Below, piece after piece: positions 1-64,000 of a stretch of DNA of 64,000 nucleotides. Position 1 is the first letter of the stretch, and each line of letters opens with the position of its first letter. The stretch covers positions 1 to 64,000 of the forward strand of contig NZ_JGVK01000022.1 in assembly GCF_000731795.2 (NCBI RefSeq), read 5' to 3'. A model generated the notes under the pieces. It had not been told where the DNA came from, did not search any database, and saw only the letters and a program-made list of their open reading frames with translations. The position numbers and the translations under genes were made by a program. The DNA is from Candidatus Photodesmus blepharonis (GTDB lineage Bacteria > Pseudomonadota > Gammaproteobacteria > Enterobacterales > Vibrionaceae).

Positions 1-28
1 GCGGGTTCGAATCCCGTCCACTCCGCCA
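1..28 (+). tRNA. 3' end of a tRNA, probably tRNA-Asp (5' part outside window)
   Basis: The first 28 bases form a T arm (GCGGG, loop TTCGAAT, CCCGT), the 3' acceptor strand CCACTCC, a discriminator G and an encoded CCA. The T arm and discriminator match vibrio and E. coli tRNA-Asp as I remember them. The anticodon lies before the window, so the identity is an inference. No clear terminator follows before the convergent gene that ends at 66. Confidence 0.75.
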
Positions 29-65
29 CTTTACTTGTGAACGGGCTTCTCTTATTCTTATTCCT

Positions 66-1124
66 CTAATGAGATATTGTGAAGTAGAAATCGATTTCTT
101 CATCTGTTTTCACTGAGCTGTTTGTGCTTGTCTTTTGTTTCGTTTTTTTTCCTTTTATACTTTCCATACGCAGCACTTCTTCTTCAAAATTTTTTTTTGT
201 AGCAAGTAGATGAATATTGAAAATTACTGATGATCCATGAATTTTGAGAATATCTACCGATTCGACTGAGATGAGATTTTTTAATCTATTTTCAAGTTGA
301 AAAAAAGTTGACATATTATCAACCATGGTGAATTGTGCTTTTAATGTTTTTGATGACTTGACTTTAGCAATCACTGAGTTTTTTTTTGCGTAGTAGTTGC
401 TTAATTGGTCAATTATCTCCTCAGGACCCTTGTTACCAGAACTATTGCCGCTTATTGGCACTTTATATTTTGATATAAACGGTGGTTTTTGATCATATAA
501 AATCCAACGAAAGTTATCATTTTGTGCATAAATAACAAGAACTGCATCTGTTAAGTAACGTTTGCTAGCCTTATTTAATAGTTTAGTAGAGCCACTCCAT
601 AAATCGGCAACTGTAATATTATTTACATCTTCAAAATCCCCAATAGGAAAAGTTATTGGCAAGCCACGTTTTTTAGCATTGTATTTAATGGTATTTAATA
701 TTACCGTATCCGAATGATCCCAGGAGATAGCATGATTATGCTTTGATTTTTCAATCAACCAAATTAATAAGTTTGTACGATTTTCTTTCCAGAATGGCAG
801 TTCTGCTTCGCTTAGTATCGAACGAATATTTGGAGGGCTGAAGTCCATTTTGATAGTTTTATTACCATTTGTTTGAGAATAGCTAATTTGTGTGAGATAT
901 TGAGACGATTGATCAAGTGCTTTTTTAATAACATCGTTATAAATAGCTTTTTTATCTCCAGAAGAGCGGATGATAACCTCTTTCATACCGCTGATTCGAG
1001 CTTTAAGATCAGCGTTTTCTTGTTCTGGATAGATGTTAATTTCTGAATGGTACAAGTCAATCTTTGTTAGTGCGTGAGCTGGAAGAGCTACACTCCCTAG
1101 CAATAACAAAGCGAAGTTGAGCAT
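66..1124 (-). CDS. Secreted DUF2066 family protein
   Basis: A 352-residue protein of unknown function. The N-terminus (MLNFALLLLGSVALPAHA) is a typical signal peptide with cleavage likely after AHA. The body resembles the DUF2066 family of vibrios and other gammaproteobacteria: an N-terminal part with the pattern ...VIIRSSGDKKAI..., then a hydrophobic stretch with ELPFWKENRTNLLIWL, close to the family motif around LPxWxxNRP. The start ATG at 1124 follows AGGAGG four bases upstream, which is tight but strong. The protein is probably periplasmic. It stands alone between the tRNA and trkH and may have its own promoter. The family call rests on remembered pattern; no biochemical role is known to me. 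Confidence 0.7.
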   Translation of the reverse strand: MLNFALLLLGSVALPAHALTKIDLYHSEINIYPEQENADLKARISGMKEVIIRSSGDKKAIYNDVIKKALDQSSQYLTQISYSQTNGNKTIKMDFSPPNIRSILSEAELPFWKENRTNLLIWLIEKSKHNHAISWDHSDTVILNTIKYNAKKRGLPITFPIGDFEDVNNITVADLWSGSTKLLNKASKRYLTDAVLVIYAQNDNFRWILYDQKPPFISKYKVPISGNSSGNKGPEEIIDQLSNYYAKKNSVIAKVKSSKTLKAQFTMVDNMSTFFQLENRLKNLISVESVDILKIHGSSVIFNIHLLATKKNFEEEVLRMESIKGKKTKQKTSTNSSVKTDEEIDFYFTISH

Positions 1125-1206
1125 TCATCCTCCTAGATAATTTTTTACAAATTATCAGGCGGTGAGTATAAGTAACTATTAAGCGCTAAGCAATTAAAAA
1201 TAAATA

Positions 1207-1222
1207 TATCTTAGTTAAGATA
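1207..1222 (-). terminator. Possible weak terminator after trkH
   Basis: TATCTTA and TAAGATA form a 7-bp inverted repeat just downstream of the trkH stop codon. On the minus strand a T-rich stretch follows. The stem is entirely AT-rich apart from two GC pairs and the loop is minimal, so this is a weak candidate only. Confidence 0.3.
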
Positions 1223-1248
1223 GTTTGCTAGTGTACTTAATGTACTTG

Positions 1249-2694
1249 TTAATAACGCCAAAAAGCAGGAAAGAATAGGACTAGCAAAGTTAAGATTTCT
1301 AATCTTCCCATTAGCATACCCAGACTGAGAAGCCATTTGGCAGCGTCTGGTAAAGGAGCAAAATTACCTGTTGAACCAATTATTTTTCCCATTCCTGGGC
1401 CTACGTTAGCGACAGCTGTAATTGAACCCGATATGCTTGTGATAGGATCAAGTTCCATGGCACTTAAGCAGCAAGCAATAAAAATAATTGTTATGAAGAA
1501 CATTAAACCGAACGCAACAACTGAACGGGCAATGTCATCATTGACTGGACGCTGATTGTAACGTTGAACAAATACTCCTGTTGGATGAATTAGTCTCATT
1601 ATTTGTTTATTTAGCAATGTCATTGCGATTTGAAAACGGAATATTTTAATACCTCCTGATGTAGAACCAGAACAAGCACCAGTGATCATTAAAAAAGCAA
1701 ATAAGGTGCTTGGTAGAGCTCCCCATGCAGTAAAATTTTCTAGTCCAAATCCTGTTGTTGTAATCACTGAAATAATGTTGAACATGGAGACGCGGAGTGC
1801 TTCGAGTAATGGGTAATTATCGTGAAGGTTTAACCATATTGTTACTACTAAACTTGAAATTAGAAACAGATATATGAAACCAAGTACTTGCGCATCCTTA
1901 TATAGTGTTGAAGGCTTTCGTTTACGAATTGCAGTAACAAATAACAAGAAGGGTAGTCCACCTAGAAACATAAACGTAGTTCCAACCCAATGGGTACCTT
2001 TAGAGAAATGGTTCATTGATTCGTCTGAGGTTGAGTATCCACCAGTAGAGAGAGTAGTAAATGAATGGTTAATAGCATCAAATAGACTCATACCAGTCAT
2101 TAGATAACAAATTAAACATAATGTAGTTAGTACTAAGTACACTGCAACAATATTCTTTGCTACAGTTTTCGCTCGTGGACTGCTTTTATCCGACCAATCT
2201 GAGGATTCTGTTTGGAATAATTTCATACCGCCAACATTAAGCATTGGCAATATTGCTACAGCCATAACAATAAAACCAATACCACCAAGCCATTGTAAAA
2301 TAGATCGCCAGATTAAAATGCTTGGTGCCATATCATCAAGACCACTTAATACTGTAGAGCCTGTGGTGGTGATACCTGACATAGTTTCAAAATAAGCATC
2401 AGTAAAGCTAATATGATTAATGAATACGAAAGGTAGTGCTGCAAAGGCGCTAGTGATAGTCCAAACTAAGCTAGTAATAATGAACATGTCTCGAACGCTT
2501 AACTTAAATGCTGGAGTACGTCCTAACGTTAAGCAAGCAAAAGCTGCTAAATGTGTTATTAACAAAGATTGAAAAAATTCGAGAAAACCATCTTTACCTG
2601 TTATAAAAGCAACAGTTATAGGAATGTACATAAATAGAGCTAGTTTTGATAATACTAATCCAATTATGAATAGTATGGGGCGTAAATTAAGCAT
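1249..2694 (-). CDS. trkH: TrkH potassium uptake channel subunit
   Basis: This is the membrane pore of the Trk K+ uptake system, which works with the cytoplasmic regulatory ring TrkA. The 481-residue product is close to the 483 residues usual for TrkH. It has about ten hydrophobic segments and the repeated selectivity-filter loops of the Trk/Ktr superfamily, seen as TMSGITTTGSTVL, TTLSTGGYST, VITTTGFG and AVANVGPGMG. The gene lies 6 bases downstream of trkA in the same direction, as the last gene of the def-fmt-rsmB-trkA-trkH block, which is the usual gammaproteobacterial arrangement. No truncation is seen. Retaining Trk fits a need for K+ homeostasis in a marine host tissue. Confidence 0.95.
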   Translation of the reverse strand: MLNLRPILFIIGLVLSKLALFMYIPITVAFITGKDGFLEFFQSLLITHLAAFACLTLGRTPAFKLSVRDMFIITSLVWTITSAFAALPFVFINHISFTDAYFETMSGITTTGSTVLSGLDDMAPSILIWRSILQWLGGIGFIVMAVAILPMLNVGGMKLFQTESSDWSDKSSPRAKTVAKNIVAVYLVLTTLCLICYLMTGMSLFDAINHSFTTLSTGGYSTSDESMNHFSKGTHWVGTTFMFLGGLPFLLFVTAIRKRKPSTLYKDAQVLGFIYLFLISSLVVTIWLNLHDNYPLLEALRVSMFNIISVITTTGFGLENFTAWGALPSTLFAFLMITGACSGSTSGGIKIFRFQIAMTLLNKQIMRLIHPTGVFVQRYNQRPVNDDIARSVVAFGLMFFITIIFIACCLSAMELDPITSISGSITAVANVGPGMGKIIGSTGNFAPLPDAAKWLLSLGMLMGRLEILTLLVLFFPAFWRY

Positions 2695-2700
2695 ATATCT

Positions 2701-4083
2701 CTATTCTATAGAAAAAAGGGATTTTGGTTGGAACAATGCTTCAACATCAGGTATATACTTTTTGTTTACAAGGAACATAACCACATGATCATCTTGTTCG
2801 ATGACTGTTCTATCATGAGCAATTAGGACTTCTTCACCGCGAACAATTGCACCAATAGTAGTTCCTGGTGGTAACTTGATATTATGAACTGCGCGATTCA
2901 CAACTTTTGATGTGCTTTTATCACCGTGTGCAATTGCTTCTATTGCTTCTGCTGCACCACGACGTAGAGAAGAAACATTAACAATATCAGCGCGACGAAC
3001 ATGAGTTAGTAATGCGGAAATAGTGGCTTGCTGGGGAGAGATTGCGATATCAATAACGCCACCTTGTACTAAGTCTATATAAGCGTTGCGTTGGATTAGT
3101 ACCATTACTTTTTTTGCTCCCATACGTTTTGCCAGCATCGCTGACATAATGTTAGTTTCATCTTCGTTGGTTACAGCAACAAAAACATCTACTTGGTCAA
3201 TGTTTTCTTCAGTTAGCAGTGTCTGATCAGCAGCGTCACCACAAAATATAATAGTGTTTTCTAATTCTTCAGATAATTTTTCAGCTCGTTGGTATCTGCG
3301 TTCAATCAATTTTACGCTGTAATTTTGTTCAAGACGCTTTGCTAAGCCGGCTCCGATGTTTCCACCTCCTACAATCATAATGCGATGGTATGGTTGTTCG
3401 AGTCGTTGAAGTTCACTCATAACCGATCGGATATGGTTGCTGGCTGCGATAAAAAATACCTCATCGTCAGCTTCAATAATAGTAGTACCTTGTGGCCTAA
3501 TCGGACGGCCTTGACGAAAAATAGCAGCGACTCGAGTGTCAATATGTGGCATGTGTTTACGCAATTCAGAAAGTGCATGCCCTACTAGAGGACCACCATA
3601 GTATGCTTTTACAGCTACGAGGCTGACTTTTTGTTCTGCAAAACTAGCAACTTGTAGTGATCCTGGATATTGAATTAAACGCTCAATGTAGCTGGTGACC
3701 AGTTCTTCAGGAGAAATTAGGTGATCAATTGGAATTGTACCCAGTTTAAATAAGGATTCTTTTTCAGAGAGATACGCTGGAGAACGGATACGTGCAATTC
3801 GGTTTGGTGTCTTAAATAGAGAGAAAGCTATTTGACATGCCATCATATTAGTTTCATCCATATTTGTTACCGCAACTAACATGTCTGCATCTTGTGCACC
3901 AGCTTCGCGAAGTACGTATGGGTGACTTGCGCAACCGTTTACAACACGTAGATCATATTTGTCTTGCAGCTCATGCAAGCGGTTTCCATTTTTGTCGACA
4001 ATGGTAATGTCGTTGTTTTCACCAACTAAATTTTCCGCTAATGTACCGCCGACTTGACCTGCGCCAAGAATGATAATTTTCAT
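2701..4083 (-). CDS. trkA: TrkA, NAD-binding regulatory subunit of the Trk potassium system
   Basis: A cytoplasmic peripheral protein that gates TrkH in response to nucleotides. The 460-residue product is the usual length. It holds two RCK modules in tandem: one Rossmann glycine motif at the N-terminus ([16 protein letters not shown]) with the acidic residue of IVDKN, and a second near residue 235 ([17 protein letters not shown]). Each is followed by a TrkA-C domain. The start ATG at 4083 gives the expected [12 protein letters not shown]. trkA lies 12 bases after rsmB and 6 before trkH, so the three are probably co-transcribed. Confidence 0.96.
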
Positions 4084-4095
4084 ACCATAACTCTT

Positions 4096-5379
4096 TTAGG
4101 ATGCTTGTTTTTTTAGTACTGCGTAGTAAAAACCGTCCATGTCCTCTTCACCTGGAAGGATTTGACGACCATAGCCATTGGATTCATAATTTGTTAGGAT
4201 CACATCTTCAACGCGATCTAAAAAAGCCTCTACTTGTAGTTCATTTTCTTGTGGGACGATAGAACAAGTTGCGTATACCATGGTACCGCCTGGCTTGAGC
4301 TGTTTCCACATTACATCCATAATTTCTCTTTGCAGTTTAGCAAAAGCACTGATATCGCTTACTTGACGTAACCATTTGATATCTGGATGACGGCGAATGA
4401 TGCCAGTCGATGAACATGGTAGATCAAGCAGAATTCGATCAAATTTGTTACCTTTCCACCATTTGTTCGGATAACGGGCGTCATTACAAATTACATTTGC
4501 TTTGAGTTTTAATCGATTAAGATTTTCGTGCAAACGCTTCAAACGTGTGGGATTACTGTCGATTGCCACTACTTTAGTATTTTTCGTATGTTCCAAAATG
4601 TGTGTAGTTTTTCCACCGGGCGCAGCGCAACAGTCTAAGATTAACTCTCCATCTTGCGGTTTCAGGTAATTAATTGACAATTGGGCTGCTGCATCTTGGA
4701 TTGATACCCAACCTTCTTTGAAACCTGGAATTAATGTCACGTTACATGGAGATGTTAATTTTATTGCGTCGGGCGCTTGAGTATGTAAAGTATGTGCAAT
4801 GTTATTATTACGTAGTAGCCGTGAGTATTCATTACGTGTGTGGTGCTTCTTATTTACACGTAACCACATTGGTGCTCTGCTGTTGTTTGCGTTAATAACG
4901 CTTAACCATCTTTCTGGGTAGTTTGTTTGCAGCATTTTTAATATCCAACTCGGATGATTATGTTTCTCTACATTGCTGCTTGGAGAGATCTCATTAAGTT
5001 TTTTTTGATTACGTAAATAATTACGTAGTACTGCATTGATTAGTCCGCTTAAATCTACTTTTCCGAAGGTTTTAGCGCTTTCCACTGTTTCAGAAACAGA
5101 GGCATATAATGGAATTCGCATAAAGCGTAACTGATAAATACCAACTAAAATAAGATAATGAAATATCCGTTTTTTACCTTTTAAAGGAACATTTATTAAT
5201 TTGCTAGAGATTGATTCTAGTCGAGACAAATGACGTAGTACACCATAGCAAATTTCTTGTAAGAGGGGATGCTCTTTTAGAGGGATTTTTCTTTTAGCTA
5301 CACGCATAGTTTGAGACAGTAAGTTTTTTTTATCAATTACTTGCAAAAGTAGCTCTGCAGATAAAGCGCGGATATTCAT
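4096..5379 (-). CDS. rsmB: 16S rRNA m5C967 methyltransferase RsmB (Sun/Fmu)
   Basis: Methylates C967 of 16S rRNA using S-adenosylmethionine. An N-terminal NusB-like RNA-binding domain (about residues 1-140) precedes the methyltransferase domain. Visible motifs are [12 protein letters not shown] (SAM binding), DLPCSSTG (motif IV cysteine) and [12 protein letters not shown] (catalytic cysteine). I place the start at the ATG at 5379 ([11 protein letters not shown]) because GAAGG lies eight bases upstream and vibrio RsmB begins the same way. An in-frame TTG at 5394 would add five residues but would bury that ribosome site. The motif-IV LP in place of the common AP is a mild substitution. It lies between fmt and trkA as usual. 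Confidence 0.95.
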
Positions 5380-5423
5380 GGTAGAAACCTTCAAAAATAT
5401 GAGTCAAGTTTTAGTAAAATTAT

Positions 5424-6371
5424 TTAATCTAATTTAGTTCCAATTTTTAACCAATTTGCTTGGGTATTGAGAATATCTTGTACTAGCGCGATTTTTTTTC
5501 CAGGTACTTGCAATGATTCAAGTATTAAGATGCCATCGCCCGTTGCAACATAAATTCCAGTTTTATCCATTTGAATGATCGTACCGGCCGATTCTTTTGA
5601 ATTTACTTCAGAAACGCTACTTTTCCACACTTTAATATTATTATTGCCAGTTCGAAAGTAGCTTATTGGCCAAGGGTTAAAAGCGCGAATAGACCGTTCA
5701 ATATATTTTGCACTGTGTTTCCAATTAATTCTGGCCTCTTCTTTTTTTAGCTTTTTAGCATAGCTAGCAAATTCATGATTTTGTTTTTGAGTGATCACAG
5801 TATTATTGGCAATGTTTTTTAAACAGCTAATTAAAATCTTTGAACCTAGTTTTGCTAATTTTTCACACATGGATGCAGTAGTATCATTTGATTTAATAGG
5901 TAAACTTGCAACCTTCAGAATATCACCAGCATCTAATTTAACACTCATTCGTATTATTGTTATACCAGTTTTATTATCACCTGCTAGAATTGAACGTTGA
6001 ATTGGTGCAGCACCACGCCATAAAGGTAAAATAGATCCATGAACATTAATGCAACCGAACTTTGGTATATTTATTATTGCTTTAGGAAGCAATAGACCAT
6101 ACGCTACCACGACCATTAAATCGGCATTTAGATCCATCAATTGCTGTTTTGAACAGTCTGAATTGAAATTTTCTGGTTGATAGATAGGAATGTCATGTTT
6201 TAATGCCATATTTTTAATTGGACTCGAAGTAAGTTTTTTACCACGGCCTGCTAGGCGATCTGGTCGAGTATATATCGCAACAACTTTATGTTCTGAAGAC
6301 AACAGTGTCATTAAATGGTATACGGCAAAATTTGGGGTTCCTGCAAAAATAATTCTTAATGACTGATTCAA
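5424..6371 (-). CDS. fmt: Methionyl-tRNA formyltransferase
   Basis: Formylates initiator Met-tRNA with 10-formyl-tetrahydrofolate. The 315-residue product has the normal length, with an N-terminal Rossmann domain ([14 protein letters not shown]) and a C-terminal OB-like domain. The catalytic Asn, His and Asp are visible in [20 protein letters not shown] and [14 protein letters not shown] replaces the more usual HASLLP, a conservative change. The start is TTG at 6371, supported by GAAGGAAG upstream and by alignment of [13 protein letters not shown] with the E. coli N-terminus. fmt follows def, which removes the formyl group later, so the pair keeps formylated initiation intact. Confidence 0.96.
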
Positions 6372-6436
6372 AGAGAGCTTCCTTCTATAATGTGTTGGCT
6401 TATTTATGTTGATGAAAAATGGCTGTAAATCTTTTT

Positions 6437-6952
6437 TTATTTTAATTGTCTCTCATTGTATCGCTTAATTTTAGTTAATTTATCTCGGATGCGTTTACGT
6501 TTTAGAGGAGAAAGATAATCTATAAATAATTTTCCTTCTAAATGATCTAGTTCGTGTTGAACACAAATCGCTAATAAACCGTGAGCTTCGAAGGTTAGCT
6601 TTTTGCTATCACGATCAAGAGCTTCAACTATAATTTCAGTTGCACGTGATACTGAAGAATATACGTTAGGAATTGACAGGCATCCCTCTTCGATATTGCT
6701 TTTTCCACGTTTTTCTAGGATTTTAGGGTTTATGAGTGTGATTGGATTATTATATTTTTCTGAAATATCAATAACGATGACACGTTTGTGATAGTTTACT
6801 TGTGTTGCTGCAAGGCCCACACCTCTTTGGCTATGCATGGTTTCGATCATATCATCAATGAGTGTTTGGACCTCTGGAGTGATTTTTTCAATTTTTTTTG
6901 CGATGATACGAAGACGATCATCTGGAAATGTTAATATTTTTAGTATAGACAT
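6437..6952 (-). CDS. def: Peptide deformylase
   Basis: Removes the formyl group from nascent proteins. All three metal and active-site motifs are present: [17 protein letters not shown] (metal-binding Cys) and HELDHLEG (two metal-binding His and the catalytic Glu). I choose the ATG at 6952 ([14 protein letters not shown]), which matches vibrio Def. An in-frame ATG at 6958 would add only MH. No strong ribosome site lies before either. The product is about 171 residues, the normal length. It is the first gene of the block running leftwards to trkH, so the promoter should lie in the gap to its right, which holds a 17-base perfect palindrome. Confidence 0.96.
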
Positions 6953-7463
6953 ATGCACTTAGAATTTTGAATTAATTTGAAGTTCAGTTAGCTTTATTGT
7001 CTAGATTCTAGACAGTTTATGGTCTAAATGACAGTATCCTCGTATTATTTCTATCCGTATCTCTTACTATTAAATATATTGGAAGGAAATTTTTGGTGCT
7101 TAAGTTTGATTAATTCTATCTATAAGGTTTTGTTTTTCCACGTAATAAGAGAAGGATATTTTTTAGATGAAATCTATATTTTGGTAGATTTGTTCATATC
7201 AAATGAAAAATTGGTTTTTCTGATTTTTTTTACGTTAGCAGAACAGCTTTTAAAAAAGCAATTGGAGATATGTAAAAATAGTGAGTTATTGCTAGTTTCT
7301 TAACTCTTAGTTAACTTAGAATGTAGAGGTTATACCAGTTGATGATTTCATAAATAAAAACAGAATATACTCATGTATGGACTCATTATAGTTCTGAAAA
7401 ATGAAATTTTCAGAGTATGTTATTATTTACGGCGGCTATATTTGCAAGGGGAGGAGCTAAGCT
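6953..7463. other. Gap between def and smg where vibrios carry lysM and dprA
   Basis: About 510 bases with no supported gene. In vibrios a LysM-domain gene and dprA normally lie here in the plus direction. A 91-codon reading frame at 7028-7303 has a protein of mainly Phe, Leu, Ile and Tyr, no ribosome site and no motif of DprA or LysM, so I treat it as chance or the last trace of a lost gene. The interval should hold the leftward promoter of def and the rightward promoter of smg. Confidence 0.6.
6998..7014. promoter_or_regulatory. 17-base perfect palindrome upstream of def (possible operator)
   Basis: TGTCTAGATTCTAGACA is two perfect 8-base arms around a single T. It lies 46 bases before the def start. 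A one-base loop does not suit an RNA hairpin, so a protein-binding site is more plausible. The cognate regulator is unknown and it could be chance in AT-rich DNA. Confidence 0.3.
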
Positions 7464-7937
7464 ATGATGGACATACTGATGTATTTATTCGAAACTTATA
7501 TACATAGCGATGTTGAGTTGCGAGTGGAGCAGGATGAGTTAGAAGATGAGTTGCTTCGGGCTGGCTTCCATAAAAAAGACATCTTTAAAGTTCTAAATTG
7601 GTTGGAAGAGTTAGCAGCATTACGACAAAATGATGCATATTCTACTATTTCAACTAGTGCAGCGACTTCAATCCGAGTTTATACTCGTGAAGAGATGAAA
7701 AGGATTGATTTAGAGGGCCGTGGTTTTCTTTTATTTCTTGAGCAAGTAAAAGTTCTGACTACTGAGACTCGTGAAATGGTTATTGATCGAGTAATGGGAT
7801 TAGAAACCAATGAATTTGAGTTAGATGATTTAAAATGGATTATCCTTATGGTACTGTTTAATGTGCCAGGAAACGAGCGTGCCTATACATTGATGGAAGA
7901 ATTGTTGTACTCGAAAGAGAAGGGTATTCTTCATTAG
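7464..7937 (+). CDS. smg: Smg family protein (DUF494)
   Basis: A conserved cytoplasmic protein of uncertain function, usually found beside dprA. The 157-residue length equals that of E. coli Smg, and long stretches are shared, for example [21 protein letters not shown] and [14 protein letters not shown] near the C-terminus. The start ATG at 7464 follows GGGGAGGAG. The usual upstream partner dprA and the usual downstream topoisomerase-like zinc-finger gene are both missing; purH follows in the opposite direction. Its retention alone suggests a role separate from DNA uptake, though that is an inference. Confidence 0.93.
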
Positions 7938-8139
7938 GAGCCTTTAGCTTATTGATCTAGATAATTGCACATGAAAAACAGATCAATATTTATGCAGTGT
8001 GGTATTTTTAAAAAATTTGGGGTATTAGACTTTAAAAGATCGTATTTTCCCTCACATTTATAATTAAAGAAGCTTTATCTGTATTCATCTTCGTTGTGGA
8101 GGGGCTACATCTCAATGATTGAATTTTTTGTTAAATATT

Positions 8140-9729
8140 TTAATGGAGGAAATGACGTACACCAGTAAAAATCATAGTCATTTTATGTTCATTAGCTGCT
8201 GCAATAACTTCATTATCGCGTATTGATCCGCCTGGTTGAACAATGCATTTGACACCAAAGCGTGCAGCTATATCGATGCCATCGCGAAATGGAAAAAAGG
8301 CGTCTGATGCCATTGTGGAACCTTCTAGTTTTAAATTTGCTTCGGAAGCTTTCATGCCGGCAATTTTAGCTGCATCAATACGACTCATTTGTCCGGCTCC
8401 TATTCCAATAGTCATGCAACCTCTTGAGTATACAATCGCGTTGGATTTGACGTATTTTACGACTTTCCAGCAGAACAGAGCACTTTCTAACTCTCTCTCT
8501 GTTGCCTGACGTTTAGAAACTACTTTAAGATCATTAATTGAGATCGTACTTTGATCATGATCTTGGATTAATAAACCACCTTTGACGCATTTCATATCAA
8601 AACCAGTAGTTTTACTTGATTGTTCACCACACTGAAGTAGACGAATGTTTTTCTTTTCTGAAGCAACCTCAACTGCTCCGGACGAAACAGAGGGGGCGAT
8701 AATGACTTCAACAAATTGATTCTTAATAATAGTTGCTACAGTTATTGCGTCTAATTTTCGGTTGAAGGCAATGACAGCACCAAACGCAGATATTGGATCT
8801 GTTTGATAGGCGCGTTTGTAGGCTATGAGTATATTTTTGCCTAACGCTACACCACATGGATTAGTATGTTTTACGATTACACATGCCGGTTCGCTGAATT
8901 CTTGGACACATTCAAGTGCTGCGTTAATATCAGTAATGTTATTATAAGAAAGTGATTTTCCTTGGATTTGAAGTGCAGTGGATACAGATCCGTCTTCAGA
9001 GTTTCTGTTAACATAAAAAGCAGCCGCTTGGTGGCTATTTTCACCGTAACGCATATCCTGCTTTTTTTCGAACTGTTGTTTAAGAATACGAGGAAATTTA
9101 GATTTTTTACTCATTTCACATTTATCTCTAGACTCAATTTTGAGGTTGAGATAGTCAGAAATTATCCTATCATAAACAGCTATATACTCAAACGCTGTAA
9201 CGGCAAGAGCGAAACGTGTTTCAGAGGTTAGAGAAGCGTTGTTTTCATCCATTTCAGATATAATACGATCATAATCCTGAGTATTAATAATGATGGCTAC
9301 TTTTTTATAATTTTTAGCCGCGGAACGAATCATAGCTTGGCCACCAATATCAATATTTTTTATTGCATCAATTAGCGTACAGTCATTTTTAGCTATAGTA
9401 TTTGCAAATGGATAGAGGTTAACAACAACCATATCAATAGGTTCTATATTGTACATTTCCATTATATCATCATCTTGGCCAGGACGACCTAATATACCGC
9501 CATGGATTTTAGGGTGAAGTGTTTTAACACATCCATCCATCATTTCTGGGAAATTGGTATAATCTGAAACTTCAGTTATAGAAATTCCATTATTAGCGAG
9601 TAATTGCGCAGTACCACTTGTGGATAATATCCTTATGCCACGTTCAATGAGATTTTGTGCGAACTCAACGATACCAGTTTTGTCTGATACGCTAATTAAA
9701 GCGTGTTGAATGGGATGAATATCACTCAT
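8140..9729 (-). CDS. purH: Bifunctional AICAR formyltransferase / IMP cyclohydrolase
   Basis: Catalyses the last two steps of IMP synthesis. The 529-residue product is full length. The N-terminal IMP cyclohydrolase domain (about 1-200) starts [21 protein letters not shown] and has [12 protein letters not shown]. The C-terminal AICAR formyltransferase domain carries [12 protein letters not shown] and the family ending [11 protein letters not shown]...QPGGSIRD...[11 protein letters not shown]. The ATG at 9729 follows a GGAG. In vibrios purD usually follows purH; here smg follows instead, with no purD in the window. I saw no PurR box in the upstream gap. Confidence 0.97.
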
Positions 9730-10196
9730 GTTGCTTTTCGCTCTCCTTTAAAACGCAGTGCTAGACTCAGCAAAAATATCTGCACTAAACCAACCTATTT
9801 AAACTAGGTATTTCTTATTAGCGCATTATAATTTATTTTAAAATAAAAGTCTTATGCGATCATCATTAATTTAATTTTCCACACACTAATTTTAACCTAA
9901 GGTTTTAATAAAGTGTAATATCCGTATTATTAAAGACATGCGATTGTTTAATAATATGTCATGATTTAACAAATATGAATCTGAAATTGAATAGCCTCTT
10001 TAATTTTTAGATGTTGTTGCGTGGTGAGTTCAGAGAAATCAAATTTGTGTAGCAGTTATTATGGATATGAATTATGGTATGCTGCGCAAAAGAACTGGAT
10101 AAGGAATAATAATGAGTTAAATTGATTGCCATGCAATAAAAACACTCATAATTTATTTCTGAAATCCGAAATTTAATATAGAGAGATGCCTGTGTT
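9730..10196. other. Divergent promoter region between purH and aroQ
   Basis: A 467-base AT-rich gap with no supported gene. It must contain the leftward purH promoter and the rightward aroQ-accBC promoter. TATTAAA and TTTAATA near 9928-9953 form a short inverted repeat, and TATGCT near 10079 is a possible -10 for aroQ. None of these is strong. Confidence 0.5.
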
Positions 10197-10646
10197 ATGT
10201 TTTCAAAGTTGCGCGTTTTAATAATTAATGGACCTAATCTTAATCTTTTAGGTTTACGGGAATCGATCTATTATGGTTTTCAACCACTAGCGCAAATTAT
10301 TGATGGATTGCAAAAGCAGGCTAAAGAGGAACAGGTTGAGTTAGAATGTTTACAGCTAAATCGTGAATATGAATTGGTAGAAGCTGTTCATAATGCTTTA
10401 GGGAAAATAAGCTTTATTATTATAAATCCAGCAGCCTTCACTCACACTAGTGTGGTGTTGCGTGACGCTCTACTCGGTGTAGAGATTCCATTTATTGAAG
10501 TACATTTATCTAATATTTATGCACGTGAGCCATTTCGACATCGCTCTTATTTATCTGATAAGGCTCAAGGAGTGATCTGTGGTTTTGGTTCACAAGGTTA
10601 TCAATTTGCTCTTTCTGCTGCTATTACGTATTTGCGATCAAAATAA
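10197..10646 (+). CDS. aroQ: Type II 3-dehydroquinate dehydratase
   Basis: Dehydrates 3-dehydroquinate in the shikimate pathway. The 149-residue product has the family length and its motifs: NGPNLNLLG, the Arg and catalytic Tyr of [28 protein letters not shown] and FRHRS. Two positions that are nearly constant in vibrio AroQ differ. The Pro of REP is Ser (RES), and the Ser of LQSN is Leu (LQLN). Catalytic Asn, Tyr, Arg, Glu and His are kept, so activity is likely. It precedes accB by 50 bases, the usual aroQ-accB-accC arrangement. The start at 10197 is the only good ATG. Confidence 0.95.
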
Positions 10647-10696
10647 TCATTATGCTTAACCTGCAGAACTACACTATAAAATAGAAAGAGAAAAAA

Positions 10697-11110
10697 ATGG
10701 ATATTCGTAAAATTAAGAAGCTTGTCAAATTAATTGAAGAATCTGGTATCGCTGAATTAGAAATTTCTGATGGTGAAGAGTCAATACGCATCAGTCGTGG
10801 TGTTTCGTCTGTGTCTTCTATAGATCCAGTTCAATCTTCATCTTCTTCAGTGTCTCCTTCATCCTCGGCACCATCTGGTCATCAAGTTCTTTCTCCAATA
10901 GTGGGTACTTTCTACAGTTCTCCGAGTCCAAATTCAGAGCCATTTATTAAACTAGGACAACAAGTTATTGTTGGTGAAACATTGTGTATTGTTGAAGCCA
11001 TGAAGATGATGAATCAAATTACGGCTGATAAATCAGGTATTGTGACTGCTATTTTGGTTAACGATGGTCAACTGGTTGAATTTGAACAACCGTTGGTTAT
11101 TATTGAATAA
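10697..11110 (+). CDS. accB: Biotin carboxyl carrier protein of acetyl-CoA carboxylase
   Basis: Carries biotin between the biotin carboxylase (AccC) and the carboxyltransferase in the first step of fatty-acid synthesis. The 137-residue product is shorter than the E. coli protein (156), mainly because the flexible linker (about residues 36-62) is short and almost all Ser and Pro. The C-terminal biotinyl domain contains EAMKMMNQI, with Lys about residue 103 as the biotin site, and the protruding thumb region is present. The N-terminal [22 protein letters not shown] is typical. accC begins 18 bases downstream. Confidence 0.97.
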
Positions 11111-11128
11111 TAGGAGTTTCCTTTTAAA

Positions 11129-12469
11129 ATGCTAGACAAATTACTTATTGCAAATCGGGGTGAAATTGCGCTTCGTATTCTTCGGGCATGTAAAGAATTG
11201 GGTATCAAAACCGTTGCTACTCATTCAGTAGCTGACCGTGATCTAAAACACGTACTCCTCGCAGACGAAACTGTGTGCATCGGTCCTGCAAGTAGTGTGG
11301 ATAGTTACTTGAATATTCCTCGTATTATTTCAGCCGCAGAAGTGACAGGTGCTGCCGCTATTCATCCTGGTTATGGATTTTTATCAGAAAATGCCGATTT
11401 TGCAGAACAGGTAGAGCACAGTGGTTTTATTTTTGTCGGACCTAAGGCTGAAACTATCCGTATGATGGGAGATAAAGTTTCAGCTATAAATGTAATGAGA
11501 AAAGCTGGTGTTCCTTGTGTTCCTGGTTCGGATGGTTGTTTAAATGATAATGTAACAGAGAATATTGCACATGCTAGACGTATTGGTTACCCAGTAATTA
11601 TTAAAGCATCTGGTGGTGGTGGTGGTCGTGGTATGCGTGTGGTTTACTCTGAAACTGAATTAATTCAGACTATCGCTATGACTCGTTCAGAAGCTAAGGT
11701 TACCTTTAACAATCATGATGTTTACATGGAGAAATTTCTAGAAAATCCTCGTCATGTTGAAGTACAGATTATTGCTGATGGTCAAGGTAGTGTGATCCAT
11801 CTTGGTGAACGTGATTGCTCAATACAGCGTCGTCATCAAAAAGTAGTTGAAGAAGCGCCAGCTCCAGGTATCACTGACGAAATGCGTGAGTATATTGGAA
11901 AGTGTTGTGTAAATGCTTGTATTAAAATTGGATATCGCGGTGTAGGTACTCTTGAGTTCTTGTATGAAGATGGTGAATTTTACTTCATTGAAATGAACAC
12001 TCGTATTCAGGTAGAGCATCCAGTAACTGAAATGGTGACTGGTATTGATCTTGTTAAAGAACAGCTGCGGATTGCTTCAGGTAAGCCTTTATCGTTTAGT
12101 CAAAACGAAATTAAAGTTCGTGGTCATGCTATCGAATGTCGTATCAATGCTGAAGATTCAGTCCATTTTTTTCCGTCACCAGGTACGATAAAATGTTTTC
12201 ATGCGCCTGGCGGTATGGGAGTACGTTGGGAATCGCATATTTATACAGGATACGCAGTACCACCCTACTATGATTCAATGATTGGTAAGTTGATTGTATT
12301 GGGCGAACATCGTGATGTTGCGATTGCTCGTATGAAGAATGCATTGGCCGAAATAATCATTGAGGGTATTGAAACGAATGTTGCATTGCAAGAGTCCATT
12401 ATGAATGACAAAGGTTTTCAACGTGGTGGGACAAATATACACTATTTAGAAAAGAAACTCGGATTTTAA
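11129..12469 (+). CDS. accC: Biotin carboxylase subunit of acetyl-CoA carboxylase
   Basis: ATP-dependent carboxylation of AccB-bound biotin. The 446-residue product is close to the normal 449. The fold is in order: N-terminal [21 protein letters not shown], the ATP-grasp glycine loop [14 protein letters not shown] near residue 160, [31 protein letters not shown], and the metal and catalytic segment [24 protein letters not shown] lies before the ATG. The downstream genes usual in this locus (prmA, dusB, fis) are absent, and dsbD converges from the right 71 bases away. Confidence 0.98.
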
Positions 12470-12540
12470 ATGAAAGTCGGTTACTTGTTCTGTTATTTAG
12501 TTTTATATTTTTAGCCTTTAAACAAATGAAACCTAAATAA

Positions 12541-14307
12541 TTAAAGTTTATGGTTCCTTAGGTGTTTTAGAAATGCTTCCGCTTCAATAAAACCGGTGAT
12601 ACGCGCGTTTGGGATATGTTCGCCTTTCGAATTCCAAAATTCGATAGTTGGTAAGCCTAGCACGTTCATATGTTGCGTTAATCCGATACTTTGAGATGAA
12701 TTCTTAGTTATATTTGCTTGAAGTAGAACAAAGGTTTTTAACCTAGCTTTAACGTCAAAATGATCGAAAGTATTTTGTTTTAATGCTTTGCACGCTACAC
12801 ACCAGTCCGAATAAAAATCAAGCATGATTGATTTTTTTTCTTTTTTAGCAAAAAATACCTGTTCTTCCAACTCTTGAATATTGTTTATTTGTGTAAATTC
12901 GATCTTCTGTTCGTTGTTTATCAAGGCATCTTTTTTTTGCTGAAAGAAAAAATTCATTGTAGGCTGTGCTGATATAAACAAGCCCGATATGGCGATAATG
13001 ACGATTATGTTTTGTTTCCAAGTGCTAATTAGCAGTTTGTTTTTAATGTAATAAAGCCAAATAGAAGTTGTTAAACCGAGCAATGACCATAGCACAGTAA
13101 TCCACATGTCTTGTAAAATTCGTTCTAGTAGAAAGATGCACATAGCAAGTAGAAGAAAGCCCAATAGCACTTTGATTGCACTATTCCAAGCACTTGTTTT
13201 CGGAAGCAACTTATTGCCTAACACTGCAGTAAGCATAAGTGGAGTACCCATACCTGTTCCTAGTGCATACAGTGAAATTCCTCCAGTGAATATATCACCG
13301 CTTTGTGTAAGATAAAGCAATGCTCCAGAAAGTGGAGGTGTGGTACATGGTGAGCAAACTAAACCCGATATCACACCCATATTAAATACCCTGAACGCAC
13401 TGCTACTTTTCTGATTATTGCTGATATTTCTCACCCAAACTTGCATATTATTTGGTAATTGGAGATTATACAAACCGAACATTGATGCAGCAAGAGCAAC
13501 AAATATGGTACTTAGAGTAATTAATGCATACGGATGTTGCATTGTTGCTTGAAATTGTATGCCTAAAGAAGCAGTGGTTAAACCAAGCAAAGAATAGGTC
13601 AATGCCATGCCTTGTACGTAAGTAAATGATAAGGCTAGCGCTCGAGTGTGACTAATGTTATTGCCTAATATGATAGTTGTTAAAATTGGATACATTGGTA
13701 GTACACAAGGAGTAAAAGCGAGACCAAAACCTAGAACGAAAAATAATAGAGGTGTCCACCAGTATTTAGCTAATTTATTTGCTAAATGGTTTTGTTGAGT
13801 ATTTGAAATAATTTGCGTTGTCGTATTTTTTTCTTTAGGTTTTAGAGTGTTATTCCGAAAACTTTTGATGGGTACTATATGAGTTTCAGGAGGATAGCAA
13901 AAACCAGTTTTAGCGCAACTTTGGTACTGGACAACCAAATGTGCTCCTTTTTGATAATTATATAATGGTACTTTGATCATTAGTGGTTCAGAATAGATGT
14001 GGATTTCCTCAAGGAACTCGTTTGTGTAAAGTTGACCTTGAGGCATTTCGATATTCCTAATCGCAATTTTGTTACCAGTAATGGAAATACTTGATTGATA
14101 GAGATAGTAATTTTTTTTTACTTTCCAATTTAAGAAAATTTGATTGTTTTTTTGATAGAAGTTAAAGGGAACAGCTAATTTAATAGGGAGGAATTTATTG
14201 TTTTTGAGTATAGGGTTCAAGGCACTGTCTTCGCTATTATGCGTTGAAAACGTAGATTGTGCAGAAAAAGATAAAAGAAAAATGAGTAACGAGATAATTA
14301 ATTGCAT
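12541..14307 (-). CDS. dsbD: Thiol:disulfide interchange protein DsbD
   Basis: Moves electrons from cytoplasmic thioredoxin to periplasmic DsbC, DsbG and cytochrome maturation proteins. The 588-residue product has all three modules. After a signal peptide comes the periplasmic alpha domain with its cysteine pair in CAKTGFCYPPE. Then comes an eight-segment membrane beta domain with cysteines in FTPCVLPMYP and GLVCSPCTTPP. Last is a thioredoxin-like gamma domain with WCVACK. All six redox cysteines are therefore visible. It is a single-gene unit, convergent with accC and 112 bases from pyrI. The start ATG at 14307 leads directly into the signal sequence. Confidence 0.96.
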   Translation of the reverse strand: MQLIISLLIFLLSFSAQSTFSTHNSEDSALNPILKNNKFLPIKLAVPFNFYQKNNQIFLNWKVKKNYYLYQSSISITGNKIAIRNIEMPQGQLYTNEFLEEIHIYSEPLMIKVPLYNYQKGAHLVVQYQSCAKTGFCYPPETHIVPIKSFRNNTLKPKEKNTTTQIISNTQQNHLANKLAKYWWTPLLFFVLGFGLAFTPCVLPMYPILTTIILGNNISHTRALALSFTYVQGMALTYSLLGLTTASLGIQFQATMQHPYALITLSTIFVALAASMFGLYNLQLPNNMQVWVRNISNNQKSSSAFRVFNMGVISGLVCSPCTTPPLSGALLYLTQSGDIFTGGISLYALGTGMGTPLMLTAVLGNKLLPKTSAWNSAIKVLLGFLLLAMCIFLLERILQDMWITVLWSLLGLTTSIWLYYIKNKLLISTWKQNIIVIIAISGLFISAQPTMNFFFQQKKDALINNEQKIEFTQINNIQELEEQVFFAKKEKKSIMLDFYSDWCVACKALKQNTFDHFDVKARLKTFVLLQANITKNSSQSIGLTQHMNVLGLPTIEFWNSKGEHIPNARITGFIEAEAFLKHLRNHKL

Positions 14308-14419
14308 ACAAATAATGATTGAGGTAAAAATATGGACGTACTAGCCAAGTTAGATTATTTTATAGGCAAATCTACATGCGATACAAATTTTACGCAATAA
14401 TAAGGGAAATAATCCGCTT

Positions 14420-14884
14420 TTATCGAGTTTCTGTCATAATTTCACGAGAAAATACTTTTTCGCAATAGTGGCATTTCAGTTGTACATTTTCGTTTTTCAT
14501 CCAGACTGAAAAACGACTTTCCACAGGTTCTCCATGAGAAATACAGTTGCTATTTGGACATTCAAATACACTATTTATTCGTTTTGGCAACGTTAACATA
14601 AGCTTATCAACCACTTTGTATTCTTTTATTTGATTGACTGTTGCTTTTGGTGCGTATAATGCTAGTTGATTAGCTTGCTCTTTAGTTAAAAAAATATTTT
14701 CAATTTTAATTAGATCTTTGTAACTTAATTCTGAAGATGGTAAATTTAGTCCAATAGTGATACGCTCATCCGTTTTGTGCATTTTAAATAGTTTAAGGAT
14801 TTTAATTCCGACATGAGCAGGAATATGATCGATTACAGTACCGTTACAAATTGCTTCAACTTGCAGTTGAGTTTGCTTAATCAT
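14420..14884 (-). CDS. pyrI: Aspartate carbamoyltransferase regulatory chain
   Basis: Binds ATP and CTP and confers allosteric control on the PyrB catalytic trimers. The 154-residue product has the N-terminal nucleotide-binding domain ([19 protein letters not shown]) and a C-terminal zinc domain with four cysteines in FECPNSNC and [10 protein letters not shown]. Length is normal. The ATG at 14884 follows AGGAGAG. It lies 16 bases after pyrB, so the two are one operon. Keeping the regulatory chain in a reduced genome means feedback control of pyrimidine synthesis is probably still useful. Confidence 0.97.
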
Positions 14885-14900
14885 AATTCTCTCCTAACTC

Positions 14901-15830
14901 TCAGAGATTGTTGTTCAGAACTAGAGCCAATAGAGCTTTGCGTGCATAAACGCCATTCTCTGCTTGCTCAAAATAGTAAGCGTGCGAAGTTTGATCGACA
15001 TTAGTGGCGATTTCGTCTATGCGAGGTAATGGATGTAATACCTTCATGTTATGACGTGCATTTTTTAGTGACTCTTTGGTTAAAATATAATCTGATCTAA
15101 TATGTGCATATTCAGACTCATCAAAACGTTCTTTTTGTATACGTGTCATATACAGTACGTCAAGTTCCGGGATTACTTCTTCAATGCTGCTATGCTTGCT
15201 GTAAGTTATATCAGTTTCGCTAAGTTCTTGACAAATATAATCGGGCATTGCCAACACTTCTGGAGAGATAAAGAAAAATCGTGAACCGTTGAATTTGGAT
15301 AGTGCCTGAGCCAGCGAGTGCACAGTACGGCCGTATTTTAAATCTCCAACAAATGCAATATTTAGGTTATCAAGTGTGCTTTGTGTTTCGTAAACTGAGA
15401 AGAGATCTGATAAGGTTTGGCTTGGATGTTGGTTAGCGCCATCACCGGCGTTAATAACAGGCACGTTTTGGGAAAATTCAGATGCTAGACGTGCGGCGCC
15501 TTCTTGTGGATGACGAATCACAAATGCATCGACATACGAAGATATTACTCGAATAGAGTCAGCTAAGGTTTCCCCTTTGTTTGTCAACGAGATATTAGAG
15601 CCATTATCAAATCCGACGATAGTTCCACCTAAACGTTGTACCGCTGTTTCAAAAGATAGACGAGTGCGTGTTGAAGGTTCAAAGAAACAGCTCGCTATCA
15701 CCTTGTTTTTTAATAACTCTGGACTTGATTTTGCTTTGAATTTTTTAGTGGTGTTGATCACCATCTCTAGCTCACTACGAGCTAGTTCTGGAATGGAGAT
15801 TATATGCTTGTTAAACAACGAATGAGCCAC
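14901..15830 (-). CDS. pyrB: Aspartate carbamoyltransferase catalytic chain
   Basis: Joins carbamoyl phosphate and aspartate, the committed step of pyrimidine synthesis. The 309-residue product has the carbamoyl-phosphate loop [12 protein letters not shown] near residue 52, [16 protein letters not shown], the aspartate-domain segment TRIQKERF and HPLPRIDEI. The start is GTG at 15830 ([13 protein letters not shown]), with GCGGAA upstream. No pyrL-type leader peptide was found in the short untranslated stretch I examined. The promoter should lie in the gap shared with the lux operon. Confidence 0.97.
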
Positions 15831-16131
15831 AACAGTTCCGCCTTATCTACATTTAAAGAGCTAGCTGGGATTATCGAAAAATATAACTTGTTATTTCGCT
15901 TTTTAAAATTCAGAAGTAAACAAGCTCAATGGATTCTACTAATAAAAATTTAATTTTCAACAATTTCTCTAGCGTATTTTATTTTTGCGAGTTTTTATTT
16001 GGATTTTCTATTTAGTCTATGGATATTTGAGAAGAGGTGTTCGATCATGATAGTTGTTAACTAAGTAAATCAGTAATTTCTACCATACGCATACTTATAA
16101 TTAGAGAATATCTATAATTCAAAAATTAAAG

Positions 16132-16152
16132 ATTGATATAAATTTTATCTAT
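16132..16152. promoter_or_regulatory. Imperfect palindrome resembling a LuxR/LitR/HapR-type site
   Basis: ATTGATATAAATTTTATCTAT matches its own reverse complement at 16 of 20 non-central positions. The outer half-sites ATTGATA and TATCTAT resemble the arms of the V. harveyi LuxR (TetR-type) consensus TTATTGATAAA/TTTATCAATAA, but the spacer is about three bases longer. It lies about 265 bases before luxC. Treat as a lead, not a site. Confidence 0.25.
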
Positions 16153-16225
16153 CTGCCTATTTTGTTAAATACGAGATATGTTTCCGGAGTTGAAATTTAA
16201 TTTGTGCATCGGTTAAAGAGCGATC

Positions 16226-16245
16226 CTCCTTAGTTTAACTAGGAG
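16226..16245. promoter_or_regulatory. Near-palindrome in the lux control region
   Basis: CTCCTTAGTTTAACTAGGAG pairs CTCC(T)TAGTT with AACTAGGAG, one base bulged. It contains slightly more GC than its surroundings and lies about 172 bases before luxC. It could be an operator; the loop is too short for an RNA hairpin. Confidence 0.25.
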
Positions 16246-16417
16246 ATAATGCGCGTGTTGTGTAGTAATTGAATTAAAAAATTAATGATTAATATCATAT
16301 TTAAAATAGCAAAATATGCAGAGTAAGATCGAATTTAATAATTATTCATGAATAATGTGTTGATCTAAATTTAAATCAAACCACAATAAAAACTAGGTTT
16401 TCGGTTTGGATTCACAA

Positions 16418-17860
16418 ATGGAAAAGAAAGTACCCTTCGTATTAAATGGGATCATGTATCAACCTTCTAGCGCAAACGACAGAGAGCTAGTTGTCAATGG
16501 TCACTTCGTAAAGGTTCCTCTGTTTAGCAAGGAGGTTGTTGATGCGATTAAAAGCTCTAAAAAAATTGAGGAATTGGAGCTGCATTCCATTATAAATTTC
16601 TTGTATACTGTTGGTCAGCGTTGGAAAAGCGAAGAGTATTCGAGACGAAGAAGTTACATAAGAGATTTAGTGAAGTTCATGGGTTATTCAAAGCAAATGG
16701 CTAAGTTAGAGGCCAATTGGATATCCATGATACTATGTTCAAAAAGTGCTTTGTACGATATTGTTAGCAGTGATCTGGGATCGCGGCACATTGTCGATGA
16801 GTGGATACCCCAGGGGGAGTGCTATGTAAAAGCCTTTCCGAAAGGAAAGTCTGTTCACTTGCTAGCTGGAAACGTTCCCTTGTCTGGGATCACTTCCATT
16901 GTGCGCGCGATTATCACTAAGAATCAGTGTATTGTCAAGGTCTCTTCCTCCGATCCATTTACTCCAACTGCATTAGCCATGAGTTTCATTGATGTCGATC
17001 CAGATCACCCAGTTACTCGTTCTTTATCTATAGTTCATTGGTCGCACGCACACAGGGGAGATCTGAGTTTAGCTGTACAAATATTGGGTGAAGCTGATGT
17101 TGTTATAGCTTGGGGAGGAGAGGATGCCATTGAGTGGGCAGTTAAGCATACTCCACCCCATATCGATTTGATTAAATTTGGACCAAAGCAAAGTCTTAGT
17201 ATTATAGATGATCCTAGAGATCTAGAAGCTGCAGCGAGCGGTGTAGCACATGATGTTTGTTTTTATGATCAACAAGCGTGTTTTTCGACACAAAATGTTT
17301 ACTTTGTTGGTGAAAATTTTTGTGAATTTAAGAAGAAATTACAATCTAAACTAAGTTTATATGCCAATATTTTACCTAAAGCAGAGCAGAATTTTGATAG
17401 TAAAGTGGCATTCTCTTTGATGGAAAAAGAATGTTTGTTTGCTGGATATGTCGTAGATGTCGGAGAAAATCAAAGTTGGATGATGGTTGAGTCACCGGCT
17501 GGTTTGTTAAAAAATCAACCCTTAGGCCGCTGTGTTTATGTCCATCATGTTTCGGATGTTAGGGACGCTTATAGTTATGTCAGGAAATATATGACTCAGA
17601 CAGTGTCCATATACCCTTGGGAATCATCTTTCAAATATAGGGATGAATTAGCCAGTTGTGGTGCAGAAAGAATTGTTGAATCAGGAATGAATAATATATT
17701 TAGGGTGGGTGGTGCTCATGACACGATGCGCCCCCTGCAACGTTTAGTCCGGTTTGTCTCGCAGGAAAGGCCATTTAATTTTACAACGAAAGACGTTGCT
17801 GTTGAGATTGAACAAACGAGGTTCTTAGAAGAGGATAAATTCCTCGTTTTCGTACCGTAG
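16418..17860 (+). CDS. luxC: LuxC, acyl-CoA/acyl-protein reductase of the luminescence operon
   Basis: The reductase of the fatty acid reductase complex. It reduces the activated acyl group with NADPH to the long-chain aldehyde consumed by luciferase. The 480-residue product has long identities with V. fischeri LuxC, such as [37 protein letters not shown] and the ending [13 protein letters not shown]. The acyl-accepting cysteine is the one in QQACFS, about residue 288. I choose the ATG at 16418 ([11 protein letters not shown]) because it matches LuxC starts; a TTG at 16406 would add four residues. GGA lies seven bases upstream. First gene of luxCDABEG. Confidence 0.98.
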
Positions 17861-17876
17861 CATGGAAGAACATTAT

Positions 17877-18794
17877 ATGAGTAATGGGTTTGTCAATTCT
17901 ACAATTGATCATGTGATTAAGATGAACGACAAAGAAATCCGGGTTTGGGAAACTTTATCTAAAGAAGGATCACCCAAGAGGAACAAGATAATACTGATTT
18001 CATCTGGGTTTACTAGGCGTATGGATCATTTTTCAGGTTTAGCTGAGTATCTGTCAAGTAATGGTTTTCGAGTTGTGCGTTATGACTCTCTCGATCATGT
18101 TGGTTTAAGCACTGGCGATATTGATGAATTTACTATGACGGTTGGTAAGCAAAGTTTGTTGGCTGTGGTTAGGTGGCTGAATGATAAGAACATTTATGAC
18201 ATTGGTTTGATCGCCGCTAGTCTTGCTGCAAGGATTGCTTATGAGATCATTTCTGAGGTTCGTCTTTCTTTTTTAATTACAGCTGTTGGTGTAGTAAATT
18301 TGCGGGATACTTTGAAAAGAGCACTAGGTCTTGATTATTTAAACTTCCCTATTGGAGAATTGCCTGATGATTTAGAATTTGAAGGGCATCGTTTAGGAGC
18401 TAAGGCTTTTGTTCATGATTGTTATGCGCATCGTTGGCAGGATTTTTCCTCTACTGTGCAGAACGTAAGAGGCCTTTGTGCTCCGTTTATTACTTTTATT
18501 GCCAGCAATGATTCTTGGGTAAAGCAAGAAGAGGTTTTTGAAATGTTATCGAATATTTCCAGCGATTATAAGGTTTATTCTTTCTTTGGTGCTTCTCACA
18601 ATTTGGGAGGGAATTTTGTTGTGTTAAGGAGTTTTTATCAATCCATAACAAAAGCTGCAATTGCCTTAGAAAAAGGAAGTCTAAATCTCGATGCTGACAT
18701 ATATGAGCCTAAATTTGAACAGATTACTGTTACAACAGTTAATGAGCGTAGGATGAGAGCTCAAATAGAGAATCAATCTCTAGCCGTCTCCTAA
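17877..18794 (+). CDS. luxD: LuxD, acyl transferase (thioesterase) of the luminescence operon
   Basis: Releases myristic acid from acyl-ACP to feed the LuxC/LuxE reductase. The alpha/beta hydrolase shows its nucleophile in [14 protein letters not shown] (Ser about residue 115), the Asp in [12 protein letters not shown] and the His in [10 protein letters not shown]. These correspond to the known Ser-Asp-His triad. An in-frame ATG at 17862 exists, but GGAAG overlapping it lies eight bases before the ATG at 17877, and LuxD homologues start near the latter, so I use 17877. The gene begins 16 bases after the luxC stop codon. Length is about 305 residues, as usual. Confidence 0.98.
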
Positions 18795-18840
18795 TATAGT
18801 TTCTATAGGGACAGCGTTTATCAAAACAAGGAATGAAAAA

Positions 18841-19914
18841 ATGAAATTTGGAAACTTTTTACTTACTTATCAGCCTCCTCAACTCGATCAAACTGAGGTC
18901 ATTAAACGCATGGTCAATTTGGGTAGGGCTTCGGAATCATGTGGCTTTGACACGGTATGGTTGCTAGAGCATCACTTCACTGAGTTTGGTTTACTCGGTA
19001 ATCCTTATGTTGCAGCAGCTAATTTGCTTGGTGCAACCAAAACGTTGAATGTTGGTACTGCTGCTGTTGTGTTACCGACTGCCCATCCAGTGCGTCAACT
19101 TGAAGATGTGAATCTTCTTGATCAAATGTCGAAAGGTCGTTTTAAGTTCGGGATTTGTCGAGGTTTATATAACAAGGATTTCCGCGTTTTCGGAACTGAC
19201 ATGGATAATAGTCGCGAACTTATGAACTGTTGGTACGATATCATGGTTGAGGGCATGGAAAAAGGTTCTGTTTCTTCAGAGAGCGAACATATTAAATTTC
19301 CTGAAGTTACTGTTGGTCCGAATTCCTATATTGAACGGGGTGCTCCAGTGTATGTAGTGGCAGAGTCTGCTTCAACTACTGAATGGGCTGCAGAAAGAGG
19401 GTTGCCTATGATTCTAAGCTGGATTATCAATCTCAATGAAAAGAAAGCTCAACTTGATCTTTACAATGAAGTTGCGCTTGAACATGGTCATGATATTTCG
19501 AAGATTGATCATTGTTTATCTTATATTACATCAGTCCAGCATGATAGCAATCAAGCCAAAGATACGTGTCGTGATTTTTTAGGGCATTGGTATGATTCTT
19601 ATCTTAACGCTACCACAATATTTGACGATTCAGACCAAACTAAGGGTTACGATTTTAATAAAGGTCAGTGGCGAGATTTTGTCTTAAAAGGGCATAAGGA
19701 TACCAACCGTCGTATTGATTACAGCTATGACATTAATCCTGTTGGAACACCAGAGGAGTGCATTAATATTATTCAGTCTGATATAGATGAAACTGGTATT
19801 AGTAATATTTGTTGTGGGTTCGAAGCTAATGGTGGCGAAGAGGATATCATTGCTTCAATGCAGCTTTTCCAGTCTGATGTTATGCCGCATCTAAAAGAAA
19901 GAAGCAAGCATTAA
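18841..19914 (+). CDS. luxA: Bacterial luciferase alpha chain
   Basis: Catalytic subunit of the flavin monooxygenase that oxidises FMNH2 and a long-chain aldehyde with O2 to give blue-green light. The 357-residue TIM-barrel protein starts [13 protein letters not shown]. It has the active-site His44 in LLEHHF and the reactive Cys106 in [16 protein letters not shown]. The long loop of about residues 260-290 that is specific to alpha chains is present ([17 protein letters not shown]), so the chain looks functional. AAGGA precedes the ATG. luxB follows after 25 bases; the two chains form the heterodimer. Confidence 0.99.
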
Positions 19915-19939
19915 CCATCTAGGATAAAAGGGGTTACGT

Positions 19940-20914
19940 ATGAAATTCGGATTATTTTTTCAAAACTTTCTTACTGAGAATCAGTCGTCGGAGGTAGTTT
20001 TAGATCGTATGATAGAAATTGCCACTTATGTCGACGAATTGAATTTTGAGCAAATTTCTGTCTATGAAAACCATTTTTCGCCTAATGGAATTGTAGGGGC
20101 TCCATTGACTGTGTCTGGTTTCCTATTGGGTTTAACCAAAAAGATAAAAATTGGTTCGCTGAATCATATTTTAACTACTCATCATCCTGTCCGATCAGCA
20201 GAGGAGGCTTGTTTGCTTGATCAGATGAGTGAAGGACGTTTTATCTTTGGTTTTTCCGATTGTGAAAAAGAGAGTGAAATGGCGTTTTTCAATCGTCAAT
20301 TAGATTCTCAAGAGCAGATCTTTAATGCTTGTTATGATATTATCAGTGAATCCTTTAGCACTGGTTATTGTCATCCTGATAATGACTTTTTTAATTTTCC
20401 TAAAATATCTGTCAACCCGCACGCTTTTACCCCAGGTGGACCCTTACAGTATGTAACAGCTAGTAGCTCAAAGGTTGTTGAATGGGCAGCTAAGAAAGCT
20501 CTTCCATTGATATTTAAATGGGATGATAGCAATCAAACTAGATCTCAGTATGTTGAGCAATATAAGGCTGCAGCGCTGAGATTTGGAGTAGATGTCACTA
20601 ATGTGGGACATCAACTGACGTTGATGGTTAATGAAAATTCTGATAGTGCAGTTGCTAAGCAGGAATCTAGAGAGTACTTTTCTGCTTTCGTTAAGGAGAT
20701 GTATCCTTCTGTTGAACATGAAGAAAAATTGGAAGAGCTTATTGCTGAAAATGCGATTGGTAATTGCGATGAATGTCTTGAGGCAAGTAAATTGGCGTTA
20801 GAGAAATCAGGAGCCTCACGGTTACTGATGTCGTTTGAGTCTATTAAGAATCTTGCACATCAAAAGTCGGTTATCAATTTAATTAATGAAAATATTGGCA
20901 AGTATCATATGTGA
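19940..20914 (+). CDS. luxB: Bacterial luciferase beta chain
   Basis: Non-catalytic partner that stabilises the luciferase alpha chain. The 324-residue protein begins MKFGLFFQNFLTE and aligns with LuxA throughout, but lacks the active-site Cys (FGFSDCEKESE in its place) and the long alpha-chain loop, as expected for a beta chain. It has VYENHFSPNGIVGAP and LDQMSEGRFIFGF. AAAAGGGG precedes the ATG. No luxF gene, which some Photobacterium species have after luxB, follows; instead a hairpin lies before luxE. Confidence 0.99.
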   Translation: MKFGLFFQNFLTENQSSEVVLDRMIEIATYVDELNFEQISVYENHFSPNGIVGAPLTVSGFLLGLTKKIKIGSLNHILTTHHPVRSAEEACLLDQMSEGRFIFGFSDCEKESEMAFFNRQLDSQEQIFNACYDIISESFSTGYCHPDNDFFNFPKISVNPHAFTPGGPLQYVTASSSKVVEWAAKKALPLIFKWDDSNQTRSQYVEQYKAAALRFGVDVTNVGHQLTLMVNENSDSAVAKQESREYFSAFVKEMYPSVEHEEKLEELIAENAIGNCDECLEASKLALEKSGASRLLMSFESIKNLAHQKSVINLINENIGKYHM

Positions 20915-20941
20915 TTTTGCCAAGAAACTCTGTACTCCAAA

Positions 20942-20972
20942 GGGCGGTGGTAGCTTAGTTTTATCACTGCCC
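20942..20972 (+). other. 11-bp RNA hairpin between luxB and luxE
   Basis: GGGCGGTGGTA (20942-20952) pairs with TATCACTGCCC (20962-20972) over 11 base pairs, two of them G-U in RNA, around a nine-base loop. It is far more GC-rich than its surroundings. No T-run follows directly, so it is not a simple terminator. It could be a processing or stability element, or a partial attenuator that sets LuxE below LuxAB. It lies where luxF sits in some Photobacterium operons. Confidence 0.65.
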
Positions 20973-21006
20973 GCGCGTTGTTATTTTTCACTTTAGGATG
21001 AAACTT

Positions 21007-22128
21007 ATGAGTGTTGTTCCTCATATGAAGCTAGAAGATATTGATGTGAGCTCAGAAATTGATAATTTGATTTTTATGAGTTCTCCGTTTGAGTTTTCTT
21101 ATCAAGCTCAAAAAAAAATCCAAAGAGAGCTAGTATTGAACGCATTTCGTTACCATTATGCGAATAATTCTGATTACCGTAAGTATTGCGGGGTGTCAGG
21201 TGTTGATGCAAGTCTTTCTGATGTTGATGATATTCCTGTTTTTCCTAATTCAGTATTTAAGTATTCTAAGCTAGTCACAGCGAATAAGGATGATATAGAA
21301 AATTGGTTCACAAGTAGTGGAACTCAAGGTATTAAGAGTTTTGTTCCGCGTGATAGAGTAAGTATTGAACGTTTGTTGGGTTCTGTTATTTACGGAATGA
21401 AATATGTGGGTAATTGGTTCGATCATCAAATGGAGCTGGTCAATCTAGGTCCTGATCGATCTGATGTTAATGATATCTGGTTTAAGTATGTCATGAGTTT
21501 GGTTGAGCTGCTTTATCCAACAACTTTTACTGTGCATAACGAGAAAATAGATTTTAAACTCACATTGCAAGCTTTAGATAGAATTAAGAGTTCTAATAAA
21601 GCGATCTGCTTGGTTGGTCCTCCTTATTTTGTATTTCTACTTTGTGAACATATGAAGAAAGAAGGTCTTAAATTTAATGGCGGAGAGTCGTTCTATATTA
21701 TCACTGGGGGCGGATGGAAAAATCACGAAAATAAATCTCTTAATCGTGTTCGCTTCAATCACTTGTTGATGGATGTCTTTCAGTTATCTGATAAAAGTCA
21801 AATTCGTGATACCTTTAATCAAGTTGAATTAAACACTTGTTTTTTTGAAGATGAACAGCAACGTAAAAGGGTGCCGCCTTGGGTGTATGCTCGAGCGTTA
21901 GATCCCGTAACTCTTAAATCTCTTCCGAATGGTGAGTTAGGGCTTCTGAGTTTCATGGATGCTTCAGCCACCAGCTATCCCGCTTTTTTGCTTACTGATG
22001 ATGTTGGTATTATTTTAGAACACGCTGATGGGGTGGTTGGAACAAGTGTCGAGGTATTGCGTAGAGTGAAAACGAGAACGCAAAAAGGGTGTGCATTAAG
22101 CATGTCGAAGGCTTTCGCTGATAGATGA
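21007..22128 (+). CDS. luxE: LuxE, acyl-protein synthetase of the luminescence operon
   Basis: Activates fatty acid with ATP to acyl-AMP, holds the acyl group on a cysteine and passes it to LuxC. The product has long LuxE segments: SSEIDNLIFM, ENWFTSSGTQGIKS, RVSIERLLGSV, LVNLGPDRSD, ICLVGPPYFVFLL, IITGGGWK and QVELNTCFFED. The acyl-carrying Cys lies in QKGCALSMSK near the C-terminus. I place the start at 21007 because AGGA lies eight bases upstream; an ATG at 20998 directly abuts that AGG. The product is 373 residues. luxG begins 16 bases downstream. Confidence 0.97.
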   Translation: MSVVPHMKLEDIDVSSEIDNLIFMSSPFEFSYQAQKKIQRELVLNAFRYHYANNSDYRKYCGVSGVDASLSDVDDIPVFPNSVFKYSKLVTANKDDIENWFTSSGTQGIKSFVPRDRVSIERLLGSVIYGMKYVGNWFDHQMELVNLGPDRSDVNDIWFKYVMSLVELLYPTTFTVHNEKIDFKLTLQALDRIKSSNKAICLVGPPYFVFLLCEHMKKEGLKFNGGESFYIITGGGWKNHENKSLNRVRFNHLLMDVFQLSDKSQIRDTFNQVELNTCFFEDEQQRKRVPPWVYARALDPVTLKSLPNGELGLLSFMDASATSYPAFLLTDDVGIILEHADGVVGTSVEVLRRVKTRTQKGCALSMSKAFADR

Positions 22129-22144
22129 TTGCGAGGAATGAAGT

Positions 22145-22846
22145 ATGATTGTTCGTTGCGCTGTAACCGACGTTATTCAGATGTCGAGTAGTGTTTATAG
22201 AGTTCTTTTAAAGCCGGAAGTCAATATTGTCTTTAAGGCTGGACAATACTTGAAAGTGCATTTTAACTCTAAGAGTTATGCTTTCTCGATTGCTAGTTCT
22301 CCATTAGATCAGGATTTGATTGAATTACATATCAGAAAGAACGAAGGGATTGGCGATAGCTGTATCGTTGGTTGTTTTCAACAAGCTTTAAATGAGAACA
22401 TTCTAGTAGATGTTCCGCATGGTGATGCTTGGTTACGAGAGGATAGCGATAGGCCGATACTGCTTATGGCTGGTGGTACTGGTGTATCTTATGTTTCTGG
22501 AATTTTGAAGAAATGTATTAGTTCAAAAATGGTTCAACCTATTTACTTATATTGGGGAGTGAAAAATATTGAACTGCTTTATGTGCATAAGGAACTTATC
22601 GATTTAGTAGCAACACATGATAATGTTTATTACGTCTCTGCAGCGGAATATATGGATGATGTCCATCATTTGGTCAAAAAAGGTACCGTGCTTGATGTTA
22701 TTCTTAATGATTTCAATAATCTCTCTCAGTTTGATATTTACATGTGTGGTCCAGTGCCAATGATTAAGGCTGCTAAGGTATTATTAGGAAATTATAGAAA
22801 TGCGAATTTAGAACGAATGTTTTCTGACGCGTTAGCCTATGTTTAA
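22145..22846 (+). CDS. luxG: LuxG flavin reductase of the luminescence operon
   Basis: An NAD(P)H-dependent flavin reductase of the Fre family that supplies FMNH2 to luciferase. The 233-residue product has the flavin-binding segment YAFSIASSP, the nucleotide-binding motif LLMAGGTGVSYV, PHGDAWLRED and the C-terminal YMCGPVPMIKAA. PHGDAWLR and the ending ERMFSDALAYV match V. fischeri LuxG better than the housekeeping Fre. Sequence GAGGA lies before the ATG. It closes the lux operon; a hairpin and T-run follow. Confidence 0.97.
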   Translation: MIVRCAVTDVIQMSSSVYRVLLKPEVNIVFKAGQYLKVHFNSKSYAFSIASSPLDQDLIELHIRKNEGIGDSCIVGCFQQALNENILVDVPHGDAWLREDSDRPILLMAGGTGVSYVSGILKKCISSKMVQPIYLYWGVKNIELLYVHKELIDLVATHDNVYYVSAAEYMDDVHHLVKKGTVLDVILNDFNNLSQFDIYMCGPVPMIKAAKVLLGNYRNANLERMFSDALAYV

Positions 22847-22891
22847 TCTTAACACTGTCTAGGTCGGTCAGATTTGAACGGTTCTTTTACA

Positions 22892-22936
22892 GGCTGGTGG
22901 TTATTGTATTTATAACATAGTACCAGCTGTTTTTTT
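22892..22936 (+). terminator. Rho-independent terminator after luxG
   Basis: GCTGGT (22893-22898) pairs with ACCAGC (22922-22927). An inner stem GTTAT/ATAAC extends it, with a bulge on the 3' side. TTTTTTT follows at 22930-22936. It closes the lux operon, but fbpA begins only 24 bases later, so it may act as an attenuator rather than a full stop. Confidence 0.75.
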
Positions 22937-22960
22937 ACTTCAAAATAAGGTATTAAGTTG

Positions 22961-23977
22961 ATGAAAAGAATAAAATTGATGTTTTTAGTTTTTCATTTAG
23001 TGCTTTCAGCTATTGTCACAGCAGCCACACAAGAGGTAAATGTGTATTCTTACCGTCAACCTTTCCTTATTAAGCCAATGTTTGACGAATTTACTAAGGA
23101 AACTGGTATAAAAGTAAACGTGAGGTTTGCAAAGAAAGGATTGGCAGAAAAATTGATTCGGGAAGGTGAACATAGTCCTGCTGATGTTATTTTAACTGTA
23201 GATATTAGTCGCCTTGCAGATTTGACTAATAAGGGCTTAGTACAAAAAGTTGCGAATAAAGTTATTGAAAAAAATGTTCCTCCTCAATATAGGGATAAAG
23301 AGAATGAGTGGTTTGGACTTACAGTACGTGCTCGTTCTGTTTATTCTTCGAAAGATCGTATAGGTAAGCTTAGCAAAGATTTTACTTATGATGACTTAGC
23401 TGCGCCTAAATTCAAAGGTAAAATATGTACACGTTCAGGTAAGCATCCTTATAATTTATCGTTGGTTTCCGCTATGATCGCTCATAAAGGTGAAGAAAAA
23501 ACGAAAGAGTGGCTAATAGGAATGAAGAAAAATCTAGCTCGTAAACCTCAGAGCAATGATCGTGGACAGATTAAGGCGATTAAGGAGGGCTTGTGCGATC
23601 TCTCATTAGGCAATAGTTACTATTTGGGTAAAATGTTTAATGATGAAGAACAAAGCGTTTGGGCTAAATCTGTTCATATTAATTTTCCCAGCCAAAAAGA
23701 AGCGGGTACACATGTTAATATAAGTGGTATGGCGATGGCTAAATATGCGCCAAATAGAGATAACGCAGTTAAATTAATGGAGTTTTTAACAAGCAAAAAA
23801 GCTCAAGAAATGTATGCTGAGATAAATTATGAATATCCAGTAAAAGAGGGTGTTAAGATATCAGATTTAGTTAGATCTTGGGGCGATTTTAAAGCGGATA
23901 CTGTTCCTTTGAGTAAAATTGCTGCCAACCATACAATAGCTGTAAGACTTTTAGATGAGGTAAAATTTGACCTTTAA
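22961..23977 (+). CDS. fbpA: Ferric-iron ABC transporter, periplasmic binding protein
   Basis: Periplasmic Fe3+ carrier of the FbpA/AfuA/FutA family. It has a signal peptide (MKRIKLMFLVFHLVLSAIVTAATQ) and the family start VNVYSYRQPFL. The tandem tyrosines that ligate iron are visible in LGNSYYLGKM. Length, 338 residues, is normal. A TTG at 22958 would add one Met. AAGG lies upstream. It starts 24 bases after the lux terminator T-run, so there is little room for its own promoter unless that promoter overlaps luxG or the terminator. fbpB and fbpC follow in the same direction. Confidence 0.93.
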   Translation: MKRIKLMFLVFHLVLSAIVTAATQEVNVYSYRQPFLIKPMFDEFTKETGIKVNVRFAKKGLAEKLIREGEHSPADVILTVDISRLADLTNKGLVQKVANKVIEKNVPPQYRDKENEWFGLTVRARSVYSSKDRIGKLSKDFTYDDLAAPKFKGKICTRSGKHPYNLSLVSAMIAHKGEEKTKEWLIGMKKNLARKPQSNDRGQIKAIKEGLCDLSLGNSYYLGKMFNDEEQSVWAKSVHINFPSQKEAGTHVNISGMAMAKYAPNRDNAVKLMEFLTSKKAQEMYAEINYEYPVKEGVKISDLVRSWGDFKADTVPLSKIAANHTIAVRLLDEVKFDL

Positions 23978-24004
23978 TATTTTTATACAGACTTTTGTTA
24001 TTAT

Positions 24005-25675
24005 ATGACTAGAAAGGAGGGTATTTTTGTATGGAAAGCCAGTAGTGCAGCTCTAGCGCTCTTGTTAGTTTCACCAACGTTGGCAATATTTTATACTGCT
24101 GTTGGTGATAACAACGATGTTTTTTTGCATCTTCTTTCAACGGTGTTACCGACTTACGTGTTTAACACTCTCGTTCTTGTAATGGGAGTTATGTTGGTTT
24201 CTCTTATTCTGGGTGTACCGAGTGCTTGGTTTGTCGCTATGTGTAAGTTGCCCTCTGAGAGAGTTCTTCAGTGGGCGTTAGTTTTACCGTTAGTAATGCC
24301 AGGTTATATTGTTGCATATGTTTTTACTGATTGGTTCGATTTTGCTGGTCCAGTTCAGGTCTTTTTGCGTCAGCTGACGGGTTGGGAAGTAGGAGAGTAT
24401 TGGTTTCCGGACATCCGCACGTTAGCTGGTGCAACTTTGATTTTAGCCTTGGTATTTTATCCCTATGTGTACCTGCTTTGTCGCGCTGCATTCATGGAAC
24501 AAGATATTACCCTTCTCGAATCAGCAAAGTTACTCAGGTGCTCTCCTTGGAAGATTTTTTTTCGTGTTTCATTACCTTTAATTCGTCCTGCTATTGCTGT
24601 TAGCTTATCTTTGTTAGCAATGGAAACTATTGCTGACTTTGGTACTGTCAGTTATTTTTCTGTTAATACTCTTACCACTGCTGTTTATGATACTTGGTTT
24701 GGATACTCTAGTTTAGCTGCTGCCTCTAAAATTTCAGCTATGATGTTACTCTTTGTTTTCATTGCGCTAAGTATAGAAAGATATGGTCGATGTAAACGAG
24801 AATTGCTTCAAACCCCATTTAAAAATTGTAATAATTTTCGTTATGAGCTAGTTGGTTGGAAAAAATGGGTAGCATTGGCATGGTGTTGGGGGATTGTTTT
24901 CATTGCGTTCGTTTTTCCATTATTACAATTATGTATCTATTCTTATAGATATTTTAAGGATATCTGGATTATAGAGTTTTTTGAGTATGCGTTGAATAGT
25001 TTTCAGATCTCTATAACGGTAGCTTTTTTCAGTGTTTTTATTGCTCTTGTTGTAAATTTTTGTCATCGAGTTGACCCAAGTAGAAAGAGTATCCTGTATA
25101 TGCGTATTTCATCCATGGGGTATGCTGTTCCTGGAACGATATTGGCTCTTGGCGTGATGGTGCCTTTGTTGTTTATTGATTACTTTATTAATAATTTGAG
25201 CGAAATTATGGAATGGGGAAAGCCAGGATTGATACTTTCTGGTTCTGTGTTCGCCTTAATTTTTGCTTTAGTAGTGCGTTTTTCTGCAGTTGCGATTGGT
25301 AGTATTGAAAGTAGTTTAAGTAAGATATCGCTATCTTTAGACATGGTATCTCAAACCATAGGATGCAATTTAAGTCAGATGTTATATCGGGTTCATTTTC
25401 CTTTGATACGTAGGGGATTATTGGTCGCTGCATTGTTGGTATTTATTGAATCAATGAAAGAACTAAACGCTGGATTATTATTACGTCCTTTTAATTTTGA
25501 GACGTTAGCTACCTATGTATTTAACTATGCTTCAGATGAACGTTTGGAGTTGGCTGCTCTTCCCGCTGTATTAATTGTATTAATTGGTTTAATTCCACTA
25601 ATTATTGTTAATAGTTCATTAAGGAGTAACCAAACCGATGAGTTTTGCGTTATCTGTTCAGAACCTAACGTATAA
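24005..25675 (+). CDS. fbpB: Ferric-iron ABC transporter permease
   Basis: Inner-membrane permease with two fused ABC transporter permease halves. The 556-residue product has about twelve hydrophobic segments and two EAA-type loops that contact the ATPase, seen as ESAKLLRCSPWKIFFRVSLPL near residue 180 and DMVSQTIGCNLSQMLYRVHFPL near residue 450. This is the expected organisation for FbpB. No ribosome site precedes the ATG at 24005, while AAAGGAGG lies inside codons 3-5 with no standard start codon suitably behind it. The start is therefore less certain than the gene. The 3' end overlaps fbpC by 38 bases, indicating translational coupling. Confidence 0.93.
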   Translation: MTRKEGIFVWKASSAALALLLVSPTLAIFYTAVGDNNDVFLHLLSTVLPTYVFNTLVLVMGVMLVSLILGVPSAWFVAMCKLPSERVLQWALVLPLVMPGYIVAYVFTDWFDFAGPVQVFLRQLTGWEVGEYWFPDIRTLAGATLILALVFYPYVYLLCRAAFMEQDITLLESAKLLRCSPWKIFFRVSLPLIRPAIAVSLSLLAMETIADFGTVSYFSVNTLTTAVYDTWFGYSSLAAASKISAMMLLFVFIALSIERYGRCKRELLQTPFKNCNNFRYELVGWKKWVALAWCWGIVFIAFVFPLLQLCIYSYRYFKDIWIIEFFEYALNSFQISITVAFFSVFIALVVNFCHRVDPSRKSILYMRISSMGYAVPGTILALGVMVPLLFIDYFINNLSEIMEWGKPGLILSGSVFALIFALVVRFSAVAIGSIESSLSKISLSLDMVSQTIGCNLSQMLYRVHFPLIRRGLLVAALLVFIESMKELNAGLLLRPFNFETLATYVFNYASDERLELAALPAVLIVLIGLIPLIIVNSSLRSNQTDEFCVICSEPNV

Positions 25676-26666
25676 ATATGATTCTCAAATTATACTGAAA
25701 TTTCTTTCTTTAGACGTCAAGCATGGTGAAATTCTCTGTTTATTAGGTGTTAGTGGTTGCGGTAAGACAACACTGCTCAAAGTAATAGCAGGTTTGTTAC
25801 CTTTAACTTCTGGAGTGCTGAGTTTAAATTCTAGGATTCTGGATGATGGTAAGTGTTGGCTACCTCCAGAACGACGTAATATCGGCATGATTTTTCAAGA
25901 TTATGCTTTGTTTCCACATTTGACAGTTGCTGAAAATATAGCTTTTGGTTTGCATAATATGAGTGCAAACAGTAAGGTCAACAGAGTCAATGAGATGCTA
26001 ATGATGGTACGTTTGTCTAATTATGCTAGCCGTTTCCCACATCAGTTGTCTGGTGGTCAGCAACAACGTATCGCCATTGCTCGTTCATTAGCATATAAAC
26101 CAGATTTACTTTTGTTGGACGAGCCGTTTTCTAATATTGATCCTCAAGTGCGATATGAACTAATTTCAGAGATTCGTAAAGTTTTTAAAGTACAGGGGGT
26201 TACTGCTATTTTTGTTACTCATAGTCGGGAAGAAGCATTTGCTTTTGCGGATAAGATGGCCATAATGAACCACGGTATGATTGAGCAATGCGGTTTGGCA
26301 TCAGAACTTTATTACCATCCTGTGAGTAGATTTGTTGCTGATTTTTTAGGAGTAGGGAGTTATTTATCTGCGAGAAAAATATCAAAATATAAATATCAAA
26401 CTGAATTTGGTGTTATTGAAACGCAAGCTTATCAGCATGTCTATATTAATTCTGATTGCGAATTGCTTCTACGTCCTGAGCAAGTACAGATTAAATCTGA
26501 TTCAGGAAGTAATGCAAAAGTTTTGGAGCAGCAATTCATGGGTGGTTATTCTCGTTATATGATTGAGTTAAATGGTAAGAAACTTTTGTCGAATTCATAT
26601 GAAGATTTCAAAATAGGGCAGATGGTTTCTGTAAAATTGGATACGCAAGACATTTTAGTATTCTAG
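25638..26666 (+). CDS. fbpC: Ferric-iron ABC transporter ATPase
   Basis: Energises Fe3+ import. The 342-residue protein has Walker A GVSGCGKTT near residue 36, the Q-loop in MIFQDYALFPHLTV, the signature LSGGQQQRIAIARSLA, Walker B LLLLDEPFSNID and the switch His in FVTHSREEAFAFADK. A C-terminal TOBE-like regulatory part follows (ELLLRPEQVQI). AAGGAG precedes the ATG at 25638, inside the end of fbpB. No strong terminator follows. The three genes make a complete transporter; the specific metal is inferred from FbpA. Confidence 0.95.
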   Translation: MSFALSVQNLTYKYDSQIILKFLSLDVKHGEILCLLGVSGCGKTTLLKVIAGLLPLTSGVLSLNSRILDDGKCWLPPERRNIGMIFQDYALFPHLTVAENIAFGLHNMSANSKVNRVNEMLMMVRLSNYASRFPHQLSGGQQQRIAIARSLAYKPDLLLLDEPFSNIDPQVRYELISEIRKVFKVQGVTAIFVTHSREEAFAFADKMAIMNHGMIEQCGLASELYYHPVSRFVADFLGVGSYLSARKISKYKYQTEFGVIETQAYQHVYINSDCELLLRPEQVQIKSDSGSNAKVLEQQFMGGYSRYMIELNGKKLLSNSYEDFKIGQMVSVKLDTQDILVF

Positions 26667-26852
26667 TACTGTGGTTTTATGTTATGGAATTTTTTTTGAA
26701 TAGACTTTCATATTATGCCAACAAACGGAGCAGTGTAAATTTGAGTTATGGATCAGTTGAAATAGAGTTTCGCTTAATTCTAAAATTAAACCAGATCTAA
26801 TTTGGATTTTTTGCTTTGTGTCTATCGAGAGAACATCCATTTTGGGGTGCGC

Positions 26853-27353
26853 ATGTTCTATAAAGTATTAATTTTAGTTTTTATCAGTTTCCTGTCCCTT
26901 TCCGTAAACGCAAACAATTTTAGTTACAACTATTTTGAAGTGAGTACTGCAACTAGACCAAAAATGACAGGTTTACAATTTAGTACTTTTTTAACCGAAA
27001 ATTCACACATTGTTAGCCGTGTTGATACTTGCTTTAATAGTGAGTGGGATGTAGCAGTTGGTATTGGGTTTAATGGTCCCGTAGATCAATTAGTTGATGT
27101 TTATGGTCAGTTTCTAATTCATTATTTAAATAGTATAGGGAGAACGATCCAAACAGAAATTAATATTGGTGGACGTATGTGGATAACAGAGAAAATTGAA
27201 GTTACTGGTCGTATTGGTCGTAATGATGACCGTTCTGTTTTTCATTCAGGTATTAGATTCCATTCAACACAGCAGCTTTCTATTTCTGCTGAGGTACGGA
27301 ATAATGGTCTTTATGGTCCGCAGGCGACTATGTCTGTGCGCTTTCACTTTTAG
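26853..27353 (+). CDS. Small outer-membrane protein of unknown function
   Basis: Not recognised by name. After a signal peptide (MFYKVLILVFISFLSLSVNA) the protein shows alternating hydrophobic and polar strands (TGLQFSTFL, EWDVAVGIGF, TEINIGGRMW, KIEVTGRIGR, QLSISAEVRN). It ends in Phe (SVRFHF), the usual C-terminal signal for outer-membrane barrels. About 166 residues would give a barrel of eight strands. I prefer the ATG at 26853; a GTG at 26847 is also possible and the GGGG upstream is close. An ATG at 26802 would bury the signal peptide. It lies between the iron transporter and glutathione peroxidase, so a link to iron or oxidative stress is possible but not shown. Confidence 0.7.
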   Translation: MFYKVLILVFISFLSLSVNANNFSYNYFEVSTATRPKMTGLQFSTFLTENSHIVSRVDTCFNSEWDVAVGIGFNGPVDQLVDVYGQFLIHYLNSIGRTIQTEINIGGRMWITEKIEVTGRIGRNDDRSVFHSGIRFHSTQQLSISAEVRNNGLYGPQATMSVRFHF

Positions 27354-27438
27354 TGAGTTGGTATTGAATGAAAATTGTTTGATTCATGCTGACTTAGCGA
27401 TGGTGCTTGTGGGTTGAAATATGAGCGAGGAGTGGATA

Positions 27439-27954
27439 ATGTCACTTTTTCAAAAAACTAAAAAGTATGATTATGATCAATTTTATAAACTTTCAATAAA
27501 TACTCTACAAGGTAAGAAATTGAGTTTTAGCGATTTCCGAGGAAAGGTTGTACTTATTGTAAACACTGCTAGTCAGTGTAGCTTTACATCACAGTATGTT
27601 GGTTTACAGCAGCTATACGAAAAGTATACTGAAAGAAATTTAGTAGTTTTGGGTTGTCCATGTAACCAGTTTGCTAATCAGGAGAAAAAAAGCGTTGATG
27701 AAATCAAAAAGCAGTGTTTGGCGAAATATGGAGTTGGTTTTTTCATTACTGAGAAAATCAAAGTAAATGGTCATAATAGTCATCCAGTTTTTTCATATTT
27801 AAAGCAAGCATTACCAGGTTTATTGGGTAATTTCATTAAATGGAATTTCACTAAGTTTTTGATTGGTAGGGATGGTATTCCAATTAAACGATTTTCGCCA
27901 GTTACTCAACCAAAGTCATTAGAGATGTATATTCGAAAAGCGTTAGTAACATAA
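27439..27954 (+). CDS. Glutathione peroxidase family protein
   Basis: A thiol peroxidase of the GPx fold, reducing hydroperoxides with thioredoxin or glutathione. The 171-residue protein has VNTASQCSFTSQYVGLQQL (peroxidatic Cys about residue 47 in place of selenocysteine), LGCPCNQFANQE and WNFTKFLIGRDG, all three GPx motifs. A Gln and a Trp of the catalytic tetrad are therefore present. I use the ATG at 27439 because the sequence before it contains GAGGAG; the ATG at 27421 would add six residues. A peroxidase near the iron and luciferase genes may help control reactive oxygen, but that is inference. Confidence 0.9.
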   Translation: MSLFQKTKKYDYDQFYKLSINTLQGKKLSFSDFRGKVVLIVNTASQCSFTSQYVGLQQLYEKYTERNLVVLGCPCNQFANQEKKSVDEIKKQCLAKYGVGFFITEKIKVNGHNSHPVFSYLKQALPGLLGNFIKWNFTKFLIGRDGIPIKRFSPVTQPKSLEMYIRKALVT

Positions 27955-28405
27955 ATGTATTTTGTGTTCAGCTTAATTTTCTTATGAAAAGTAATTATTT
28001 AGATATCGAAGAAAGGAATTTTTAGTCATGTATGGGGTAGTGTCGTTAGATTAGAGTGTTATTAACTCTTTGGTTAATCTTGTATCAACTGCTAAATATA
28101 GAAAAGCATTTTACTTTTAAAAATTAAATTAATGCATATACAGTTCACATTGGTGTCTGTTTAGCATTAATTAAACCTGATTATATCAAATTATTTCATG
28201 GTCCTGTACGGTACGCCTCGGCTATATAGTGGTATCAAATATCTTATTGTTATCGTGATTGCTTTATTTGAGTTTGTTGTACAGTTTTAGAGCGGATTGG
28301 GTAAAATCTTAAGACATTCTTACTGAGATTCTTTCATATAATTTTGAAGTGTTTTGAGGTTTTAGAAGCGGGATATGGTCTTATAAATTTAGTGAGGAAA
28401 TAGCA
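27955..28405. other. Gene-free stretch upstream of pyrE
   Basis: 451 AT-rich bases. In many gammaproteobacteria rph lies before pyrE and its transcript carries an attenuator; no rph and no attenuator hairpin with a T-run was seen. The pyrE promoter should be here. Confidence 0.5.
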
Positions 28406-29047
28406 ATGAAAACTTATCAGCGTGAGTTTATCGAATTTGTACTGGAAAAGAGAATTTTAAAATTTGGTAAATTTACCTTAAAATCTGGTCGTAAAAGTCC
28501 TTATTTTTTTAATTCTGGATTGCTAAATACAGGTTGTGATCTTGAGCGTTTAGGATATTTCTATGCTGCAGCTTTGTTTGATTCAAGTGTTGAATTTGAC
28601 GTTCTGTTCGGGCCAGCTTATAAGGGGATTCCAATTGTGACTACTACAGCAATTGCTTTATCTAATTATCATAACATGAATACACCTTATTGTTTTAATA
28701 GAAAAGAGGTAAAAAATCATGGTGAAGGCGGCAGCCTGGTAGGCTCTCCATTAAAAGGCCGTGTTGTATTGGTTGATGATGTGATTACTTCTGGTAAAGC
28801 GGTACGTGAATCAGCCAAAATCATTCAAGAGAATGGTGCGTATTTGACCAGTATTTTTGTTGCTATTGATCGTCAAGAAAGAGGCCAGGGTATATTATCT
28901 GCTGTTCAAGAAGTAGAGGAAGATTTTAGTTGTTCAGTTTTCAAAATTGTTAGTCTAACAGAATTGGCAACTTACCTTGAAAGCAAAAAAATATACAGCC
29001 ATCATTTAACTGCATTAAAAACATATCTTAATTCATACGGTATTTAA
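28406..29047 (+). CDS. pyrE: Orotate phosphoribosyltransferase
   Basis: Makes orotidine 5'-phosphate from orotate and PRPP. The 213-residue product has the PRPP motif [17 protein letters not shown] near residue 120, the N-terminal substrate segment [14 protein letters not shown] and FGPAYKGIP. The flexible-loop basic residues [12 protein letters not shown] are kept. Length is typical. GTGAGGAAA precedes the ATG. Together with pyrBI in the same window this suggests complete pyrimidine synthesis. Confidence 0.97.
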
Positions 29048-29155
29048 TATTTTAAATTATCAATCTGTTTAATTTTAAAATGACTCCGTAAGTCTAGTGA
29101 AATTTCATTCATGTACTTTAACCACTTCAATTTCCCTATGTATTTATATCTTTAT

Positions 29156-32100
29156 CTAGAGCTGTACTTTTTCAATAAATAGTTTTAAGTGATGCTCATC
29201 AATATTGAATAATAACGCTTGATCATCGAGTTCCGCTTTTCTAAAGGAGAGAGCTAATACTTCACTTCGAATATAATCTTCTTGCTCCTCGATCCATTTA
29301 TTCAATGGGTTAGAAGCCATATATTTTACATGAATGCGATCTTCAATCTTCAAATTTTTATTTTTCCGAGTTTTTTGAATGAGACTTACCACTTCTCTTA
29401 CTATTCCTTCTTTAATTAATTCATCGTTAAGCTCACAATTAAGCACAATTGAGATATACTGATTTGATAATGCATCATTACCTTTTTTAGCTTTGCGGAC
29501 CACGCATATTTCTTTATCAGTAAATTCTTTATCATCAATTTTAATAGCACCTTTTTTTAGAAGTTCAAATAGTTTAGATTCATTCAAAGATTCGATTTTT
29601 GACTTATATTTTTTAAATTCTTTCCCCAGTTTTTTTCCTAGCACTGGGAAATTAGGTTTAGCACAATATTCAATATAATCAGATTCGTTGCGACTATATT
29701 GAATCGTTTTTACATTAAGCTCGGATTTTAGATACTCTTCCAGCATAGAAATGCGGTAAAGTACTTCCTGTTCTTGATGTAACACAGTGAGTTTGTAGAG
29801 TGGAATTTTAAGCTTAATCTTGTGTTGTTCACGTTTCTGTCTTCCAAGCAGAATTATATTTATTAATTCATGAACGGAATCTTCTAGTTGGAAATTTGTT
29901 TTATTTATATCTTTTTCAGGAAAACGACATAAATGCACAGATTTAGGTTGAGTTTCTTGATTCGACATTTTCTTCATTTCCAGATAAATGTATTCGGATA
30001 AGAACGGGGTAAATGGTGCCATAAGAGTAGAAAATTCTTTAATGCAGGTGAATAGAGTTTGATATGCTAATACTTTATCTTGATTAATATGCGCTTGCCA
30101 AAATCTTGTTCGATTTAGGCGAATGTACCAATTGCTTAACTGTTCTAAAAATTCGAACAAGGAAGGTACAACATTATATAATTGGTATGCTGCCATTTTT
30201 TTATTAACTTTATATTTCAGACTTTGCAGTCTAGAAATTATCCATTGATCTAGGATATTTTCCGGTTGAAAATCATTTCTTGGCATTTTCCAGTTATCGA
30301 TTTGAGTATAGCTTTGTAGAAATTTAAATGAATTTAACCAAGGTAGCAAAACACGACGAACCATTTCTTGAGATCCCGAGTTACTGAATCTTTGCTCTTC
30401 TCCTTTTACTAATCCTGAGTTTATCAGATATAGCCTTAATGCGTCAGCACCATGTGTTTCCATCAATTGATTTGGTGATGTATAGTTACGCAGTCGCTTC
30501 GACATCTTTTTCCCATTTTCAGCCACTACAATACCATTGACAATGACATTTTGAAACGCTGGTTTTTTAAACAAGCAGTTGCTTATTATTTGGAGTGTAT
30601 AAAACCAGCCACGAGTTTGATCAAGACCTTCAGCAATAAATTGTGCAGGGAACCTTTTTTCAAGTGATCGTTTATTTTTAAATGGGTAGTGAATTTGAGC
30701 GTAAGGCATTGATCCGGATTCGAACCAACAGTCTAGAACTTCCTCAATACGTTTGTATGTACCTGGTTCATTTTTCAGAGTAAACATTAAGTGATCAACA
30801 TGATCTCTGTGTAAATCTTCAACTTTATGGCCAGTATATCTTTTAAGTTCTTCACGAGAACCAATACAAACGTAGTTTCCAGTTTTGTCATTACGCCAGA
30901 TTGGAATTGGTGTTCCCCAATAACGATTACGGGAAATTGCCCAGTCAATAGAATTTATCAACCAGTTTTTCATGCGACCATCTTTCAGATATTTAGGTAT
31001 CCAATTGATTTGTTTATTATTTTCAACTAGTTCATCCCGCATTTGTTTTACTTTAACATACCAGGATGGAATGGTTCGATAAATGATCGGCGAATCTGAA
31101 CGCGGACAAAAGGGATAACTGTGTACGATAGTATCGTATCTATACAATAGACCACGTTTTTTCAGTGCTTGAATGATTGCTTTATTGGCGTCTTTAACAA
31201 ACATACCTTTGAAATCAGTAACTTCATCTGTAAATTTCGCTTTCATGTCGATTGGACAGACTGTTACATCAATATTATGAGATTTCAAAACACGGTAGTC
31301 ATCTTCTCCAAAAGCAGGGGCAGCATGAACTATTCCAGTACCGGTATCAGTGCTTACGTAATCGTCTGAGATGATGACGAATGCTCCCCTTTCCTTGAGA
31401 TGCCTGAAGTATGGGAAAAGAGGCCGATAAGCTGCTCCTTCCAAATCGTGTCCTTTGCATGTTTTTAAAGTTCTGATATTTTTATTTTTTGACATGGCCT
31501 TGAGACGTGCATCGGCAATCCATAACTTTTGTTGGGTATCCTTATCAAAAATTAATGTATAGTGAGCGTTTTTATTGATACACAATGCTAGGTTAGATGG
31601 CAAAGTCCATGGAGTAGTAGTCCAGGTAGCAATATACTCATCAGAGTTTTCTAGCTCAAATAAGACCGTAATAGCAGGATCCTGAATGTCCTTGTAATTA
31701 GATGTAGCCTCAAAGTTAGATAATACTGTCATTAGTTCAGTCGAATAAGGCACTACTTTTTCACCTTGATAGACTAATCCTTTATTCCACAGTTGCTTGA
31801 ATACCCACCAGACTGATTCCATATACCATGGTTCCATAGTACGATAATCGTTCTTGAAATCAACCCAGCGACCAATACGAGTGATTGTTTTTTCCCATTC
31901 TTTTGTATAGAGCTGTACTATTGAACGGCACTTGTTGTTATATGCGGTGATTCCGAGTTTTTTAACTATTTCTTGGGCTGACATTCCGAGTTCTTTATCG
32001 ATTTCATGCTCGATAGGTAGACCATGACAATCCCATCCGAAACGACGTTGTACGTAATAGTTTTTCATTGTAAAATAACGAGGTATGATGTCTTTAATCG

Positions 32101-32296
32101 TTGAAGCGAGTAAGTGTCCGTGATGAGGCAAGCCTGTAGCAAACGGAGGGCCATCATAGAAAACATAAGCGTCGCTATTTTTTGTTTGTTCTAAAGATTC
32201 TTGAAAGATTTTGTTTTCTTTCCAAAAATTAAGAATGCGATGTTCTGTTTCTACAAATGAGAAATCCGATTTGGCTTCTTGTTTAGTATTTATCAC
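29156..32296 (-). CDS. ileS: Isoleucyl-tRNA synthetase, eukaryote-like (type 2) form
   Basis: Charges tRNA-Ile. At 1046 residues it is about 100 longer than the usual gammaproteobacterial enzyme (about 940). Its motifs are those of the eukaryote-like class. The HIGH element reads DGPPFATGLPHHGHLLAS, then RRFGWDCHGLPIEHEIDKE, MPYAQIHYPF and KMSKRLRNYTSPNQL, very close to yeast and type-2 bacterial enzymes. Type 1 has PYANGxIHIGHA and a C-terminal zinc ribbon, which is not seen. Type-2 enzymes are often insensitive to mupirocin. The start is GTG at 32296. It lies between pyrE and kbl, not in the usual ribF-ileS-lspA operon, which suggests transfer. Whether a type-1 copy exists elsewhere is unknown. 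Confidence 0.95.
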   Translation of the reverse strand: MINTKQEAKSDFSFVETEHRILNFWKENKIFQESLEQTKNSDAYVFYDGPPFATGLPHHGHLLASTIKDIIPRYFTMKNYYVQRRFGWDCHGLPIEHEIDKELGMSAQEIVKKLGITAYNNKCRSIVQLYTKEWEKTITRIGRWVDFKNDYRTMEPWYMESVWWVFKQLWNKGLVYQGEKVVPYSTELMTVLSNFEATSNYKDIQDPAITVLFELENSDEYIATWTTTPWTLPSNLALCINKNAHYTLIFDKDTQQKLWIADARLKAMSKNKNIRTLKTCKGHDLEGAAYRPLFPYFRHLKERGAFVIISDDYVSTDTGTGIVHAAPAFGEDDYRVLKSHNIDVTVCPIDMKAKFTDEVTDFKGMFVKDANKAIIQALKKRGLLYRYDTIVHSYPFCPRSDSPIIYRTIPSWYVKVKQMRDELVENNKQINWIPKYLKDGRMKNWLINSIDWAISRNRYWGTPIPIWRNDKTGNYVCIGSREELKRYTGHKVEDLHRDHVDHLMFTLKNEPGTYKRIEEVLDCWFESGSMPYAQIHYPFKNKRSLEKRFPAQFIAEGLDQTRGWFYTLQIISNCLFKKPAFQNVIVNGIVVAENGKKMSKRLRNYTSPNQLMETHGADALRLYLINSGLVKGEEQRFSNSGSQEMVRRVLLPWLNSFKFLQSYTQIDNWKMPRNDFQPENILDQWIISRLQSLKYKVNKKMAAYQLYNVVPSLFEFLEQLSNWYIRLNRTRFWQAHINQDKVLAYQTLFTCIKEFSTLMAPFTPFLSEYIYLEMKKMSNQETQPKSVHLCRFPEKDINKTNFQLEDSVHELINIILLGRQKREQHKIKLKIPLYKLTVLHQEQEVLYRISMLEEYLKSELNVKTIQYSRNESDYIEYCAKPNFPVLGKKLGKEFKKYKSKIESLNESKLFELLKKGAIKIDDKEFTDKEICVVRKAKKGNDALSNQYISIVLNCELNDELIKEGIVREVVSLIQKTRKNKNLKIEDRIHVKYMASNPLNKWIEEQEDYIRSEVLALSFRKAELDDQALLFNIDEHHLKLFIEKVQL

Positions 32297-32761
32297 AGAT
32301 ATTGTCTCAAAATAAATTGTTAACTGAATTATTGGCGATGTTTCTTAACTAGTTTTCTAGAACGTAGTAGCTTCTTCAACCGTGATTCTAAACTTAAGTA
32401 CAAGACTTATAGTGGAGCAATACTTGAAGAGGAAAGCTAATTGTCTAATCATGGCATACTTACTTCTCGTTAATCATAAGAGGAAGTGAAAATTACAAGT
32501 GGATTCAAAATCCGATATTAGGGAGAAAGATATCAGATTTCATATTTTGATTACAGAGGGATTTGAAGTTATGTAGGTGCTTCTCACCTATATCTTTAGT
32601 CATTTGTGTATTTGAACTAGAAAATTCTTAATGGTAAATAAAATTGCTTCATTTCTTTTTAAAATATACTCATACTTCGCTTTTCCGTGGTTTTTCAGAA
32701 ATTAAGTCAAATATTAGATGTAGCGCATGCATACAACTAAATGGTCAAGAGGAATTCGGTG
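32297..32761. other. Divergent gap between ileS and kbl
   Basis: 465 AT-rich bases with no supported gene. It holds the leftward ileS and rightward kbl-tdh promoters. No T-box-like structure for ileS was recognised. AAGAGGA at 32747-32753 is the ribosome site of kbl. Confidence 0.5.
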
Positions 32762-33967
32762 GTGAGACCTGCATTTTATCAACAGATCCGTAATAAAATC
32801 AAACAAATTAAAGCAGAAGGGTTATATAAAGATGAACGTATTATAACTTCAGCTCAAAAATCAAAAATTTCTATTTCTTCTTTTTCAGAGGACGTTTTAA
32901 ATCTTTGCGCAAATAATTATTTAGGTTTAGCTAATCACCCTAAGTTAGTTGAGTCAGCAAAACTTGGTATGGATAAATACGGTTTTGGTATGGCTTCAGT
33001 ACGCTTTATTTGCGGTACTCAAGACTTACACAAGGAACTAGAAAAGAAGCTATCTGAGTTTCTTGGTAAGGAAGATACAATCTTATACACTTCCTGTTTC
33101 GATGCAAATACTGGTTTATTTGAAGCACTACTTACTGAAGAAGATGCGGTTATTTCCGATGCTTTAAATCATGCTTCAATTATTGATGGAGTGCGCTTAT
33201 GTAAAGCAATGCGTTTTCGTTATGCAAATAATAATATGCAGGAATTAGAACAGAAGCTAATAATAGCAAGAAAAAAAAAGGTGCTTAATATTCTTATTGT
33301 GACTGATGGTGTATTTTCTATGGACGGAGTAGTGGCTAATTTGCCAGCTATCTGTAATTTAGCAGAAAAATACGATGCGCTGGTTATGGTTGATGATTCT
33401 CATGCCGTTGGTTTTATGGGTAAAAAAGGTTCGGGTACACCGGAATATCATAATGTTGTTGATCGTATCGATATAGTTACGGGAACTTTAGGTAAAGCAA
33501 TGGGGGGAGCTTCAGGCGGGTACGTTTCGGGAAAAAAAGAAGTAATTGATTGGTTGCGTCAGCATTCGCGTCCATACTTGTTTTCTAATTCTCTTGCACC
33601 TGCGATTTTATCTGCTTCTATATGTGCTCTTGATTTATTGAAGGAATCTAATAGGTTGCGTGATCGTCTATGGAAGAACACTTCGCATTTTCGTACTCGT
33701 ATGAAAAAAGTTGGATTCACTTTAGGTGGTCTCGATCACGCTATTGTTCCAATCATGCTTGGTGATGCGAAATTGGCTACTGAATTTGCAAATCGTGCAT
33801 TAAATCAGGGCATCTATGTTGTGAGTTTTTCTTTTCCAGTTGTGCCAAAGGGTGAAGCTCGTGTTCGTGTTCAAATGTCTGCAGCTCATAATTTACAGCA
33901 ATTAGATCGTGCTGTTGATGCTTTTATCCAGGTAGGGAAAAACATGGGGATTGTAAATGAAAATTAA
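32762..33967 (+). CDS. kbl: 2-amino-3-ketobutyrate coenzyme A ligase
   Basis: PLP enzyme that splits 2-amino-3-ketobutyrate (from Tdh) with CoA into glycine and acetyl-CoA. Motifs include [42 protein letters not shown] and the PLP lysine in [15 protein letters not shown] place the start at GTG 32762 ([13 protein letters not shown]): AAGAGGA lies eight bases upstream and homologues start with the same F-Y-Q-Q segment. An ATG at 32741 would add seven residues and overlap the ribosome site. The product is about 401 residues. The end overlaps tdh by 11 bases. Confidence 0.96.
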
Positions 33968-34988
33968 AGCTTTATCAAAATTAAAGCCTCAGGAAGGAAT
34001 TTGGATGACTGAAGTAGATCAGTTAGAGCCTGCTTATAACCATGTTTTAATTAAAATTAGAAAAACCGCTATTTGTGGCACTGATGTACATATTTATAAT
34101 TGGGATAAATGGTCACAAAATACTATTCCCATACCTATGGTTGTAGGCCATGAATATATGGGTGAAGTGGTAGGTATGGGAAAAGGAGTACACGGTTTTG
34201 AGATTGGTGATCGTGTATCTGGCGAGGGTCATATCACCTGTGGAAGCTGTCGTAATTGCCGTGGTGGTCGCACTCACTTATGTCGCAATACTACTAGTGT
34301 TGGTGTTAATCGTGCTGGCGCATTTTCTGAATATTTTGTCATTCCTAGTTTTAATGTCTTCAGAATCCCTAAAGGTATTTCGGATGATTTAGCTGCTATC
34401 TTTGACCCTTTTGGGAACGCAGTACATACAGCCTTATCTTTTAATCTTGTAGGTGAAGATGTACTTATTACTGGTGCGGGACCGATTGGTATTATGGCTG
34501 CAGTTGTTGCGAAGTACGTAGGCGCACGTCATGTTGTTATTACTGATGTAAACGGATATCGTTTGGATTTGGCGCGAAAAATGGGTATAGCTCATGTTGT
34601 AAATATTTTAGAGGAAAAGCTAGAGAACATAATGATGCAATTAGAGATAATGGAGGGTTTTGACGTAGGTTTTGAAATGTCTGGTAATCCATCTGCATTG
34701 AATTCAATGCTAAAAATTATAAATCATGGTGGGTGTCTTGCTTTACTAGGTATTCCACCATCAGATATGTGTATTGATTGGAATCAAGTGATTTTAAAAG
34801 GTTTAACGATTAAGGGAGTTTATGGACGCGAGATGTTTGAAACTTGGTATAAGATGGTAAGTTTGATTCAATCTGGTTTAGATTTGACACCAATTATTAC
34901 TCATCGTTTCAAAATCGATGATTTTCAAAAAGGCTTTGATGTCATGCGTTTTGGTACCTCAGGTAAAGTAGTTTTCGATTGGGATTAG
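33957..34988 (+). CDS. tdh: L-threonine 3-dehydrogenase
   Basis: Oxidises threonine to 2-amino-3-ketobutyrate, the substrate of Kbl. The 343-residue zinc alcohol dehydrogenase family protein has the catalytic Zn segment [15 protein letters not shown] with [10 protein letters not shown], four cysteines for structural Zn in [15 protein letters not shown], and the NAD-binding [14 protein letters not shown]. It overlaps kbl by 11 bases, giving the usual kbl-tdh operon. Threonine can thus supply glycine and acetyl-CoA; with methionine and threonine synthesis apparently reduced (see metL), the threonine may come from the host. Confidence 0.97.
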
Positions 34989-35069
34989 TGTATTTTCTTG
35001 ATGAGATATTACATTTAAGTTTATGAGCTTTAATGTTGCGTGTATTAATATTTATGTATGGTGAAGCAA

Positions 35070-36515
35070 TTATGATAACTTGCATTCGATGGAATCATAT
35101 AAGCACTGTGCAGGGGGGGTAGATAACGTTTTTGTAAACGGAAGAGGGGGGACGGACGCTTGTTTTTTTATTTGGAATAGCTGGTTATGAATAGCTATGA
35201 CCAGAGGAGAAACAGAAGTATTACGTAATATTGCAACTAAACTTAATGCGGATTGGGATTCTGAGATAAACTCGATTGGGTGTGCCTTTAATTGTTGATA
35301 AAAATCATGGCAATGATTCAGGTTTTTGACTATACCTGAACCAACAGCTGCTATTAAAGAATAGCCTTCTTGGATCTTGACTGTTGTAGTATCAATGGCT
35401 AAATTTTGTAGGTAGCTCAGTGCAGCATTGACTTTTTCAGTTGTGTAAGCTAAGCGAAACGTATATAGCTCAATCTTAGTTTCATAGGTGAGCGGTTCTA
35501 ATTGAGCACTTTTGAGATTTTGTAGCAAACTTGATATAGTATCTTGAAGGTTGTGCTTTTGATGATTGAAAGTAAGTTGAATTAGCAATACCTCATCAAG
35601 TGAGGTGATAACTTTAGCTCCGCTGTGTGAAGAAAGAGTGCGTTCAATACGCGTTGAACCTAGTTTCGGTTGGTAACTAGAACGCAAATGTAAGTGCATT
35701 TTGCTTTGAGCGACGGGTTGTAGTGTACGACTGTGAAGTACTGGAGTTGCTAAACGTGCTAATTCGTCTGCTTCATCTAATCCAAGACAGGGTAATAGAT
35801 GCGCATCGTTGACGATATAGGGATCTGCGCTGTATACACCTGCTACATCGCTCCAAATGGTTACTTGGTAAACTCCTGTCAGGATACCTATAGCTGTTGC
35901 TGAGTAATCTGAACCGTTACGACCAAGGAGGACAGTATTTCTTTGTTTGTCTCGCGCCATAAAACCAGTGATTACTAATCGCCGATGAGGGTGTTTAACT
36001 AGCATTTTTTTAACTAACGGATAAGAGCTATTAAGATCAATTTCAGGCTGTATTCCCAAATTTGCTCTCAAAAAATCACGAGAGTCCTGATTGATAGCCG
36101 GCAAATTTTCTTGACAAAGGACAGCAGCTAGAAGCCGTGCTGACCAAATTTCACCATAACCAAGTACTCTAGCTTCTATTTCTGCATTTAAAGGTGCGAC
36201 TAGTTCTCTAAGTGTGTTGAACTCACTTCCAAGTTGAACTAGAACTTGGAATCGACGTTCTTCCTTAAGGAGTTTTTTGACTAACTTAGTGTGAAATTTA
36301 TATAACTCTTGTAGAATTTCGTCTGCTACACACTTGTCTTTACGTAGATAGCTAACAAACTTAATCAAAAAGTCGGTTGTTTTTCCAGATGCGGATACTA
36401 CGATTATATCTCCGTTATTTGAGTGTTCTTTAATAATCTGAACGACGTGTTGGTAGCATTCCGGAGTAGCTAAGCTGTTGCCACCAAATTTATGTAGTTG
36501 ACGAGAAATAGTCAT
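35070..36515 (-). CDS. metL: MetL-type aspartokinase truncated after the kinase and ACT domains (homoserine dehydrogenase half lost)
   Basis: Aligns from its start with the aspartokinase II half of MetL: QLHKFGGNSLA, GYGEIWSARLLAAVL, TVLLGRNGSDYSATAIG, VTIWSDVAGVYSADP and LARLATPVLHSRTLQPVA. It then runs through the ACT-like region as far as about residue 450. MetL is normally about 810 residues with a C-terminal homoserine dehydrogenase. Here homology ends near FQIKK, and a tail of about 30 unrelated residues follows, including two proline pairs from C-runs of six and seven bases. The remainder could act as a monofunctional aspartokinase. The signature KFGG[ST]S reads KFGGNS. The ribosome site is weak. 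It lies beside rpmE and priA as in vibrios, but metB and metJ are absent. Confidence 0.9.
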   Translation of the reverse strand: MTISRQLHKFGGNSLATPECYQHVVQIIKEHSNNGDIIVVSASGKTTDFLIKFVSYLRKDKCVADEILQELYKFHTKLVKKLLKEERRFQVLVQLGSEFNTLRELVAPLNAEIEARVLGYGEIWSARLLAAVLCQENLPAINQDSRDFLRANLGIQPEIDLNSSYPLVKKMLVKHPHRRLVITGFMARDKQRNTVLLGRNGSDYSATAIGILTGVYQVTIWSDVAGVYSADPYIVNDAHLLPCLGLDEADELARLATPVLHSRTLQPVAQSKMHLHLRSSYQPKLGSTRIERTLSSHSGAKVITSLDEVLLIQLTFNHQKHNLQDTISSLLQNLKSAQLEPLTYETKIELYTFRLAYTTEKVNAALSYLQNLAIDTTTVKIQEGYSLIAAVGSGIVKNLNHCHDFYQQLKAHPIEFISESQSALSLVAILRNTSVSPLVIAIHNQLFQIKKQASVPPLPFTKTLSTPPAQCLYDSIECKLS

Positions 36516-36932
36516 TTACTAGTCCCACTACAAGCTTTATATTTTTTCTTTGTTGATGAAGAGAGGAATATGAGTTTTCATGGAATACTGCTGGAATTTA
36601 TACTCCGGACTAAAATGCTTTATTAGGTGGTTTAACACAGAAAAAACGTTGTCAATTGACAAACGAGACAGCGCAATAATCGGTTTTTCAGTATTCATAG
36701 ACACTTCCTTCTGTAGTACAATCTTGCGAAGATTTCAAACAACTCAGAACAAGCTAGAGATTCTATCCAAAACATCTCTAGTACTCTATGCATCAAAGTT
36801 TCGATATCAATGCTACTAGATTTCTATTTCTTTATTTGTAATGATAACTTTAAACCCAAACAGTTATGTTATGTAAATAAAAGGGTAGCACTGAAACCAA
36901 TCAAATTTGGTATTAGCCAATTGAACGATATG
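36516..36932. other. Gap where vibrios carry metB and metJ
   Basis: 417 bases between metL and rpmE, both leftward. No recognisable metB or metJ sequence remains on either strand. It holds one small leftward reading frame listed separately. The metL promoter must lie here or be read through from rpmE. Confidence 0.55.
36537..36698 (-). CDS. Possible small protein of unknown function upstream of metL
   Basis: A 53-residue frame starting MNTEKPIIALSRLSIDNVF and ending KEKI. AGAAGGA lies about eight bases before the ATG, a very good ribosome site. The protein is basic with mixed composition, unlike chance AT-rich frames, but I recognise no family, and it is not a MetB or MetJ fragment as far as I can tell. 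It ends 21 bases before metL, so it could be a leader or a real small gene. Confidence 0.35.
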   Translation of the reverse strand: MNTEKPIIALSRLSIDNVFSVLNHLIKHFSPEYKFQQYSMKTHIPLFINKEKI

Positions 36933-37148
36933 CTACTTGCTAGACAGGGTACCGAAACGCTTATTGAAACGATCGATACGACCGCCTGTGTCTACCATAC
37001 GCTGTCTGCCTGTGTAGAATGGATGGCATTTATCACACACGTCTAGATGTATAGCTCTTTTTTTTGAAGTTGAATTGAATTTAAAAGAATTGCCGCAAGA
37101 ACAAGCAGCATTTACCACTTTGTATTCTGGATGGATTCCACTTTTCAT
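36933..37148 (-). CDS. rpmE: 50S ribosomal protein L31 (zinc-binding form)
   Basis: A 71-residue ribosomal protein starting [20 protein letters not shown]. Cysteines in CSCGN and [10 protein letters not shown] form the zinc ribbon, so it is the C+ form. Length is normal. GAGG lies seven bases before the ATG. It is divergent from priA with 227 bases between, and a shared 11-base motif lies before each start. Confidence 0.97.
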
Positions 37149-37149
37149 G

Positions 37150-37160
37150 AGATAACCTCA
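37150..37160. repeat. 11-base motif before rpmE, inverted copy before priA
   Basis: AGATAACCTCA here is the exact reverse complement of TGAGGTTATCT at 37358-37368. Each copy contains the GAGG ribosome site of its gene (rpmE leftward, priA rightward). Sharing beyond GAGG could be chance or could mark a common regulator or RNA-binding site. Confidence 0.45.
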
Positions 37161-37375
37161 AAATTATTTTGTTTTGCTATCTTCTGATACTCAGCTGAGT
37201 ATGACACAGTTTAAAGATTAAAGAATTGACTAATTAGTTAGGTTGAGTATCAAACATCAGCATGATAATTAATCATGGCCTATGAATCAATAGGTTTGTT
37301 CATTATTTGACTACTTTAATTTAGTCATTTTATTTATTAAGCTTTACCAATTTCTTCTGAGGTTATCTATTTTTT

Positions 37376-39583
37376 ATGCCTGCATCCATTGCTCGTATTG
37401 TATTACCTATTCCTTTAGATAAGCAGTTTGATTATTTGATACCTGCTCATCTATCTCCTATTTTGGGTGGGCGTGTTTCTGTGCCATTTGGTAAGCAAGT
37501 ATTGGTAGGTATTGTTGTCCAATTATTGAATGAGTCTACGTGTTCTCGTAAACAATTAAAACCTATTAGTCAAGTATTGGATGCTAATTCCCTATGGCCA
37601 GAAAAACTTTACTCATTACTTAGCTGGTGCAGTGAATTTTATCACTGTTCTCTTGGTGAGACATTGCATAGTGCACTTCCAAGCATGTTACGAAAAGGTA
37701 AACCAGCTAAATTTTCTAAATTTATTGAATGGAAATTGACTCATATGGGTAGAAGACAGCTAACAAAGGGTTTCGGTCGTGCTGTTAAACAAGCTAAGGT
37801 AATGAAAATGCTCGAATCTGGCACTGTAACACATCAAGATTTTTTAGACGAGCAGGTGAATATGATAGTACTTAGAACTTTAGAAAATAAGGGATGGATT
37901 AAAAAATCTTGTTTTAGTAAGCCAACTTTTTCTTCTTTCTCAAATAGCATAGAAACTGATGTTGATAAGCCGTCTTTAAATCAAGAGCAAAAGTTAGCGA
38001 TTGCAACTGTTAACTGTAATTCTGAATTTGGATGCTACTTACTTGAAGGAGTTACAGGTTCAGGCAAAACTGAAGTTTATTTGAATTTAATCAAGACAGT
38101 ACTAGAAAAAGGTCGTCAAGCATTAATTTTAGTTCCAGAAATTAGTTTAACGTTACAAACAATTTATCGCTTTAAAAAGCGTTTTAACGTTCATGTAGAA
38201 GTGATTCACTCAGGCTTAACCGACAGCGAGCGTTTGAATGCTTGGTTATCTGCACGGGATAACATTTCTCGTATCGTTATTGGTACACGTTCTGCGCTGA
38301 TGACGCCATTTTTAAATTTAGGTATCATTATCGTTGATGAAGAGCATGATATGTCCTATAAACAAAAAGATAGTCTGCGTTATCACGCACGCGATGTGGC
38401 AGTAATGCGTGCTAGTAAAGAAAAAATCCCAGTGATATTGGGTTCAGCTACCCCTGCCTTGGAGACACTATATAATGCTCTAAGCGGAAAATATCATCAT
38501 CTCACTTTAAGCCAGAGAGCTGGAAACGCAGTATCGACTAAAAACAAGATAGTCGATGTAAAAGGGCTGTATTTGAAAGGTGGGTTGTCAGAGCCGTTAA
38601 TCATTGAAATGCGTAAACATTTAACAGCAAAAAATCAAGTAATGCTTTTTCTCAACCGAAGAGGTTTTTCGCCTGTATTAATGTGTCGTGAATGTGGCTG
38701 GGTTGCCGAGTGTCAACGTTGTGATGCTTACTGCACTTTCCATCAACATAGCAATGAAATGCGTTGCCATCATTGCGGATCGCAGCGTTCAGTTGTTCAT
38801 CAATGTGAAGATTGTGGTACAGAAGGCTTAATGAGAGTAGGAGTAGGAACTGAACGGTTAGAAGAGCAGTTAGCACAGCTGTTTCCTGAATATAAAGTTA
38901 TTCGTATTGACCGTGATAGCATGCGAAGAAAGGGTAGCTTTAGGCATGCTCTTGAATTGATCCAAAATGGTGAATATAAAATTTTGATTGGCACGCAAAT
39001 GCTGGCTAAAGGACACCATTTTCCCAATGTAACTTTAGTGGCTTTATTAGACATTGACAGCTCATTGTATAGTAGTGACTTTAGAGCCTCTGAACGTCTA
39101 GCTCAATTATTTATTCAGGTTGCGGGTAGAGCAGGAAGATCCAGCAAACTTGGAGAGGTTATTCTTCAGACTCATCATCCAGAACATAATTTACTTCAAG
39201 TGTTATTAAACAAAAGTTATCGGCACTTTGCAGATTCTGCACTACGAGAACGTAAACTGGCTATGCTACCACCGTACACATTTTTAAGCTTATTTAGAGC
39301 AGAGTCCAATAGTGCTGAACTAGTGGAAAATTTTATGCATGAGGTCAAATGTATTCTCGAAAGCCATTTGTTGTTTGATGATACTTCTTGCATGATTTTG
39401 GGTCCGAATCCTGCGCCATTAGCAAGGAGAGCTGGTAAATTACGTTGGCAGCTACTACTCCGAACTCAAACACGTTCTCTAATGAAAAAAATATTAATAA
39501 GTTCGAGACTTATGATTAGCTCGTTACCAACAGCAAGAAAAGTTCGTTGGTCATTGGATGTGGAACCACAGGATTTAAGTTAA
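37376..39583 (+). CDS. priA: Primosomal protein N' (replication restart helicase)
   Basis: A 3'-to-5' DNA helicase that reloads the replisome at stalled forks. The 735-residue product is full length. In order: N-terminal DNA-binding domain (ASIARIVLPIPLDKQFDYL), Walker A GVTGSGKTEVYLNLI near residue 224, DEEHD, GSATPALETLY, then the zinc cluster with eight cysteines in CRECGWVAECQRCDAYC and CHHCGSQ...CEDCG, and the later helicase motif QVAGRAGRSSKLGEV. The start ATG follows GAGG. Downstream cytR, ftsN and hslVU, usual in vibrios, are absent. Confidence 0.97.
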   Translation: MPASIARIVLPIPLDKQFDYLIPAHLSPILGGRVSVPFGKQVLVGIVVQLLNESTCSRKQLKPISQVLDANSLWPEKLYSLLSWCSEFYHCSLGETLHSALPSMLRKGKPAKFSKFIEWKLTHMGRRQLTKGFGRAVKQAKVMKMLESGTVTHQDFLDEQVNMIVLRTLENKGWIKKSCFSKPTFSSFSNSIETDVDKPSLNQEQKLAIATVNCNSEFGCYLLEGVTGSGKTEVYLNLIKTVLEKGRQALILVPEISLTLQTIYRFKKRFNVHVEVIHSGLTDSERLNAWLSARDNISRIVIGTRSALMTPFLNLGIIIVDEEHDMSYKQKDSLRYHARDVAVMRASKEKIPVILGSATPALETLYNALSGKYHHLTLSQRAGNAVSTKNKIVDVKGLYLKGGLSEPLIIEMRKHLTAKNQVMLFLNRRGFSPVLMCRECGWVAECQRCDAYCTFHQHSNEMRCHHCGSQRSVVHQCEDCGTEGLMRVGVGTERLEEQLAQLFPEYKVIRIDRDSMRRKGSFRHALELIQNGEYKILIGTQMLAKGHHFPNVTLVALLDIDSSLYSSDFRASERLAQLFIQVAGRAGRSSKLGEVILQTHHPEHNLLQVLLNKSYRHFADSALRERKLAMLPPYTFLSLFRAESNSAELVENFMHEVKCILESHLLFDDTSCMILGPNPAPLARRAGKLRWQLLLRTQTRSLMKKILISSRLMISSLPTARKVRWSLDVEPQDLS

Positions 39584-40033
39584 TGCTAATGAATTATTAT
39601 TGATCGTCTTCTAATGGATGTTCTCATTTTCCAGTGCAAAAATTAAAGTTTAATTGCTTTAGTTTAAATGAGCATTTTTGATAGTTTGGATCAATTTATC
39701 ACTAGCCTTGGGTACTACATGCTGCTATGTTTCCCAGAAAAGTTTCTGACATCAGATAATGTTGTTAAGTATCTTATTTAAACTAGCGGAGTCGTTGGAA
39801 GCAAATCTGCATGCTAACTTAAGTTTTTGTAAAATCAAAGAGTAATTTAGTTAAATCATGGTGAATTTATGTACTTGAATAAATAGAATTTATTTTAACT
39901 TATAATTTTTTGTGCTATCACGGGTACGTCCTTTGAATTGATTGATTTTTTTATTTAGATTTCCAGGATTTTTCTTATTTTTTTGTTTGGTATAATCGAA
40001 CAGTATAACATACTAGAAAGTAGTATTTAAATT
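39584..40033. other. Gene-free stretch between priA and uvrD
   Basis: 450 AT-rich bases. TATAAT at 39991-39996 is a good -10 about 40 bases before uvrD, but no clear -35 is seen. No LexA box of the CTGT-N8-ACAG type was found. No remnant of cytR or ftsN was recognised. Confidence 0.5.
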
Positions 40034-42205
40034 ATGATAGATGAAAATTTGTTGTTCAATGCCCTCAACAATAGGCAACGTGAAGCTGTAATGGCACCGT
40101 TAAAAAATTTACTTGTACTTGCTGGTGCAGGTAGTGGTAAAACTCGAGTTTTAGTTTATCGTATTGCATGGCTGATTTCCGTAGAACAAGTGTCACCATT
40201 TTCAATCATGTCTGTAACTTTTACTAATAAAGCAGCAATAGAAATACGTAATCGTGTTGAAAAATTAATGATGGGTAGTGATTCTGGGATGTGGAGTGGT
40301 ACTTTTCATGGAATTTGTCACCGTCTTTTACGTGCACATTGCTTAGAGGCTAATTTGTCAGAAGATTTTCAAGTCATTGATACTGATGATCAAATTCGAT
40401 TGTTGCGTCGTTTAATTAAAATCCAAAACCTTGATGAAAAAAAAATATCGGCCGAACAATCAGCGTATTGGATCAATTGTAAGAAAGATGAAGGATTGCG
40501 TCCACAACATATTGATGCATATTATAATCCCATGATCAGAATTCATTTGCAGATTTATAAGATCTATCAAGAAGCGTGCGATCGTGCGAATCTTGTTGAT
40601 TTCGCGGAAATTTTGTTGCGTGCTCATGAATTATTACGCAATAGAAAAGATATTCGAGAACATTATCAATCGCTTTTTAAGTATATTTTAGTCGATGAGT
40701 TTCAGGACACAAACAATATTCAATATGCTTGGTTACGTATGATTTCTGGACTTAAATGTCATGTAATGGTTGTTGGTGATGATGATCAATCTATTTATGG
40801 CTGGCGTGGAGCGAAAGTAGAAAATATTGAAAAATTCATTTTTGATTTTCCAAATGCAAGCACTATTTGTTTGGAACAAAATTATCGTTCCACTAAAATT
40901 ATTTTAGAAGCTGCAAACACTTTAATTTCCAACAACGTTGGACGTATGAATAAAGAACTATGGACTAATAGCGAAAAGGGTGAGCGTATTTCAATTTATT
41001 CAGCTTACAACGAACTTGATGAAGCAAATTTTATAATAAGGAAAATAAAAGAGTGGAATAAAGTTAGAAGTAGCTTATTAAATGATATTGCTGTGCTATA
41101 TCGTAACAATTCGCAGTCTCGTGTCTTGGAAGAAGCACTGGTTCGGGCTGGTATTCCCTATCGTATTTATGGTGGTACGCGATTTTTTGAGCGTAAAGAA
41201 ATTAAAGATGTTTTAAGTTATTTGCGTTTAATTCTCAATCGTAATGATGATGCAGCTTTTGAGCGTATAGTTAATATTCCAATGCGTGGTCTTGGTAATA
41301 AAACATTGGAAGTCATTCGTTTTGCTGCTCAGGATCGTAACGCTACAATGTGGCAAACCAGCATTGCTTTACTAGATGAAAAAATCTTATCGAAAAGAGC
41401 AGCTGAATGTTTAAGTTGTTTTATTGAACTGATCAATACAATGGAAAAGGATACCATAGGGATGCCCTTACATGAGAGAACCGACTATGTAATTAAACAT
41501 TCTGGTTTATTTGCAATGTATGAGAAAGAGAGGAGCGAAAAATCTCAAGTTCGTATTGATAACTTGGAGGAGCTTGTTACCGCAACTCGTCAGTTTAAGA
41601 AACCGAAAGAGGTTGAAGGAATGGAATCAATGACAGCATTTTTAACCCATTCAGCTTTCGAATCTAGCGGAAATCAAGTTGTTGGTTCTAAAGAGGTTGT
41701 TCAGTTAATGACATTACATAGCGCAAAGGGTTTGGAATTTTCATTGGTATTTATGGTAGGGGTTGAGGAAGGTATTTTCCCAAGTCCGATGTCGGCTAAA
41801 AAAGAATCATCTTTAGAAGAAGAACGTCGTCTCTGCTATGTAGGTATGACTCGTGCTATGGAAAAGCTTTACATGACTTATGCTACAACTCGTCGTCTTT
41901 ATGGACAGGATAAGTATCGCAATCGCTCTCGTTTTATTCATGAATTACCTCAAATCTGTTTAGAGGAGGTCAGTATTCAGATTCAAGCAAACAATTTCTC
42001 AATATGTAACCAAAATTTTGTTCAGGAAAGATCTAATGAGATAGGTTTTTGTTTAGGTACTCAAGTAATACATCCTAATTTTGGTCAAGGCACTATCATT
42101 AATTCTGAAGGACATGGGCAAAGAAGTCGTGTTCAGGTAGACTTTAATAGCGAAGGTGTAAAGTGGCTGGTTACTGCTTATGCAAAATTAAAGAGAGCGC
42201 GCTAA
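40034..42205 (+). CDS. uvrD: DNA helicase II
   Basis: Helicase for nucleotide-excision and mismatch repair. The 723-residue product begins with the Q motif LNNRQREAVMAP and Walker A LAGAGSGKTRVL. VDEFQDTN is motif II, GDDDQSIYGWRGA motif III, EQNYRSTKIIL motif IV and VQLMTLHSAKGLEF motif V. A C-terminal segment, GTQVIHPNFGQGTI, matches the UvrD tail that binds partner proteins. All parts are in place and length is normal. The ribosome site is weak. A following membrane EEP-family gene runs in the same direction. Confidence 0.97.
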   Translation: MIDENLLFNALNNRQREAVMAPLKNLLVLAGAGSGKTRVLVYRIAWLISVEQVSPFSIMSVTFTNKAAIEIRNRVEKLMMGSDSGMWSGTFHGICHRLLRAHCLEANLSEDFQVIDTDDQIRLLRRLIKIQNLDEKKISAEQSAYWINCKKDEGLRPQHIDAYYNPMIRIHLQIYKIYQEACDRANLVDFAEILLRAHELLRNRKDIREHYQSLFKYILVDEFQDTNNIQYAWLRMISGLKCHVMVVGDDDQSIYGWRGAKVENIEKFIFDFPNASTICLEQNYRSTKIILEAANTLISNNVGRMNKELWTNSEKGERISIYSAYNELDEANFIIRKIKEWNKVRSSLLNDIAVLYRNNSQSRVLEEALVRAGIPYRIYGGTRFFERKEIKDVLSYLRLILNRNDDAAFERIVNIPMRGLGNKTLEVIRFAAQDRNATMWQTSIALLDEKILSKRAAECLSCFIELINTMEKDTIGMPLHERTDYVIKHSGLFAMYEKERSEKSQVRIDNLEELVTATRQFKKPKEVEGMESMTAFLTHSAFESSGNQVVGSKEVVQLMTLHSAKGLEFSLVFMVGVEEGIFPSPMSAKKESSLEEERRLCYVGMTRAMEKLYMTYATTRRLYGQDKYRNRSRFIHELPQICLEEVSIQIQANNFSICNQNFVQERSNEIGFCLGTQVIHPNFGQGTIINSEGHGQRSRVQVDFNSEGVKWLVTAYAKLKRAR

Positions 42206-42345
42206 GATTACTTATAAGATTTTGGGTAAATTTATTTCTCTCTTAAATTTATAAGAGTTAAAATTGTTCTAGGTAAATTTCGTTATTTTAGACGATACTT
42301 GAGAGAGGAATTATCAGTTTGTATCGTTTAAATCGAGAGAATTGA

Positions 42346-43284
42346 ATGCAGTTATTTCGATGTTTTTTATGGATGCTTATATTTTCCCCAGTCATTGTTT
42401 GGTTGAAATTAGCCTTCATTGTTGAGCATTGGTGGTTGGAAAATTTCATTGCTGTGCCTAATTTGTTGCTCGTCTATTACTTAGTGCTAATTTTATTTTT
42501 TATTAGTTCGAAACTGTGGTTATGTACATTATTTTGTATAACATTGTTTTTTGGAGTATTTTTTTTTATTCCGCCGATGCATCGGACTGTTGTAGAAAAC
42601 TGTATTATGCCAATAACTATCGTTCAATTTAATGTTTTTTATGGGAATCAAGATGTTAACGCTTTTATTAACTACTTAATATATAAACCGGCTGATTTAG
42701 TCGTATTGCAAGAGGTTTCTCCGAAAGAAAGGGAGAAGTTTAAGCTTCTAGATGATATATATCCATTCCAATATGGAGAAGAACAAAATGTTGGATACTC
42801 TTTTAGCCAAATGATTTTAAGTAAAGCTCCTTTAATGGATATGTCAGTTTTTCATACTTCTCATGGACATAATATAATTAGTGGATCATGGAATTTAGCT
42901 TCAGGGAAAAAAATCAAGCTTTTTACTGCACATCTACCATCACCAAGAACAAAAGAACTTTGGTATCGACGGAATATGCTTTTGAGCACTATTGAGTATA
43001 TGGTTGATCAATCGCTATCGGATGAAATACTGGTGATAGGAGATTTCAATCTATCAGCTAACAGTGTGCGTTTTTTATCGCTATTTCCAAACTTTCAAAG
43101 TATTCCAGTTGCTAGCTGGCCTAATTGGATACCGTGGTTTTCTACGCCATCTTTTGCCATGATTAGCATTGATCACTTATGGCTTAAATCTATTAAGTCT
43201 GGTTGGAAAATTTGTATTCGAACAGCGAAAGAATCGGTGTTAGGTTCTGATCATCGTATGGTATTAACAAAGATATCTTATTGA
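42346..43284 (+). CDS. Membrane-anchored endonuclease/exonuclease/phosphatase family protein
   Basis: The 312-residue protein has about three hydrophobic segments in the first 90 residues, followed by an EEP (DNase I-like) domain. Motifs are the metal-binding Glu in VVLQEVSPKE, GDFNLSAN, and the ending GSDHRMV with the catalytic Asp-His. The EEP family includes nucleases, phosphatases and phospholipases; the real substrate cannot be told from sequence. E. coli YafD has a similar domain. GAGAG precedes the ATG. No partner is seen; uvrD is 140 bases upstream. Confidence 0.85.
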   Translation: MQLFRCFLWMLIFSPVIVWLKLAFIVEHWWLENFIAVPNLLLVYYLVLILFFISSKLWLCTLFCITLFFGVFFFIPPMHRTVVENCIMPITIVQFNVFYGNQDVNAFINYLIYKPADLVVLQEVSPKEREKFKLLDDIYPFQYGEEQNVGYSFSQMILSKAPLMDMSVFHTSHGHNIISGSWNLASGKKIKLFTAHLPSPRTKELWYRRNMLLSTIEYMVDQSLSDEILVIGDFNLSANSVRFLSLFPNFQSIPVASWPNWIPWFSTPSFAMISIDHLWLKSIKSGWKICIRTAKESVLGSDHRMVLTKISY

Positions 43285-44311
43285 TATAGTAGAATTTTTT
43301 TTAGTCTTTTCTATTTTTTATACATGTTCTCTTTTTATGCGTTATCGGATGTTTTATCCTAAATGTAATCTAGTAAGGTTTAAATACACTTAAAACTGCT
43401 CCAGATCTTTAGGATTTACCAGAAAAATCACTTTTTCTTTGTGTTTCCAGAAAGCTAGCACGACCTGTTGTATGTTTTTCATGTTTATAACATTATGATA
43501 CCGAGGTTACGCAGCTTCAAAACTTTCTTTAGTTTAGCTTTTTTTAGAGAACGTATGTCCTTACTGTAAGAAATAATTTAAAAGTATTTTTGTTGTTGAT
43601 TATAGAGTTAAGGATTAATTTCTTGAGTCATCAAACGATAAAATTTTTGCATAATATCTTTGATGCTCTGTTTCAAATTTTCAATACCTTGGGTAAATTT
43701 AGTATTTTAGAAGATTAAGAGGGTTTTGCAATGCTGCTGAGATATTAAAGCTTTGCGATTAAGATTTGTCGCTCATTTGTAAATTATGATAAATTTCCAG
43801 CAGAAAATTTAACATACAATCCGCTTTATTTAATTATGAATATCTCTAATTTTATTCCAAACTTTTCCTCCTGAATACAAATTGCTTTAAACTTCGCAGA
43901 ATTGAATGTCGTACAAGTGCTTTTAAAAAAAGAGATTTATGTGGCGTCGAAAACACAAAGATCAGCGTTTTTCCTGAACCAATTTTTTATGACGACAACA
44001 AATCCTTTGATAGTGATAGGAATAGTTTTTTTTGAATTTCTGTTAGGTGTTTAAAACCATGATGGTTAAGATTTTTCAATGCTGATTACATCCGTGTAAC
44101 AAAATCTTTAGTGTATTTTAACTACTTCCGTTTTATTTATAAAGCATTTCTTAGCCAGTCTGTACTAAGGACAAAAAAGAAGATAGTCTATAATAACGTG
44201 AAGTTATTCTGCATGCATTGGAGAATCGCATTAAATTTATAAAAAAATATAAAGCTGTGTAGTTTTACTATCTAGAATGGAAGTATGTTTCCAAAAAATT
44301 TTGAGGGGAAC
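43285..44311. other. One-kilobase stretch without a gene, upstream of pfkA
   Basis: 1027 AT-rich bases, broken in all frames. In vibrios fieF and cpx genes lie near pfkA; I recognise no remnant of them. A 30-residue leftward frame at 43390-43482 (MKNIQQVVLAFWKHKEKVIF...) has a protein-like composition and may be the residue of a lost gene. A rightward frame at about 43623 with AAGGA upstream is similarly short. Neither is called as a gene. Confidence 0.5.
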
Positions 44312-45274
44312 ATGATTAAAAAGATTGGTGTTTTAACAAGTGGTGGTGATGCACCTGGTATGAATGCTGCTGTTCGTGGTGTTGTTCGTACTGCATTAGG
44401 TAAAGGTTTAGAAGTTTATGGTATTTTCGACGGTTATCTTGGGCTTTACGAAGACTGTATCAAACAGCTTTATCGTTCCAGCGTATCTGATGTTATCAAC
44501 AAAGGTGGTACTTTCTTGGGTTCTGCTCGTTTCCCGGAGTTTAGAAACGCTGAAGTTCGTAAAAAAGCAATAGAAAATTTAAAGAAATATTGTATTGATG
44601 CGCTCGTTGTTGTGGGTGGTGATGGTTCTTATATGGGAGCTAAAAAATTAACTGAAATGGGTTATCCATGTATTGGTCTTCCTGGTACTATTGACAATGA
44701 TATTGCGGGTACTGATTACACTATTGGTTATTTGAGTGCGTTAAATACAGTAATTGATGCAATTGATCGTTTACGTGATACGTCTTCTTCTCATCAGCGT
44801 ATTTTTATTGTTGAGATAATGGGACGTCATTGTGGTGATTTGACTCTTATGTCTGCAATTGCTGGTGGTTGTGAGTATATTATTACTCCAGAAACGGGAT
44901 TAAATAAAAGACAACTAATTAGTAATATTCAGGATGGTATTTCAGGAGGTAAGAAGCACGCAATTATTGCTCTAACTGAACTTATGATGGATGTCAATGA
45001 GTTGGCAAGAGAGATTGAAGCGGCAACGGGTCGTGAAACTCGTGCAACGGTTCTGGGTCATATACAACGCGGTGGTCGCCCTGCAGCGTTTGACCGTGTA
45101 CTAGCCTCTCGTATGGGGAACTATGCTGTTCACTTATTGATGAAGGGCTATGGTGGTCGTTGTATAGGCATTCAGAAAGAAGAGCTTGTTCATCATGATA
45201 TTGTAAATGCGGTTGAGAATATGAAACGTCCAGTTCGTAACGATTTATTTAAAGTAGCAGAAGAGTTGCTTTAG
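44312..45274 (+). CDS. pfkA: 6-phosphofructokinase
   Basis: Phosphorylates fructose 6-phosphate in glycolysis. From the ATG at 44312 the product is 320 residues, the same length as E. coli PfkA. It starts [18 protein letters not shown] and has [28 protein letters not shown] (catalytic Asp) and [18 protein letters not shown] lies before this ATG; an ATG at 44285 would add nine residues and is not supported. alaA converges downstream. Confidence 0.97.
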
Positions 45275-45351
45275 ATAAGATAAAATAGCCAACCGCGTGT
45301 TGTAGATAAAGATGAATAGTTAGCAGTTTACGGTTTAATTAATGACAAATG

Positions 45352-46566
45352 CTATTGGCTATAGGTTGATAAGAATTGTTCAAGTCGGTAGATCACAGTC
45401 TCAAGATCTGTAATATGTGGTAAAGTAACCATTCGGAAATGATCAGGCTTTGGCCAGTTGAATCCAGTTCCTTGAACTAATAGCACTTTTTCTTGAATCA
45501 AAAAATCCAGGATCATTTTTTGATCATCTTTGATGTTATACATTCGGGTATCAATTTTTGGAAATAAATACATTGCACCCTTAGGCTTAACGCAAGATAT
45601 ACCGGGGATTTGATTTACTAGTTTCCAAGCATAGTTGCGTTGCTCTAGTAGGCGACCACCAGGAAGGATTAGTTCATTGGAACTTTGACATTCACTCAGC
45701 GCCGTTTGAATTGCGTGTTGTGTCGGTACGTTAGCGCATAGACGCATAGAGGTAAGCATTTCTAAGCCGCTAATATAACCTTGGGCCATATGCTTAGGAC
45801 CAGTTACTAGCATCCAGCCACTTCGGAATCCGCATACGCGGTAGGCTTTAGATAAACCATTGAACGTTACTACCAACACATCTTCGGCAATTGCTGCGAT
45901 GGGAGTATGTACCATGCCATCATATAGAATTTTTTCATAGATTTCATCGGAAAAGATGATTAATTTATGTTGGCGTGCGATTTCAGAAATTTTCAGCAAA
46001 AAATCATAGCTATATACAGATCCTGTTGGATTATTCGGATTAATCAATATAATACCGCGTGTTTTTGATGTAATCTTTTTTTTTATATCTATGAGATCAG
46101 GATACCAATCGGCTGCTTCATCACAGATATAATGTACGGCCTTACCGCCTGATAACGCGATTGATGCTGTCCACAGTGGATAGTCAGGTGCAGGGACAAG
46201 CATCTCATCTCCATTGTTTAGGAGCGCTTGCATTGATATCACAATTAGTTCAGAGGCTCCATTACCAATGTAAATATCATCTACATTTAAAGTATGGACG
46301 CCTTTTTTTTTATAATACTGAACTATAGCTTTACGTGCTGAGTAGATACCTTTTGAGTTGCAGTAGCCTTGTGATGCCGGTAAGTTCTGGATGACATCCA
46401 AAAGAATTTTATCAGGAGCGTTAAAACCAAATGAAGCAGGATTACCAATATTTAATTTAAGGATTTTTTCCCCTTCCTCTTCCATGCGTTTAGCATGTTT
46501 TAGTATAGATCCTCTAATGTCGTAACAGACATTGTCTAGTTTTAATGACATCTCAACGTTTTGCAT
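45352..46566 (-). CDS. alaA: Glutamate-pyruvate aminotransferase AlaA
   Basis: PLP enzyme that makes alanine from pyruvate and glutamate. The 404-residue product matches E. coli AlaA (YfbQ) almost end to end: KLDNVCYDIRGSILKHAKRME, LKLNIGNPASFGF, GDEMLVPAPDYPLW, INPNNPTGSVY, the PLP lysine in FNGLSKAYRVCGFRSGW, and SMRLCANVP. AGGA precedes the ATG by seven bases. It is a single-gene unit. Confidence 0.95.
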   Translation of the reverse strand: MQNVEMSLKLDNVCYDIRGSILKHAKRMEEEGEKILKLNIGNPASFGFNAPDKILLDVIQNLPASQGYCNSKGIYSARKAIVQYYKKKGVHTLNVDDIYIGNGASELIVISMQALLNNGDEMLVPAPDYPLWTASIALSGGKAVHYICDEAADWYPDLIDIKKKITSKTRGIILINPNNPTGSVYSYDFLLKISEIARQHKLIIFSDEIYEKILYDGMVHTPIAAIAEDVLVVTFNGLSKAYRVCGFRSGWMLVTGPKHMAQGYISGLEMLTSMRLCANVPTQHAIQTALSECQSSNELILPGGRLLEQRNYAWKLVNQIPGISCVKPKGAMYLFPKIDTRMYNIKDDQKMILDFLIQEKVLLVQGTGFNWPKPDHFRMVTLPHITDLETVIYRLEQFLSTYSQ

Positions 46567-46768
46567 TGTACGGTTCCTGAAGACTGCAATTCCGGCTTTG
46601 GATAATCGGATAAAATTAAGTAAAAGTTAAATAATGGGGAAATAACATTAACGCCTGTATAGATGATTTTGTCATCGCACTAATAACTTGATAAAGCTCC
46701 AGTATTGGAATTCCAAGAAAGAAAATCGTAGGATACTCGTGACTACAGGTGTGACTGCTTGATTGGAA

Positions 46769-46788
46769 AGCCACCAAATAAGGTGGCT
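46769..46788 (-). terminator. Terminator after the porin gene
   Basis: AGCCACC (46769-46775) and GGTGGCT (46782-46788) form a perfect 7-bp GC-rich stem with a six-base loop, 33 bases after the porin stop codon. On the minus strand TTTCC follows, a short U-tract. Confidence 0.7.
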
Positions 46789-46820
46789 CTTCGCATATGA
46801 AAAAATCGAGTTGATATAAT

Positions 46821-47771
46821 CTAGAAAGTGGCTTTGATACCTAGAACGACGCCAGTCTGGCTTTGATCTTCACTATTACCAGCAACCTCAAAATAAGCAG
46901 TGGTCTTCGGTGCTAAGCTATAACCAGCATTTACATACCAAGAATCTACATCTTCTATATCGGAATGATCAATATCAGCAATATTGTAGCCTGCAGCAAA
47001 CAACCACTTATTCATCATATAATCTGCAGCCAGATAAATGTTATCACGCTTTATATCTGTGCCAGGTTGAGAGATATCCCCGTCAACAGTATAGTAAGCT
47101 ATTGCTAAATTTGTATTTTCTATCCCGGAAAAGCGAGCTTCCAGAGCAAGTAAAGACTCTTTAGCTGCAAAATTGTCTGCATCGATATCACCATACGCAA
47201 CAGAAAAGTCTAAGCTGCCTGCTCGAAAGCCAACTCTCGCATCAGCGTATGAGCCATGCTCCCCTATTTTTTCAAAATTTCCATTCTTGTCTTGAGCGTA
47301 GGAAAGAGTGCCGTAGAACATACCAGTGTCCATATCATAACGAACCATTTCATCACCGCAGAACAAGCTCTCATCAGCATGTAAAAAACTATTTTCGCCT
47401 AATTGGTAATCTGAACTGATCCCCACATCGTCTAAGGCACCGCAAGTACGGCCAATCCGTAGAGAGCCTAAGGATTGAGAGTGAAGTGTAAGGTAGACAT
47501 CACCAATGCTGCCAGTATTGTCGCTGGAGCCCTCAAACTCCCAGTGACCACTGAGCTGAAGATCATCATTGATAGTGTAGTTAACATCAAAACCAAAGTC
47601 TGCATCATCAACTCTCCTTTTGAATGGAGAGTTATCTGAAATTGCTCTTTCATGAACAACTTCTAGTTTACCTTGGAGGTTCACTTTGATCCCATCATGG
47701 TTGTAAACTTCGAGACCAGCCTGAGCAGAACTTGCTGCCATAACGCCTAGAGCTACTAGAGTTTTTTTCAT
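46821..47771 (-). CDS. OmpU-like general porin
   Basis: A 316-residue outer-membrane trimeric porin. The signal peptide MKKTLVALGVMAASSAQA is followed by GLEVYNHDGIKVNLQGKLEV, the usual start of vibrio OmpU porins. Alternating strands follow, and the last residue is Phe (GIKATF), the barrel assembly signal. Around residues 105-140, the constriction-loop region, two cysteines (about 110 and 138, in GRTCGALDD and LFCGDEM) occur; porins rarely have cysteine, so an intraloop disulfide is possible. It is the main porin of this window and could admit host nutrients. OmpU is used by V. fischeri in host colonisation; a similar role here is inference. Confidence 0.88.
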   Translation of the reverse strand: MKKTLVALGVMAASSAQAGLEVYNHDGIKVNLQGKLEVVHERAISDNSPFKRRVDDADFGFDVNYTINDDLQLSGHWEFEGSSDNTGSIGDVYLTLHSQSLGSLRIGRTCGALDDVGISSDYQLGENSFLHADESLFCGDEMVRYDMDTGMFYGTLSYAQDKNGNFEKIGEHGSYADARVGFRAGSLDFSVAYGDIDADNFAAKESLLALEARFSGIENTNLAIAYYTVDGDISQPGTDIKRDNIYLAADYMMNKWLFAAGYNIADIDHSDIEDVDSWYVNAGYSLAPKTTAYFEVAGNSEDQSQTGVVLGIKATF

Positions 47772-48618
47772 AATAATCCACTGCCTTTTTTCGTATGGGA
47801 ATCCCTTATTTGGCTCCCTGATATGTTTTTTCGATGATAATGATAGTAGCAGTTCAATCTTTTGTCGATGCCGCCATCTCTAAAATCCCGGTGCTTAGCT
47901 TGCAAAAGATCCTTTCGACTGTCAAATAATCTAGAAAATCGTGTAAAAAAAATAAAAAACTTTAAATATCATAATATTATATTTTTTTTACTATCACTTT
48001 TAAGGCTATAAAGAATTTACTGAAAATGAAGAGAGAATAAAAAAATAGATTTTTATTTCAAAAACAAATCTATAAATGTTTATTTTAAGATTTAAACACT
48101 TTAAATATTCGTTATATGGAGATATATCTATTTTTTTCTAGCAAATAGAATATAAATTTACGATGATTAATTTTTTTGTGAACTAGATCTATATTTGTCT
48201 GAAAAAATTAATTTCATATAGTGAGTGTGGTCTAAAAATATTTATTATTGCATTGCTTTTGAATGAAAAACTCAGTTATATCAATGAAAAGCAATTGATA
48301 ATCTATATCAAAAATAGGAAATTTTTTTTGGCAATTACTGTAAACCGAATCGTATTTTCTTTATTTATGGCTGAAATAATTGGTACGGATGTTGGAATTT
48401 CTTAGCTCACTTGATAGTGATTCTTAATTTAGTAGTTAGTACGCATTTAAATAGTAATTTTTACAGTTATACCTGGAAGGATAGGTGCTGAAAAGACAGG
48501 TTAGTTTGTTACATTATTTTTTTCTAAGAATGAATCCAAAAGCTATATTGACATTTAAAATTTGCACTTGATCTCCTAGAATTTATTTACATTTAGTAGA
48601 TTTTTGCAAAATAAATCG
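47772..48618. other. Long AT-rich gap between alaS and the porin gene
   Basis: 847 bases without a supported gene. In vibrios lysC and csrA follow alaS; no trace of either was recognised. The left part must hold the porin promoter; GATAATGATA at 47836-47845 equals about half of a Fur box. The centre is nearly all A and T. Confidence 0.5.
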
Positions 48619-51201
48619 TCATAAGTGCTCCTTTAACCAGATTTGTACAAATCGCATAGCTTCTGGTAGTGCCTTTACGTCGATGCCTTCCGCTTGCGCT
48701 ACATTAGAGCGACCACCTCCTTTCCCTCCTATCTTAGGCGCAACTATATCGACTAATTCATTAGCTTTTACTTTGTAAAATAGATCTTTAGTTACGCTAG
48801 AAATCAAGCAAATTTTTTTGTCTGTTACACTCGCTAGCAGAATTATTCCGTTTCCAATTTGGTTTTGAATTTTGTTGACTATGAGGTGTAAGCTTTTTTT
48901 ATCTATTTCCTCAAGTGTAGCAACGAGTACGTTAGCTCCAGAAATTTGTTTCACCTTATTTACTATATTCGAACTTTCTTTCAAAGCAATTTTTTCCTTC
49001 ATTTGTTGAATTTCTTTTTTAAGGACTTTTGCTTCGTTTATAGATTTGAGAATTCTTTTTTCAAACGCACAATTCTTATCATCAATTATATCAAGAGCGA
49101 CTTCCCCTGTTGAGGCCTCAATACGACGAATGCCCGAGGCGATACTGCGTTCCGAAGTGATCTTGAATAGTCCGATATTGCCAGTATTTGATGCATGTGT
49201 ACCGCCACATAGTTCTTTTGAAAAGTCACCCATTGATACTACTCGAACTTCTTTATCATATTTTTCTCCGAATAAGGCTATAGCACCTTTCTTTTTTGCT
49301 AATTCAATATCCATAATATCGGTTTGAATATCATGACTATGGCGTATTTGTGTATTGACTATTCGTTCAACTTTTTTCAATTCGCTTTGAGTAATTGAAG
49401 AGAAATGAGAAAAATCGAAGCGGAGGCCGCTTGGTTTGACCAGTGAACCTTTTTGAACAACGTGCCCACCTAATACTATGCGTAGTGCAGAGTGCAATAG
49501 ATGTGTTGCTGAATGATTTAAACAAACCGAATCTCTACGCTTAACGTCCACTTTGGCAAGGACTGTATTGCCTTGAGTTAGCTCACCCCTAATTGTCATA
49601 CCATAATGAGCGACGACATTGCCTAGTTTTTGAGTATCTTCTACTTTAAATAAAGCAGAATCTGATTGTATTATGCCTGAATCGCCACACTGACCACCTG
49701 ACTCAGCATAAAAAGGACTCTTTTCTAAAATAACAATTGCTTTGTCATTGGCAGATAATAACTCAACTTTTTCGCCTTCTAGAAAAATCGCGGTTATGAA
49801 AGTATTGCTTTTTGTCGTTGTGTAACCACAAAAAGTGGTATTTTCACCAATTTTTATAATTGAACTATAGTCAACGCTAAATTGATTTGCCGCACGAGCA
49901 CGTTTTTGCTGTTCTTCCATAGCTTTTTTAAAGCCTTTCTCGTCAATAGATAATTTACGCTCTTTAGCGATGTCATTGATTAAATCTACAGGGAAACCAT
50001 AGGTGTCATAAAGCTTAAATATTGTTTTACCTTCCAGAACGTTACTATTAAGATTGTCGATAGTGTTATTAAGCATTATTGTACCGCGTTCTAAAGTATA
50101 GCTAAAATTTTCTTCTTCAGTACGCAGTATATTTTCAATAATTTGCTGTTGTTTCTTAAGCTCTTCCCCAGCCCTTCCCATCACTTCAGAAAGAATTTGC
50201 ACTAATTTGTAGAAAAATGGACTTTTTGCTCCTAATTTATTACCGTGACGAGCTGCGCGGCGGATAATACGACGTAATAAGTAGCCACGACCTTCGTTTG
50301 AAGGTATGACGCCATCAATAATTAGAAACGAACAAGAACGAATATGATCCGCAATGACATGCAATGATTGGTTTGGAAAATTGTTAAAGTCTATTGTTTC
50401 TGCAATAGCTTTAATCAATTTTTGAAAAATATCAATTTCGTAGTTTGAATGAACCCCTTGCATTATTGCAGAAACCCGTTCAATTCCCATGCCTGTATCA
50501 ACTGAGGGTTTAGGTAGTAGTTCTATGTTACCGTTTTCACAACGATTGAACTGCATAAATACGTTATTCCAAATTTCAATAAACCGATCGCCGTTCTCTT
50601 CAGGAGCACCAGGGCGATTTCCTGAAATATGTTTACCATGATCATAAAAAATTTCAGTACAGGGACCACAAGGGCCAGTATCGCCCATTTGCCAGAAATT
50701 GTCTGATTCATACGAGATATTGTTTTTATTACCAATACAAATGATACGATCTTTAGGTATACCTATTTTTTTATTCCAAATCTTGAATGTTTCTTTGTCT
50801 GTTTGATAAGTAGTGATAAGCAAGCGATCTTTAGAAAGTTTCAAAATTTCTGTTAAAAATTCCCATGCATAAGAAATTGCATCTTCTTTGAAATAGTCCC
50901 CAAAACTAAAGTTGCCTAACATTTCAAAAAAAGTATGATGGCGAGCAGTGAATCCTACATTTTCAAGATCATTATGCTTACCACCTGCGCGTAAACAACG
51001 TTGAGCTGTAGCAGCCCGAACATAAGGAGGTTTTTCCAGGCCTAAAAAATAGTTTTTGAATTGATTCATACCTGAATTAGTAAAGAGCAAAGTTGAATCA
51101 TTATGCGGAATTAATGATGAACTATCTACGATTGTGTGTCCTTTATCTTCAAAAAAATTAAGGAATGTATCACGAATCTCATTTGTGCTCATATACAACA
51201 T
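48619..51201 (-). CDS. alaS: Alanyl-tRNA synthetase
   Basis: Charges tRNA-Ala and edits Ser/Gly mischarging. The 860-residue product is full length: catalytic core ([49 protein letters not shown]), editing domain with [12 protein letters not shown] and [13 protein letters not shown], and the C-terminal C-Ala region ending [15 protein letters not shown]. The ATG at 51201 (MLYMSTNE) has AGGAAG six bases upstream, and vibrio AlaS begins MYMST, so the upstream Met is preferred. No recA or recX gene is in the window. Confidence 0.97.
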
Positions 51202-51500
51202 GTAGTTCTTCCTGGAGGAAATATTATAGTTAAAATTCAGCTTTCATTATACACTTAAACCGATTTAAGAGCTACCAGAGTTATTGTTTATAACAGCAAG
51301 TTTCTTTTAGAACATTGGATATATTTAGTTAGGAATTTTTTCTGAAGAATTCAGTTTTTTAAAAATAATACGTAGAACGAAGTCATGTAATTAATTTATC
51401 TACAATGACACTTTTGATGCTAAATTAAGAGTCCGCGATAAAATAGATTGTTGTGTATTTAATGCAAAATTACTTTTAAGATGCAATGAGGAACTTAATA

Positions 51501-52307
51501 ATGAAAATCATAAGTTTTAATATTAACGGATTGCGGGCCAGATTGCATCAACTAAAGGCAATCATAGATAGGCATGAACCTGATGTAATCGGATTACAAG
51601 AAACTAAGGTACGGGATGAGATGTTTCCAGTAGCGGATGTTGAAGCCATGGGTTATACGGCTTATTGCTATGGACAAAAAGCTCACTATGGTGTTGCACT
51701 GTTATGTAAAAACAAAGCATTATCAATTCAGAAGGGTTTTCCCACTGATAGTGAAAAGCATCAAAAACGCGTGCTTATAGCAACGTTTGAAAATAACCAA
51801 GGTGAACAAGTTACGGTACTTAACGGCTATTTCCCTCAAGGTGATAATATCGCTCATGAGAGAAAATATGCTTATAAACGTCAATTTTTCATTGATCTAA
51901 TGAATTATTTAAATACTTATCACAGCAACAAGCAACAATTAATTATCATGGGTGATGTTAATATTAGTCCGATTGATATTGATATTGGTATTGGTGAATC
52001 AAATCGTAAGCGCTGGTTAAAAATTGGTAAGTGTTCATTTCAGCCAGAAGAACGGAATTGGTTAAAGAGATTGTTTGATTGGGGTTTTCAAGATACGTTT
52101 CGTAATCTATATCCTAAAGTAGAGAATCAATACTCGTGGTTTGATTACCGTTCTCGTGGTTTTGAGGATAATCGAGGGTTACGTATAGATCTTATTCTGG
52201 CGACTCCGTCACTTGCAAAGAAATGTATTGAAGTGGGTATTGATTATGAGCTTAGAGGTATGGAGAAGTCATCTGACCATGCGCCTATTTGGTCTGTATT
52301 CGAGTAA
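51501..52307 (+). CDS. xthA: Exonuclease III
   Basis: Main AP endonuclease and 3'-to-5' exonuclease for base-excision repair. From the ATG at 51501 (MKIISFNINGLRARLHQLK) the product is 268 residues, identical in length to E. coli XthA. The metal-binding Glu lies in VIGLQETKV, Asp-Asn in GDVNISPIDIDIG, and Asp-His in SSDHAPIWSV. GAGG lies ten bases upstream; an ATG at 51486 would add five residues. Repair genes uvrD, priA, xthA are all retained. Confidence 0.97.
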   Translation: MKIISFNINGLRARLHQLKAIIDRHEPDVIGLQETKVRDEMFPVADVEAMGYTAYCYGQKAHYGVALLCKNKALSIQKGFPTDSEKHQKRVLIATFENNQGEQVTVLNGYFPQGDNIAHERKYAYKRQFFIDLMNYLNTYHSNKQQLIIMGDVNISPIDIDIGIGESNRKRWLKIGKCSFQPEERNWLKRLFDWGFQDTFRNLYPKVENQYSWFDYRSRGFEDNRGLRIDLILATPSLAKKCIEVGIDYELRGMEKSSDHAPIWSVFE

Positions 52308-52726
52308 TATTTAAATTGTTGAATCCTAATGATGTGGTAACAACGCGTTTGATTTTTTTGTTATGATATAGTTGATGATATCTCTTAACCTAGAGGTGTA
52401 TTACCCTATGCGTAATAATACTATATTTTGGAACGAGTTTTGAATGCAGGTGTCTATAATTATATGGCAACTTACGTTTTCAATGACTTAGTAGTATTTA
52501 GAAATAAATTTCTGATCAGTTTTAAGGAACAGTCGTGTAGTCATATATGAGAACGTGTACAGATGATTGCATTAATGACTGTTGATTTGATTTTAGCCAA
52601 GGGAAAGAGGTTTTATTAGTATTTTGGCTAGCTGCAACTTGATAGTGTTAAGTTAAGGTGGGTTTGGTTAATTTAAATACAATTCGGAAAGCATAAAAAC
52701 AAGAAAGCATTAAGTGAGTTGAAAGG
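52308..52726. other. Gene-free stretch between xthA and the hrpA remnant
   Basis: 419 AT-rich bases. GTATTA and TAATAC near 52397-52420 form a short inverted repeat. No gene was found. The original hrpA promoter should lie near its right end. Confidence 0.45.
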
Positions 52727-52898
52727 ATGAATAGCGCAGCTTCATTATGTAAAGCATTGAGTATATGTTGTGTGATCAGTTTCGTTTCAGTTAGAGTGTT
52801 AGATGAAGAAGGTAAGAAAAAGAAAATACTGTATGACGTAGAATCCGATCAAATCGCCTTCAGTAAAAAAGGTTGCAATCGAAGCCAAGGTTTCCTTG
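52727..52898 (+). pseudogene. Decayed 5' end of hrpA
   Basis: This stretch still resembles the N-terminal 60-80 residues of HrpA, but broken over the three frames. Frame 1 from the ATG at 52727 gives MNSAASLCKALSICC, like the SLAALRKALNGC of vibrio HrpA. Another frame continues MLCDQFRFS with a stop next, like the LIKDRFRLSKR segment. A third gives SVKKVAIEAKVSLMLQINYP, joining directly to the intact gene. At least two frameshifts and internal stops are therefore present. A 61-codon open frame at 52727-52912 is a product of this decay, not a gene. Confidence 0.65.
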
Positions 52899-55800
52899 AT
52901 GCTACAAATTAATTACCCTGAAATTTTACCAATTAGTAAGATAAAAAGTAATATTAGCACAGCAATTAAAGAGCATCAGGTCGTTATTGTTGCGGGTGAT
53001 ACTGGTTCTGGTAAAACGACTCAGTTGCCTAAAATTTGCTTGGAGTCTAGTTGTGGAAAATTTGGTTTAATTGGTCATACTCAACCACGTCGCCTTGCTG
53101 CGCGTTCTGTGGCGAGTCGTATTGCAAAAGAGATGGGAAGTCAATTGGGTGAATATGTTGGCTATAAAGTTCGATTTGATGAGCAAGTTTCTGGAAAAAC
53201 AAAAATAAAATTGATGACAGATGGTGTTCTGTTAGCTGAAATACAGCATGATCGTTTTTTAAAGCGCTATGATACAATAATCATTGATGAAGCACATGAG
53301 CGTAGCCTTAATATTGATTTTATTTTAGGTTACCTGAAGACTATAATACCACGTCGTCCAGATCTAAAAGTCATTATCACCTCAGCGACAATTGACCTTG
53401 AACGTTTTTCTCAATACTTTGACGGTGCACCGATAATTAAAGTATCCAGTTCTACTTATCCAGTAGAAACACGTTATCGCCCGATTTGTGATGAGCATTC
53501 TTCCACTAAAAATCAGCTTGAAGGGCTTTTTGAATCAATAGATGAGCTTTGCCATGAAGGAGAGGGCGACATTCTTATTTTTATGAATGGTGAACGTGAG
53601 ATTCATGATACTGCAGATGCACTCCGAAAACGTAATTTGCTTGATGTTGAAATTGTTTCCTTGTATGCACGTTTATCTTCAGATGAACAAAATAAGATTT
53701 TTCAATTGCACTCAGTTCGTCGTATTGTCTTAGCTACTAATATTGCTGAAACTTCTTTAACTGTACCAGGTATTAAATATGTGATTGATCCGGGTACAGC
53801 GCGTATCAGCTATTATAGTTATCGTGCTAAAATACAGCGTTTGCCGATCGAACCAATATCTCAAGCAAGTGCAAATCAACGTAGGGGTCGTTGTGGTCGT
53901 ACTGCGAAGGGGGTTTGTATTCGTTTGTACTCTGAAAAGGATTTTGATTCACGTCCAGAGTTTACTATTCCTGAAATTTTGCGCACTAATTTAGCAGAAG
54001 TTATCTTGAAAATGGCAACTTTAGGGTTAGGCGATATTCAGAAGTTTCCATTTATTGAAGCTCCAAATAAACGCAATATCCAAGATGGTGTTCGATTGCT
54101 CGAAGAATTAGGTGCAATTAAATTCGTATCCGGAAGCAATAATCTTCATGGCTATAACGTAGATGCAAATCTTACTTTAATTGGTCGTCAGCTAGCTTGT
54201 TTGCCAATCGATCTTCGTTTCGCACGCATGGTGCTAGAAGCCTCCAAACATAGTTGTTTAAAAGAGTTGATGATCATTGTTTCTGCGTTGTCAATCCAAG
54301 ACCCACGTGAGTGGCCGTCAGATAAGAAAAAATTATCTGATGAGAGACATCGTCGCTTTTTTCATGCACAGTCAGATTTTTTGACTTTTGTGAATTTATG
54401 GAGGTATATCCATAAACAAAAAAAAATTTTGACGGGCAATCAGTTTCGTAAACAATGCAAACGAGATTTTCTCAATTGCTCGCGTGTATGTGAGTGGCAG
54501 GATGTTTATTTACAGATTTCTCAAGCTATGAATCTAATGAATTTTAGACTAAATGAGCAAGAGGGTAGCTACTCAAGCGTGCATATTTCTATTTTATCTG
54601 GTGCATTATCTTATGTTGGTATAAAAGATCAAAGAAAAAATGAATATAAAGGTGTTCGCAATATAAAGTTTTGTATTTTTCCTACATCTGGTTTATTTAA
54701 AAAACAGCCCAAGTGGATTGTATCTGCTGAATTGCTAGAAACCTCAAAACTTTGGGGACATATTGTTGCCCAAATTCAACCTGACTGGATTAAGGTAGTG
54801 GCGGAGCATTTGCTCAAACGCAGTTACAGCGAACCTCATTGGTTGAAGAAGTATGCTGCGGTTTTTGCTTACGAAAGAGTGATGCTCTATGGATTGATTA
54901 TTTGTCCTAAAAGTTTAGTCAACTATGGTAGCATAAATGCGGCATTAAGTCGTAAAGTTTTTATCCGCAGTGCACTTCTAGACGGTGATTGGAAAAGTGA
55001 GCATGCGTTCCTCGATAAAAACCGCAAACTTTTACGAGAAGTCGAGGAGCTTGAGCATAAATCGCGTTGCCGAAATATTTTGGTTGACGATGATCAACTG
55101 TTCGATTTTTATGATCGGCGACTGGCTAAGGAAGTGGTGTCTGGTCGTCATTTTGATGAGTGGTGGGGACGAGTATCAAAACATGATAGCAAATTACTGA
55201 ATTTTGAAAAAGAAATGTTGTTTAAGAGTGATGCAGATTACATTACTATTTCCAATTATCCGAACTTTTGGTATCAGAACGATTTCAAACTCAAGTTAAG
55301 TTATCGCTTCGAACCTGGAAGTCAGGGCGACGGTGTTACAGTGCACATACCTATATCGGTTTTAAATCAGATTGAACCAGTAGGTTTTGATTGGCACGTT
55401 CCAGGATTGCGACGTGAGCTAGTGGTAAGCTTAATTAAGGCTTTACCTAAAACTTTACGTAAAAATTTTATTTCAGCACAGAATTATGCTGATACTTTTC
55501 TATCGTCTGTAACTTCAACAAACCGACCGTTATTAGATGTTTTAGAAAAAGAATTGCAACGCATGACTGGTGTTAAAGTGTTGCGTAGAGATTGGAATTC
55601 CAATCGGGTACCAGAGCACTTGAAGATGAAATTTTGTGTGATTGATCATCAGGGATGTAAATTAAGAGAGAGCAAAGACTTAAATTATTTGAAGAGAGAT
55701 TTAAAGGATCAGATTAAAAGAACTTTATCTAAAGTAGATGATGATGGTATTGAACAACAGGGATTGAAGACTTGGAGTTTTGGTAAGTTGCCTAAAGTGT

Positions 55801-56624
55801 ATTGGAGAAAACGCGGCGATTTTGAGTTAAAAGCTTATCCAGCGCTGGTGGATGATGGAGATAGTGTTGCAATAAAACTGTTTGCGACAGAGGAAGAGCA
55901 GATTTCAGCGATGCATTCTGGTCATTGCCGTTTGATTTTACTAAATGTCCCGTCTCCAGTTAGATATTTACATAAAATTTTATCAAATAAATCTAAATTA
56001 AGTTTGTATTTTAATCCTTATGGTAAAGTTTTAGATCTCATTGATGATTGTGTTTTTTGTAGCGTAGGAAAGTTGATCGAAGAAAAAGGTGGAGAGAGTT
56101 GGGACTTAGATAATTTTGAATTACTAAGAGAGCACGTTGCAATTGAACTTAGTCATACGGTTGTTGATGTTACTCAACAAGTGGAAAAAATTCTCATGAT
56201 AGCTTCTGCCATTAATAAAACATTGAAAGATGAAATTGATTTCACTACAAAATCTGCTTTTTTAGATATAAAAACTCAGGTTGGCAGCCTAGTTTTCAGC
56301 GGGTTTGTATCTGAATACGGATGGAGACGTTTACCGGATATTTTACGTTATATGAGAGCGATTCAAAAAAGAATAGAAAAATTATCAATTGATTCACATA
56401 AAGATCGTTTACATATGCTAAAGATAGAGTCCTTAAACAATGACTACAAAAAGTTGTTACATAACATACCTAAAGGTGTAATTGTTCCCGAGAATGTGAA
56501 GGTAATACGTTGGATGATTGAGGAATTACGTGTTAGTTATTTCGCGCAACAATTAGGTACATCTTACACTGTATCAGATAAAAAAGTGAGGAGTGCGATT
56601 GAAGCATGTGGGTTGCTGAAATAA
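52899..56624 (+). CDS. hrpA: ATP-dependent RNA helicase HrpA lacking its N-terminal region
   Basis: A DEAH-box helicase involved in rescue of stalled ribosomes in E. coli. The intact frame yields about 1241 residues against about 1300. It keeps VIVAGDTGSGKTTQL, IIDEAHERSLNIDF, TSATIDLERF, ANQRRGRCGR and the long conserved C-terminal half (PNFWYQNDFKLKLSYRFEPG and WMIEELRVSYFAQQLGT). The first 60-80 residues are missing, the upstream DNA being a broken copy. The most plausible restart is the ATG at 52899 (AAGG eight bases before), or the TTG at 52896. The helicase core is whole, so a shortened enzyme may still be made. Confidence 0.93.
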   Translation: MLQINYPEILPISKIKSNISTAIKEHQVVIVAGDTGSGKTTQLPKICLESSCGKFGLIGHTQPRRLAARSVASRIAKEMGSQLGEYVGYKVRFDEQVSGKTKIKLMTDGVLLAEIQHDRFLKRYDTIIIDEAHERSLNIDFILGYLKTIIPRRPDLKVIITSATIDLERFSQYFDGAPIIKVSSSTYPVETRYRPICDEHSSTKNQLEGLFESIDELCHEGEGDILIFMNGEREIHDTADALRKRNLLDVEIVSLYARLSSDEQNKIFQLHSVRRIVLATNIAETSLTVPGIKYVIDPGTARISYYSYRAKIQRLPIEPISQASANQRRGRCGRTAKGVCIRLYSEKDFDSRPEFTIPEILRTNLAEVILKMATLGLGDIQKFPFIEAPNKRNIQDGVRLLEELGAIKFVSGSNNLHGYNVDANLTLIGRQLACLPIDLRFARMVLEASKHSCLKELMIIVSALSIQDPREWPSDKKKLSDERHRRFFHAQSDFLTFVNLWRYIHKQKKILTGNQFRKQCKRDFLNCSRVCEWQDVYLQISQAMNLMNFRLNEQEGSYSSVHISILSGALSYVGIKDQRKNEYKGVRNIKFCIFPTSGLFKKQPKWIVSAELLETSKLWGHIVAQIQPDWIKVVAEHLLKRSYSEPHWLKKYAAVFAYERVMLYGLIICPKSLVNYGSINAALSRKVFIRSALLDGDWKSEHAFLDKNRKLLREVEELEHKSRCRNILVDDDQLFDFYDRRLAKEVVSGRHFDEWWGRVSKHDSKLLNFEKEMLFKSDADYITISNYPNFWYQNDFKLKLSYRFEPGSQGDGVTVHIPISVLNQIEPVGFDWHVPGLRRELVVSLIKALPKTLRKNFISAQNYADTFLSSVTSTNRPLLDVLEKELQRMTGVKVLRRDWNSNRVPEHLKMKFCVIDHQGCKLRESKDLNYLKRDLKDQIKRTLSKVDDDGIEQQGLKTWSFGKLPKVYWRKRGDFELKAYPALVDDGDSVAIKLFATEEEQISAMHSGHCRLILLNVPSPVRYLHKILSNKSKLSLYFNPYGKVLDLIDDCVFCSVGKLIEEKGGESWDLDNFELLREHVAIELSHTVVDVTQQVEKILMIASAINKTLKDEIDFTTKSAFLDIKTQVGSLVFSGFVSEYGWRRLPDILRYMRAIQKRIEKLSIDSHKDRLHMLKIESLNNDYKKLLHNIPKGVIVPENVKVIRWMIEELRVSYFAQQLGTSYTVSDKKVRSAIEACGLLK

Positions 56625-56672
56625 CTTTTTTGTATTGTGTATAAGTTTTCGTCATTTAAAAGGAGGTTTATC

Positions 56673-57152
56673 GTGAAAAATATTTTGCTAGCACTAATTT
56701 TTAGTCTTGTGCCTGCTTCAGTTTTTGCGGATTCCTGGATTTATGGAGGTGTTGCGACTGGTCAATCAGATTATGGAGGTGTAAGCACGTTATCTTATAG
56801 TGTTCATGCTGGTACTGGTATTTTGCCTTTAATTGGTGTAGAAGCAGGCTATGCAAATCATGGAAAATTTAAATTAATAGATAGTGATATGGAAATTTCT
56901 TCCGTTTATTTTGCACTTAAACCAAGTCTTAATATTGGTCCGTTAGAGATATATGCTAAAGGTGGTATCCACTCTTGGAGTTTATCTTCAATAAATTTAG
57001 TAAATGGCTACAACATAATGTATGGTTTTGGTGCGGAATATGCGGTATATGGTCTTTTTTCTCTAGGCGCTAATTACATGAGTTACCAACTAGATAAAGG
57101 AAAAGAGGATGTAAGTACGTTTTCGTTTACTGCTTCATTCCATTTTCTATAA
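56673..57152 (+). CDS. Small outer-membrane beta-barrel protein
   Basis: A 159-residue protein with a signal peptide (VKNILLALIFSLVPASVFA) followed by about eight beta strands of the OmpA/opacity type, for example SWIYGGVATGQSDYGG, GIEAGYANHGK-like and GAEYAVYGLFSLGANYM. It ends FSFTASFHFL, one residue past the usual terminal Phe. The start is GTG at 56673, with AAAGGAGG spaced six to seven bases upstream, a near-perfect ribosome site. A TTG at 56637 would bury the signal sequence. Function is unknown; members of this fold serve in adhesion or membrane stability. Confidence 0.75.
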   Translation: MKNILLALIFSLVPASVFADSWIYGGVATGQSDYGGVSTLSYSVHAGTGILPLIGVEAGYANHGKFKLIDSDMEISSVYFALKPSLNIGPLEIYAKGGIHSWSLSSINLVNGYNIMYGFGAEYAVYGLFSLGANYMSYQLDKGKEDVSTFSFTASFHFL

Positions 57153-57242
57153 TTATTTAATGTATTGTTAGTATTGAGTAGAATTAACTAAAAGTTTTTT
57201 GATGAGTAATAAAGTGTTTCTCCTTGACTTAATGCTTGTGCA

Positions 57243-57782
57243 GTGAAGTTAATCTTTTTATTATCAGCTGTTAGCTTGCTATGTTTGAGTTTGCAATTTG
57301 AATTGTTGAGGCCTTTTTTTGTTTGGAATCGCCATAGTATCATCTCAGGAGAATGGTGGCGGATTTTAACAGGAAGTTTCACTCATGCTAATTTTATTCA
57401 TCTATGTATGAACTTAGTTGGGTTGTGGTTCATCGCAAATATCTTTAGACCTTCTCCTAGATTACTAATTCTGCTGATAATTTTCTTAGCGACGCTTATT
57501 GGTGTTGGACTTTTTTTTACTGATATAACGAATTATTCTGGTCTTTCTGGTGTTTTATATGGTGTGTTTGGGTATCTGCTTTTTCAAAAATCCTTTTTAC
57601 CTTTTAAGATCAGTGCATTCTTGGTTCTTGGATTGTTTTGCAAAATTGTTTGGGAGCATACTTTAGGTGATCCAGGATTGGCCAGTTCGTTTATTGATGC
57701 CAGGATTGCTATTGAGTCACATTTGTTCGGTTTAATTGGAAGCTTCGTGCTTATATTAGTCAAATATTTTAGAAAAAAATAA
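57243..57782 (+). CDS. Rhomboid family intramembrane protease, rhombosortase-like
   Basis: A 179-residue integral membrane protein with about six hydrophobic segments. The rhomboid signature is visible: SFTHANFIHLCMNLVGLWF early, the catalytic Ser in NYSGLSGVLYGVFGY, and the partner His in ESHLFGLIGSF. The small size is typical of rhombosortases, which in vibrios cleave GlyGly-CTERM proteins after secretion. That subtype call is inference; no GlyGly-CTERM protein is in the window. The start GTG at 57243 lacks a clear ribosome site. sohB converges. Confidence 0.7.
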   Translation: MKLIFLLSAVSLLCLSLQFELLRPFFVWNRHSIISGEWWRILTGSFTHANFIHLCMNLVGLWFIANIFRPSPRLLILLIIFLATLIGVGLFFTDITNYSGLSGVLYGVFGYLLFQKSFLPFKISAFLVLGLFCKIVWEHTLGDPGLASSFIDARIAIESHLFGLIGSFVLILVKYFRKK

Positions 57783-57810
57783 AAGCACCTACCAGAAGTA
57801 TATAGGTGCT
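57783..57810 (-). terminator. Terminator after sohB
   Basis: AGCACCTA (57784-57791) and TAGGTGCT (57803-57810) form a perfect 8-bp stem with an 11-base loop. On the minus strand TTTTATTTTTTT follows. This points to termination of leftward sohB transcripts, within the 50 bases between the convergent genes. Confidence 0.8.
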
Positions 57811-57832
57811 CGATCTAATTTCAATTGCTAGA

Positions 57833-58888
57833 TTAGATGATTGGACGTTGACTACGATTAACTAATTTTGCAAGTAGAGTTTCAGTTGATTGTCCAATTA
57901 CATCCGCAAGTTTATCCGTAAACTTTTTCTTTTGTGAATAGTGGATAGAGAGAACAGTCTTATCTTTGCAGGCTTTAACGACGACGTCATCAGATGTTTT
58001 AATTTCATCAACTAAACCCAGTTCTTTTGCTTTAGTGCCTAACCAATGTTCACCAGTGGACACTTTGTCCAAATCAAGTTTTGGACGATGATCATTAATA
58101 AAATTCTTAAATAAGACATGAACTTCTTCGAGTTCTTCCTTAAATTTTTTACGTGCTTTATCGTTGTTTTCACCAAACATAGTCAAAGTGCGTTTGTATT
58201 CACCAGCAGTCAGTTGTTCAAATTCGATATTGTGTTTTTTAAGGAGTTTATTGAAATTTGGAAGCTGAGCTATAACACCAATTGAACCAATAACAGCAAA
58301 TGGTGCCGAAATAATTTTGTCAGCAACGCATGCCATCATGTAGCCGCCGCTTGCTGCGATTTTATCCACTGATACAGTTAAAGGAAGGCCTGCTGATTTA
58401 ATACGGTTTAATTGCGAAGAAGCAAGTCCATAGCCATGGATTGCACCCCCACCCGTTTCTAGGCGCAACAGAACCTCATCTCCCTTGTTTGCAACAGCTA
58501 AAATAGCTGTTACTTCTTCCCTCAAGGAAGTAACCTCCTTCGCATCTATACTGCCATTAAAATCCAGTACAAATAGATGTGGTTCGTGTTTTAAATAGCA
58601 CTTTTCATGAGCAGTTTTTTTGCTCTCTTTTTTTTGCAGTTTTATTTGATCTTTCTCTCTCTTTTTTTTCGCTTTATATCGGGCTTTCATGAATACTTCA
58701 TTATGCAAATGATGTTCTAATTGCTCAATTGTTTCTTTGTATTGCTCGCTTAAATTGATAATTTCTAGTTCACCTTTTATATTACTTTTATTACTGATTG
58801 CCCTTGTAATAACTATTATTGCAATAATAACAGCAACAATAGTCGCAATTTTGGCTAAAAATAGGCCGTAGTTTAAGAAAAATTCCAA
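57833..58888 (-). CDS. sohB: Inner-membrane serine protease SohB
   Basis: A signal-peptide-peptidase (S49) family protease. A single N-terminal membrane segment (FLAKIATIVAVIIAIIVI) is followed by a long Lys-rich segment and the protease domain. The catalytic Ser lies in IAASGGYMMACVADKI and the Lys in AGEYKRTLTMFGENN. I choose the TTG at 58888 (MEFFLNYGLFLAKI): GAGGAA lies six bases upstream and vibrio SohB begins the same way. An ATG at 58912 would add eight residues over that site. The product is about 351 residues. It is divergent from yciK, as in E. coli. Confidence 0.93.
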   Translation of the reverse strand: MEFFLNYGLFLAKIATIVAVIIAIIVITRAISNKSNIKGELEIINLSEQYKETIEQLEHHLHNEVFMKARYKAKKKREKDQIKLQKKESKKTAHEKCYLKHEPHLFVLDFNGSIDAKEVTSLREEVTAILAVANKGDEVLLRLETGGGAIHGYGLASSQLNRIKSAGLPLTVSVDKIAASGGYMMACVADKIISAPFAVIGSIGVIAQLPNFNKLLKKHNIEFEQLTAGEYKRTLTMFGENNDKARKKFKEELEEVHVLFKNFINDHRPKLDLDKVSTGEHWLGTKAKELGLVDEIKTSDDVVVKACKDKTVLSIHYSQKKKFTDKLADVIGQSTETLLAKLVNRSQRPII

Positions 58889-58979
58889 TGTTATTTCCTC
58901 GATCACATCCAAACTGATATATTGTAACCATCTTATTGTTAAGACTTAAAGTAGAAAATGATAATTAAAGGAATATATC

Positions 58980-59720
58980 GTGAATTATTTTGTTTCTTCG
59001 GAAGCTTTAAAAGATAAGGTGATTTTAGTTACTGGTTCTAGTGCTGGTATTGGTAAGGAGGCTGCTTTTAGTTTTGCCAGTTATGGTGCTGTTGTTATTT
59101 TGCTTGGTCGCACAATTAATAGTCTGGAGAAAATTTATGATCAAATCGTATCAGCAGGATATTCCCAACCGGTTATTGTTCCTCTAGATATGAAAGGAGC
59201 AACCAAAAAAAATTATATCGATATGATTGCAATTATTGAAGATCAGTTTGGTCGTTTGGATGGTGTTTTGCAGAATGCAAGCATTCTTGGCGATCTTAGT
59301 CCATTTGAGCAAATTGGTGAAGACTCCTACGATGATGTTATGCAGATTAATGTGAAATCGCAATTTTTGCTTGTTCAGGCGGCCTTGCCTCTTCTCCGAA
59401 AATCAGATGATGCGCGTATTATTTTTACATCATCTACTGTGGGCCATAGAGGTCGTGCTTTTTGGGGACCCTATGCAATATCGAAATTTGCTACAGAGGG
59501 TATGATGCAAGTGTTGGCTGACGAATTAATTAGTACTTCCATTCGTGTTAATGCTATTAATCCTGGTAGTGTTCGTACAAGCATGCGTGCAAAAGCCTTT
59601 CCTGATGAAGACTCTAGTTTGTTGAAAGAACCTAAAGATATTATGTCGTTATACTTATATCTAATGGCTCCAGAAGGAAAGCAAGTGCATGGCCAGTGTC
59701 TCGATGCCCAGATAAAATAA
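58980..59720 (+). CDS. yciK: YciK family short-chain dehydrogenase
   Basis: A cytoplasmic NAD(P)-dependent oxidoreductase of unknown substrate. The 246-residue protein has VTGSSAGIGKEAA (nucleotide binding), LQNASILG, the catalytic Tyr and Lys in YAISKFA and RVNAINPGSVRT. Its N-terminal LKDKVILVTG and the WGPYAISK segment match YciK. The start is GTG at 58980 with AAAGGA eight bases upstream. The divergent sohB-yciK pair is conserved in enterics and vibrios. topA, usually nearby, is absent. Confidence 0.93.
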   Translation: MNYFVSSEALKDKVILVTGSSAGIGKEAAFSFASYGAVVILLGRTINSLEKIYDQIVSAGYSQPVIVPLDMKGATKKNYIDMIAIIEDQFGRLDGVLQNASILGDLSPFEQIGEDSYDDVMQINVKSQFLLVQAALPLLRKSDDARIIFTSSTVGHRGRAFWGPYAISKFATEGMMQVLADELISTSIRVNAINPGSVRTSMRAKAFPDEDSSLLKEPKDIMSLYLYLMAPEGKQVHGQCLDAQIK

Positions 59721-59769
59721 CTTGGTTTCAATTTTGTATTCTTAGCTATTTTTCATGTTTGTGCCTAAT

Positions 59770-60987
59770 TTAACTAAATTGATAGCTTTCTGGTACAACT
59801 ATTATACCGTTTTGAGAGATATAAAAGCGTTTTGAATCTTCGAGTTTATTGAATCCTATTTTTACATAAGGAGGTATAGTTACATGCTTATCAATGATAC
59901 AATTCACAAGTTGGCAACCTTTTTCTAAGGTAACATCATCGAATAAAACACTATCAATGACAGTCGCATTATCATTAATTCGTACATTCGACGAAATTAC
60001 CGAATTCTGTACTAAACCACCAGAGTTGATGACACCATTAGCGATCATTGAGTTAATAAATATTCCTTCGTTTCCAGTTACAGATGATACTGTTTTGGCG
60101 GGAGGAAACTGAGTTTCATAGGTATGGATAGGCCAATTTTGTTGATACAAGTTCATAGGTGGAATTGGTTTTAGAAGATCCATGTTCGCATTATAGAAGG
60201 AATCAATAGTGCCTATATCACGCCAATAACAATTTTTAGCAACTCTACCTAGACTATTACAAAATTTATAGGCATGAACATTTTGTTTTTTGATTAAGAG
60301 TGGTATAATATCCCTCCCGAAGTCATGGCTTGACTGGCTGTTTTCAGAATCTTCAATTAACGCACTATATAGCGTGTCCATATTAAAGACATATATTCCC
60401 ATTGATACTAAACTTCTATTAACGTCGTTTCGGATGGATGGAGGATTTACAGGTTTTTCAATAAAAGAGATTATTTGATTTTGATTATTTGTTGTCAAAA
60501 CACCAAATGAAACTGCTTCGTTTTTTGCCATGTCCATACAAGCTACCGTTACCTCGGCACCTTCGGACTTATGTTGCTTAAGCATGGGCATGTAGTCCAT
60601 ACGATAGATATGATCTCCGGAAAGTATGATAACATACTCAGCATGACTACGAGAGAGTAACCACAAGTTATGATAAATAGCGTCAGCTGTGCCTTCATAC
60701 CATTTATTACCTCTGCACATTTGTGGTGGAATTACTGATATGTATTCTCCTAGTTCTGAATTAAATACCGACCATCCATCACGCAAGTGTTTTTGTAATG
60801 AGTAGGATTTATATTGCGTGAGGACTAATATGCGCCGCAAGCCAGAATGTAAACAGTTGGTGAGTGTAAAATCGATGATACGATATTTCCCTCCAAAAGG
60901 AACAGCAGGTTTAGCACGATGGTTGGTAAGTGGAGTGAGTCGGGAACCGACTCCACCAGCTAGTATGATGGTCAATGTTTCTTGCAT
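59770..60987 (-). CDS. glgC: Glucose-1-phosphate adenylyltransferase
   Basis: Makes ADP-glucose for glycogen synthesis. The 405-residue product has the nucleotide-binding start [55 protein letters not shown] and FIEKP, followed by a left-handed beta-helix at the C-terminus. Length is normal and no motif is lost. Vibrios carry glgA beside glgC; neither glgA nor glgB is in this window. AAAGG lies ten bases before the ATG. Whether glycogen is made depends on genes elsewhere. Confidence 0.95.
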
Positions 60988-61366
60988 CTACATTTACCTT
61001 TTCAACATAAATTATATATGAGCTAATCGTTTACAATAGAGGGTAGTACAAGATTTAAGGCAAGAAAAATTTTTGCGTAAAATACAGAGTTGAGAAGAAG
61101 TTACATTAAAATCTTATGAAAAGATAGCAATTAAAGGTGAGATATTGTTTATCACTAAATTTTGGTTGTGATGCTTTAGCAGAGATAATGAAAATCGTAA
61201 TTTACTACTCAAAACTTTTTAGTTTCACTTAATTAGTACTATCTTTAAAAGAAGAAGTTTTTTAGAAAATGTAGTGGTAAGAACCGTTTTGCATAAGACG
61301 TTTGTTATACTGTCAACAAATAAAGTCTTATGATATGCGATTATTAAGGATAGTGAGGATAAAATT
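60988..61366. other. Divergent gap between glgC and acnB
   Basis: 379 AT-rich bases holding the leftward glgC and rightward acnB promoters. No gene and no strong hairpin. TATACT at about 61307 is a possible -10 of acnB without a convincing -35. Confidence 0.45.
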
Positions 61367-63973
61367 GTGCTTGAAACTTACCGTAAACACGTTCAAGAGC
61401 GTGCCGAAGAGGGAGTTGTGCCTCGCCCTTTAGATGCTAATCAAGTTGCTGCACTTGTTAAGCTATTAGAAAATCCTCCTCAAGGCGAGGAAAATTTTAT
61501 TTTGGATCTATTAGAAAATGCTGTTCCACCTGGTGTGGATGAGGCGGCCTATGTAAAGGCTAGTTACCTTGCTGCTGTTGCTCAAAGTGAAGTGAAATCT
61601 CCGATTATTAGTAGATTTAAAGCAGCTGAGATTTTGGGAACAATGCAAGGTGGTTATAATATTCAACCACTTATCATGTTATTAGAAAGTAGAGAACTTG
61701 CCCCAATTGCTGCTAAGGCATTATCTCACACCTTGCTTATATTTGACTATTTCTATGACATAGAAGAAAAAGCGAAAGCTGGGAATGCTTTTGCAATGCA
61801 AGTTTTAGAATCATGGGCTAATGCTGAGTGGTTTTTGTCAAAACCTAAGTTACAAAATAAAATTACTCTTACCGTATTTAGGGTATTTGGTGAAACAAAC
61901 ACTGATGACTTATCGCCAGCGCAAGATGCTTGGTCTCGTCCTGATATTCCACTTCATGCTTTAGCAATGTTGAAAAATGACCGCGAAGGGATCCATCCAG
62001 ATCGTCCAGGGGTTATTGGTCCCATTAAGCAAATTAAATCGTTGAAGGAAAAAGGTCATCAATTAGTCTATGTAGGTGATATTGTTGGCACCGGATCTTC
62101 ACGTAAATCTGCTGCAAATTCGGTACTTTGGTTTATAGGTGATAATATTCCCAATGTACCTAACAAGCGTACTGGCGGTTATGTGTTTGCTGGTAAAATC
62201 GCGCCTATTTTCTTTGATACAATGAAGGATTCTGGTGCTTTGCCGATTGAATTGAACGTTACTAAATTAAATATGGGGGAGACTATTGATCTTTATCCAT
62301 TAGAAGGTAAAGTTTGTACCCACAATAGTGCTGAAGTTTTAGCTGAATTTACTCTAAGAACTGATACTCTTCTTGACGAAGTGCAAGCAGGTGGGCGTAT
62401 TCCGCTTATTATTGGACGTGGTCTCACAGATAGAGCACGTCAATCTTTAGGTATGGAATCATCAGATGTTTTTTGTGGTGCTGCTATTGGAGTTAAAAAT
62501 TTTAATAAAAAAGGCTATACTCTCGCTCAAAAGATGGTTGGTAAAGCATGCGGTGTAGAGGGAATACGTCCTGGTGCTTATTGCGAACCTAAGATGACGA
62601 CAGTAGGTTCTCAAGACACTACAGGTCCTATGACACGTGATGAATTAAAAGATCTTGCATGTATTGGTTTTTCTGCAGATTTAGTTGTGCAATCATTCTG
62701 TCATACATCAGCTTATCCTAAACCAGTAGATATAGATACACATCATACATTACCCGATTTTATTATCAACCGCTCAGGCGTGTCTCTACGTCCAGGAGAT
62801 GGCGTTATTCATTCTTGGTTAAATCGTATGCTTTTGCCAGACACTGTCGGTACAGGTGGCGACTCACATACTCGCTTCCCATTGGGTATTTCTTTTCCTG
62901 CTGGATCTGGTTTGGTTGCATTTGCAGCTGCAACTGGCGTTATGCCGTTAGATATGCCTGAGTCTGTTCTTGTACGTTTTAAAGGCAACATGCAAGCAGG
63001 CATCACGTTGCGTGATCTAGTTCATTCCATCCCTTACTATGCTATAAAGCAAGGGCTGCTTACTGTAGGAAAAAGAGGTAAAATAAATGAATTTTCTGGT
63101 CGAATATTAGAAGTTGAAGGCGTTGAACATTTATCCGTTGAGCAAGCATTTGAATTATCTGATGCATCTGCAGAGAGATCGGCTTCAGGTTGCACGATCA
63201 AATTATCTCTAAAATCTATTGAAGAGTATCTAAATTCGAATATCGTCATGCTCAAGTGGATGATAGCGGAAGGTTACGGTGATCGTCGTGCGATTGAACG
63301 CCGTATTGTTTCTATGCAGGAATGGTTGTTAAGCCAAGAGCTTATGAGTGCTGATAATAATGCGGAGTACAGACATATAATTGATATTAATTTAGCTGAT
63401 ATTAATGAACCGATTCTTTGCGTGCCAAACGATCCTGATGACGTTCGTTTGCTTTCTGATATTCAAGGCACAAAGATCGATGAGGTGTTTATTGGTTCCT
63501 GTATGACTAATATTGGACATTTTCGTGCAGCAGGAAAATTATTAGAAAAATTTCATGGTCAATTAGATACTCGTTTATGGATTGCACCACCAACTAAAAT
63601 GGATAAAGATCAGCTAATGAAAGAAGGTTACTATAGTATCTTTGGTCGTGTCGGAGCGCGAATAGAAACACCAGGTTGTTCGTTGTGTATGGGAAATCAA
63701 GCTCGTGTGGCTGATAAAGCGACAGTTATATCAACTTCGACACGTAATTTCCCAAATCGTTTAGGAACGGATGCCAATGTATATTTGGCTTCCGCTGAAG
63801 TTGCATCTGTTAGCGCAATTCTTGGACGTATTCCAACCAAGAAAGAATACTTGGAATATACAAAACAAATAGACACAAATGCATCTGATATCTACCGTTA
63901 TCTTAATTTTCATCACATGCGAGAATATGTTAGTAAAGCCGACGCCGTAATATTTCAGGAACCAGTAAAATAA
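61367..63973 (+). CDS. acnB: Aconitate hydratase B
   Basis: Interconverts citrate and isocitrate in the TCA cycle. The 868-residue product matches E. coli AcnB (865) through its whole length: N-terminal HEAT-like domain (LDANQVAALVKLLENPP), swivel domain (NTDDLSPAQDAWSRPDIPLHALAM), and the aconitase domain. The three iron-sulfur cysteines are visible in GSCMTNIG and CSLCMGNQ. The start is GTG at 61367 (MLETYRKHVQERAEEG), with GAGGA eight bases upstream. It ends 27 bases before the window does, so the downstream context is not visible. Confidence 0.98.
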   Translation: MLETYRKHVQERAEEGVVPRPLDANQVAALVKLLENPPQGEENFILDLLENAVPPGVDEAAYVKASYLAAVAQSEVKSPIISRFKAAEILGTMQGGYNIQPLIMLLESRELAPIAAKALSHTLLIFDYFYDIEEKAKAGNAFAMQVLESWANAEWFLSKPKLQNKITLTVFRVFGETNTDDLSPAQDAWSRPDIPLHALAMLKNDREGIHPDRPGVIGPIKQIKSLKEKGHQLVYVGDIVGTGSSRKSAANSVLWFIGDNIPNVPNKRTGGYVFAGKIAPIFFDTMKDSGALPIELNVTKLNMGETIDLYPLEGKVCTHNSAEVLAEFTLRTDTLLDEVQAGGRIPLIIGRGLTDRARQSLGMESSDVFCGAAIGVKNFNKKGYTLAQKMVGKACGVEGIRPGAYCEPKMTTVGSQDTTGPMTRDELKDLACIGFSADLVVQSFCHTSAYPKPVDIDTHHTLPDFIINRSGVSLRPGDGVIHSWLNRMLLPDTVGTGGDSHTRFPLGISFPAGSGLVAFAAATGVMPLDMPESVLVRFKGNMQAGITLRDLVHSIPYYAIKQGLLTVGKRGKINEFSGRILEVEGVEHLSVEQAFELSDASAERSASGCTIKLSLKSIEEYLNSNIVMLKWMIAEGYGDRRAIERRIVSMQEWLLSQELMSADNNAEYRHIIDINLADINEPILCVPNDPDDVRLLSDIQGTKIDEVFIGSCMTNIGHFRAAGKLLEKFHGQLDTRLWIAPPTKMDKDQLMKEGYYSIFGRVGARIETPGCSLCMGNQARVADKATVISTSTRNFPNRLGTDANVYLASAEVASVSAILGRIPTKKEYLEYTKQIDTNASDIYRYLNFHHMREYVSKADAVIFQEPVK

Positions 63974-64000
63974 TGTAGTATAGCTTGCTGGCTTTGCCAT

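Follow-up and report, generated by a model that had tools for sequence, protein, structure and literature searches.

Aminoacyl-tRNA synthetases are textbook housekeeping genes, and those for isoleucine (IleRS) exist as two anciently diverged types. In type 2, the C-terminal subdomain is without the zinc-binding motif found in type 1 (PMC10485003), and the synthetic-site Tyr of type 1 is replaced by Phe or Thr (PMC4861432). The sensitivity of type 2 enzymes to mupirocin is reported to be lower by roughly three orders of magnitude or more, with Ki values of 0.20 and 1.08 uM for two that have the canonical motif and 0.29 nM for a type 1 enzyme (Table 1); a GXHH form of the catalytic motif has been linked to hyper-resistance, the type 2 enzymes of Priestia megaterium and Thermus thermophilus have the canonical HXGH, and genomes holding both types side by side are described for a small group of Bacillaceae (PMC10485003). 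Another characterized member is TmlM, the thiomarinol self-resistance enzyme encoded on plasmid pTML1 of Pseudoalteromonas sp. SANK 73390, which confers high thiomarinol resistance on E. coli (PMC3069032).

A type 2 gene, ileS2, is found in Candidatus Photodesmus blepharus, a symbiont of a flashlight fish, the genome of which comprises 1,112,309 bp in 33 contigs (completeness 99.99%, contamination 0.09%). The gene lies within a 64,000-nt stretch that was analysed as a whole, referred to here as the window, in which no RNA families or tRNAs were found and whose lux genes mark the genome as that of a luminous symbiont. The principal comparison is with a second symbiont genome of 1.0 Mb (G113), very likely that of P. 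katoptron. The relevant features of the window are as follows, the positions of motifs and domain being obtained by arithmetic.

16406..22846, + strand: lux genes, read as luxC, D, A, B, E and G (NCBIfam and Pfam)
28406..29047, + strand: pyrE, the left-hand limit of the segment in which the two symbionts differ
29156..32296, - strand: ileS2, type 2 isoleucyl-tRNA synthetase (IleRS2) of 1046 aa, GTG start, uninterrupted frame
29165..29737, - strand: C-terminal DUF5915 domain (residues 854-1044)
30494..30511, - strand: KMSKS-loop signature, here KKMSKR (residues 596-601)
32114..32125, - strand: HXGH catalytic-site signature, here HHGH (residues 58-61)
32741..34988, + strand: kbl (glycine C-acetyltransferase) and tdh (threonine dehydrogenase), divergent from ileS2
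35070..36515, - strand: aspartokinase portion of a bifunctional, MetL-like enzyme, the right-hand limit of the differing segment

Among the lux genes, luxC, luxA and luxE were identified by NCBIfam and the luxD-, luxB- and luxG-like frames by Pfam, the luxG call being based on a general domain together with its place in the cluster.

The original prediction was of a eukaryote-like, type 2 IleRS at exactly the position of ileS2, about 100 residues longer than the type 1 form. The product of this frame (P0001) has no internal stop, contains the segments GLPHHGHLLAS and RRFGWDCHGLPIE on which that prediction drew, and is identified as an isoleucyl-tRNA synthetase by its score against the NCBIfam ileS profile (919 bits, cut-off 621.4), its HXGH and KMSKS motifs and its anticodon-binding domain. 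The Vibrionaceae type 1 enzymes, including the one kept in G113, catalyse the same reaction and share its catalytic and anticodon-binding Pfam domains, but are only 27-29% identical to it (27% for G113, 28-29% for ten other enzymes) and have 942-948 residues, whereas identity to the Vibrionaceae type 2 enzymes is 57-63% (70% over one broken frame). Both type 1 enzymes tested carry C-terminal CxxC pairs, of which P0001 has none, and DUF5915 is present in P0001 and absent from the G113 type 1 enzyme, so that the C-terminal subdomain is of the type 2 kind without the zinc-binding motif. Similarly, the synthetic-site motif reads GPPFATG in P0001 and GPPYANG in two type 1 enzymes, in agreement with the type 2 substitution. 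The type, position and extra length predicted are therefore all borne out.

The best solved relatives of P0001 are cytoplasmic or type 2 chains, the best scoring 1043 bits, and full-length structures exist. The type 2 enzyme of P. megaterium (8C8U/8C8V) and structure 1ILE, which we take to be the IleRS of T. thermophilus, are of the same type as P0001 and alignable over most of its length, but with 757 and 678 bits, respectively, they are farther from it than the chains named cytoplasmic. The term eukaryote-like thus holds as a statement of resemblance; it does not hold for a eukaryotic donor, as the near relatives found are gammaproteobacteria. The staphylococcal MupA and MupB are likewise type 2 relatives, but at 727 and 739 bits P0001 falls far below their NCBIfam cut-off of 1900 bits and belongs to neither; identity to plasmid MupA is 37%. 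In place of the G/AXHH motif associated with hyper-resistance, P0001 has HHGH. A lowered sensitivity to mupirocin- or thiomarinol-like antibiotics is predicted from its enzyme class.

Phylogenetic analysis, for which 122 locus proteins were reduced to 117 distinct sequences (118 with that of the window) and which used 68 and 37 of the 118 in two trees, both excluding the broken frame L103, placed P0001 among type 2 sequences and far from the type 1 outgroup. It falls within a clade (support 100/99) of chromosomal type 2 enzymes from Vibrionaceae, Marinomonas and Motilimonas, including those of Vibrio penaeicida (L006), Veronia (L010) and Marinomonas (L013), to which it is 55-63% identical (70% over the one broken frame). 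HHGH and KMSKR are common to P0001, these three enzymes, L089 and L094, and L006 also has no CxxC pair. A lineage of ileS2 restricted to Vibrionaceae, with Marinomonas and Motilimonas also in the clade, was rejected (p-AU 7e-6), as was the placement of P0001 with the TmlM clade (p-AU 0.0037), both values being somewhat generous because the groups were chosen in knowledge of the first trees and the P0001 branch is long. TmlM shares the catalytic motifs; of 198 plasmid records it alone exceeds 60% identity, with 61.4% along almost the full length. Unlike TmlM, the P. blepharus gene lies outside any tml-type biosynthetic cluster, with pyrE, kbl and tdh as neighbours; direct descent from the self-resistance gene of a thiomarinol producer is rejected on this neighbourhood together with the AU test. 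P0001 forms the first branch of its clade, a position that, on so long a branch, dates nothing.

Within the P. blepharus genome, ileS2 is the only IleRS gene found, weaker ileS matches being read as other class-I synthetases from their frame length and score. The native locus has the order murJ-ribF-ileS1-lspA and lies on another contig, in keeping with the prediction that ileS2 stands outside the ribF-lspA context and in answer to its call for a search for a second ileS. Here, ribF and lspA are 92 bp apart, ileS1 is gone and no remnant of it was found in the 92-bp gap. In G113, which is colinear with P. blepharus around this locus, a 946-aa ileS1 stands between ribF and lspA with, by eye, the same flanking genes; the 20 stretches compared at ribF-lspA were chosen by their ileS1 and so all possess it by choice. 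The presence, type and singleness of ileS2, the lack of ileS1 and the reverse situation in G113 are thus read directly from the assembled sequences. That ileS2 is a contaminant, or that ileS1 was dropped from the assembly, is highly improbable: although the assembly is in 33 contigs, the flanks of ileS2 on its own contig are colinear with G113, the ribF-lspA junction sits within a 32.8-kb contig, flanked left and right by matching genes, and completeness and contamination are as given above.

The 15 genes from luxA to pfkA are colinear in P. blepharus and G113, with G113 counterparts matched for luxA, B, E and G, and this order is interrupted only by ileS2-kbl-tdh, missing from G113 (frames of at least 100 aa). 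The neighbours of pyrE differ in G139, the single large-genome relative inspected, and the order common to the two symbionts also marks them as sisters. A four-protein tree gave mixed support (92/26) to the pairing of G113 with P. blepharus (G000), so that their probable sister relationship rests mainly on gene order as compared with one outside genome. Matches to Kbl were present in 10 of the 11 genomes searched (E<=1e-100), two of them with an internal TGA, and lacking in G113 only; the three genes ileS2, kbl and tdh could therefore have gone in a single deletion. The 283-bp pyrE-metL gap of G113 yielded no ileS2 remnant. It does contain 35 residues resembling Kbl, encoded on the expected strand, and the score of this stretch (57) was reached by 0 of 1000 shuffles; Kbl of ten other genomes scored only 32-46 against the gap, and one unrelated frame among 42 other window frames of at least 150 aa also scored 57, so the stretch is treated as a hint only. 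Even a true kbl remnant in G113 would not prove that ileS2 once adjoined it.

Type 2 of this kind was found in 20 of 329 Vibrionaceae genomes, P. blepharus included, in a survey that scored two candidates per genome and read type 1 in 305 genomes from the E-value column; one genome that is 79% complete (G183) matched neither type above the thresholds of 1e-60 and 1e-150. All 19 other carriers also have type 1, making the two-enzyme state common and extending coexistence beyond the Bacillaceae case, and among these 329 genomes a sole type 2 enzyme was seen only in P. blepharus. In two of these 19 (G020 and G078) the type 2 frame is broken, which fits a copy that can be dispensed with. In the stretches surrounding the 19 other copies, the only window gene to recur (E<=1e-30) is a generic ABC ATPase, present in four of them. 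Genes of the tml type adjoin ileS2 in four other strains. P0001 does not group with ordinary Vibrionaceae IleRS and vibrios do not generally carry type 2 at this locus, so both grounds on which the prediction might have fallen are removed. Of 274 Gammaproteobacteria sampled, 12 carried type 2 (E<=1e-150), P. blepharus included, and the other 11 had one ileS match each (E<=1e-120). Uniqueness of a sole type 2 enzyme to P. blepharus is consequently rejected, its occurrence elsewhere in the class being established.

In P. blepharus, the type 2 enzyme is read as the sole housekeeping IleRS and, on balance, the ancestor probably possessed both, each symbiont having lost one. The favoured account of how this came about, moderately probable, is reciprocal loss between sister obligate symbionts, in which genome reduction by drift left type 2 in one and type 1 in the other. 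The ancestor of the flashlight-fish symbionts would have had, besides its native ileS1 in the ribF-lspA interval, an ileS2 gained by horizontal transfer and kept as an antibiotic-insensitive spare, in the coexistence seen in 19 other Vibrionaceae. During reduction, one IleRS would have been enough. A clean deletion of ileS1 from the ribF-lspA operon would then have turned ileS2 essential in the P. blepharus lineage, while in the G113 lineage the ileS2-kbl-tdh segment would have been deleted and ileS1 would have stayed; with a different enzyme lost in each symbiont, the spare would have become the housekeeper. The two-enzyme genomes, the two broken type 2 frames and the composition of ileS2 speak for this account; the failure to find remnants in either gap and the departures of P0001 from otherwise invariant columns speak against it. 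By its motifs and domains, IleRS2 is predicted to activate isoleucine in an ATP-dependent manner at the HHGH/KMSKR site, transfer it to tRNA-Ile and edit mischarged valine.

A second model, rather unlikely, proposes that the ancestor had ileS1 only and that, once the two lineages had separated, P. blepharus acquired ileS2 from a different marine bacterium, by insertion between pyrE and kbl, then lost ileS1, with G113 losing kbl-tdh separately. The lack of an ileS2 remnant in G113, the patchy and mobile occurrence of ileS2 in varied Vibrionaceae neighbourhoods and the rejection of a family-only clade accord with this model, as does the description of Photodesmus as extracellular and seemingly reaching new hosts from the environment (PMC6020299). 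However, it requires one event more than a joint deletion of ileS2-kbl-tdh. In addition, the GC (0.351) and GC3 (0.290) of ileS2, a comparison also proposed with the prediction, fall among the values of 20 other genes in the window and give no sign of recent arrival, which is rejected as judged by composition. No integrase or transposase was seen by eye beside ileS2 among the window frames, and the A. katoptron symbiont is listed without transposable elements (PMC6020299, Table 4, from which P. blepharus is absent).

An alternative cause, distinctly unlikely, is selection rather than drift, whereby P. blepharus meets inhibitors of the pseudomonic-acid or thiomarinol type, either in the light organ or away from the fish, and giving up the sensitive enzyme brought an advantage or no cost. 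In its favour are the kinship with TmlM and the resistance that TmlM confers (PMC3069032), the low mupirocin sensitivity of type 2 (PMC10485003) and the tml-type genes beside ileS2 in four strains. Nothing shows exposure to such inhibitors, however, the motif is HHGH rather than the hyper-resistant GXHH, and the presumed sister, with a similar life, kept type 1; moreover, resistance can be had without losing type 1, since the 19 other carriers retain both enzymes.

If reciprocal loss is correct, drift in the course of genome reduction turned an acquired resistance enzyme into a housekeeping enzyme that cannot be replaced. The IleRS2 class is already known, but such a conversion of a spare into the housekeeper was not found in the literature searched. 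Two apparently sister symbionts with genomes of about 1 Mb translate with anciently diverged IleRS types, a small natural experiment pointing to the ability of an accessory resistance enzyme to sustain the synthesis of an entire proteome. The pair also allows the cost of such a swap to be asked in terms of rate, isoleucine affinity and accuracy, with the type 1 symbiont as a built-in control. Some loss of constraint is visible in P0001, which keeps 367 of the 392 columns invariant among 27 type 2 relatives (four of the TmlM clade included, L103 and L104 left out) and departs from 25 (6.4%), more than any of these relatives, among which L072 deviates at 5.8% and the remainder at 0-2.7%.

Judged from its genome sequence, Candidatus Photodesmus blepharonis (P. 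blepharus) has a type-2 isoleucyl-tRNA synthetase (IleRS2) as its only IleRS. The gene, ileS2, and a shortened gene near it are as follows.

29156-32296, minus strand: ileS2, type-2 isoleucyl-tRNA synthetase, 1046 codons, intact frame (open frame and profiles)
35070-36515, minus strand: MetL-like aspartokinase/homoserine dehydrogenase truncated to the aspartokinase portion, 481 aa (match to profile positions 10-460 of 810)

The ileS2 product scores 919 bits with the NCBIfam ileS model (cut-off 621.4). Pfam assigns it a class-I catalytic core, an anticodon-binding domain and, at residues 854-1044, a DUF5915 domain that is absent from the type-1 enzyme (IleRS1) of G113, a 1.0-Mb genome presumed to be that of the sister symbiont. 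The protein carries HHGH as its catalytic motif and KMSKR in the loop. Among solved structures, chains named cytoplasmic IleRS match its sequence best (top 1043 bits), above the type-2 structure of Priestia megaterium (757 bits), 1ILE (678 bits) and the type-1 structures (at most 326 bits), which rank after the type-2 ones. We take 1ILE to be Thermus thermophilus IleRS. Model score, domains, motifs and ranking together bear out the type-2 assignment of the original prediction, and the enzyme belongs to a class already described. Of 392 alignment columns that do not vary among 27 type-2 relatives, it keeps 367 and departs at 25 (6.4%), a larger number than in any of these relatives, so it looks functional yet under relaxed constraint; relaxed constraint has been reported for Photodesmus genomes generally (PMC6020299).

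A whole-genome search with the protein recovered ileS2 and then only weak partial matches at two places, and the second-best match to the ileS family model reached 252 bits, against 919. The original prediction placed ileS2 outside the ribF-lspA context, correctly, as murJ, ribF, lspA and ispH lie on another contig (C29), and no second ileS was found either in the genome or beside ribF/lspA. There, in the fetched stretch (L141), the end of ribF at 8547 and the start of lspA at 8640 leave a gap of 92 bp, well inside a 32.8-kb contig; no remnant of the type-1 gene (ileS1) was found in this gap. The position between ribF and lspA is the one that ileS occupies in vibrios, and by coordinates it does so in 20 of 20 Vibrionaceae stretches, which were fetched via their ileS1 and so contain it by choice. 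The matching G113 stretch has a 946-aa type-1 ileS between the two genes; the flanking genes are the same on both sides (order, strand, length and opening residues, by eye), and four genes of the region are 64-71% identical (BLAST). No type-2 IleRS was found in G113. At the sequence level, ileS1 is thus cleanly lacking from P. blepharus and the opposite state holds in G113. A flavoprotein gene near rpiA, one frame of 405 aa in P. blepharus, forms two in G113 (133 and 191 aa; L142 14996-16167), through a frameshift or sequencing error.

The genome holding the window comprises 1,112,309 bases; the window has 36.0% G+C and contains lux genes. P. blepharus Ppalp1, symbiont of the flashlight fish Photoblepharon palpebratus, is listed at 1,112,309 bp and 35.6% G+C, and P. 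katoptron Akat8 at 1,015,921 bp and 30.8% (PMC6020299 Table 2). G113 also carries the lux block, and two of its stretches have 30.5-30.6% G+C; we infer that it is P. katoptron. A four-protein tree unites the two genomes with mixed support (92/26) and long branches. From luxA to pfkA, 15 window genes match one G113 stretch in the same order (54-90% identity). Because pyrE has other neighbours in G139, a 5.7-Mb relative and the one outside genome compared, this order seems common to the symbionts alone, which supports their being sisters. The window also has a glgC-like frame (59770-60987, minus strand), presumably encoding ADP-glucose pyrophosphorylase. One of the two flashlight-fish symbionts is reported to store glycogen (PMC6020299).

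Among frames of at least 100 aa, luxA-pfkA differs only between pyrE and the aspartokinase gene, where the window has ileS2, kbl and tdh and G113 has 283 bp. G113 was the one genome without Kbl among 11 searched (E<=1e-100). Its gap holds, on the expected strand, a Kbl-like stretch of 35 residues scoring 57 (maximum of 1000 shuffles, 53), a score equalled by one of 42 other window frames; Kbl of ten other genomes scored only 32-46. This hints at, and does not prove, a kbl remnant. In G113, the MetL-like gene is also short (455 aa; L198 7773-9140), and priA, one frame of 735 aa in the window, is split into neighbouring frames of 676 and 80 aa (L198 4895-7145), again a frameshift or sequencing error.

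These opposite states are most probably explained by an ancestor possessing both ileS1 and ileS2, from which each symbiont lineage would have lost one enzyme, the ileS2 product presumably now being essential in P. blepharus. A less likely rival account is a late gain of ileS2 in P. blepharus. No ileS2 remnant was found in the 283-bp pyrE-metL gap of G113. The original prediction noted that type-2 enzymes are often acquired horizontally; compared with its neighbours, ileS2 (GC 0.351, window 0.360; GC3 0.290, within the 0.215-0.359 of 20 other genes) shows no compositional sign of recent arrival.

Possession of both types is found elsewhere in the family. A type-2 match occurs in 20 of 329 Vibrionaceae genomes, and the 19 carriers other than P. 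blepharus all have type 1 as well. A further 305 show a single match with the E-value of type 1, three have a split type 1 (G109, G296, G030), and a single genome that is 79% complete (G183) had neither type above the threshold. Type 1 was seen in 327 of the 329, among which P. blepharus alone has type 2 without it. The ileS2 sites of the 19 carriers vary, some near relatives sharing a neighbourhood and others not, and stretches of 13-19 kb around them contain no window gene but a generic ABC ATPase (E<=1e-30). That vibrios generally carry type 2 at this locus is contradicted by this count and by these neighbourhoods. In two carriers, both with type 1, the type-2 frame is broken, possibly by sequencing error (G020, L104/L156; G078, L103/L157).

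Within Gammaproteobacteria, type 2 was detected in 12 of 274 sampled genomes (E<=1e-150), P. blepharus included; as the other 11 show one ileS match each (E<=1e-120), the presence of type 2 alone already has precedents in this class. As a rule only one of the two types is present, the exception being a limited set of Bacillaceae with both (PMC10485003). Nine more distant gammaproteobacterial enzymes (L164-L172; 35-37% identity), each the only ileS match in its genome (E<=1e-120), show GXHH, a form associated with hyper-resistance to mupirocin (PMC10485003). In ten others, Asn replaces the last His of HXGH, as HHGN in L042, L051, L059, L062, L069, L071, L073, L078 and L081 and as HFGN in L162; this HXGN form does not occur in the main text of PMC10485003. 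No published account was found of an IleRS2 that is sole in one flashlight-fish symbiont and absent from the other, which the 2014/2016 Photodesmus genome papers may mention. The literature searched yielded no link between flashlight fish and isoleucyl-tRNA synthetase, no "isoleucyl" in the text of one Photodesmus paper and no Vibrio ileS2, the matching titles concerning Pseudomonas and staphylococci.

Phylogeny agrees with the type-2 assignment. A 37-row tree under a site-heterogeneous model has the window protein branching first within a 20-row clade (100/99) of Vibrionaceae, Marinomonas and Motilimonas, and a 68-row tree agrees (support 99, 25 rows). The protein's exact place is unsure because of its long branch and unusual letter make-up. 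For groups defined once the trees were known, a Vibrionaceae-only clade was rejected (p-AU 7e-6), as was placement within the clade of TmlM (p-AU 0.0037), the thiomarinol self-resistance IleRS of plasmid pTML1.

Selection by marine antibiotics is a further rival explanation. Among plasmid proteins, TmlM is the top match to the window protein (61.4%), and in E. coli it conferred high resistance (PMC3069032). As the HHGH motif is canonical, a micromolar mupirocin Ki is predicted; two canonical type-2 enzymes have Ki values of 0.20 and 1.08 µM and one type-1 enzyme has 0.29 nM, and the Priestia pair has Km values for isoleucine of 49 versus 2.1 µM, in the order type 2, type 1 (PMC10485003 Table 1). 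IleRS2 is described as having low activity with editing retained (review, PMC9437257). One might speculate that a weaker-binding IleRS is tolerable in a slow symbiont. Elsewhere, ileS2 stands beside pTML1-like genes in the thiomarinol-type order ileS2, fatty acid-CoA ligase, SDR, ACP and polyketide synthase (72-92% identical to pTML1), in Vibrio sp. S9_S30 (L009/L148), Alkalimonas collagenimarina (L012) and Pseudoalteromonas luteoviolacea MMG009 and NCIMB 1944 (L008, L082), the last a reported thiomarinol producer (PMC5069768).
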